Shown here in pieces: positions 1 to 64,000 of a stretch of DNA of 64,000 bases (positions within the stretch are counted from its first letter, which is position 1; each line of letters starts with the position of its first letter). The stretch covers positions 25,463,608 to 25,527,607 of the forward strand of contig NC_088300.1 of the NCBI RefSeq assembly GCF_032854445.1, given 5' to 3'. The translations under genes were made by a program, and so were the position numbers. This DNA is from Liolophura sinensis (lineage: Eukaryota; Mollusca; Polyplacophora; Chitonida; Chitonidae). The notes beneath the pieces were generated by a model. It was not told the origin of the DNA. It saw only the letters and a list, made by a program, of their open reading frames with translations, and searched no databases.

Positions 1-210
1 TTGTGATCTCAGAATAGAATATTTTCCACAGAGGATAAATTGACTGCTGATTTATGGCCCATATGTAGCAAGACTTTTAATTAGGCTCCGCTCTTTCTGA
101 AGATTCTTCATGTAAGAGGGGCTCTTAGACCACTGAAAGTGACATATCCAATGAGTATGACATTCAGATCTAATGAATTAATTGCTTTTTGTTCATCTTG
201 CCATCTCCAG

Positions 211-3200
211 GTTATATCATGATTGGTGGATGGATGTTTGCCATCATGGTGGCCACTCTTCCTCTGTTTGGAATCAGCGACTACCGGAAGTTTGCAGTTT
301 GCCTACCTTTTGAAATTGGGGATACAGCATCTTTGGGTAACTTTCATGAACAGTAATCAAGTCAAACTCAGAATAGATCTCTGATTACACGTTAGGTGTT
401 TGAGACTAAGTCACATTCATTTTGAATCTTTATATTTAAATGTGGAAATTATATTATATATTAACTTATTGTTATTTGGCTCTTGAGCAGGATAAAGGCT
501 TGATGACATATTGAAAATTATATTATTTTAAACTATGTGTTTATCAGATGCGGGAAATGAGTTTGTTGTTGGGTTCGAAAATTAGTATTCATTCCGACTG
601 AGCCTATACTGTCAGTACCAAAGCATGCTTGAATGTTACTGGGTTACTACATTCATGGACCTCAATCAGTGATACAAGCACAAAAGGCCTCCTTTTTATA
701 ATTGTGCATATAAGCTGATTTAACAGTTTGGCTTTAGAAATAACAGCTTCTGATTTCTTCTGAGTTGAGTAAAGGCAGCTGAATTTCTGTGACTGATAAT
801 CAATGTAAACCATCTACCAGCAGATACAAATGTACTTAAAAGGATGTACCTTTAAAGGGTTTTTTTAATACTCAGAATTGCATTAGAGCTTCATGACAAA
901 AATGAAAATTAGCATGTAGGTTCAAATCTAAGGTTAGGAAAAGTAGCTCAAGTTATATAAAAGGTATTTAAAGGTTACATGAAAGGCTAGCTTATTATTT
1001 CTTAACACGTAGTATGTGATGTGGCCTAACACATAAAACTGCAAAAAAGCTTCTCAGCTTTCTTCTTGGGTTCCAAAAGTGTCTTTAAACTACAGTTTCC
1101 AAAGGCCCCAGGGGTCATTCAGGAAATTAAGTAGCCTGCTGTGGAGGCGTCATTGGTGATAGCTGTCAAAACAACTCTGTGGGGAAGAGAGCCCTAATTG
1201 GGGTAGGACAAGCTGGTGTTGCATCACCAGTTTGTTCCTCGAAGATGTCGGCTGTGAATATAGATTGAAAATATGCATAAAATAGAGGGGTTCACAAGGA
1301 ATATAAAGTATGCCTCAAAAATGGGGGAAAAATCCTTGTTTTCCATAAACCCATACTTTTTGTTTTTTTATGTATCCTTTAATTTTGGCTTTGGTACATG
1401 AATATGTGTACTTCAGTGTTAATAGTCGCCGAAATGCTGGTTTGCTGCAACTGTCAGGCCATTGACCATTAATGTTGCTGAGGGTTTAAGTCGGATCTGT
1501 CAGGTACCTAGGGAAGGTCGGTGGTTTCCTCCAAGCACTCTGGTCACCTTAACCCATAAACCTGACTATAAACACTGCTTGGGCTGAGGCTTTAAGTTGG
1601 GTCTGTCAGGTACCTAGGGAAGGTCGGTGGTTTCCTCCAAGCAATCTGGTCACCTTAACCCATAAACCTGACCATAAACACTTCTTGGGCAGAGGCTTTA
1701 AGTTAGGTCTGTCAGGTACCCGGGGAAGGTCGGTTGTTTACTCCAAGGACTCTGGTCACCTTAACCCATAAACCTGACCATAAACACTGCTTGGGCAGAG
1801 GCTTTAAGTTGGGTCTGTCAGGTACCCGGGGAAGGTCGGTGGTTTCCTCCAAGCACTCTGGTCACCTAAACCTGACCATAAAAACTACTTGGGCAGAGGC
1901 TTTAAGTTGGGTCTGTCAGGTACCCAGGGAAGGTCGGTTGTTTACTCCAAGCACTCTGGTCATCTTAACCCATAAACACTGCTTGGGCAGAGGCTTTAAG
2001 TTGGGTCTGTCAGGTACCCAGGTAAGGTCGGTTGTTTACTCCAAGCACTCTGGTCATCTTAACCCATAAACCTGACCATAAATACTGCTTGGGCTGAAGC
2101 TTTAATTCGGGTCTGTCAGGTACCCGGGGAAGGTCAGTTGTTTACTCCAAGGACTCTGGTCACCTTAACCCATAAACCTAACCATAAATACTGCTTGGGC
2201 TGAGGCCTTAATTCGGGTCTGCCAGGTGCCCGGGGAAGGTCGGTTGTTTTCTCCAAGCACTCTGGTCACCTTGACCCATAAACCTGACCACTGTCATATG
2301 AGTGAAAATTCTTATGCATAGCATTTAAAAATGATCAAGTATACAAAGTCACACTCTGAATTAAAGTTTTCTTTCCATCTATGCTGTTGACAAGTATGCA
2401 TTATAATGCATCATTCATTACCAGCTTTCTAAAATTACTGTATTTCCTCTAAGCAAACAGGAATCGGTTTATTCCTCCAGTGATGAGATTATATATCTAT
2501 CTTTCTGTTTGTTCCAGGTTATGTGTGCTTCATAATGCTGTTCAATGGGATTTCGTTTTCTGTGATAGTCAGCTGCTATATGAAGATGTACTGTTCTATA
2601 CGAGGCTCTCATGCCTGGAATTCCAACGACTCGCGTGTTGCCAAAAGAATGGCCTTACTTGTTTTCACAGACTTTGCCTGCTGGGCTCCAATCACATTCT
2701 TTTCATTAACTGCAGCATTTGGCAAGGAACTCATTTCCTTGGACGATGCGAAAATTTTTACCATTTTCGTTTTGCCTTTGAACAGCTGTGCTAATCCATT
2801 TTTGTATGCAATTTTAACGAAACAGTTCAAGAAGGATTGCGTTAAGTTATGCAAGCGTTTGGAAGAAACCGGTGTGTCGCGACGCCTCACAAGAATAAGC
2901 AACAGGAATGGTTCGACTTGGTCATCTTCCAGGCGGCCATCAGGAGCCAATAGCTTCTTCAACGTGGAGAAAAGGGAAAGTAACTCGGTCAGTGGTGGCC
3001 TCATTAATTACAACGTAGACTTAAACAACTCTGGGCAGAGCCGGACAGCAACAACGTGGGCCTCCAATGGTATGGGCTCAAGTCGAGGGAAAGGTGTGGG
3101 CAGCAGCAGAAGCAGTGGTGGGGGGAGTGGAGGGAGTGGGGGGGTGCAGGGGAAAGTCTCCACCCTTAGACAGTGTAATGTGTGTATGCACGTGATCAAG

Positions 3201-4487
3201 GAGAGCCACACAACCCCAGCCGAAGAGGAAATGCTCGAAGAGCTCCACAATAGTGTGGTGGAGGTAGAGCAGAATGATCTAGCTGAGCGCAGAGCCCAGG
3301 AGCAAAGCGCTCTGATACGGAGCGAGCGGAGGAGTACAAGCTCTGCCCACCACAGCCAGGAGGCAGAGAGCAGTGCCTCCTCTAGCTCCAGAAGTGCCGT
3401 AGCCTGTGCAGAGTTGCAGGAAGGGGATGCTAATGACTCGCTGGACAGTGATAAAGGTATACCTCTGCTCCCCCTTGATAGTTCCTCCTCCCCGCGAGAC
3501 ACAGGGAGCATAGGGATGGAGCCTGCGCAGAGCAATGACGTGCAACTAGGGGCATGTGCTCAGGAAAGCCCCACTCCTCTAGTATACGACTCCAAGCCTG
3601 ATCCTCCCCCTGCAGAATCGGTGACAAAAGAAAGGCGGTGCCATTGTCGGTCGGGAGGATCAAGGACCAGGAAACCCCGCAGTCACGGAGACGGTCAGTC
3701 TGGTGGCGGAGAGAGACTGGCCAGTCGTTCCCGAGGCAGTAAAGGCCTAGCTGCTGGCACCGTCACTTTTAAACAGTGCCCTTCCTGTCAGAAGTCATCA
3801 CTGTGTCTGTCAGGGGAAGTAATCCATGATGTTCTAATTTGTGACAGGTCTTTACTACACTATTCCAAAGAGCTAGGAACTATTCTAGAAAAGCAGTGCT
3901 TGAAAAGTAACACGCCCGCAAACACATCCAAAAGAAAACAGTTGACAAAGCAACAAATTTCAATGTCTGATTTGAAACAGGAAGCCAACACTGGCTGGCA
4001 GCAGGATCTTCCCTCTAGCGACGCTAAGAAAAGTGCTAAAACTTCAAAGCATGCATGTCGGTCAAACAGCTTGGCTGACCTTAGCCACAAAAGTCAGGGA
4101 GGAGCCAGCCACACCACAAATCCCAAGCGCCACAGCGTGACTGCAGATTATCTTTATTGGACAGACGACCTGGAATTCCGCGACTCGGCATTTGTGGAGG
4201 ACGAAAACTTTCAGGCTGACTCAGAAATCAGCAGCACATTCTCCAATGATGATAAAATGGCCAGCAGAAAACAACTGCCTGGCGACACTGCCTGTGATGA
4301 TTTCTCTAAAACGGAGGAGGAAGACTTGAATATAAATGAAAAAACTCACCTCTTGCAAAAGCTGCCTAGAGAAAGGCAGATGGGTGATACGAAGAATGTG
4401 GTGGAGTCAGGAGTAGACTCGGGTAACCAAGGACTGACTCTGAGCAGGAGTTTTGACAGGGAAAGTGGTTTCAGCTCTGATTGCTGA
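211..4487 (+). CDS. Leucine-rich-repeat GPCR, type A (glycoprotein hormone receptor-like), 3' part only
   Basis: Last two coding exons of a rhodopsin-class receptor: 211-336 and 2518-4487, joined in phase (G|GT). The first holds TM4 and the second extracellular loop ([17 protein letters not shown], then a loop Cys). The second starts with TM5, then [12 protein letters not shown] at the start of TM6, and TM7 ends [15 protein letters not shown], which carries the NPxxY motif. AKRMA..FTDF and [11 protein letters not shown] are typical of FSH/LH/TSH receptors and invertebrate LGR1, rather than LGR4/5/6 or relaxin receptors. Such receptors bind cystine-knot hormones and usually signal through Gs. 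The leucine-rich ectodomain and TM1-3 lie upstream of the window. The cytoplasmic tail is about 530 residues (TSHR has about 80). It is rich in Ser, Gly and charged residues, with a juxtamembrane DCVKLC that may be palmitoylated and CxxC pairs (QCNVC, QCPSC). The stop is at 4485-4487. The family is confident; the exact ligand is not. Confidence 0.87.
337..2517 (+). other. Last intron of the LGR-type receptor gene
   Basis: It starts with GTAACT after TCTTTGG and ends with gttccag before the TM5 exon. Codon phase is kept across it (phase 1). No convincing exon or other gene is visible. It contains the 106-bp minisatellite described separately. Confidence 0.8.
1487..2292. repeat. 106-bp minisatellite, about 7.5 copies, intronic
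   Basis: Units begin at about 1496, 1602, 1708, 1814, 1912, 2006, 2112 and 2218. Most are 106 bp; two are shortened to 98 and 94 bp by internal deletions. The core reads gtctgtcaggtacc, then ggaaggtcggttgttt, then cactctggtcaccttaaccc. Copies differ by a few substitutions. An open frame across it on the plus strand (1734-2069) is only a product of the repeat. Confidence 0.95.
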
Positions 4488-5924
4488 TGATTCTATGTTT
4501 TATAAGTGCTTGTGATCCCAGACTGTGTTACTTAAATATTTATACATATAATTATTTATATTTACTGAATGTAAGAGGTAACTTCAGACATGTAACTGTT
4601 TATGCCAAATCTCTTATAGATATATCTTTAAGAGCTCAGCTGATTGCATTCTAAACATCTGAACAAATGAAGTCTTTCAACAGAAATGTTTTATTCCAAG
4701 GGGTCAGAATATCATTGTGCTTTCTCTAAAATAAGAAGAAATTTTCAGAAAGAAGAAGAAGAGATGGCTTTTGATGAATAGTAAATACTAAGAGGAGTTC
4801 AATATTTAAAAGTTTGTCTTCCTGTATGCCAGTGTAGAAAAGGATAATATTATTAAAAGCACCTCACAGCAATATATTATATTGTTTATTTCTGCCTTTA
4901 TGGTCATGATCTGAGGGCAAACTGGTAAGAATTCCATCACAAAAGAACAACGATTAATTAAGTATTTATGTAAGATATGAATTATTGGGTAGAAGGAGTA
5001 GGATTATAGGTTACCAGCTTATAGCAACCCAACCATTATAAGGTAACTGGATTTCGGATTTCTGTCGAAAGACCATATAATAACAACAGACCCTGGAAGG
5101 TTATGACGGAAAACTCCTAAAAAATATATATATAGTCAAAATTGTATTAAAAAGTGAGAAGTGAATTTTCTTTTCCTTTAATATTTTGCAACCGGTACAC
5201 AGTTTGAATGCTGTAAAGTTTGAAAGACAAAGCTATTTTTTTCTGTAAGTACTTGTGTGGGCAAAACTTCTGGGTGATTTCTAGTGTCTTACTCACCCAG
5301 TACCCTAACACACACAGACCCCTTCAACACCCCTCTCACCCCCCTCACCCCACTCCAGCCTCTGACACTGGCATTAAGAGCCACATCTCATTGTGAGCAT
5401 TGTTTAAATGTACTGATATTTACTTGGCTGACTGACGGCATGGGGTATCCACTGAGAGCTTTCATTTGGGTGCACCTGTACCTGTACATAGAAATTGTGT
5501 ATGTGTGAATATATATATATGATCTGTGTCATGTGATAATTGTACAGTGTATTGGCTACGCTCTGTGATATATATGCTGAACAAAGCTTCTTCGAGACAG
5601 TACATCAGGTGTATGGGGTAAATTTTTCACCTGTGACAGTTGCTTCGAGACAGTGCATTGGATTTATTTGTTACATTTTCTACCTGTGAAAATTGCTTCA
5701 AGATCGTGCATTAGATGTATGTGGCTCATTTGACACATGTGAAAGTTGCTACTAAACAGTGGTGCACTCCTACCATGGTTGATGAATGGAAAAAATCATG
5801 CTGTACGAGCTAAATGTTAGGGCAACTGACCATCGGTATTGGGATCACATGTTCCCGATCATTAGTGTGTGACCATCATTGTAGCCTCCTCAGTTACAAG
5901 GAGTTTGATAGACAACATCAGGGG
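4488..5924 (+). other. Probable 3' UTR and downstream flank of the receptor gene
   Basis: AT-rich sequence follows the receptor stop codon, with no open frame of note. A C-rich stretch lies at 5297-5360. Near 5590-5760 short phrases recur (gcttcgagacagt..cat, then cctgtgacagttgc), suggesting a degenerate repeat of about 65 bp. I see no clean AATAAA near the stop, so the poly(A) site is unresolved. Confidence 0.4.
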
Positions 5925-6478
5925 TCGATTTCACAAATACCGGACCGAAGTCAAAATTTAAAGCATTGTCACAATGCTCAGTTTTTGGTTTGGGAAGACA
6001 TTTATCTTAAGATAATATTGATGAAATGGTAAAGATTTGGATTTCTGAAATTAAGCTTTAAAGTCAAGACTGGCTTTGTCGAATGGGACCCAGGTCTCGT
6101 CCATCAAAGCTATTCATACCAAACTTTCTGATAGCTGATAACAGTTTTCGGGTGGAGTGATCAATCATTCATTTGAGAAACTACATGTAGTCACGATAAG
6201 TGAGGATATTCCCATAAACCAGCCTACATATAGAACTCCGTTGTCAACATACACGAAGGACACCTGAGGCCAATTCTACAAGCCTTTTTCTGACTTTAAG
6301 TCAAAATTTAAAATCTCCATACAGTGCTTAGTTTTTGGTACTAGGAGCTGAAATGTACCCACTTAAGATAACATTGAATTAACAAATAAACTTCTACGGC
6401 CCAAAATTTAGCCCTAAAATCGTATTTCAAATTTTTACATAAGTCAGAAATGGCTTTATGAAATCAGGCCCTGTCACC
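5925..6478. repeat. Two diverged copies of a dispersed repeat
   Basis: 5925-6095 and 6265-6475 share the order: ggtcgatttcacaaa or ggccaattctacaag, then aagtcaaaatttaaa, then a cagtttttggt phrase, then cttaagataa, then tggctttgtcgaat / tggctttatgaaat, ending gggaccc/ggccct. Both are in the same orientation. They look like copies of one interspersed element; its class is unknown. Confidence 0.6.
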
Positions 6479-7285
6479 AATACACAAGGACGTGTACACT
6501 TGTCACCATACACTAAGGACACCTGTCACCATACACTAAGGCCACTTGTCACCATACACTAAGGACACCTGTCACCCTACACTAAGGACACCTGTCATCA
6601 TACACGCAGGACACTTTTCAGCATACATTAAAGACACCTGTCACCATACACTAAGGACACCTGTCACCATACACTAAGGACACCTGTCACCATACACCAG
6701 GGACACCTGGCAGCATACACGAAGGATACTTGTCACCATACACTAAAGACACCTGTCCCCATACACTAAGGACAGTTTTCACCATTTACTAAGGACACAT
6801 GTCACCATACACTTAGGACACCTGTCACCATACACCGAGAACACCTGTCACCATACATGACGTGTCCCCATATACGAAGGACACCTGTCCCCATACGCGA
6901 ATTACACCTGTCACGATAAACATGTATGACACCTGTCACCATACACGTACACTAAGGACACCTGTCACTGTAAACTAAGAACAACTGTCACCATACACTA
7001 ATGACACCTGTGACCATACACCAGGGATACCTATCACCATACACAAAGGACACCTGTCACCATACACTAAGGACACTTGTCACCGCAAACATAAAACACC
7101 TGTCACCATAAACCACGGACACTCTTTGCCGTATACCAGGAAACGCATCGCCATACACCAGGGACACCTGTCATGGTACATTTAGAACATTTGCCATGGT
7201 ACATATAAGACACTTTCTTTGATATATTTAGGACACATGTCATGGAACATTGAGGACACCTAGCATAATACATTGAGGGCACTGC
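6479..7285. repeat. Minisatellite, about 23-bp unit (ggacacctgtcaccatacacta)
   Basis: Thirty or so head-to-tail units of about 22-24 bp, consensus ggacacctgtcaccatacac plus taa. Units vary by point changes and small indels. The array merges at about 7285 into the next array, whose unit is clearly related. Confidence 0.95.
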
Positions 7286-8305
7286 CATCAAACAGTTAGG
7301 ACACCTGCCATCATACAGTTAGGACACTGCCATCACACAGTTAGGGCACCTGCCATCATACATTTAGAACACTGCCATCAAACAGTTAGGACACTTGCCA
7401 TCATACAGGACACCTGCAATCACACAGTTAGAGCACTGCCATCAAACAGGACACCTGCCATCATACAGTTAGGACACTGCCATCACACAGTTAGGACACC
7501 TGCCATCACACAGTTAGGACAACTGCCATCACACAGTTAGGACACTGCCATCAAACAGTTAGGACACCTGCCATCAAACAGTTAGGACACCTGCCATCAT
7601 ACAGTTAGGACACCTGTCATCACACAGTTAGGACACCTGCCATCATACAGTTAGGACACCTGCCATCATACAGTTAGGACACCTACCATCACACAGTTAT
7701 GATACCTGCCATCACACAGTTAGGATGCTGCCATCATACAGTTAGGACAACTGTCATCACACAGTTAGGACACCTGCCATCATACAGTTATGATACTGCC
7801 ATCATACATTTAGGATGCTGCCATCAAACAGTTAGGACACCTGACATCATACAGTTAGAACACTGCCATCATACAGTTAGGACACCTACCATCACACAGT
7901 TAGGACGCTGCCATCATACAGTTAGGACACCTGTCATCACACAGTTAGGACACCTGCCATGACACAGGTAGGACGCTACCATCATACAGTTAGAACACTG
8001 TCATCACACAGTTAGGACACCTGTCATCACACAGGACGCTGCCATCATACAGTTAGGACACCTGCCATCATACATTTAGGACACCTGCCATCACACAGTT
8101 AGGGCACTGCCATCACACAGTTAGGACACCTGCCATCATACAGTGCAGACATCTGCCATCACACGCTGGGGACACTTGCCATCATACACTGGAGACACCT
8201 GCCATCATACACTGGGGACACCTGCCATCATACAGTGGAGACACCTGCCATCATACACTGGAGACACCTGCCATCATACACTGGAGACACCTGCCATCAT
8301 ACATG
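7286..8305. repeat. Minisatellite, about 23-25-bp unit (acagttaggacacctgccatca)
   Basis: Continuation of the previous array with a derived unit, acagttaggacacctgccatcat or the shorter acagttaggacactgccatca. Long and short units are interspersed. The last 150 bp switch to a third variant, acactggagacacctgccatcat. Open frames here come from the repeat and are not genes. Confidence 0.95.
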
Positions 8306-10467
8306 AATAAGACATCACTCACATCAATTATGTGATTAACAACCTTTGTGCTGGTCGCAAAGATTTAAAGGTGTGCTCTATGCTTTTTACTTTCTCTTTC
8401 ACACTTTGGTTAATGTAAATAACTGATACCTATAATACCTATAAAAAAGCACTGAGTATAATGAAGTCACATATAAGATAATTTATAATACATGTCATGT
8501 TCCAAAACACTTTTGTTTTCAAGGTATCTTATTCCGATAATATGCCTGGATTTTTTGAACTCCTCGAACGATACTTCTGATGCCAACAAGTTTTTCTAAT
8601 AAGAAACCTATCAAACTTTCCAAATGGTCTGGTAAGGTAGATGAATCATTCAAATTTAAGCAAAAAGTGCTACTTGAAAAAAAAAAAATAGCTAACAGTA
8701 AATTTGCCATTTTTGTATGTATGTGTGTACATGTACATGTTTTTGCATGGATTAAGCGTATTAAATGAAATTCAGTGTACATGTACACATTGGTCTAAAT
8801 GCCGGTGTCCACGTACAGACTTGAAACTGTAATTAATGTCTCTAGGTCTAATTAATTAATTAATTAATACGTGTACAAAGGATTGTTCTCAACAAATGTA
8901 ATTGTTGTTAATTTTTTTTTTCAAATATATATATATATATATTTATTTATTTAAGTATGTGTGTTTGTATAATGAAAGAGAACTCGCTGTGCTTGATGAT
9001 AAAGTAATTTTGTGATACACATTTCGTCTTGATGTTGATTTGAATTTAAATGTTTACCTTACTATAAAATAAACATACATGTATACTGGTATAATACATA
9101 TAGATTTACAACGAATTGTTTTATTTACACTTACCACTTGATTGATTTAGTGATTTAATCAACCTTACTCGCTTTAAAACTCAGTTAGGGAAGAAAGACA
9201 ATACAATTTTAAAATACAATAAAGCGGGTGGTTTGTGCACACAAATGTCCTGTATTTTTACAAGTATAGGATAGAAAGGAAATGACCCCGGTTCCATTGT
9301 ATACCAGTCCCATAACTGCCTCTTTATGAATATATGTACATGCATATCATGGATACGGATTGATATACATACATACCTACATACATAAGTACATATATGT
9401 CACAAACAAAAATGTACAGATTTTCATTGTAATGACTGATTTTTGCATACATATTTTGTTTATATTTTACATATTGTTAGGATTGTCCACATGTGTGTTG
9501 TATAGGATGGTATACTTATCCATTGACCTGAACGTCCCCATTGAAGCGGTAAATGATCCGATGTCACCACCTTTGTCACAAAATTTAGTCGCTAATGCTA
9601 TTTTGCACAAATAAAAACAAAATGCTGAGCGAAAGTTTATTGTGTTGTTTTGATGCTTATTTTCGTATTCAAGGGCTGAAATTTTTTAAATGTCTCCACG
9701 TATGTTTTTAAGTACATGTACAGACATTTACGTTAAATATGATGTCTTGCATCATTGTTTTGTTACGTCCAATTTTGTGCCCCGAAATTGAGAAATAATA
9801 GCAAAACTGGCATGAGAAACATAGGCTGTTGTATGGGTGTACAGTGCAGTAAATCTAATTTACTATTAGCCTGCTTATTGTTTGCTCCACTGATAAAACT
9901 GACTCCCATCATGCAGGGTACTGAGTGAAAACTGAGTTATAATACTGTATATTACTTACAGTTCGGTGTGTAAAAAGACACCCTTAGTAGTACATAACGG
10001 GCTTAAAAATGATACTTTTGTTGCCCACACATTAAGTTTTTCTGATAGGAAAATAATTAAACTCTTAATGGACCTTATAAGATGGATAAATCAAAATCAA
10101 GCAAAATGTGCCGCCTGAAAAGTGGTGAACTTTAAGTGAAATACATTACACAGTAAATACAGCATCAAAAAATGGAAGATGCTCCAGAAGTGTATACGTC
10201 TGCCTCAGCTACATGTGTACGAATTTCTATACTACAGCTGAGGGACAACATGTATTTCTGTTCCATCTGTATGTCGAACAATTGTTTAACAAATTTCAGG
10301 ACTTAGGGATCAAGGTCACCACCATAATTTAATGGATCAGCACTTGACCCAAGGCCAAGCTGGGTACAAATTTCCTCCAAATGTGGATGGCAAGGGACCT
10401 CTAATGAACTTCGTGTAAGGCCAACTTAAAGACCCTACTGGTCCCTTTCAGCTGCTTCATTCTGCTA
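8306..10467. other. Gene-free AT-rich stretch with simple repeats
   Basis: No coding exon is supported. It contains an (attaa)n run near 8852-8869, an (at)n run near 8926-8942, repeated acatgta words around 8740-8790 and 9330-9400, and a repeat-like block at about 10000-10150. That block resembles 8575-8700: both have a ttttctgataggaaa-type phrase, then gatggataaatca / gtagatgaatca, then aagcaaaaagtgc / aagcaaaatgtgc. Confidence 0.6.
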
Positions 10468-10682
10468 GGGGGCCTCCGTGACCGAAGTCTTTATTAAGCC
10501 CGGCACAATGACCCAAGAGCCTCTCATCATGCTGGCTCCCTCTCCAGGCGTACGTGGGAAGGTTTGCCAACCTGGGGATGGTTGTAGGTTTCTGCCAGGC
10601 TCTGCTCGGTTTCCTCCCACCATAAAGCTGGCTGCTGAGGTGAAATATTCTTAGGTATGGCGTAAAACACCAAATACATAAC
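10468..10682 (+). mobile_element. SINE family A copy, near full length
   Basis: The head gggggcctccgtgaccgaagt is followed by a body phrase (tggctccctctccaggcgtacgtgggaaggt), then ggtttcctcccaccataa, and a tail taggtatggcgtaaaacacc. The same order recurs at least seven times in the window, on both strands. The head resembles a decayed tRNA with box A/B-like segments, so a tRNA-derived SINE is the likely class. Confidence 0.8.
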
Positions 10683-11726
10683 TTAGACAAAATCAACACC
10701 TCATGTTTGCCCAGTGAATTAAAAAAAACTGTGTCATCTGGACTGCTTAGCTGCAGTTCACACCTTTTGTGGTACCAGAAAACACTGTCTTGGTAAGATG
10801 AGCTTTGAAACAAAATTAATCTGTTTATAATTTATGATTCTTGCATATGCCATATACTTCAGTTTTATGGCTGGAGGAAACTTATGTGCCCAAGTTAAAC
10901 CACCGACTTTTGGGAAGTTACTGACAGACTTACTCACATGTGACAGAAAGATATAATGCACACCACATGGCTATTGGTGGATGACAAGTGACACTCAACG
11001 ACTCAACGGTCCGTGCAAATGACCACACAAGCTTTTGTGGTAACTTCACCACCTAATTCGCATATTATCTGCATGATCAAATACTAATCATTCTTACTAT
11101 TATATTAAATAACAAAAATAAACAGACAAACAAATAAATAAATACTTATCTTTTTTATTTAATTTAGATAATATATGCAGAAAGTATGTGTAGGCCTATT
11201 AACACATATTATAGTATGTAAAATCTTCCATATCTTCCAATCATTCTTATGGACACCAGTATGCTAGTCCTATATATAATTCGTAAATTTTAGTTAAAAT
11301 GCTTATAGTTTATTATTTTATTTATTGTCACTTTTAATTAAACTGTTTATATTTTATATCATTATTTAGTTAAAATGCTTACAAAAATGCAAAAAATGCA
11401 ACCAAATGCATACCTGTCTGCATTCACAGGTGCACTAATAGCTGCAATACACATTAAATCTACTGATAGTATTAGGTTACTGTCAGTTTTGAAGGTCAGT
11501 ATAAAATTAATGCCTACACAAAACCGTCTTTAGAAAACCTCTATGAGGAATAGAATTTAGTTCATATTCCAAATGTTCAAAAGGAGGTACTCACAGGATG
11601 TTCTCTCTGAAGAAATTCTAATCGAAGGGAGACCACTCTCAAGGAATAAATGTATGCTTGCCTGGTTATTTCCCCTTGATATATATCGACGAAATAAAAT
11701 CAGGGGGAGACAATTTGTAAACAAGA
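10683..11726. other. Upstream flank of SDHAF2
   Basis: AT-rich with no supported exon. A fragment at about 10855-10945 (gctggaggaaactt, then accaccgacttttgggaagttactgac) resembles the dispersed family also seen at 37715-37960 and 46890-47165. No TATA box or other promoter element could be assigned with confidence. Confidence 0.4.
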
Positions 11727-14700
11727 ATGGCTGCAAGAACGAGCATAACGGTGTTGACAAGGTTGTCAAAATGTGTGAATCTCCAGTCACAGAGCTTATC
11801 AAGGGTAAGAATGCTGTGGAGAAAGTCTGGCAATGAGTGGGACAACACCAGTTATTTTCTTCGCTGTTCATGCAGAACGTAAATATCAATATCACGTCTC
11901 TGTGATCACTGAAGTGAAGGTCATTTTTGCTACTGTATCAGTACCCTGCACAGATTATGCAGTTATACAACTCAAGAACAGAAGACAACCTCTACCCTCA
12001 CACTTCAATTCCAAATTATGAATTTAGATGTACGCTTTATCTAAAACAACGGGTATTTTAGTAACGCATAGTTGGTTGTTAATTGCGTTGAGTTGTCTTA
12101 CCTTGCTAAAAAACAAATCTGTGTTTTTCACTGAGAACATAAAATGATAAGGTTGTGTTACGAACGCACTGCGGTATGACTAGGCCCTATGACTTCGTGT
12201 TAACTAAAGGCAGCGCCATATTCACAGCCTACAGGCTACAAAGGGCGAATTATTAATAATAAATAACAGATTATGTATACATCTATGCGGTTGTAGAGTA
12301 CAAGTATTTCATAACATAACTACATTAGATTCTGAATTTATATGTCAAGATTTAATTTCACGTAAATTCTGATCGGTTTTCTATGGATTACATCTGTGAA
12401 AATACCCAGCCCATCTGTCGTTAATTAGATTGTCTGTCTTATGAAAAACGTCTTTCTGTTGACCAGCATACATATATTCGTGTCCAAGGAGTGCCTTGCA
12501 CAATTGAACAAAAATCATTTTGCCTATTTCGAAACGAGGTAAAAATTTCAAAGTCATTTGAACAAAATTTATCCGTTCAACACTCCCTGCTGCCATCACA
12601 CCCAATTGCAGCCCATTTTGAAACCCTTCACCTTTAAAGCAATCAGTGCATTCATAGTTCCTGTAAAGCCCTGCACACGGACAACATTTGTTGTCGAAAA
12701 TTAGATTACTGGATCCAGACAACAAAAAATCCTTGAAATTTACTGATGTGCTGGTAACCATTCTGAAACACTTGACCAAAGATTCAGCTTGTGTAATATT
12801 GGGCAACCAAAAAATACAGAAACAAATGAGGCGCGCACAGGATTTCGCTTATTTGGATAATCTAGATCTTGTGTGATCATTGTCGTCTACATCAGCCAGT
12901 TAGAGTCTATGGAAATTTCATGTGAGTACACACAAAACGGAAGCTGGGATAACTTTTTTGGGGGTCATGTGACGGTCTTTCACTGCTGGAATCGTCTAAA
13001 ATACACAACAAATGCTGCTTGTGTGCGGGTAACCGATATTTGGGATCATCTGACACTGCGTTCTGAAAACCCTGTTTTCAACAATGTTGTCCGTGTCGGC
13101 TATTCCTTAGTCTGAACTTAATTGTTGATCCATCTGTTAATTTATCAGTTGTCTGTGTCACAGTTTAAATTGGATATTTATTGTTATTATTACTGTTATA
13201 TTTATTTTGGTCGGATTTAAAGTATAAGAAAACAATAAAAGAAGCAAGCGTCCAGTATCAAGCTAAAATTCTTGAAAAGTAAGAAAATGTTGTCTCAGAC
13301 ATATGGTTCCCCAGCTAACAATATTGTAGGGACTTGATGGCAATAAGCAGTCAATAGTGCCCTTTCGTGTAGTCTTACATGGAATTTGCTATACACAACT
13401 TGCCTTCCACCAAGATGTAAAAGTTTACAGAAATGACGTTATACTTCACAAAAATGAATGTTTTCCTCCAACCATAATGAACAAGTAAAAAAAATAATAG
13501 AAGTAGTTGTCAAGTATTTGTCATCTAACATCACAAATGGTTGTCAAGTGCTTGTCACCTGACCTGTGCTATAGTTTTATTGTTTCCTTTCACTTTAAGA
13601 TACCATCTTTGTGTTTAAATCCATTGTATGTCCTCTGTGACAATCAGGTCGGCAGACTGGTATTAGCTTGCCCCAGCCGCACCCTGACAGATCTGCGAGC
13701 CCCGCCAGGGATTGAAGAACCTCCCATCCCAGCCTATGAAGCCAGGTTGAATGAGAAAATAGGTGTGAAGAGAGCTCGTCTCCTGTACCAAAGTAGGAAA
13801 AGAGGGATGACAGAGAATGGGTTATTGTTGAGGTAAGCTCTGCACATGTGGGCATTTTTAGGCACCTATCATTATGGGCAGGTGTATTATACAACTCCAC
13901 TTGTTTTGCATGTACAGTTAAAAAATTTTTATGGATCCATGGATACAAATGTGATGATGTGCCACGCCCTTCTCCCACACTACTGATGTGCCACGCCCTT
14001 CTCCCACACTACTGATGTGCCACGCCCTTCTCCCACACTACTGATGTGCCACGCCCTTCTCCCACACTACTAGAGATGAGTTACATGTGTATGTAGTAGT
14101 ATCTGAGTTTGAAAACAAAATACACTACTGAAAAGAGATATAACTGCAGTCAGTTTTTTATCCATGCAAAGATTGATTCTTGTTTCAAATCTCGTAACTA
14201 TCAGATTGACTAAACAAGGTCAAATTAAGTAACAGTTTAATTGATGGCTATGTTTATCTGGCTTTTGTGTTAATTGATTGCACATGCTGGCGTCCTCTCC
14301 GTCCGTACATGGGAAGGTTGTCTAGCAGTGTGCAGATGGTCATAAGCTTCCCCCGGGCTCTGCCGGTTTCCTCCCACTATAATGATGGCCGCCATTGTAT
14401 AAATGAAGTGTGTATAAATGTATAAATGTCTTGAGTAAGGCACGAAACACCAATCAAACAGATAAATAAATGTAAATTAATGTACAAGAATAAGTACTGC
14501 AAATAGGTTCCCAAGATTTTCTTAGTCTTTTACAAAAACATACCCTGGGATTCAGAACCTTTATGGACTTGTGCATAAAATGCTGGAAATATTAACCTAA
14601 ATTATGTTTCCGTGCATGGACAGAAAAGTTGTCTCCCTTGATGCTTTTCGTTGGAAAATGCATATATAAGTATTGAATAAACTTTATTTCACGACAAAAC

Positions 14701-17154
14701 CTAAATCAATTTTTCCTGCATGGGCAGAAAAGGTGTATCAAATGCTGGAAAATATTTTTGTTTCAGAGAAAAGCTATGTGAACATTTCTTATGTTGTCTC
14801 CTTGATGTGCTTGGTTGGCATGTTTATGAAACAGTGGACATACGAGAGAGGTTTTGCACAGTATACATGCTTACATATGTCATCACTTTGTGTGGCTTCT
14901 GTGACATGTCCTTTTTACATAGGTCTGTCTTTTATGGGAGCACTGGATGTCAGCCACCATATGAATATATTTTGTGACATGGTTTTCCATTATTCTGGTG
15001 TCCAGTGTAAAGTAAACTATTCTTCCACCTGGGGGCCTCCGTGGCCACCAGTGTGGCGCAATAACTCAAAGCCTTCCACCAATGGGGTCTCTGTGAGTTC
15101 ATGTCCAGCTTATGCTGGCTTCCTCTCCAGCCATACATGGGAAGGTCTGGCAACAACCTGCGGATGGTAGTGGGTTTCCGTCACACTCCAACCATAATGA
15201 TAGCCTCCGTCGTATAAGTGAAGTAGTCTTGAGTACAACATAAAACAACAGTCAAATATTCTCCCACCTTTGTTTCGGCTTTGGTTAAGAGTAAAATTAA
15301 GTCAAAATTCTGAATAAAACACGAGCTATAAAGCAGAATTTACGAAAAATCAAGTGGCATGGACTCGACCTGCTACAAGAAGACACAGAATATGTACACA
15401 TACCAAATGTCGTCATGTGACTGCAGGGTAAACCCTACAGTATACTTACATACATACATACACACTCATGATCAGAAATGTGAAGGTAACAGTAAATGGA
15501 AATGTTGAAAGGCTACAAAAAATCAGTTCAAACTGTCTTGTATGTTTCATAATACTGTATTGCGTCATTGTTTTTTTTTTATTTTACAGTACATTTGCTG
15601 CCAAATTCTTAGATGGATTTAGTGAAGAGGAGTTGAATGTATATGATAAATTAATAAACCAACCTTCCAATGACTGGGAGATATACTACTGGGTTACAGG
15701 TGAGTTCACATTTGGGTGTGGTTTCAAACCAGGCCTTGAACAGGAAATTTGTAGATTCTTCCACTCTGAACTGCTCTGATGACAGTAGGCAGTCGGGGAC
15801 ACTGGTATGGCCTTTAGGGCAGTCTGTATAGCACCACTTGCCTTACACCAATATGGCATGTATATCTAAATGTCACAAGGGAAAGTTCATCAGGCCCTCA
15901 CCAAAAGTTGGTGGTTTACCCCTAGAACTGCTTTTGTACACTTGTCAAACTGACCCATCTTTATATCAGTGAAAAATTCTCAAGTATGGCGTAAATAACC
16001 AGCGAGTGAAAATACTGTAAGGGATTCTGAAGGAAAGCATCTCTAGGTTTTTACCTTTACAAATTTGTGATACACATGTAAGTGGTGAGAGATGAACACT
16101 GTTGTCCCATCTCTTCTAGTCTTGCTTAACCTCCTGTCATCTGCCATTTGACTTGCATCAAGATGTCTTCCTGTGTTCATACTTACGTATGGGGAAAAAA
16201 AAAATGACGCAAACTTCCGACACACGAATAAAATTAGTTTTGTTAAAGCCATGTGAAAGAAAGTTAATCAGAATTTACCAATATAATGCACATTTTGCAT
16301 ACTTCTTGGTTTGTGTAATGTTGCATGAAGGAGACATTGCAGTGGAAAAGAAGCAAAATTGCACTTCCTGAGAAAATCAAACACATCTCATCAGTTTTAA
16401 CCGGTTATATGCGAGTTATTCTATAATCCAAAAACAGACTTGTTTCTGCCAACATCACGCAGTCAGTTTTGCACTATAGATATGCGGTTCATTGTGTTTC
16501 TCCAACATGGCTTATCCTATGGCATAGTAAGAATTCAAGATTAAAAGTTGACTTTATAGAGTTACCAAGCAAAAAGCTAACCTTCTTCTGAAATACGAAT
16601 GCTAAGAATCTCAACCGACCCCTTCAGTGGCCTAATGGTTACGGCGGCAGTCTCGAAGTCCGGGAAACCCAGGGTCAAACTCAAGTCGGGTCATCCCTCA
16701 AAGACTTTAATAATCGTGCTAGTTGCTGCTTTGCTTTGCATTCAGCACAAACATTAGAGCAAAGAAACGGGACTGGTTAGCCTGGTGTCAGTATAATGTG
16801 ACAGGGTAGGATGTCATGTCTGGTGTCTTCGGCAGGATACTTTGCAGCACTTGGGCAGCATGGACTCACCCTGCCACAAAACACAGTACATGTACATACA
16901 CATAATGACTCCGTCTCGTCATAGAATTGAAAAATTGTTAAGTACGACATGAAGTTCTTTATTGTCCACATCAGGAGATGAATAAAATCATAAAGAATGA
17001 AGTATGTGTTAGAACATACATGCATTGTCAATCTATCCTTTCAGGTGCTAAACCAACCCCTTTGGAGTTTGAATCTGATGTGATGTCCCTCCTAAAAGAT
17101 CATGCCAAAAATGCCAACAAGGACTGTCGATCAACGCAGCCAGATTTATACTGA
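11727..17154 (+). CDS. SDHAF2: Succinate dehydrogenase assembly factor 2 (SDH5), mitochondrial
   Basis: Four coding exons: 11727-11804, 13648-13832, 15590-15699 and 17045-17154; 160 residues in total (human is 166). All junctions are GT-AG and in phase. Exon 1 encodes a short basic, hydroxyl-rich mitochondrial presequence ([15 protein letters not shown]). The rest matches the family: [37 protein letters not shown], and a helical C-terminus [15 protein letters not shown]. The protein works in the matrix, where it promotes covalent flavinylation of SDHA during complex II assembly. The start choice rests on the presequence and on the exon ending exactly at a donor (AGG|GTAAGA). Intron 1 holds an unexplained antisense ORF, and introns 2 and 3 hold SINEs. 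AATAAA at 17407-17412 is a plausible poly(A) signal. Confidence 0.93.
12381..12806 (-). CDS. Unrecognised 141-codon ORF inside SDHAF2 intron 1
   Basis: An open frame of 141 codons on the opposite strand of intron 1. It is longer than its AT-rich neighbours and has a Cys cluster ([16 protein letters not shown]) in its middle. I recognise no family. It could be a nested gene, a decayed mobile-element coding fragment, or chance. No promoter or poly(A) signal was identified, so it is listed as a weak candidate only. Confidence 0.2.
   Translation of the reverse strand: MPNITQAESLVKCFRMVTSTSVNFKDFLLSGSSNLIFDNKCCPCAGLYRNYECTDCFKGEGFQNGLQLGVMAAGSVERINFVQMTLKFLPRFEIGKMIFVQLCKALLGHEYMYAGQQKDVFHKTDNLINDRWAGYFHRCNP
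13956..14070. repeat. 29-bp tandem repeat, four copies
   Basis: gatgtgccacgcccttctcc followed by cacactact repeats four times (starts 13956, 13985, 14014, 14043) with no substitutions seen. It lies in SDHAF2 intron 2, just after exon 2. Perfect identity implies recent amplification. Confidence 0.95.
14280..14470 (+). mobile_element. SINE family A copy, 5'-truncated
   Basis: It starts at the body (cacatgctggcgtcctctcc), continues through cgtacatgggaaggtt and ggtttcctcccactataatg, and ends with cttgagtaaggcacgaaacacc and an A/T-rich tail. It lies in SDHAF2 intron 2. Confidence 0.75.
15031..15260 (+). mobile_element. SINE family A copy, near full length
   Basis: Head gggggcctccgtggccacca, body tgctggcttcctctccagcc then acatgggaaggtctggcaac, tail gtcttgagtacaacataaaac. 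It lies in SDHAF2 intron 2, about 330 bp before exon 3. A fragment of the second SINE family follows at about 15355-15445 (gtggcatggactcgacctgc). Confidence 0.75.
15785..16015 (+). mobile_element. Dispersed repeat (family C) with SINE-A-like tail
   Basis: The body includes catcaggccctcaccaaaag then ttggtggtttacccctagaa, and the tail reads tctcaagtatggcgtaaata, close to the family A tail. Related bodies appear in reverse at 37715-37960 and 46890-47165. A shared 3' tail suggests the families use the same LINE machinery. Confidence 0.5.
16615..16955 (+). mobile_element. SINE family B copy with tRNA-like head
   Basis: The head (gtggcctaatggttacggcg, then gggaaacccagggtcaaact) has box A- and box B-like segments. 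The body reads gtgacagggtaggatgtcatg, then tgtcttcggcaggatacttt, then gcatggactcaccctgccac; the tail is gaaaaattgttaagtacgac. Other copies are at about 32930-33160 (+) and 60820-60975 (-). It lies in SDHAF2 intron 3. Confidence 0.75.
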
Positions 17155-17406
17155 AGATTCCATGATTAAACTTGACCATGGACAATGATAGTCAACAACC
17201 ATCTCTAAGTTTTTAACGTTTGTGTACTCAAAACTATGGCAGAGCCAAGATTGTACCCAAGTATTGCTGGGGAATATCCTTCATTTGGCAGGATTCTCAG
17301 TACCCTGTGATATCACGATGTTACTGCATAAATCAGGGCAGATGCTGTGAAATAACATCATGGGCAAACCAAACCATTGTACAAATACTTCTCATGCATA
17401 TTTAAG

Positions 17407-17412
17407 AATAAA
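17407..17412 (+). terminator. Poly(A) signal AATAAA of SDHAF2
   Basis: A canonical hexamer 253 nt after the SDHAF2 stop. The facing cathepsin D gene has its own candidate signal (AATAAA on the minus strand) at 17460-17465, so the two 3' ends nearly touch. Confidence 0.6.
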
Positions 17413-17534
17413 GTGATACAAGTACAAGAGCAAAGATTCAAATTCAGCGTAGTTTTTTTTTTATTATCACAAGTACAGTCCAGGAAAGAAATATATCTCA
17501 GCAACATTAAAATGTACAAAAATGCGATGTCGTA

Positions 17535-29434
<11,900 letters not shown>

Positions 29435-32339
29435 CTTTTGCACAATTCAGGTTGCTCGTGAAGAAGATGCTATTGAAGAGGAAACCCCTTGCGAAGCCGG
29501 ACGGTTTTGATATCGTGGCCCGGGAACGAGGATGGAGCTCGCACGTGACACTGGCAAACCACGTGAATGTCCCCAAACAAATTAAGCATTTATGAAGTGA
29601 GTTTATCTGATATTTCCACCTCGCGGTTTTCAGTCAAGTGACTTCCCATGGAATTTGTTAGTCATCAGTCGTGTGTTTCACCAATTCCTGTATCCTCGAT
29701 ACGGGGCTCCAAACTCACGCCGGCTCACATGACTTGTCATGGGATTCACGAGTCACGTTCAAGGGACACCACCCTGCAGGGCAACATCCTTCACCCTTGC
29801 ATCCATGATGCAGACACAGTGTATATATAGGCCTATACAGTATCTTTATCAACTATACAGTATATTGATAATAAAATCAATATAAATCAAGATCTTATAG
29901 GATGATAAGATGGTATACTGTAAAAAAAAAAAGAAGAAGAAAAAAAAGTAAAACGACATATGTGCCTTCAGAATGTTTCATTATGCTAAGCAAGTTTCCA
30001 GGCCTGCACATAAAGGTTTGGGGCCTATACCCGATAACCTACGTACGGTACTACTAAGCTCTGTAGGTGTAAAGAACCTTGAATCCAAGTAGTAGATAGA
30101 TTGTGTTTATCATTTACTATGATATCCTATTATACCTACAATAAATCTCCCCAAAAAGCAAGTGTGATTTCACACAGGTGCACGTGTCTTAACACGTGAA
30201 ATTCAATGTATAGGCCTCAACAAATGCAGCTGTCTTCTTGGCCAGCACACAACAGGATTTTTCAAGCCTGATTTTTCTCATTTGTAGACTTGATTTTCAC
30301 CGACAAAACTGTTATCAGACATAGGCCACCATTACTTCACACTAAGGCTTTCTGAACCAATTTAAATGCCAGGGGTGGTGCAGTTATTCGAAATTCTAAC
30401 GCACTGCTTGGCATTGCGAACATTATTTCTTAAATATATTAAAATATAAGCCCTCTTCGAAAATCAGGTTTTCATAACTTTTCACCTAGCTTATTTTCAC
30501 CACAGTGTATAAAAAATCCTACTTTTATACCTACATATGTATATTAACAGTGTCATAATTTACATGTAGGCTTACATAAAACTTATTGATATCCGCTAGG
30601 GTAAAAGTGAAAAATTCTTGAGTCTGGCGTTAAACAAGAATGATATGAATAAATACTTATGCCTACCGGTACCGCTGTTATAGGAACAAAAAGAGAAAGG
30701 TGCAAAAAATTTGACATAAGATATTCTGAAAAACCTTCTTTAGTTATCCATATATGCATATATTACTTTTTGTTTTGGACTGAAGTTTTGGGCCATTTCG
30801 TATAGGTTAATATAAAAGGATGGGACAGCTATTCTAAACCTGCTCAATTAATTTTTATATAGCGTGCCATTGTCCTATACAGGCCTATCATTCTGTCCCG
30901 TGCTAGAAAACATTTGGCCTTGATTAAAATGTGAGCAATCTGGACTTCATCCCAAATTACACTTGATATAAGCTTGAGTTTATATTTTGCTGTTGGTATT
31001 AAGTTCACAACGTAAAGAATGCTTATGGTTGGCAGCAAACAGGTGAATGGATACCCAAAAATGCATGTCATCACATATATATACAGGATTCAAAATGCTT
31101 ATTTGTTATCAAAGTACAAGCACCTTATATTGGATAACCGTAATGATATCATTACTGTCAAGAAGGGCGCATACAATAAATTCTCAAAGTTATACGCGGG
31201 TCGCGTTACAACTTTTTCGGACTTAGGAACCATTTTAAGATTATATAAATAGTAACGTTATATGAGCCTCACGTTTACTGAAATTAAGGCAATTATTTCG
31301 ACTATTCTTAGGAAGTACTGAAAATTTGATTTGAGTAGAGACTATGAATTTTTGGATGAAAATCTTCTGTATAACCTCTTATAAGTGAAAAAAAATTTAA
31401 CTATGTCGTTAATTTTTGAACGATGTGACTGCAGCCTATAAACCTTAGACGATCGATGTGTGACGATTTGACCTACTTTCTTGGACGATTTGCCAGGGAC
31501 GATTTTGACCTTGGACGATTGGACCCGCATTAGATTTGCGGGTTGTAAAGCCGAAAACTGACACCCACCTACTGAACAGGAGATGACCACCGCCCATTAG
31601 AAGAAAACCATCTAATTCACTTGTTGATTGGAGGTGAACAGGTTTGAGTCAGCCGTTTAAGCCTGATTTAGAGGTTAACACACTTTTTTTTTATAGGTGT
31701 ACCGATAAATAGCTAGAAAAAACTTTGCTTGAAGTTTAAAGTGGCATCCTTTCAGCATCAACCACCATATAAGTTCCCAATGCAGGCTGCCAATAGTCAA
31801 AATATTTTTAAAAATAGCTACATATGTGGAAGTTCACAAAGGAATAATCACGGCCATAATTTCATAACAAATGGGTGAGACTGCCCAAAACAGTAACTTG
31901 TCTCGGTGAAATCATGTACCAAGTTTCAATTCAGAACAAGGCACCGTTTTGTAAAAAAAAACGAAAAACTGTCCTCGATGAAAATTAGACGAAAAGGTCA
32001 CAATTTAGTTGAAAATTAGCTAAACAGCGCGAAACTAAGCTTGATCTGTAAATTGCCATGTTGAAGACAAACACATGTACATGTACTTCATTTCAGGTAT
32101 ATGCGTTTGAAAAAAAAACAAATGTGGACAGCTGTCAGTGCACAAAACAGAAACAACACATAATTTAGTCGAAAACACACGACAAGGCCCGAAACTCGAA
32201 CTTGATGTTAAGGTAAGGCAATAACTCCACAACTATCCATGTTCCAAGATTTATTGGAAAGTCGATGGCCACACTCGCCTGAATATACAGAAGGAGCTAC
32301 ATGTACATGGAACCTTGCTAAGGAAAACCCATGAACATC
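29435..32339. other. Upstream flank of the cathepsin D gene, no gene found
   Basis: 29435-29600 should hold the cathepsin D 5' UTR and promoter, but no TATA box was assigned. 29920-29950 is an A-rich run. 30595-30640 is a SINE tail (aattcttgagtctggcgtta). At 31440-31530 the word ggacgatt recurs in a short degenerate array. 31900-32240 has two related phrases around gaaacttgtcgaaaa / caagtttcaattcag, seen again at 62560-62620. No exon is supported. Confidence 0.45.
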
Positions 32340-32550
32340 CGCATCTTGCTGCAGACTTCCCACTTACGCCCAGAGAGGAAGCCAGCATCAGCTTGACTTG
32401 AACCGCACTGGTGAAAGGTCTCTGAGGTATTGTCCTGCGCTCTAAAGCTAACCACTAGGCCAGGGATAGTTCCGGAATGTAACTCTCTGTATCAACCATC
32501 ACCGCCGAGATTTACATTCCGCAACTAGGCCACGGAGGCCCAGCCACCTA
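32340..32550 (-). mobile_element. SINE family A copy, inverted
   Basis: On the plus strand it reads cgcccagagaggaagccagc, then ttgacttgaaccgcactggt, then aaagctaaccactaggccag, then ggccacggaggccc. This is the reverse of the head and body seen at 10468 and 15031. The 3' body and tail are missing or diverged. Confidence 0.7.
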
Positions 32551-32929
32551 ATAAAAGTTTATGTTGCACCTGCCTACCTGTAAAGAAACTATCCACTGGG
32601 TTTTATGGGAGAATAAACTCAGCCATCAGGAAACCCACTTGCAACTCGGGTTTGGAGCTGAAAGAAGTTTGAAGGAGACAAACATAGCTGTTAAGAAACC
32701 CTCTATATGGGGTTACAAGGTGCATAGTGCACACACTATGAAAGCAGGCGTCAAACCCTCGGCTTACATTTTTATCAGAAGGTCATGCACCTATCCATAA
32801 GTAATCCTTCCACTTTGGGTACTAAGATGAGCATATTTACTTGAAAAGAGCCCATCCCTTACAGTTGAAGGTCCCATGGACGTACAAACATTCAGTTGTA
32901 ATTAAACTCTCTAATTGGGGTTTGAAGGT

Positions 32930-33160
32930 GGACACAATCAGCATGGTAACCCAGGTCGGGTCATACCTAAGCAAAATGTGACTGGGTGGGGTGTCATGTC
33001 TGGTGTCTTTGGCATGATACTTCAGAGGCAGCAACACTTTGGCTGCATGGATTCACCCTGCCATAAGAAGTCACAATATGGGTACATGCACATACACCTT
33101 TTTACTGCTCATCGTCATATAAATGAAAAATTGTTAAGTACATGTATGACATAAAACCCT
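32930..33160 (+). mobile_element. SINE family B copy, 5'-truncated
   Basis: The phrases gtgactgggtggggtgtcatg, tgtctttggcatgatacttc and gcatggattcaccctgccat, and the tail aaaattgttaagtacatgta, match 16790-16955 closely. Confidence 0.75.
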
Positions 33161-33162
33161 AA

Positions 33163-33216
<54 letters not shown>
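33163..33216. repeat. (AT)n microsatellite
   Basis: About 50 bp of uninterrupted tatata, followed by tacatatatac. A second, shorter (AT)n run lies near 35363-35382. Confidence 0.98.
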
Positions 33217-33221
<5 letters not shown>

Positions 33222-34390
33222 TACATTATATATTATCACTATCTGCATCAAGGAGAAACTGTGTTTTTGGTCAGAAAGCTAGAGGGATACCAATTATGCG
33301 AATAATCACTGATCTGATATCTTTAACATTATTGAAGTGATTAAATACAAGAATATGTTTTAGCTGTTCTTGGTTTTAAATCTTTATTATCTGAACACTA
33401 AATGTCTGAAATAATGTACATCCGTTATGTACTGAATAATTGCCATTTATAAACTATGCATCAAAGTCCAATTCAAAGGTCATTATATACACATATGGTG
33501 GGGAATATCACAGTCAAACTGCTAAAATCTAATACAGTGTCAGGATCTAATCAAGACTAATTCTAACAAGTCTAACACGTGAATGCCAATAATTCTTAAG
33601 ACAACCAACTTAACCAACTCTGCCATTACCCAGACCACTTTGTAATAATTACTGTAATTCTTCAACCTTTTCGCATGTTTGCAACATGTTTTTTAAGCAT
33701 ATTCTGTAGGCATTACTGTGTTGACTGATAAAATTATGCTTTTTGTGAAGCCCTGAAACTTGCCAATCCAGCCAATTTAGTTTTATCTCTAAAATGAAAT
33801 TAAAAATGTGCATAAATTGCACCGAAAGTTGCCCTTTCATATGCGAAAAGGTTGAGGAATTAAGAGTAAATAACTTCAAAGGTGGTATTTTCTTTGCCAA
33901 TGGGTTTATTACACATTAGGCCATGGACCAACGCTAAAAGATACTAACAATTCAGACATATAAATCCTCCCATAGAAGTACTAACCGATTTACACACTCT
34001 GTGATGACTGTAACAGAAACCTTATAATCTTTATATCACATAAATGAATACTGCCTTTACAATCTATCAAACTCTCAATCAGATTTTTATCAGACAGTTT
34101 AATCAAGTTAATAGCTTTTTACAGCCTTTTTTTGTCTTTTGTCTTCACCAATACTGTTTCCATTTGTAAAATTTCTAACTCCCTGATTCCATTTACGCTA
34201 CACATTTAATCAGAATCATCTCCAGCTGTTATAATTTACAGCAGGTCTCTAGAAAACCAAAATGAATATACAAAACATGCCACTACAAATTCCAGTTATT
34301 AATTCACATGATGTCTCAGTTTGCTATAATATGGAAACACAAAATCACAATTCACCACAGACAATGTGATTCTTAAGCGTAAACACAAAT
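33217..34390. other. Gene-free AT-rich stretch
   Basis: I see no supported exon, repeat array or regulatory signal here. The frame at 33649-33900 on the minus strand has no recognisable features. Confidence 0.5.
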
Positions 34391-35165
34391 ATCTTTTCGT
34401 ACATATTTCTCGGAAAGCAAAATCTTACAGCCAAAGAAAATGGGTGGCACAATCTTACAGCCAAGGAAACCAATCCTACATCCAGGCAAGGCACAATCCT
34501 CCAGCCAAAGAAAACAATCATGCAGCCAAGGATGCCACAATCCTATAGCAAGGGAAACACAACCCTACAGCCAGGGAGGATGGTGTGGCGTAATCATATA
34601 GCCAAGGAAACCACAATCCTACATCTAGGGATGGCACAATCCTACAGCCAAGGAAACCAATCCTACAGCCAAGGGTGGCACAATCCTACAGTCAATGAAA
34701 CCAAACCTACATCCACGGGTGGCACAATCAGTCAAGATGGTACAAAAAATATAGCCAAGGAAAACAATCCTACAGCCAAGGAAACCAATCCTACAGCCAG
34801 GGGGTGGCACAATCCTACAGCCAGGGGTGATACAATCCTACAGGCAATGAAAACCAATCCTACAGTCAAGGAAACCAATCCCACATCCAGGGGTGGCACA
34901 ATCCTACAGTCAAGGTGGCAAAATCCTATAGTCAAGGAAACCAACCCTACAGCCACGGATGGCACATTCCTACAGCAAGGGAAACACAACCCTTTTGTTA
35001 GGGGTGACATAATCCTACAGCCAAGGAAAGCACAATCCTACAGCCAAGGAAAGCACAATCCTACAGCCTGGATGGTTGGGGTGACATAATCCTACAGCCC
35101 CTTGAATGCACAATTGTACAGCCAGGATGGCACAATCCTACAGCCAAGGAAGGCACAATGTTTTT
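34391..35165. repeat. Minisatellite, about 18-24-bp unit (cacaatcctacagccaagga)
   Basis: Thirty or more irregular units built from caatcctacagccaaggaaa and caatcctacagccaggggtggca. Unit length varies between about 18 and 27 bp because two spacer types are mixed. Open frames on both strands here are products of the repeat. Confidence 0.95.
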
Positions 35166-35589
35166 TTGAGACCTTGGAAGCTCAGTGTATGAATTTCTGG
35201 GTTAATGCATATAAATACAAGATGATCACAGGTTGCAGCCTCAAAATGGAAGGAGAGATACTACATCTACCGCCTTTGTCATCTTTCAGCTGGGTGTTTC
35301 AGATTTCCCATATCGTAAACTGGCCAAACCTACAAGATAGAGGGTCACTTTAAATATCATCATATATATATATATATATATGGTATGTCCTGTTTGACAG
35401 GAAGAACAGTGTCAAGCAGCCTTAACATTTCTCAAAAACTGTACATGAGATTTTTCCTCACCTGATCTAGCAAACCTCCTATTTCAAAAACAATGAAAAA
35501 GAGTGACAATCACAAAGTCATGTAGGGGAAAACTAACTTTTGGTAATATAGGAAGGCATAGGCAAAACTTAACTACGTGTATGTGATAC

Positions 35590-36300
35590 TGCCTTAATGT
35601 CAGACCTGCTGATTTGGTATTATCAGCTTGTCACACCTTCTGATTTGCTATTATCTGACCCTTATAGCTTATTCCATCGGCTGATTTGGTATCATGATAT
35701 TTATCTGACTGTTATGAGTGCTGCAGCTTAATAGACCTGCTGATTTGGTATTATGAGAATTATCTGACTGTTACAGCTTGTTAGTCCTGCTGATTTGGCA
35801 TCATCTGACTGTTACAGCTTATCAGACCTGCTGATTTGGCACTATCTACCTGTTTCAGCTTAATATACATGCTGTTTTGGTATAGTCTGACTGCTACACC
35901 TTATTAGACCTGCTGATTTGGCATCATCTGACTGTTACAGCTTATCAGACCTGCTGATTTGGCACTATCTACCTGTTCAGCTTACAATACGTGCTGTTTT
36001 GGTATAGTTTGACTGCTACACCTTATTAGACCTGCTGATTTGGCATCACCTGACTGTTACAGCTTATCAGACCTGCTGATTTGGCGCTATCTACCTGTTT
36101 CAGCTTAATATACATGCTGTTTTGGTATAGTCTGACTGTTACACCTTATTGGACCAAATGCTTTGGCATGATCTGAGTGTTTCAGCTCAACATACATGCT
36201 GTTTTGGTATAGTCTGACTGTTACACCTTATTAGACCTGATGATTTGGCAACATCTGAATGTTACAGTTTATCTTACCTTCTGACTTGGTAAAAACTGAG
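35590..36300. repeat. Composite minisatellite, about 41-bp units in a higher-order ~122-bp pattern
   Basis: The basic unit reads gacctgctgatttggcatca, tctgactgttacagcttatca. From about 35770 three variants alternate: one with ggcatcatctgactgttaca, one with ggcactatctacctgtttca, and one with ctgttttggtatagtctgac. They form a repeating triplet of about 122 bp that recurs roughly three times. Confidence 0.9.
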
Positions 36301-36364
36301 TGTTACAAACTAATGTGAGTGCATCACCCTATACGCATTCAACAGAGACCTATATTATTTAACT

Positions 36365-36480
36365 TGCGGATGATCATGGGTTTCTCTGGGGCTCTGTCCG
36401 GTTTCCTACCACCATAATGCTGGCTGCTGTTGTATAAGTGAAATATTCTTGAGTATGGCGTAAAGCACCAACAGAAAATA
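36365..36480 (+). mobile_element. SINE family A copy, 3' half
   Basis: It starts at gcggatgatcatgggtttct and passes ggtttcctaccaccataatg and ctgttgtataagtgaaatat, ending attcttgagtatggcgtaaa. It abuts the last recognisable IMMP1L exon, and that gene's open frame runs into it on the opposite strand. Confidence 0.8.
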
Positions 36481-39197
36481 CAAAATGATACTATTTATCA
36501 AACACACCCTGTAGAAGACCCTGCTCCGGAGCAAGCCATATGGGATAGCACCATAGGTTCTGGAGTCTGTGGAGTTGGAAGTATTATCACCCTCAAGCCA
36601 TACATGACCTTTAGGAACCTGAAATGAACAGAAAATTCATTACCTACACCAAGCACATACAAGGTAAGAGGAGGAATGAGATCGGGGGTGGAAAGCAAAT
36701 GCTAAACTCATTCAGTACCATTCTAAAGAATGTTTAGCATACATCACTGCAGTGACATTTATGAGACAGAAAAACCAGGGAGAGCCCAGAAAGACATTTA
36801 CACCTGTCTCCTGATGAACCTTCTGATGTAAAACCATGTCAGATCTAATGAGATTTGTTTGATTTACGGTACTTGGTTTTGTACACTGTCCTAAATAATA
36901 TTCCACTTGTACCACTGCGGCCCGAACTTTGGCATTGGTATATTAAGAGCTGGATACGCAATCTTGCATTTCTGATGAAGGGTAATTGTAATTATGTAGC
37001 CGTCTCAACTGCCTGGCAATAACCACATTTAGCTTTTTGGCTTCCTGGCAGACATATTTACATTAAGAGACAAAGTCTCTGATTTGCTATGAGGACAATT
37101 AAAAGGCCTGGGTAGGTACATGTAGTGCTTAACCCCTGAGATTACAAATTTTATACTGGGTACCTCCACCGTATTGCCAATACTGTAACAGAAACTTCTA
37201 CAGCAACATATTAAACACAATATAATTTAACAAATAAACAAAACTGTGAAAAACACAATTTACACTCCACAATGATGTTTGAATAACCCTCAACAACCTT
37301 GAACAAGAAAACAAGAACCTGTACCTAAATATATATACATGTAATTGTTTCAATACCATAATCCCCTGTTACATCTTGTAGAATAGACAGGGAAACAAGT
37401 TTAATAAATGATAGGTTTGGTCTTTTAGGGTAAACAAAAAAAAGAACCTTTAAGGAATTCAGTTTAATTGCTGAAGGAATACTTACCAATGAGTGTGTAT
37501 CATTTTTGGGCATGAACACTCGATCACCCTCCATAGCAACCACACGTTTACAGATATACTGACGTGGGTTTGTCGGGGAGTGAGCGATTACTATGTCACC
37601 TCTGGAAAATACAGAAACTCAAGTTTATACTATTTTTCTCAACAAATATGCACTTTCATTTTTCACATTTATTCATCATTTCTTTTAGAGTTTTATTTGT
37701 TTATTTAATTGTTCATTGATGCCAGGATACTCAATGAATGAGCGCCCAGCAAAAAAACATTTGGCAATTTGCTGACAAACTTTCCCACATGCAACATATA
37801 GATATGGCCAGAAGAAGGGTCAATGACAAGTTGTCTTCTATGAATATTACATACACACTGTTCAAATAGCCACACAAAAGCTGTCAACCGCTTGTTGTCA
37901 CCAATGCCCCATAAGCTGTCAGAGTGGAGGAATCTACAAATAGAAACCTGAAGGAAACCACAGTTATCTAGCAAGATACTAGACAAACAGAGCCCTGAAA
38001 AAAAAGACACCATATCTCACCTGATTGACCTTTCAGCCCAGAGGCAAGATATAAGGTACTGCGATTTGGTTTTAAAACTGCTTTGACTAAATTTGCTACA
38101 GGTATATTTCAAATTAATCTAAACCCCAACATACTTTAATGAGAGGTCTTGCTATATATGTATTTCAAGGCATATGCTATAAACATATGCAAAATTACTA
38201 AAAAGTTAACATAGAACATTTGTTTCATAATGTTCATGTCATCTTAATAGCATTTGGTTTCCTCTTTAGTTAAAGACTTGTCGTCAATCTCTTACAATGT
38301 AAATGCAATACTGACTTTTGTACATGGTTTCTCAGCACAGACACATGCTCTGTCAACACAATGTCATTGGTATGGATGGTTGGCTCCATGGAAGGTCCAC
38401 TACACTGCAAGTACATGAAAAAACAAAGTTCAAACCAAAGTTTCTCTGACAAGAATCTCATGAAGATTTCCATGAAATTTTGGAATGGTTATCATTCAAC
38501 AGGAAACTAGATTATGACACTGAAATACAGTGTATGCATTTGATGTTTTCAGAAAAGAAACTAAAGTCATTTCAAAACAATTTTGCTTCAAATTGAGTTA
38601 TGTGTAAATAAGATCAACTTGATAAAAAGAATAACTCAGCAAATTAACCTCTGGAAATTTTGTAATTCACAAACTTGGTATTAAAGGGCAGTCAGACAGA
38701 CCACAGTAATGCCTGTAAACCTTACAAGATGAATGTTAAAAACTGTTAATCAAACAGAATTACCCTAAATAACTACAAATTTTATTCATGATTAGCTTGC
38801 CCATTTTGCATGATTCTGAGAGTTCTATTGATTTTAGAAAGGTATTTTGAGGTTGGCTGGGGACATGGGATCATATTCTACTGGAAAATTTTAAGTTTCA
38901 GCACCAAAAATAATGTCTTGTGACGTTCATTTGCCTCTAAAAATGCATTTTTGTGGCTGAAATTCAGTTAGGATACATGTATCTGCAATATGTGTAGCAA
39001 CCTTCACAACAAAGAACACCCAACTGAAGAAATGTTACTAGCTGTGTTGAATGCTGCAGAAGACCAATAATTCATAGCTGTCAACTTACCACAACAAAGT
39101 CAGCACCATACTCCAAGGCACAGTGAGCAATGCAACCATATTGCACCAGGTAACCTAAAACTCCACTACATCGGAGGATGAAGCGTGGGATGTACAT
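36406..39197 (-). CDS. IMMP1L: Mitochondrial inner membrane peptidase subunit 1
   Basis: Exons in transcript order: 39197-39090, 38404-38316, 37601-37487, then one starting at 36618. The S26 signal-peptidase fold is evident. N-terminal membrane segment: [18 protein letters not shown]. Box with the catalytic Ser: [10 protein letters not shown] (Ser41). Box with the catalytic Lys: [12 protein letters not shown] (Lys84). C-terminal box: [20 protein letters not shown], then [14 protein letters not shown]. The protein cleaves sorting signals of intermembrane-space and inner-membrane proteins. The first three exons are clear and in phase. The end is uncertain: after VFYR the frame continues to a TAG at 36408-36406 through an inverted SINE, giving about 174 residues with a tail unlike the family's usual IWPLSDFG-type ending. 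A weak donor (AGG|GTGTGT) after VFYR suggests that a last exon was missed. Confidence 0.9.
37715..37965 (-). mobile_element. Dispersed repeat, family C, inverted, in an IMMP1L intron
   Basis: It shares the phrases ttggcaatttgctgacaaac (46890 copy: ttggcaatttactgaccaac), caatgacaagttgtcttcta, and gtcaccaatgccccataagc (other copy: gtcacccaggctccatgtga). The flanking phrase gccaggatactcaatgaat may be a decayed SINE tail. Class uncertain. Confidence 0.55.
38810..38985 (+). repeat. Dispersed repeat, paired with 42465-42645
   Basis: The order gattctgagagttc, then gaggttggctggggacatgg, then tagaaaattttaagtttcagcacc-like, then tttgtgacatt-like, then ttcctctgaaaat-like is shared by both copies. Both are on the plus strand, about 3.65 kb apart, either side of the IMMP1L/333-residue-gene promoter region. 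Element class unknown. Confidence 0.55.
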
Positions 39198-40307
39198 CCT
39201 AGCACTGCAAACCGAGTCACTGGGGGAAACTCAAAGTTGTTATCCACATGGTTACTCTGTGACAGAAAGCAGTACATATGATAGTTCTCAAATGGATATT
39301 GCCGCTGTAATTCTAGTACATTGTGTTCACAGGCATATTAGATAGAGCTGAAAAAAAAAATACAGGGCCATATCTTGAAGAACATTACAGGTTCTGATCC
39401 CAACTTTTAATGGCACCGTGACTGTGCACAAATAAATTTCAAAAATGCAACTCAAAATGATGCTTTCTAAGAGCTTTAGTCTGTGAATGAAAGAAATTTA
39501 TTTGAAAAATTTTTTCATGTGAAAACTTTATATTTTATATATTTTTGTTTAAATTTACTAGTTAGTTTTAATACAGGCTGCATAGTTTAGGTGGCTCAAA
39601 TTAGAATGGGAGCTCAAACATTTTCCAAAACTAAACACTTTACAAAACTAAACTGACTCCAAATATGGCCCCGACTTACGTCGCTTTCTGCCATATTGAA
39701 AACTCAATTCTGAAAGTGACAGGGTACGTGTTTGTAGTTCAATAACTTCATGATCCCCTGGCTCTAGAAAGCTCTAAACCTTGACTAACCACGGATGAGG
39801 GGGAGGGTGGGGTGGGGTGGGGGGGGGGGGCTAGTGGTAGTGTAAATGAAAGTGTAGAGCTATCTAGAGCCTGGGACTGTATATAATAGTCCCAGCTAGA
39901 GCTGATCAGCTAATGATCACCAAGATTCGAATTCGAACACGAAGGGCAATTTTCATAAACATCTCTGCTTTGACACTATTAACAAACACATTGCATCTTT
40001 TCCTGCCAGATACTGGCTGAAAACCTTATGTTTCTTGCGCCGATGTCTTTCGAATGACTATCATCTAGTGTTCTTCTGCGTCACTCATCCTTGTCAAATG
40101 GCATGCTGGATGCATGTGTTATGTTGTTGTTGTTGCTGTCGTGCTTCGGACCTTTCCGTTATTTTCCGGCACGCCTCGGACTTTCTACCCAGAGTGCAAG
40201 GTGAAACGTTCACATGGTAACTAGGGAAGCCGTGTTCCACAACAACAAGGCCGGCTGAACTGAGACTCTTATCATTTGAGGGCTTCGTCCGGCAAAAATA
40301 GGAGAAA
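39198..40307. promoter_or_regulatory. Shared head-to-head promoter region of IMMP1L and the 333-residue gene
   Basis: 1.1 kb separates the two start codons, which face away from each other. It holds a G-rich run (39799-39830) and a stretch of higher GC around 40130-40300, which could be the core of a bidirectional promoter. No TATA box was assigned. Confidence 0.35.
39799..39830 (+). other. G-rich tract, potential G-quadruplex
   Basis: It reads gggggagggtggggtggggt, followed by a run of about twelve G. At least four runs of three or more G occur within 32 bases. It sits upstream of both flanking genes. Confidence 0.6.
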
Positions 40308-43300
40308 ATGCCCAAAGACATCATATACGCCACTGGTGACCGGCGCCAAGACTGGCACCAAACTACCACGGAAGTAGCACACCACTACAGGCCAGGATAT
40401 TACTTCCCTAGCTCTAAATTCCAGGTAGGTTTTACAACTTGAAGTTAACTTTTTCATTGAATGCTGAATGACATTGACGTGAAGAAGGGTCCACAAACTG
40501 ATACTCCCTAACTAACGGTCAAAACTGTCACTGTCACCTGTGGATAAATGTACACGCTTTAAAAATAGTAAGGTGTCTTCAGTCTGTAAGACAGACCAGA
40601 GCAGAGGTACATTTAAAATAAAAACTGTGGTTTTATTATATTGGCATTGATTGCATGATATAATGTGTATGTTTCACACGTAGGCCTTCTTGATCTTCTT
40701 GCGTGATGAAATAATCATATTCCATAATTAATTTGCCAAATGATTTATGTGAACTTTACAGGCTCGAGAAATGGTTTGTATAAATTTACAAGAAATTTCT
40801 CTTTGTTTTAGTCGCATAGAAAGGCATAACACCTAGAGTACCATATATGAGACAAATGTTTAACATTTGTGCTCTTAGTTTAAAGATACCAGTGCATGTA
40901 GGTCTGTTACTTGAAATCTACTCGTACATTTGCTCATCATTTTTGCCTTTTCATTTCCAGTTGTTACATGCTGGAAGTTCATTATGTTGTCTCACACATT
41001 CTCAACATAGTCTTGTTATTAATAAGTAGAGGTTGGTGTGCAAACCTGTGCACGTTAGAAATTAATTATATCTGTATATGCCTACATTATGAAAATGTAA
41101 CATCAATGTACATCCTTACAATGATCACTGTGTGAGACAAAATTATAATAATTATATATAGTTGATAGAATGAAGGCTTTTTTGTGTCAGTAGTGTACAT
41201 TTTGTATTACTTCACTGTTTGCCACTGTTTCAGATTGCTATTTGTAATACTAACAATGAACTAGTTGTGTACATGTAGCATACATGTATGTAAATCAAAA
41301 TACATGTGTATATGGCATCACATTATTAAATGTAAATTACAGTACCGGTACAGTATTTACCTTATAAAGAGTATGAACTGATGTGAAATAAATAAATGTT
41401 TTGCATCCATCTAAAGATTGTTTAAAATACTTTTTAATGAAAGACAAAACATCCTTTTATTAGGATTTTTATTCTAATGCAAATTATACCCTCATTATTT
41501 ATCTACCAGTGTTCAACATTTGAAACAGATTCTAATGTCAGTTTTAAAGTGTAAATAATGCAGTAAGCATCCATGATTTTTTGTGAGCATTTTATTGATA
41601 AATCATAACTTCACTCATTGTGTTATTACATCAAAGAATTTGATTGTTTAAGTGTCTTTTGTGGGAGTTTGACAGTTACTTAGAAAAAGACTTTACCTTA
41701 TTACCCTTATCGGGTTACTGTTTTTTTTTCTTTCAGGCAGTGCTGTATGAACCTCTCCCATCTGATTTAGCTAAACCTGACCAAATCACAAACGACCAAA
41801 AGTATGGAACAACAACAGGAACATTTCATGACAGAAAATACAAAGATGGGAAATATGGAAACACCCCGCATGTCAAAGCACCAAGTCTCAGAAAAGTCAA
41901 TTACATCAAGGACCATGTAGAACAGGTACTGTATTGTACTTAATGGGGATATCATCACTAGTATTTGAGACATCACATCACTTATTCAAACATAAGACAG
42001 GTGAAAAATAACGAGGGAATGTGTAGGAACTGAAGAACAATGGACAATATTCTAAAAACTGTGCTTGCTAATGATCAGAAATTATGGTGTGTTAAAGCAA
42101 CACAATCCACACAATATGGATGAAATTGTAAACACCAACAAAGCGTAGTTTCAAACTTGTGTCACCGTTAGTTTTCACTAACTTCCAAGTTTAATATTCA
42201 GACTATATCTTCTATATATTTACATCATCTGCACGTGTAAAGCCTGTAGGCACGAGTGAAACAGCAAGTGCCCAGATGCGAGAAGATTTGACTAGCTGTT
42301 CAGAGAATTTTAACATTATAATTCTTTTCACTGTAAGTCGACATTTGCCTTTAAATTTTAACTCCTTTTCTTAGAAAATATGCATCATTTGCCATTTTGT
42401 CTTTTTAGAGCATTAAAGCAGTCATATTGAGCCATTGTTTATGTAAATTCTGAACACCCAAAACTACCTAAAATTGATTCCAAAGGGGTCTGTTGGCTGC
42501 AGGAGGATGGTTTGTTTGGAAGGTAGAATGATAACCCTACTAGAAAAATGTGAGTTTTAGCACCAAATAAACTATTTTGTGACATTTATATTCCTCTGAA
42601 AATACCCTTTTTTGGGCTAAATTTCAGGCCATTTATAGTAAAAAATGAGGGAGTAAGCCAATATCACATGTTGAGCCAATATTACATTCATGTCAAGACA
42701 TTCCCAAAACGTGTTGATTGTAATAAACTGTGTCATTTTCTGCCAGCAGTATCTTCCACATTTGCATGGCTTAAGTGCACCTTCAAATTTACTGATTATA
42801 GCTGTACATTGATACATGTTACTTTTATTAAGGACCTCACATAAAATAGTAACATGTACAGACACCATTATTAACAAACGTTACATTAAAAAAAATCAAA
42901 CTATTCGGAAGCATTTCATTCAAGCCAACTTTTAACTGCTTTAGAGAAAGCACCAGGTAATAAATAGTTTTCTTCATTGTTAGTACACTTGTGTGTAATT
43001 TGATGTTCATGTTTATTGTTTTCTTAACAGCTTGGCTCAGGAGGATGGAAGAAACCACTGACAATGGGAAACCAGATGTCAGAAACCCGTGAACAGTATC
43101 AAGCCAAGCCTGGACTCAAAGACCACTATAAGTTTGATGATGTCTTTGTCCCCCCTTCATTCCTTGTCCACGATCACCATAATAATGGCCCCTCAAAGGT
43201 TTGTACTATTACTTGTCAACTTGTAGGTATACAATACATTTCCATTATTAAATACATACGTATATAATTAGCACAGGCAGCAGTATTGGCTTTGTTGTAA

Positions 43301-45102
43301 TATTGTGTATTGACATTTACATCTTTGCAGTACGGTCAGGCATCTTCACAAAACCCTAAGCTGCAGGGTGAACCATGGTATGTAAAGGACAAGAGCTTAC
43401 TGCGTTTGCTGGACCCATACTGCACAACAACTCAGCGAGACCACAGATACTTCACTCCAAGTGAACTGAAGAAATACCCAAAGAAGGACATAGCTACATA
43501 TTGGCAGTGTGAAGAATACCCCAAGTCTTGGGGACATGGCCTAAAACACAAGTGAGCTAGTGTTATATGTTGTGTACACACCTGAAATCTGCCATTTGTC
43601 TGTCCGCTTTAAAGTGTTGTTGAGTTAGAGTTCGTCAATCATCAGATTGAATAAATTGATCGGAAATAATTTTGTTAGGCAATGGTACATTTCCTCCGAG
43701 TTCCAACAGGTGACCTAGATGAGAACTTTGCTATCAGTGACATGTGGTATAAGCACACATTTATTAACATTAATATATAAGAGTTTTGATACTTAATTCA
43801 ATTTTGGTTTAGTGACAATTGAATAAACCTGTACTACATTTATTCCAGCCCTGTCCCTAAAGATACAGTGCCACGAGAACGCCTGCCAATGAGAGACCCG
43901 ATTTGGTTTAAGACACCAACCAAAATCCCTCGTATACCCAAATCCCTGGTTCCAGTCCCGCACACGTAAGTAAAAACATGCATAGCAAAATAAAATATTC
44001 ACAGGTGTGGCCTGTCACTATTCAATTTTTCACGTTGGCATTGCGTATAACAATAACAACTAGATTATCTCCCTTTAATCCGCTTCATTGTATGTTGCCT
44101 TCCCTTGATATGAAATTGTAACATGCTAAGTCTTTCACCGACCTTGATCTGAGCTTTCATAACATAAATAATTCAGTATTGTAAATTAATGTGATGGTTA
44201 TAAAATATCCTTGGATACCCAAAGATGTGTTGAGGCGGTGATAAAATATTACATTGTTACATTTTACATCATTATCATCATAAACACACCATAAAAGTGT
44301 GTGATTCACATGCTTGTTAAAAGTTTACCAGCAGAAGACACCATCAGCATTTCATACAGGTACGTACATCGAACCACAGCTCATTTTTGCAACAAAATTC
44401 CTCTGTCCTTTCAGTGGATTGAAATCTGAACAAATGGCATCATTCACACGGCCCTCTGATGTGAGAATGAAGGAGAATTACTTCTGTCCCGTAGACACAC
44501 CTTTCGTATTACCAGGTATGTGTATGCAATACTATACATATATCACGTGCTTGTAACCAGTTTATCTGGATGTTTTTTCTACCTTCAACTTTTCGGTGGA
44601 GTTCAAGTTAACCACAGAAATGTGAATTGGAACATTGTGACGTCAATTTGTGACAGTGCATTTATCTGACTGTCAATGTCACAAAAATTGCTAACTTTTT
44701 GGGAAACCTCGAATGATGTTATGACATTCTGTTCTTAAGAGTAAAAGGCAAATAGGTGATAGAGATTTTCTCTGTTACATCACATTAGACATTTGTAAAG
44801 ATGAATATTAAAAATATATAATGAATTATCTTCACAAAGAAAACTTGCACAAGCAGTTTTTTTGTGAAAATTCAGAGCTTGCAGTTCACCTATAAAAATT
44901 GGACAAATAATCTGATAATGCATGGTACTTCCAGTCAGGCAGGTACCAGTAGTGACAGGTAGTGGCATCAGAAGATGGATTTGTTGTTAAAATATTTGTA
45001 TTTATCTTTTCAGATCCTGGCAGCAAATCTGTGATGACAGCACCAAAAATGTACATGACGGAATATGAAAATGTGGGCAGTGGAAAACCAATCACAGTTT
45101 AA
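40308..45102 (+). CDS. Unrecognised 333-residue protein, seven exons
   Basis: Exons: 40308-40424, 41737-41925, 43031-43198, 43331-43551, 43849-43965, 44415-44515 and 45014-45102. All have GT-AG borders and continuous phase, and the sum is exactly 334 codons. The start ATG follows GGAGAAA, and the first residues are MPKDIIYATGDRRQDW. I do not recognise the family with confidence. The protein has no signal peptide, membrane segment or catalytic motif. It is rich in Pro, Tyr, Trp, Lys and His and is built of short aromatic or proline-rich segments (WYVKDKSLLRLLDPYCTTTQ, TYWQCEEYPKSWGHGLKHN, PIWFKTPTKIPRIPKSLVPV). This style is common in microtubule-inner or sperm/cilia-associated proteins, and the TEPP/SPMIP8 family is a guess I could not test. 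The exon structure and codon phase make it a real gene. It is head-to-head with IMMP1L. Confidence 0.85.
42465..42645 (+). repeat. Dispersed repeat, second copy of the 38810-38985 element
   Basis: Phrases shared with the other copy: ggtctgttggctgcaggagg, agaaaaatgtgagttttagc, accaaataaactattttgtg, acatttatattcctctgaaa. It lies in intron 2 of the 333-residue gene. Confidence 0.55.
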
Positions 45103-46694
45103 CTTTGCAGATGAAAATGTTATGAGACACCATTTTGCAGGACATAAAACCAAAATCACACACTTAAATGTGATGTAATTTGGCTAGATGACAATATAGC
45201 ACAAAAAACTTTGTGGTCCCAAAAAGCAGTGAAGTTGGAGATTCAAAAATTGTATATTTACATTTTTTATGTAAAAATGTTTTACAGTTTTTAAATATAT
45301 TTCACGATTTTTGTCTGCTTCAGTATTGATAAAACAGCATTATTTTATACACAGCTTTTTACCCCAGCCTTTCTTGTATACTGTTATGAGTATCATTCTG
45401 ATGTCATATGACTAAAATATATCTTGCCCACTCATTTTCGTTTTTCGTAACAATGTGCAAGAAAGGCAGTATGGCCGACTGATTACTTTGTAAATGAAAT
45501 GTCAATTTATTCCACAACTCAAGCAGTATTGAATGTGCTACACACAGAAATGATTTCCCAAAAAACTGTTGCTACTGTAAAGAGTAAAACACGTGTTCTA
45601 AGGATGATTTTATAACTGATGACAGATTTTAGAAAGATTTTTATGTCCGTGTATTGTACAGATATAAAGCTTTATTCTTTACAAAACCTACCAGTAATCT
45701 GGGTTTAGTTTGATTTACATTTAAGTCCGTCCTTTTCATATACTTACATCCCATTTACTGATGTAGCCTATGATTGCCTTTATTATTTGATTTAATTCAC
45801 ATGATCCTGTAGCATGTGTGCTTTTCACTTGACAGTTTCCTTGTGAAATTCCCAGATCAAGCTTACGACTGAAACATTGAGTTGTTTTTGTTTGTACATA
45901 AAATTCCATGCTATGGATTTATTTTAATAATTGTACAAATGGTAAAATATACCCCATGTAATTGGAAAAAAGAGAAGACATTTGTTTTGTGTTCATATTT
46001 TGTCACTTGTATTTTGTATTAAAAACACCATTCAAGAACATACTGATCAGAGACACAATTGATGCATTCTTGGAACATGCACATAGGACAGGGACTCCTA
46101 TGTGGACGGTTCAAACAGGGACATTTGGATAAAGCATGCTCTCACTGCAGCTGATGCATACCTGACAACTGAGGTCAGAACTCAAATCCAGCTCTTGCCT
46201 GTTTAAGTGTGGCGCTTCAAGTCAGATGCTTTTTAAGTACGTGGCAAACAGGGTGACTTACCCTGGGCTGCAGCCTGGTTTCCTCCACTAGAAAAAAAGG
46301 ACATGTCAGGTACAGCATTAAAACCCCACTCAAATATATCAATGTAAGTGTCACTGGTGGGCATGAATCAACAGCCTTTATTAACACAACAAGTTTGAAT
46401 CCATGGACTGGTTTGCCTTTATACATGTATGAGGGTAACAGGTCCAGGTACTGGCTGGAGTATGACAAGGCCAACATTGTTTCCTGGGACCACATTTTCA
46501 TGGAATTTCACCACTCCTTTTCCTAAAGGAAATCTGCCCACAAAATCTTGGTGAGTCTAGCAGGCTTTTGCCTAATAAGAACAGGAAGCACAGAGCACAA
46601 TATTTAAATTGCTGTACTTGTGTTGATCCCACGGGAGAATGAGTATTCAGGTTGCACACTAATGTGGATTCCAATATGTCCATAATGTCTGTTG
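45103..46694. other. 3' flanks of two convergent genes
   Basis: 3' UTR of the 333-residue gene (+) and of the YTH gene (-). ATTAAA near 46018 is a possible plus-strand poly(A) signal. The minus-strand AATAAA at 46377-46382 is a possible signal for the YTH gene, about 310 nt after its stop. 46160-46335 contains a degenerate SINE-like phrase (cagcctggtttcctccacta). No further gene was seen. Confidence 0.4.
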
Positions 46695-49600
46695 TTATGT
46701 CTGTTCTGGAGGGTATGACAGGAAGTTATCATAGCGCAGCTTCAGTAACCAAGCCTCTGTCTGTCTCCTCATCTCATCTGAGGGTTCCTCCACATCACAT
46801 TTGTTAGCTTCTATAACTTCCAGTAACCTGTAAAGTTGTGAATTGTAGCTGATTTATTTACTTATTCATTTTTTTATTTGACATGTAACATCATACTCAA
46901 CTATTTTCCCCTTGTACCAATGTCCATCAATTTTATGGGTGGTACAAAGAGCCTTAGAGGGGAAAACCACAGTTCTTTGGCAATTTACTGACCAACTTTC
47001 CAACGTGATGTGCACATATGGACATCATACTGGTAAAAAACAACTGATCTTTAGCCAATGTTAGACAGTGTGAAAGGCCTCACAAAGGCGTCACCGACCG
47101 CCTACTGTCACCCAGGCTCCATGTGAGAATGAGCCAATCTACAAATTCCCTCTTCAAGGCCAACATTGATCTGACACCTTGTGAGACCTGGATTGTATTT
47201 TACAGGGAATACACACACGAACACAAATGCCTTGGTGAGCTTGACCAACAAAAACATCAATTTGTATTTCCTACATCAGACCAAATTGCTAAAGACAGGC
47301 TGAGTCATTGGTATTACTGCAATTTTAGAACTATTACAAATAACGATGCTTTTATTAAAAGGCTAATCCTGTAATCCTGGCGAAGAATCTAAATCTCCAA
47401 TTCCTGAAGTTTCAACTGAATCTTAGACATCAACACATAAAGATTCAAAACTATCTGGCCGCCATAAGACTTAGAAAAATGAAATATAGGATATCAGTTG
47501 CAGGTTACACAAGTACACACAGACATCCATGATTTCAGAAATATGAGAAATTTTACATTCCAAGGGCACTTTGCCAGTTACAAAATTTTGTACAATATAC
47601 AAGTAATCATACCCTGCAGAGACAGGTTTTTTTATTATCCCACATCAGACAGATTACTTTGCTTTTCATTGGACAGCAACATGTACATTCCCATATCCTG
47701 TAGCCATTGTCATGTCTGCTGATTAGGTTATCTCCCTTTGTTCACGTGATAATGGTCACATAACTGAAATAATTCGCCCATATATCAATCTTCTGTGCTG
47801 AATTGATGCGTCTTTAGAAGGATAAATTCATTTACATGATTACTCGTTAACAGGATGCAGAAATAGATGGTGTCAGTAACCCTCATATTGGGTGAGGCGT
47901 TAGAGGGTTGCTGACACCCATATATTTCCATATCTTATCATTCAGTAACCAAGCAACTACTAGAGCACACTGCTGAGTAAGTGTGATGGATAGCTCTACA
48001 TGTGCTTAGCAATATAGGCGTGTAGAAAAGGACTACATACTCTTCTATCAGTTGCCTGGCCTCCAGACCAGTTATCTCCCCTCTCCTGACTTTCAGTAAC
48101 TGTTGTCTTTCCAAGCTCTCCTCCTCTCTGTATACACACAGCCGCTTAAGGGTCACATCCCTGTTGCCAAACCAGAGCATGATTTAAAACCATTTCTTAC
48201 ATAGTCAACATACAAACAACGAAACATAAACTGCAAAAAATAGTAAAGAAATCCCCCAAACCACAGAAGTGAAATCAGAGAGTTTATATCCAAAATGATA
48301 TATTTGATATGGTTTTAGAACTTAATCTGAGGAGCCACATTAAAAATCTGTGCACAAAATTTCATCCAAACCAGACAATATCTGATGCAGTTATTGCACA
48401 GAAAACTACATCAAATCAAATTCAAGGAAATTATTAAATTTTATGCAAAGGCTCTGGTTGATCTGAGGTTAAAACACAATATACCTGAACACAAAATGTT
48501 ATCAAAATCAGACAATATTTGAAATAGTTATTGCACAGAAACCCAGGTGGGACAGACGGACAGACAGGTTTATATTAATATCTCTGAAGTATGAACTGAA
48601 AAAAGTATACAAATCCCTTTCTATGTGAATGAAAAAATTCTACTCTAAAATGCAAAATTTGTCAAAGGTATGAAAAAAAAATTATTGTTTTTTTATAATT
48701 AGTGATACATGCTATACAGAAGATTAGTGCTTTGGGCAGTAGATAGAAGCAGAATACCTACCTTGCATTTTGTAACAAACGCAAAATGATGTATACAAGC
48801 TTGGAGAGTTTTGGAGTGAGAAGATTGTGTGGACTTTGATCCTTCATCCACTTTTCAAACTGTTTCAGACCTTTTGATCCCAGGCCATCCCTTAGGTATT
48901 TCTCCAGGCATAAACTGTAAATGTGGAAAGTCATACTACATGCATTAAGGTACAGCATGTAATATGATGTAAACATATTTGCTATGTTGACATAAATTTG
49001 GTGTTAATCAGTGGAGATGTACCTGTGCTATGTATTTTGTAGCTTGGGTCCAGATATCATTTTTTTTTCTATTTCTCCCTTGAAAAGGTAAATTGATGTG
49101 ACTAACCGTATAATGAGAAACCTGTCCCTTAAAAACTCACCTGTGTAGAAACAAGTCTCGATGAGCCAAGAATTGCCTCCACCTGTCACTGCAATGTGTG
49201 ATGGAGGATGGATGTAAAAACAAGGTCTCCACACATCTTGGGTCTCCCTGAGTCAGCAGTTCACAATAACGATGAACTTCATGTACTGTGTAGTCATAAC
49301 TCTCTCCTTCTCTGTTCTACATGGAAATGAAAGACTGATGTAAAAACATGGTTTCTACACATCTGGGTGTCTCCCTGAGTCAGCAGTTCACAATAATCAA
49401 GCACTGTTTTATTATCAGAGAAAGAGAATGGTTGAGCAGCTGGATATGTCACAGAACTAATTAAAACAATCATAAGAAAAAATGAAAAGCAAATAAAAAT
49501 TATGAAAAAGAATTTTAAAAGCTGTACCTAGCATACCTTTATTGTGTGTTTAGGAGGTTCCAGTCCCAGCACAGCTTTGGTATCCGCTTGATACACAATA

Positions 49601-51092
49601 AACATATCCATATCACTGTCAGCTCTGTGTAGGTTATACCTGTAATATACAAGCAGAATTTAGCACTGCAGGTTTGCAAATGTACATAAATACAGCGATT
49701 CACAGAAGTCCAACTTCTTACTACCACACCAGGTATTAAAATTTCATTATGTTTTGCTACTTTTTTTTTCAAAGAGATAGTCAGTTCTATATGTTAATAC
49801 TTCAGTTCACAAGTGTTCTAACTTCGATTTTTTTTTCAGTTTTTTAAGTATTCTTGTAGTAAGAATGGATGTGCTAGTACATGAATCCCTGGAATATTGC
49901 CAGGTATGTGATGTTCAATGGATAATCATCAAGTTACCATACATGAATACAAATTCTACTACTACTGTCATTTTTACACGACATGACTGATGACTGATGA
50001 CTTGTGCATGTAGATGGTCAGACCTCTCTGGCCCGATCAGCTAAATAAATGTTCTTGCCACAACCGATAGTCCACTGACAGCGGCTGCATGTCTATTAAA
50101 TTTGTTTGTAAACATGGTAATAGAGAGAAGGTTTACTCAAGGTATGTGTACTTCATTTTTCTCCATCCATAAACCTGACTACTGCTGCATAAATGAAATA
50201 CTCTTGAGTAGACCTACACATATAGTGTCAAAACATCAATAAATAATGTGTACCGAGATACAGCTTATGTATGCCTTGGGTATAGTATCCATACTATATC
50301 CCAGCATACACCAGCTTTAACAAAGCTTTATTTCCTTCTGAAATACAATTAGTGAATGTCAGCATATTTGTGAAGATGACATGCATGTAGACTCTACCTT
50401 TGACTTCCAAACGGACAAGCCAAAAGGACTTTACCCAGATCTCTTTCTACTTTTTCAACAAGGCTTCTCCATGTCGACTGAAAATCAAGGTGTTCTTTAA
50501 CACCTTTCAAAAATGGCCCTGGTTGTTTACTAAGCTGTGCCGCTTCTTTTTCTTTCTGTTTCTCACTCAAATGATTGTAATGTTCTTCAATCATGATCCA
50601 AATTTTCTCACCAACATCTTCCGGCAATTCTTGTAAATTTCTACATTTATTGACGGGCTGTCCATCAAAACAACAAAGTTCAGATGTTGTCTGTGAAGAC
50701 AAGCATCTTTCCCCAAATTTCCTGATGAAAACCGTCCGCCAGCGAACTCGAAACCGGTGCCAGATTACTGAGTTTGAGCTTTTGTCAGTGTCACTGTCTG
50801 GCTTCATATCAACGGCAGTCCGACTGACAAGATCATCATGGCTCGCATTTTCCGTACCGTCCAAATTACTAATTACTTCACCAGGAGCACTAATCATCTC
50901 ACAGACCCCGTGCCACCCATGGCAGTTGTTGACACTGAACACAAGTATAACTGTCCCCTCCCCGAGGGCCTTAGTAAGTGTTTCCCGAGGGTTAGGGAAT
51001 GAGTCTCGATCTTTACAAGCCCACACGCCGGACTCCACACACTGGCGAAGAGATGCTATTGTAGCGCATTTACACACGAAATAACGCACCAT
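46695..51092 (-). CDS. YTH-domain protein fused to a polymerase-beta-type (RlaP-like) nucleotidyltransferase
   Basis: Six exons: 51092-50398, 49639-49537, 49316-49141, 48914-48762, 48160-48041 and 46827-46695; 459 residues with continuous phase. Residues 1-172 fit a YTH fold: RYFVCKCATIASLRQCVESG, VWAC (Trp24), GTVILVFSVNNCHGWHGVCEM, SVIWHRFRVRW (Trp111, Trp118), QPVNKCRNLQELPEDVGEKI. Trp24 and Trp118 sit where YTHDC1 has its m6A-cage tryptophans. Residues 173-228 are a charged helical linker. From 229 a nucleotidyltransferase begins: GSQRYNLHRADSDMDMFIVY, with G-S and D-x-D (Asp241, Asp243). Then come YDYTVHEVHRYCELL (Asp274, candidate third metal ligand) and QGDPRCVETLFLHPSSI, followed by helices with RRGEITGLEARQLIEE. 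That order fits the RlaP (COG3541/PF10127) family as I remember it, which is mainly bacterial and phage. The combination suggests a reader-guided RNA-end-modifying enzyme; that role is an inference. Confidence 0.8.
46890..47170 (-). mobile_element. Dispersed repeat, family C, in the YTH-gene last intron
   Basis: Phrases catactcaactattttcccc, ttggcaatttactgaccaac and gaaaggcctcacaaaggcgt match the 37715-37965 copy in order. The orientation is inferred from the tail (gccatactcaag-type reversed at 46895). Confidence 0.55.
48340..48580. repeat. Degenerate duplicated dispersed repeat
   Basis: Two adjacent copies share acaaaatttcatccaaaccagacaatatctgat / acaaaatgttatcaaaatcagacaatatttgaa-type text followed by agttattgcacagaaa. 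The second ends in gggacagacggacagacagg. Such phrases are common in marine invertebrate interspersed repeats. It lies in a YTH-gene intron. Confidence 0.55.
49333..49398 (-). pseudogene. Partial duplicate of YTH-gene exon 3 in the adjacent intron
   Basis: The phrase at 49334-49397 (gatgtaaaaacatggtttct, then gggtgtctccctgagtcagc, then agttcacaataa) repeats the coding segment at 49211-49270 with a few changes. It lies just upstream, in transcript orientation, of the exon it copies, and has no clean splice borders of its own. Confidence 0.8.
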
Positions 51093-52629
51093 TTTGAACC
51101 CTTGTAGCTCTTACCCACAGCTGAATTCTACTAGAGCTTTGATTTCGAGCATATCGTCTAAAAATGCCGTTACAGTGTTAAAGCATCTGCTAAAATTGCA
51201 TAACGTGTTGACATGCTTGACAGCGCCCTCTGGACTCGATTTTGTAAGACGTGCGCTGGTTAGCACAGGAAGAGTGAGGAGCCAATCAAAAGTACTGTTA
51301 CAAACTTCAAGCATCTTTGATACCCACGTGGTAATGTTTACAAATGAGAGGGGATTCCTCTGTGCACGGCTCGCCATTTTTAAATGACAAATCTTTGTTG
51401 TGCTGGTCTTCTTTACGAATTTCAGAGTAAACGCTTATTATCACCAAGACCCCAGGAAAGTTAAAATCGGGAAAATCCAAAACTTATGTCCTTTAAACTC
51501 GGACTCCCGTATTCCTCAAAAATTCCTGGAAATATTCACACTTGTTCTCTAGCCATTTCATTGGTCAACGTGCCTCAGTCGTGTGATGAAGAATTCTCAC
51601 GAAACAAACCCACTGTATATCAATGTTCTGATGGAGTTCCGAGATAAAGAGGTATATTTACTAGACATCCTAGAACCACTCAATCAGTTACTGAGAAAGG
51701 AATGGGTGTAGTTAGTCGTATTAAATATCTTGATGTCATAATTATTATAATCTTCATAAACTCTCACTATATATGCCTCTATATGAATACCGCATATGTT
51801 TTATTTATTTATTTGATTATTTTCTACACTCTACTCATGATTATTTTACTTATACGACGGCGGCCAGCATTATGGAGGGAGGAAACCCATGAACAGGTTA
51901 ATTTTCTGGCAGACCTTCCCTCGTACGACCGAAGAAGCAGCCAGGAAGAGCTGAACTTGAACCCACATCGACCAGATTGATGACAGGCTCCTGGGTATTT
52001 GCGCCGCCCTTGCACGCGAACATCCCGGCCACGGATACACATAAACATGAATCCAAAGGTTACACCCTATTTTAGCCACCTCCTAGCTTGAAGGTGCATT
52101 GATATATTGTAGATAATCACAATGAAAAAGAAACAGTTTAATACATATACATGTATATATAATGACAACTAAATTTACTCGAACCCATAGTCATTAAGCT
52201 AATAATTAAGTATTATGCCATAGTTTTGTACTGCTTCTGAAACAGTAAAACAGGCCTGAAATAATGTTCGTTGTGGAGCTTCGTGAAACTGTGTTAAAAA
52301 CGCTGACCTTAATACATGTACGTTCACTAATACAGTTGCGTGTCGGAGCAGTCTTAATTCGCTCAAAATTACATTACATTTATTCATTTATTTTATTTTC
52401 ACAAACACACCCTTCTGGAGGCCAACACGATTTGCAGTTTCTTGAGTTAGAAGAAAGCCTTCCGGAAGATTTTTCAAATGGAAACTCAGATCGAGTGGAC
52501 AGAAGATATACTCTAGCAGAAGACTGGGAACCAATCGAGTCGACCTCTGCATACCATGTACATGTGGTTAAAATAAATCTGTTTGGCCTATGCACGTAAT
52601 AAATAGCTCCCCCATTCGAATATTAGAAA
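51093..52629. other. Flank between the YTH gene and the Ig membrane-protein gene
   Basis: The YTH gene's promoter should lie just above 51093. No other gene is supported. The inverted SINE at 51853-52035 is listed separately. Minus-strand AATAAA (tttatt at 52387-52392) is a plausible poly(A) signal for the Ig gene, about 240 nt past its stop. Confidence 0.4.
51853..52038 (-). mobile_element. SINE family A copy, inverted, near full length
   Basis: On the plus strand: acgacggcggccagcattat, ggagggaggaaacccatgaa, gcagaccttccctcgtacga, aagcagccaggaagagctga, then gacaggctcctgggtattt and cccggccacggatac. This is the reverse of the family A order. Confidence 0.8.
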
Positions 52630-55600
52630 CTATAGGAAGTCATCTATGTTCCCGAATGGTACAGATTCGGACGTATCCCTGTATGTGTGAGCCGGTCGTG
52701 GATCTGTGAATGGCAGGTCCGAAAGAGAACGGTACAATGTTCTGTCAGAGGCGTTCCGTTCAAATCCTATAAGTGATGGTCGATCGTCCTCGTGGAAAAC
52801 CAGTCTGATTTCATATGGTGACGGGGGAGAAGTTGAATGATACGGAATTGAAGGATGGTGATGCGAACCAGCTGATCGAGCAGCCTGGTTTGATTGTTGC
52901 ACACTGGTAGCTTGATTTGGAGCGCGCCCAGCTATCTCGTTGAGAGAATGATATGAACTACCCCAAGAAACTTGTAGCATGCCACTAGACGAAGCGCCCT
53001 GTGATTCTAGAGCTGCCTGTGAAGCGGAAGAAGCAACTGTAGAACCACTGTTTTGCTTACGCTTGGCGCTTTTCTCTTTGCGCTTGGCGCTTTGCTCTTC
53101 ACGCTGGGCGCTTTTCCCTTTGGGCCTGTCGCTTTGCTCTTCATGCCTAGCACTTGGCTCTTTACGCTTGTCGCTTTGCTCTCCATGCCTGGCACTTTGC
53201 TCTCCATGCTTGGCGCTTTTCTCTTTGTGCCTGTCGCTTTGCTCTTCACGCATGGCGCTTTTCTCTTTATGCGTGGCCCTTTGCTCTCCATGCTTAGCGT
53301 TTTGCTCTTTACGCCTGTCGCTTTGCTCTTCATGCTTAGTTCTTTTCTCTTTGTACCTGTCGCTTTGGTCTTTACGCTTGTCGCTTTGCTCTTCATCCTT
53401 GATGCTTTTCTCTTCACGCTTGGGGCTTTCCTCATTAAACTTTACGCTTTTGTTCGTCTCGCTCCCTGGCGGTTTTGGAGGAATCGGAGAAACGTCTGAT
53501 GCGCGTACCCGTCCAGCTGGGGTTAAGCTAGCAGATTCCTCCTGGGAATGTTGCCCAGATTTGGAACGCTCTGATGTTGGTGACTGTGACATTGGTGGTA
53601 GTATTGGTGGTGGTACCGATGTTTTATGTGACGGTTGTCCTTCTGAATGTTTACCAGATGAAGGGCTGGACTTTTCTGCTTCATGAATGGCGCTCTGCTC
53701 TATAGGCTTGTCGCTTTGCAATATACGCCTGTCGCTTTGCCCTTTATGCTTGGGGCTCTGCTCTTTACGTTTGTCGCTTTCCTCTTTATCCTTGATGCTT
53801 TTCTCTCCACGCTTGGGGCTTTCCTCATTAAACTTTACGCTTTTGCTCGTCTTAGTCCCTGGTGGTTTTGGAGGAATCGGAGAAACGTCTGATGCGCGTA
53901 CCCGTCCAGCCGGGGTTAAGCTAGCAGATTCCTCCTGGGAACGTTGCCCAGATTTGGGACGCTCTGATGTTGGTGACGGTGACATAGGTGGTGGTGGTAG
54001 TGGTACCGATGTTTTATGTGACGGTTGTCCTTCTGAATGTTTACCAGATGAAGGGCTGGACTTTTCTGCTTCATGATTGGCGCTCTCCTCTATAGGATTG
54101 TCGCATTGCAATTTACGCCTGTCACTTTGCTCTTCATCCTTGACGCTTTTTTCTTCACGCTTGGGGCTTTCCTCATTAAGCTTTACGCTTTTGCTTGTCT
54201 TAGTCCCTAGCGGTTTTGGAGGAACCGGAGAAACGTCTGATGCGCGTACCCGTCCAGCTGGGGTTAAGCTAGCAGATTCCTCCTGGGAACGTTGCCCAGA
54301 TTTGGAACGCTCTGATGTTGGTGACGGTGACATAGGTGGTGGTGGTAGTGGTACCAATGTTTTATGTGACGGTTGTCCTTCTGAATGTTTACCAGATGAA
54401 GGGCTGGACTTTTCTGCTTCATGATTGGCGCTCTGCTCTATAGGATTGTCGCTTTGCAATTTACGCCTGTCACTTTGCTCTTCATCCTTGACGCTTTTTT
54501 CTTCACGCTTGGGGCTTTCCTCATTAAGCTTTACGCTTTTGCTCGTCTTAGTCCCTGGCGGTTTTGGAGGAGCCGGAGTAACGTCTGATGCACGCACCCG
54601 TCCAGCTGGGGTTAAGCTAGCAGATTCCTCTTGGGAACGTTGCCCAGATTTGGGACGCTCTGATGTTGGTAATGGTGATATTGGTGGTGGTATTGGTGGT
54701 GGTACCGATGTTTTATATGACGGTTGTCCTTCTGAATGTTTACCAGATGAAGGGCTGGACTTTTCTGCTTCATGATTGGCGCTCTGCTCTATAGGCTTGT
54801 CGCTTTGCAATATACGCCTGTCGCTTTGCCCTTTACGCTTGGCGCTCTGCTCTTTACGTTTGTCGCTTAGCTCTTTATCCTTGATGCTTTTCTCTTCACG
54901 CTTGGGGCTTTCCTCATTAAACTTTACGCTTTTGCTCGTCTTAGTCTCTGGCGGTTTTGGAGGAATCGGAGAAACGTCTGATGCGCGTACCCGTCCAGCT
55001 GGGGTTAAGCTAGCAGATTCCTCCTGGGAACGTTGCCCAGATTTGGGACGCTCTGATGTTGGTGACGGTGACATAGGTGGTGGTGGTAGTGGTACCGATG
55101 TTTTATGTGACGGTTGTCCTTCTGAATGTTTAACAGATGAAGGGCTGGACTTTTCTGCTTCATGAATGGTGCTCTGCTCTATAGGATTGTCGCATTGCAA
55201 TTTACGCCTGTCACTTTGCTCTTCTTCCTTGACGCTTTTATCTTCACGCTTGGGGCTTTCCTCATTAAGCTTAAGCTTTTGCTCGTCTTAGTCCCTGGCG
55301 GTTTTGGAGGAGCCGGAGTAACGTCTGATGCACGCACCCGTCCAGCTGGGGTTAAGCTAGCAGATTCCTCTTGGGAACGTTGCCCAGATTTGGGACGCTC
55401 TGATGTTGGTGATGGCGATATTGGTGGTGGTGTTGGTGGTGGTACCGATGTTTTATGTGACGGTTGTCCTTCTGAATGTTTACCAGATGAAGGGCTGGAC
55501 TTTTCTGCTTCATGATTGGCGCTCTGCTCTATAGGCTTGTCGCTTTGCAATTGACGCCTGTCGCTTTGCTTTTCATGCTTGGCGCTCTGCTCTTTACGTT

Positions 55601-58600
55601 TGTCGCTTTCCTCTTTATCCTTGATGCTTTTCTCTTCACGCTTGGGGCTTTCCTCATTAAACTTTACGCCTTTGCTCGTCTTACTCCCTGGCGGTTTTGG
55701 AGGAATCGGAGAAACGTCTGATACGCGTACCTGTCCAGCTGGAGTTAAGCTAGCAGATTCCTCCTGGGAACGTTGCCCAGATTTGGAACGCTCTGATATT
55801 GGTGACGGTGACATAGTTGGTGGTGGTAGTGGTACCGATGTTTTATGTGACGGTTGTCCTTCTGAATGTTTACCAGATGAAGGGCTGGACTTTTCTGCTT
55901 CATGAATGGCGCTCTGCTCTATAGGATTGTCGCTTTGCAATATACGCCTGTCGCTTTGCCCTTTATGCTTGGCGCTCTGCTCTTTACGTTTGTCGCTTAG
56001 CTCTTCATCCTTGACGCTTTTCTCTCCACGCTTGGGGCTTTCCTCATTAAGCTTTACGCTTTTGCTCGTCTTAGTCCCTGGCGGTTTTGGAGGAGCCGGA
56101 GAAACGTCTGGTGCAAGCACCCGTCCAGCTGGGGTTAAGCTAGCAGATTCCTCCTGGGAACGTTGCCCAGATTTGGGACGCTCTGATGTTGGTGATGGCA
56201 ATATTGGTGGTGGTATTGGTGGTGGTACCGATGTTTTATGTGACGGTTGTCCTTCTGAATGTTTACCAGATGAAGGGCTGGACTTTTCTGCTTCATGATT
56301 GGCGCTCTGCTCTATAGGCTTGTCGCTTTGCAATTGACGCCTGTCGCTTTGCTTTTCATGCTTGGCGCTCTGCTCTTTACGTTTGTCGCTTTCCTCTTTA
56401 TCCTTGATGCTTTTCTCTTCACGCTTGGGGCTTTCCTCATTAAACTTTACGCCTTTGCTCGTCTTACTCCCTGGCGGTTTTGGAGGAATCGGAGAAACGT
56501 CTGATACGCGTACCTGTCCAGCTGGAGTTAAGCTAGCAGATTCCTCCTGGGAACGTTGCCCAGATTTGGAACGCTCTGATATTGGTGACGGTGACATAGT
56601 TGGTGGTGGTAGTGGTACCGATGTTTTATGTGACGGTTGTCCTTCTGAATGTTTACCAGATGAAGGGCTAGACTTTTCTGCTTCATGAATGGCGCTCTGC
56701 TCTATAGGATTGTCGCTTTGCAATATACGCCTGTCGCTTTGCCCTTTATGCTTGGCGCTCTGCTCTTTACGTTTGTCGCTTAGCTCTTCATCCTTGACGC
56801 TTTTCTCTCCACGCTTGGGGCTTTCCTCATTAAGCTTTACGCTTTTGCTCGTCTTAGTCCCTGGCGGTTTTGGAGGAGCCGGAGAAACGTCTGATGCAAG
56901 CACCCGTCCAGCTGGGGTTAAGCTAGCAGATTCCTCCTGGGAACGTTGCCCAGATTTGGGACGCTCTGATGTTGGTGATGGCAATATTGGTGGTGGTATT
57001 GGTGGTGGTACCGATGTTTTATGTGACGGTTGTCCTTCTGAATGTTTACCAGATGAAGGGCTGGACTTTTCTGCTTTATGATTGGCGCTCTCCTCTATAG
57101 GCTTGTCGCTTTGCAATTTACGCCTGTCGCTTTCCTTTTCATGCTTGGTGCTCTGCTCTTTACGTTTGTCGCTTTGCTCTTCATCCTTGATGCTTTTCTC
57201 TTCACGCTTGGGGCTTTCCTCATTAAACTTTACGCCTTTGCTCGTCTTAGTCCCTGGTGGTTTTGGAGGAGCCGGAGAAACGTCTGATGCGCGTACCCGT
57301 CCAGCTGGGGTTAAGCTAGCAGATTCCTCCTGGGAACGTTGCCCAGATTTGGGACGCTCTGGCGTTGGTGATGGTGATATTGGTGGTGGTGGTACCGATG
57401 TTTTATGTGACGGTTGTCCTTTTGAATGTTTACCAGATGAAGGGCTGGACTTTTCTGCTTCATGATTGGCGCTCTCCTCTATAGGATTGTCGCATTGCAA
57501 TATACGCCTGTCACTTTGCTCTTCATCCTTGACGCTTTTATCTTCACGCTTGGGGCTTTCCTCATTAAGCTTTAGGCTTTTGCTCGTCTTAGTCCCTGGT
57601 GGTTTTGGAGGAGCCGGAGAAACGTCTGATGCGCGTACCCGTCCAGCTGGGGTTAAGCTGGCAGATTTCTCCTGGGAACGTTGCCCAGATTTGGAACGCT
57701 CTGATGTTGGTGATGGTGATGGTGGAGGTGGTGGTGGTGGTGGTGGTACCGATGTTTTATGTGACGGTTGTCCTTCTGAATGTTTACCAGATGAAGGGCT
57801 GGACTTTTCTGATTTTTGCGTTTTTGAAGTAATTGCAGGTGGGTTTGGTTTTGACCTTGGTTTTGACCCTTTCTTTGCAGCCTCGGAAGCTGCTGAATTG
57901 TTTGTATTGTTTGTAAATCTCCTCACAAATGAAGATGAGGAAGAAAAATCTTTATCGTCAGACACCGTAAGTGTGTCATTGTCATCTTTGTCCCGTTTTT
58001 CCTGGTTTGTCTGTGAGGAATGCGGAGAAATGTTGTTATGATCTGGTTTTACAGCTTTGTTTGTCATCCCAGAGACAGCTTTACGAAGTTGTGGATCATC
58101 GACTGACGACGAACTTGCAGATGATGAACCTGAGACACCATTACCGCTTGACATTTCATCATTGAATAGGGTTTCTAATGATTTCTTTTCATCCTGCACG
58201 TATAGCCCAGGTTCCGGCCGGGACATGTGTCTAACAGGCTCTTGCTGAACAAACGAAGACGTCACTTCTAAAGGAGGCTTGTCAGGAGAATGTGCACTGC
58301 CGTCATCACTGGGCTCAGACTCGTTTACTTGCGCATTCCTGAATTGAGACGGAATCATAAATTGCCCCTTTGACCTTCGATCACTAGACACTTTCATTTT
58401 TAGCCCATGCGATTTTACCAAAACATCTTTAGGACCGGGTACACCTTCACGTGAGTCATAACTAATCGCAGAATAAAAACTTTGGCCAGACCAAGATATG
58501 GCTGAAAAGAAGCTATCGTGACGAGACGGAATTATTCTACTGCTTGTTGAACTAGAGTAACTTTTAGGCTGAGCAAGGAAGTCTTTACTTGCAGCCAGAC

Positions 58601-61600
58601 CCGATGACGTTTTCTTCGATGTGGTATCCATCATGCTGAGTGTACTTTCTTTGCTTGTAGCCATATCTGATGACGTTTTCTTTGATGTGATTTCCATCAT
58701 GCTGGGTACGCTTTCCAGGCTATGACTGCGTGAGGACACTGTTGATGTAGTTGCTGAAGGCACAACAGACAATGACGAATCAGAATTATCCAGAGGCTCA
58801 GATGAAGAGTGTTTGCGGGCAATCCTAGATGTCTTAGGTTGTCTTGATACGACACCCGCCGACAACATGGACACGTCACTATCTGACCCCTTGGATTTCG
58901 TTGTTTTTTTTATCCTCGCTTGAGGTGGACGACTCGGAGCTACTTGTATCTGATAACGTGCTTCCACTTGAACCAGTTGAAGAGCTCGCCTGGCTGGATG
59001 ATGTAGTTCTGATATTGACAAATGCCTTGGAAGAAAACCTAACGGAGTGGCTTTCTTCATTCCGATTTTTTCCCCTTTTCTTCAGGCTCATGTCTGAAGA
59101 CTCGGTGTCTGAACTACTGTTTGATGTAGTCCCCAAATCTGACGAAGAGCTGTCTGAAGTAACGTCCGAAGACGACTCTGAGTCTAAGGAGCTGTAAGAA
59201 AGAACTTTCTGCTGAATCGGCCGATTTCTATGCCTTATGACCGAGATTGTGATGAATACGATGAAATCGACGATGAAGCTAATGAGCACGTAGGTGACAT
59301 TCACCCAGATATCTGCAATTAGAGAATCAGAGGAAAATAATACATAATGACTGTGCATTAAAAAATACTCAATTCACTACAACGATCATAAATATTATGG
59401 TAACGTCAAAACATTCTTGTTCTACATCAGAACTGCATAACAGAATTATTTCGCATAAAAATTTGCTACGTCAGTGTAGACCTACTATAGTATTATTCTT
59501 CAGCTATGATATTCCATGGATCGTTTACCCTGAACGTATCCCTGAAATCGACATGTAGGTATTCAATGAGAATTGTTACTGAGTAACCAATCAGATATAT
59601 GATCTGGGTTTGAGCTGTTCTGACAATGGTTCAACAGCATTTGCATAAATATCTCTACGAAGCAAGTTAGATGTTATGTTAACAACCCATCCAGCACGGA
59701 ATCAAACGAAATACAACGAAATGTAATTTAACACATATGGGTTTATGGGAAAAGGCTACTCATTAAACAGTAACGAGGCCAGTTTATTTTTTATTGCTTA
59801 ACGCGTGCTTACCATCTCGATCTACTGTGCCAGTCACTGAAAATAAGAAAATACCAGCATTAGTATTTTGTGCATATTACATATACGGTGTGTACAAAAC
59901 AACATACACTGAATCCAGAGAACGTGTAACGCTAAACCATGTGTACAGAATGCAGGTAACGATCATTCCAGATAAGTCAACACTGCTTTCGTCCTCAATC
60001 ACAAGCTCATTGTCTGTATAAAACAAAGATATACTTGGATCATTTAAAAAATCAAACTGAATGAAGTACTGTACAATATTATAATACTATGCAAAATGCC
60101 TCATAATTTACGATTGGTCCACATTACAAAAAAGATCCAAAAACAAAAAAAAATTGATGTGCACTATGGTACAGAAAGCTTCAGGAGAGAGTACGTACTA
60201 AATTTCACAAAACGATAATACATCCAAGAGCTTCTTTGAACTGGTGCGCGTTCAGATGAGAGAGAAACAGATACCTGTCAGATTAAATCCTGCCTTCTTC
60301 TTGCCGTGGTACCAGCAATAGTACGTTCCTGTATCATCCGGTTTCAGATGCTTGAAGTGGAGTGCGTGTGTCATGTCGACTTCAACCCTTCCTTTTGTAT
60401 GCCTATGAACCTCTAATGCAGACATGTACTTGGATCCTTTGGCCCAGGCCACAGGAGTATCGATATGAGCACTGTGCATAGACAAAAACATTTTATCACT
60501 TATATAAGTGTCTATACGAGTGAAATATCACAACTGATGTTCTCTGTACAACATCACATTTATCATGTGACCTTTGGGATAGCGTAACACAGTCCTTTGG
60601 CCCGTTTCTTATTTTCATATAATAATAAATAATTTGGCCAGTCAAGGTTTCAGACCGCTAATGTGTAAATGGTCTACAAATATTGATAAAGTTATTGCTA
60701 ATTCCGTTTTCGAACGAGATAATAGCTATGGTGGCTCACATGTGATCATAAAGGGCTACCTGCGTTTTTATTTATTTGTTTGAAGATGGCTTTATTAAAT
60801 AATGGCAACAGTATTTCTGTCATATCACGACCGTGCCTCCTTGTGGCAGGCCGGGCCCAATATCGCCACATGTACAGCGCGGCCTCACAAGAACGCCATG
60901 CCAACACCAGACACAACATCCCACCCAGTCACACAATAGGCCTACTGACACCGCGTCTACCAGTCTACCGGCCTATTCCTCTTACTCTGAGCGAGAAGCA
61001 AGGTAGTGCAAAGATTACTAATGTTTAAATCTTACGTAATACTCGATTTGAGATTGAGCCTCCGACTACCGCTTATGAAAAGAATGTGTACCTCTGCGTC
61101 TACTGATATACGACATCATCGTCAGGCGTGAGACAACGCAATACATATATTCTGACGCCATGCGTGACGACAGTCAAATTTTCTTCGAATACTGTTCAAT
61201 TAAATAACACAATTTACCACAGAAATAAATATATCAGAAAGGTGGATGCTCCAGAAGACATGATTTAACTTCACATCAACAGTTAAGATAAATTCGGCAT
61301 TTCCTATATTGACTGAAAATATTGACTCAGAGTGCTCGGTACACTTACCCTGGACAGTGCATCAGCAACTCTTGGCCTACCTCTTTTTCCACAGTTTCAT
61401 GATAAACTGTAAAAGTGAAAAAAGTTAATAACTGTTACACTAAGGTAAGTTTAGACATGTATCGGGAATTGCAAATACACTTATGACACAGATGAAAGTC
61501 AGGGTAGTGGCATCATTCTAGTTGCTGATGTTAACATACGGCAATATATAGCGGCAACATACAAGTCAAGACCACATTCATCAAGGGGCCTCCGTGGCCA

Positions 61601-62222
61601 AGTGATTAGTGGGCTAGTGCAGTCGAATCAAATCCAATCAAATAAATCAAATCAAACGCAGAAAACTAAAAAAAATCAATGTGAAGCCGTTTACAAGAAG
61701 TTCATAATTTCAACACAGATTTGACAAATCATAAACAATACTGTCGCAAATAGATAAATAAAAGTCCAATAGATTGGCTCTACATGTCTTCAGAGACGGT
61801 GGTTTTCACCAAGAATGTAATGTTTTCATGAAAAGTGTTGAAGTGACAACGGATATGTCGGATTCAGCCATCTGTTGTTGTTGTTTATCACATATGGTGC
61901 CCTGTAGATGTGTGCTTGCAGGCGCCCCTCTCCTTGGCTGAACCGTATTGAACGATCACAACAGAGAACATGACTTACCTCTTTTAGCTGTTTGTGCTGG
62001 AACAACCTTTTTTTCGCCACCCGTGAATTCAACTTTACTTACTGCAAATGTATAAAAATAAAGTAGTGCATACTCATGGGCATAACATTTCACTGGATTT
62101 CAAGATAAATACAAAAAAGAACAAACATCCCGGGAGTATTGCGAAAACAATGTATGTTACCTACTGGTTTGAGCCGTCAGAATAATAGCAGTCAAAATCC
62201 ACAACAGAACAAAAACAGCCAT
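52630..62222 (-). CDS. Single-Ig, single-pass membrane protein with a giant tandem-repeat cytoplasmic tail (frameshifted as given)
   Basis: Six exons: 62222-62165 (signal peptide MAVFVLLWILTAIILTAQT), 62041-61979, 61406-61349, 60471-60275, 59836-59813 (24 nt) and 59312-52630. All upstream junctions are in phase. The Ig domain runs from LLMHCPG through VAWAKGS to LKPDDTGTYYCWYHGKKKAG. The CW after the second Cys and its spacing recall the FAM187 family, but I am not sure of that. TM: VLISFIVDFIVFITISVI, then basic RHRNR. The tail of about 2,200 residues starts Ser-rich and then holds about 12 proline-rich, charged repeats. It ends VPFGNIDDFL. Two single-base shifts interrupt the big exon, at an A8 run near 58905-58912 and at about 55270-55276. 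They cancel, so start and end share one frame. As given the product would be cut short; assembly error or a real lesion are both possible. Confidence 0.75.
53300..57830 (-). repeat. Coding tandem repeat, about 12 units of 345-393 bp
   Basis: Repeat of the Ig-gene tail exon. Counting from the conserved plus-strand phrase gacttttctgcttcatg, unit ends fall near 53686, 54076, 54424, 54775, 55165, 55515, 55905, 56298, 56688, 57081, 57465 and 57800. Spacings are 390, 348, 351, 390, 350, 390, 393, 390, 393, 384 and about 340 bp. Each protein unit holds SSPSSGKHSEGQPSHKTSVP, a poly-Pro run, SPTSERPKSGQRSQEESASL, TPAGRVRASDVSP, PPKPPGTKTSKSVK, NEESPKREEKS and short EQSDRRK-type heptads. Longer units carry additional heptads. 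Confidence 0.95.
55512..57077 (-). repeat. 783-bp higher-order tandem duplication inside the tail repeat
   Basis: 55512-56294 and 56295-57077 are nearly identical; I see about three differences (for example gctggac/gctagac, ggtgca/gatgca). Each block contains one 390- and one 393-bp unit. The near-identity shows a very recent duplication or conversion, compared with the more diverged outer units. Confidence 0.93.
59813..59836 (-). CDS. 24-nt microexon of the Ig membrane-protein gene
   Basis: It is flanked by cag on the acceptor side and GTAAGC on the donor side. It adds VTGTVDRD between the Ig domain and the membrane segment, and it keeps the phase (phase 1 at both ends). Confidence 0.75.
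60820..60975 (-). mobile_element. SINE family B copy, inverted, diverged
   Basis: Plus-strand text ttgtggcaggccgggcccaa, then catgccaacaccagacacaa, then catcccacccagtcacac is the reverse of gtgactgggtggggtgtcatgtctggtgt...ccctgccac. It lies in an intron of the Ig gene. Confidence 0.65.
61586..61680 (+). mobile_element. SINE family A head fragment with A/T-rich tail
   Basis: ggggcctccgtggccaagtg, then attagtgggctagtgcagt, then repeats of aatcaaat. Only the tRNA-like head is present, joined directly to an (aatca)n tail. It lies in an intron of the Ig gene. Confidence 0.7.
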
Positions 62223-64000
62223 AAGTTTGTTTGATTTTTTCAAATGTACTGAACAGACAAAAACGTGGTCTGTAACTTGCCCTTTTGAAGTTTCAGTTCA
62301 GAGAAAGCAACCGTTAAAACGGATTTGAAACAAGAATGTCCGGAAACATTGCCAAGCCCAAAACAGGACAAAACAACAATAATTTTGCATGAAACCACCG
62401 GGTACTCAAATTCAAGTCACCATGATAATGTCATAGGCCTATATAAAGTTTCAGTTCAGTACCATGAACCGTTTGGGAAAAAGTCCAAAACTGAACAAAA
62501 GCGGCCATAACTGACAACTTTTTGATACTCAAACTGGATCTTTAATTTGTTTTGATGGAGTCATGTACCAAGTTTCAATTCAGTACTATGAAACGTTTTC
62601 TAAAAAAAAGTCCAGGAAACATTTGTGATGGATAGGCGGACTGACAGACAGGCAGTCATGGACTGACATGTAAATCTATAGACTAAAAAGGTATAATGCT
62701 ACATAATGCATTATAAATACATGATAGAAATATGGGTAACATGTTAATAGGCAGTTTCCTCAAGGTTTATCTTGGACACATAATAAAACATAAGCTGAAG
62801 GACATTGGACATAGGACGCCTTAGTAAAAAGAAATAGTGACGTCACAGGTGTGAAAGTTCTGCATGCTATCACAAACAAAGCAATAGTTGATGACGTAAC
62901 AGATATGCTCACGTCACCAATGATGGAACAATCAACAACGTCACAACTCCTGCAGATTCTTCCAGAAATGAGACGAAACGTAACGTGTACATAAACTTTG
63001 GTATATAGGTATAAATATGTCCATGGAAAACCTTATCCTCAGTTAGGTATGTGTGAATTTCCATCCTTCTTTCCATTACATACTGTTCCACGGACATTCA
63101 TGTTTTGTTCCCATTTAACATTATACTGCTTCCAAAATCTATAACACTTTGGTTCTGCTCTCCGACATGAGACAGCTTAATACTGCATAACATCCTACAT
63201 AATCCGAATACTGCCTAGGGTTTTAAAAGCTTTTCAGATTTACCGTGGTAGTTCTTAAGTGTGAAAACCGAGACTGCCCATAATAACTAATGAACTAGAA
63301 TGGTATACGATCTCGATAGTAATTTAATTAATTCGCCTAAAACATTCCTTGCGTCCCTCTGCCATCACTGAAAACGGTTGACTGCTTCTTTCCGAATGAA
63401 TCCCTCATAAGTTCACTTACTTCATATTTTGGTTTCTTAGTTTTTTGGTGGTTTGTGCTGACCGTTGTTGACACTGGCATGCTAAAGTCTATTTCGAGAA
63501 CATGATACAAGGGGTTCAACATTTTAGTGTTTACCTACATCTTCTCAAACCCAGGACATTGTTTTATCCGAATTTTAACTCTTGCTAGTTAGTCTTTTCT
63601 TAAGATTAAGGTGAGTTTGACTATTTTATTTTCTGGTCGTATTTCCTCTTTTTCAGTTTAAATGTTTTGCATTTTGTTTCGTTTTGTTTTGTTTTCTACG
63701 TAGCGTTGTTTTTCCTTCTATTTCTTGAGTTATGATTGAATGGTTTGTTTTCTTGTTCTCGTTACTAAATTGTGTTTGAATATATAATTTTCTTGTTTTC
63801 TTTCCATACTTGTGTTGGAAAGTTATATATCCCTGTTTTGTCACCTCATTTACTTTCATATGTCGTATTTTCTTGCTTTATTTCCCGGGTTGTATTTGAA
63901 TGACTTGCTTAAATAATGTGGTGATCGAGCACTTATAAGCCAGTATTTTAATTCCCGCCAAAAACTTTGAACAACTTGGTGATACAAAAACAGATGTTCT
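62223..64000. other. Upstream flank of the Ig membrane-protein gene, no gene found
   Basis: 62430-62640 contains two related phrases (aaagtttcagttcagtacca, caagtttcaattcagtacta), the second ending in gatggataggcggactgaca; this is the repeat type also seen near 31900 and 48500. 63710-63915 is a T-rich, loosely periodic block (ttttcttgttttctttcc-like phrases about every 60 bp). No coding exon is supported. Confidence 0.4.

Follow-up and report, generated by a model that had tools for sequence, protein, structure and literature searches.

The YTH fold serves other proteins as a reader of methylated RNA, and nucleotidyltransferases of the RlaP type are otherwise known from the RNA-repair systems of bacteria and phages. 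The predicted role of RlaP is to put back nucleotides that RNA has lost on cleavage, ahead of ligation, and its distribution in jumbo phages follows that of RNA ligases (PMC7824862). The partners of YTH domains in the fusions described in the literature that we searched are DCD, the zinc fingers of CPSF30, extended Tudor, McrB, and CoCoNuT, and none of these fusions includes a nucleotidyltransferase (PMC7641849, PMC11090510). The CoCoNuT type IV restriction systems come close in that they also pair a YTH-like domain with enzymes that act on RNA, in the context of conflict, but they are prokaryotic and use nucleases (RNases) and a GTPase where the protein described here has a nucleotidyltransferase (PMC11090510).

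We analyzed a gene in which a YTH domain is followed by an RlaP nucleotidyltransferase. It lies in a window of 64,000 nucleotides (NC_088300.1, positions 25,463,608 to 25,527,607; contig C6 in our numbering) of the 609 Mb genome of the mollusc Liolophura sinensis. Splicing of the minus strand gave an ATG, 459 codons, and a TAA over six exons, with GT..AG boundaries at five of five introns, and reproduced the coordinates of the initial annotation (46695-51092) exactly. The positions of the exons and associated features are collected in the table.

Features of the YTH-RlaP gene (positions in the window)
Feature	Position	Strand	Content
Exon 1 (695 nt)	50398..51092	-	ATG, YTH domain in full (residues 3-166), linker, start of RlaP to GS motif (218-231)
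YTH domain	50595..51086	-	YTH profile 51.3 bits, E 3.4e-11; candidate cage residues Trp24 and Trp111
Exon 2	49537..49639	-	remaining nucleotidyltransferase motif, ...RYNLHRADSDMDMFIVY (Asp241, Asp243)
Exon 3	49141..49316	-	third acidic residue Asp274, His278/Glu279, QGDPRCVETLF segment
Exon 4	48762..48914	-	Gln343, Lys363, and Arg370 (invariant-type) in the helical C-terminal part of RlaP
Exon 5	48041..48160	-	C-terminal helical part of RlaP, Gly403
Exon 6	46695..46827	-	end of RlaP domain, stop codon TAA
Candidate poly(A) signal	46377..46382	-	AATAAA, 312 nt past the stop

Exon 1 runs in one frame through the whole YTH domain into the first strand of the nucleotidyltransferase and its GS motif (KVLLACPFGSQR). 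It ends at the splice donor GTAGAG at 50397, and exon 2 goes on with YNLHRADSDMD; the first 12 columns of RlaP, up to the GS motif, thus fall within exon 1, in phase with exon 2. None of 5000 first-order Markov simulations with the composition of exon 1 stayed open over 695 nt, and an RlaP profile made from 32 prokaryotic and phage sequences aligns with residues 221-450 across all five junctions (87.9 bits). The join between the two domains sits inside exon 1 and is free of stop codons, which rules out a gene model with exon 1 on its own; we rejected that model, and the assignment of exon 1 to the same gene in the initial annotation stands. It is extremely unlikely that the fusion is an artefact assembled from two transcripts, one for each domain, since the stop-free exon 1 by itself holds the YTH domain and the RlaP columns that lead in phase into exon 2. 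We consider it near certain that the fusion is real.

The gene is single-copy: when the genome was searched with the whole protein, the sole other match (E 3.4) was at chance level. Bacterial contamination is very unlikely because the gene is located within a long contig among other animal-type genes, such as a GPCR of the rhodopsin type and an exon of an aspartyl protease, and we rejected it also on account of the introns of the gene and its intron-bearing neighbours. Several other features of the window and the assembly were observed. Intron 2 contains a decayed tandem copy of part of exon 3 (49327-49405 versus 49201-49278; offset 126-127 bp, 80-89% identical) that reads LTQGDTQMCRNHVF and is shifted in frame. 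Upstream on the same strand (52630-59081, minus), two very long repeat-rich frames of 885 and 1300 aa consist of Ser/Pro/Lys-rich units and have no Pfam match; a 239-aa open frame on the plus strand (34370-35086) consists of short degenerate QSYSQGWHNPTA-like repeats and also has no Pfam match. Elsewhere in the assembly, mitochondrial COI occurs seven times, about 15.5 kb apart, on a single contig (C99; L013-L018 and L020), an array that is probably an assembly-made concatemer of the mitochondrial genome; on this contig TGA within COI is read as Trp, and the gene order is ND2, COI, COII, ATP6, in agreement with an invertebrate.

Both domains were identified in the one protein by hmmscan against Pfam: YTH (PF04146) at residues 3-166 (E 9.3e-13, 48.5 bits, profile positions 2-132 of 135; curated cut-off 22.1 bits) and RlaP (PF10127) at residues 218-438 (E 2.1e-13, 51 bits, profile positions 16-242 of 249; curated cut-off 23 bits). 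Each bit score is about twice its cut-off, which bears out the family assignments of the initial annotation, and PHROG nucleotidyltransferase family 388 matched the animal protein with an E value of 7e-21.

Comparison with 38 non-redundant bacterial and phage relatives showed that the animal protein keeps the residues of the pol-beta core, namely G229 (38/38), S230 (37/38), D241, and D243 (both 38/38), together with S240, H278, E279, P292, E296, R319, and Q343. It also keeps D274, in a column that holds 35 Asp and 3 Glu, and, in the C-terminal helical region, K363 (36/38) and R370 (38/38). The GS...DSDMD core, Asp274, and the QGDPRCVETLF segment, all singled out initially, occur in the protein and line up with columns conserved in RlaP. 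Some family-typical positions are changed (for example, the Asn of "GNP" is Asp291). Because every key residue is kept, the animal RlaP domain looks, as far as sequence can tell, active as an enzyme. The profiles, the splicing, and the conservation together uphold the original proposal of a YTH-RlaP fusion with an intact catalytic core in an animal nuclear gene.

Pattern search worked with a three-row alignment, an eight-row one being too diverse, and the relatives that it recovered come from actinobacteria and phages, with about 25-28% identity over their length. Bacterial and phage RlaP (PF10127, PHROG 388) resembles the animal protein in the whole catalytic domain, the motif residues, and the C-terminal helical part. 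The animal gene differs by its introns, its nuclear location, its N-terminal YTH domain, the Asp291 in the GNP position, and the lack of a neighbouring RNA ligase gene; in the case of the best annotated-phage homologue, from Gordonia phage DatBoi, an RNA ligase follows two genes on. None of 167 prokaryote and phage RlaP loci encodes a YTH domain in the surrounding DNA that was covered (0/167). Viral contigs searched with the whole protein, the YTH alignment, and the animal's own YTHDF yielded no relatives, a sequence search of the PDB found no RlaP chain, and a search of the animal's own genome with the PF10127 profile gave no match, probably since single exons are too short.

A genome-wide YTH search recovered the position of the gene independently (51.3 bits, E 3.4e-11). 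Genes for YTHDF and for YTHDC1-like and YTHDC2-like proteins sit elsewhere in the genome (contigs C3, C7, and C8), and we rejected the identification of the fusion with any of these types, given its RlaP C-terminal end and their own separate loci. In three MAFFT modes, Trp24 aligns clearly with the first cage tryptophan (W377 of YTHDC1) and Trp111 falls at the second (W428 of YTHDC1), with a deletion of 6-7 residues behind it (cage residues as given in PMC6112328). The initial annotation had taken Trp24 and Trp118 as the cage pair. The first of these holds; Trp118 aligns with the conserved strand tryptophan of "F-x-V-x-W", outside the cage, and Trp111 is the likelier partner. The third residue of the cage, a hydrophobic one (L439, W470, or Y237), is missing, as its position lies within the deletion after Trp111. 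In an alignment by eye to YTHDC1, N363 corresponds to Ala10 and N367 to Ser14. Ahead of Trp111 lies an acidic stretch of about 32 inserted residues (about 70-101; window positions about 50790-50885). A model of exon 1 alone (AlphaFold, AF2) was too poor to use (pLDDT 38) and was set aside.

The loss of the third cage residue weakens the claim that the domain reads m6A and leaves the match to the YTH family unaffected. With this residue missing and the two base-contact residues changed, m6A reading by the animal domain is no more than a possibility. The fusion shares membership of the YTH family above cut-off, and Trp24 (with Trp111 as the candidate second residue) at the cage positions, with YTHDF, YTHDC1, YTHDC2, Pho92/Mrb1, and CPSF30-L. 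It differs from these readers in its incomplete cage, its altered base contacts, and its long insertion, and also in its partner, which is a catalytic nucleotidyltransferase, whereas theirs are helicase, zinc-finger, or disordered regions. The same features are compatible with a YTH domain that is a plain RNA- or protein-binding module, so that the substrates would be unmodified RNA ends. There is a precedent in Mmi1, whose YTH domain has Ala at N367 and does not bind m6A (PMC6112328). However, both of the cage tryptophans, which are absolutely conserved in YTH domains, can be aligned, and the m6A binder Pho92/Mrb1 of yeast forms its pocket without asparagines of the YTHDC1 type at these positions, as judged by alignment (PMC6112328). 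We regard a plain binding module, which would be compatible with any of the catalytic activities considered below, as a serious possibility that nevertheless falls clearly short of an even chance.

For the catalytic domain, structural comparison was carried out with a model of a phage RlaP relative rather than of the animal protein (pLDDT 94.8, with the C-terminal helical bundle visible). Among solved structures, the closest was that of HalB, which belongs to the Hailong defence against phages (Foldseek E 2.7e-5, 12% identity, Z 9.8, with an rmsd of 4.3 A across 171 residues), at a level where, in helical folds, Z below about 13 can reflect a common arrangement. The deposited HalB protein is a stand-alone nucleotidyltransferase of about 220 residues, and its solved structures include an oligodeoxyadenylate complex. 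The next neighbours were the aminoglycoside adenylyltransferases ANT(4') and AadA. On the basis of this model, the neighbours fit template-free nucleotide transfer in general. In BFVD, the RlaP fold also matched predicted giant-virus proteins and baculovirus HE65 proteins, and these predicted structures suggest that nucleotidyltransferases of the RlaP type are more widely spread among eukaryotic viruses.

The reading that we tentatively prefer, while judging it somewhat less than probable, is that the RlaP domain extends or repairs the 3' ends of RNA selected by the YTH domain, and that a cellular ligase then seals them. The N-terminal YTH domain would hold the RNA, probably through m6A or a related modified base. 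The RlaP domain, with Asp241, Asp243, and Asp274, would then add one or a few nucleotides, template-free, to the RNA 3'-OH, a reaction that we infer from the family and from the active site as seen in the sequence. A cellular RNA ligase, possibly RtcB or RLIG1, would seal the restored end. The protein would thus provide an animal version of the phage and bacterial scheme in which a lost nucleotide is restored before ligation, with the substrate chosen by a reader domain.

This interpretation is supported by the two significant domain matches in one frame, joined inside one exon, and by the retention of all the near-invariant catalytic-type RlaP residues together with the PHROG match. It is also supported by the location of the DatBoi homologue near an RNA ligase, by the predicted restoring function of RlaP (PMC7824862), and by the alignment of Trp24 and Trp111 with the conserved cage positions. 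Genes for RtcB and for the 5'-3' RNA ligase RLIG1 are present in the animal's genome, which adds further support; in human cells, RLIG1 has been linked to keeping RNA intact during oxidative stress (PMC9931718). An Rnl-type ligase (PF09414) was not seen in the genome search, which does not prove its absence. Against RNA-end repair, the activity of RlaP is itself a prediction in the literature that we searched, the pocket of the YTH domain appears from its sequence to be altered as described above, with Mmi1 as precedent (PMC6112328), and the solved fold nearest to the model is that of HalB, which is not a repair enzyme. The connection to RNA ligases is limited to co-occurrence in the same genome, and there is no evident reason for steering repair to methylated RNA. 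The more specific proposition that the YTH domain directly targets nucleotide addition to RNA ends, as repair or tagging guided by a methyl mark, seems to us conceivable but rather doubtful.

The same active site would suffice for terminal tagging, in which the YTH domain picks m6A-marked mRNA or viral RNA and the nucleotidyltransferase adds short tails, of U or A for example, that lead to decay or stability, much as a TENT or TUTase joined to a reader would. YTH proteins typically direct the fate of RNA, and there is a weak similarity to the palm of MTPAP-like poly(A) polymerases (15.3 bits, below the Pfam cut-off of 27). However, no TENT, TUTase, or poly(A) polymerase profile in Pfam scored above its cut-off in the protein, the catalytic module is RlaP and not TENT over its full length, and the structures of GLD-2, TUTase, and poly(A) polymerase match the phage-relative model at the shared palm only and with low probability. 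We therefore consider tagging unlikely, though worth keeping in view.

Immune signalling, in which foreign or modified RNA triggers synthesis of a free oligonucleotide or cyclic nucleotide as in HalB, cGAS-like receptors, and OAS, is improbable: HalB is the closest solved structure, including its oligodeoxyadenylate complex, but that match is distant for the reasons given above, and no cGAS or OAS family appears among the Pfam matches up to E 10. Transfer of AMP to a protein or small molecule in the style of MntA or the aminoglycoside adenylyltransferases, with YTH merely as an RNA sensor, would agree with the position of ANT(4') and AadA as the next structural neighbours and with a trace of similarity to the MntA model, below cut-off. 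It is improbable in view of the absence of MntA or ANT family matches above cut-off and the conservation of RlaP over its full length, including residues common across RlaP.

Each domain of the fusion belongs to a known family, and the new element is their combination. The initial annotation knew of no described protein that joins the two, and the literature that we searched, which does not extend to the founding RlaP paper (Burroughs and Aravind, 2016), likewise holds no description of the pairing. A prior mention of the fusion is therefore possible and, as the genome comparison comprised one animal genome, so is its wide conservation. The fusion protein may represent an animal RNA-marking or RNA-mending enzyme that has so far gone unstudied. 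If RNA-end repair is indeed its function, it would be the first enzyme described, so far as we have found, to unite a methyl-RNA reader fold with an RNA-end nucleotidyltransferase. The RNA-repair kit of animals (RtcB and RLIG1) would then gain a 3'-end restoring step, which in the literature searched is predicted for phages and bacteria only, and whether RNA marks direct RNA repair would become a question within reach of tests on one purified protein.
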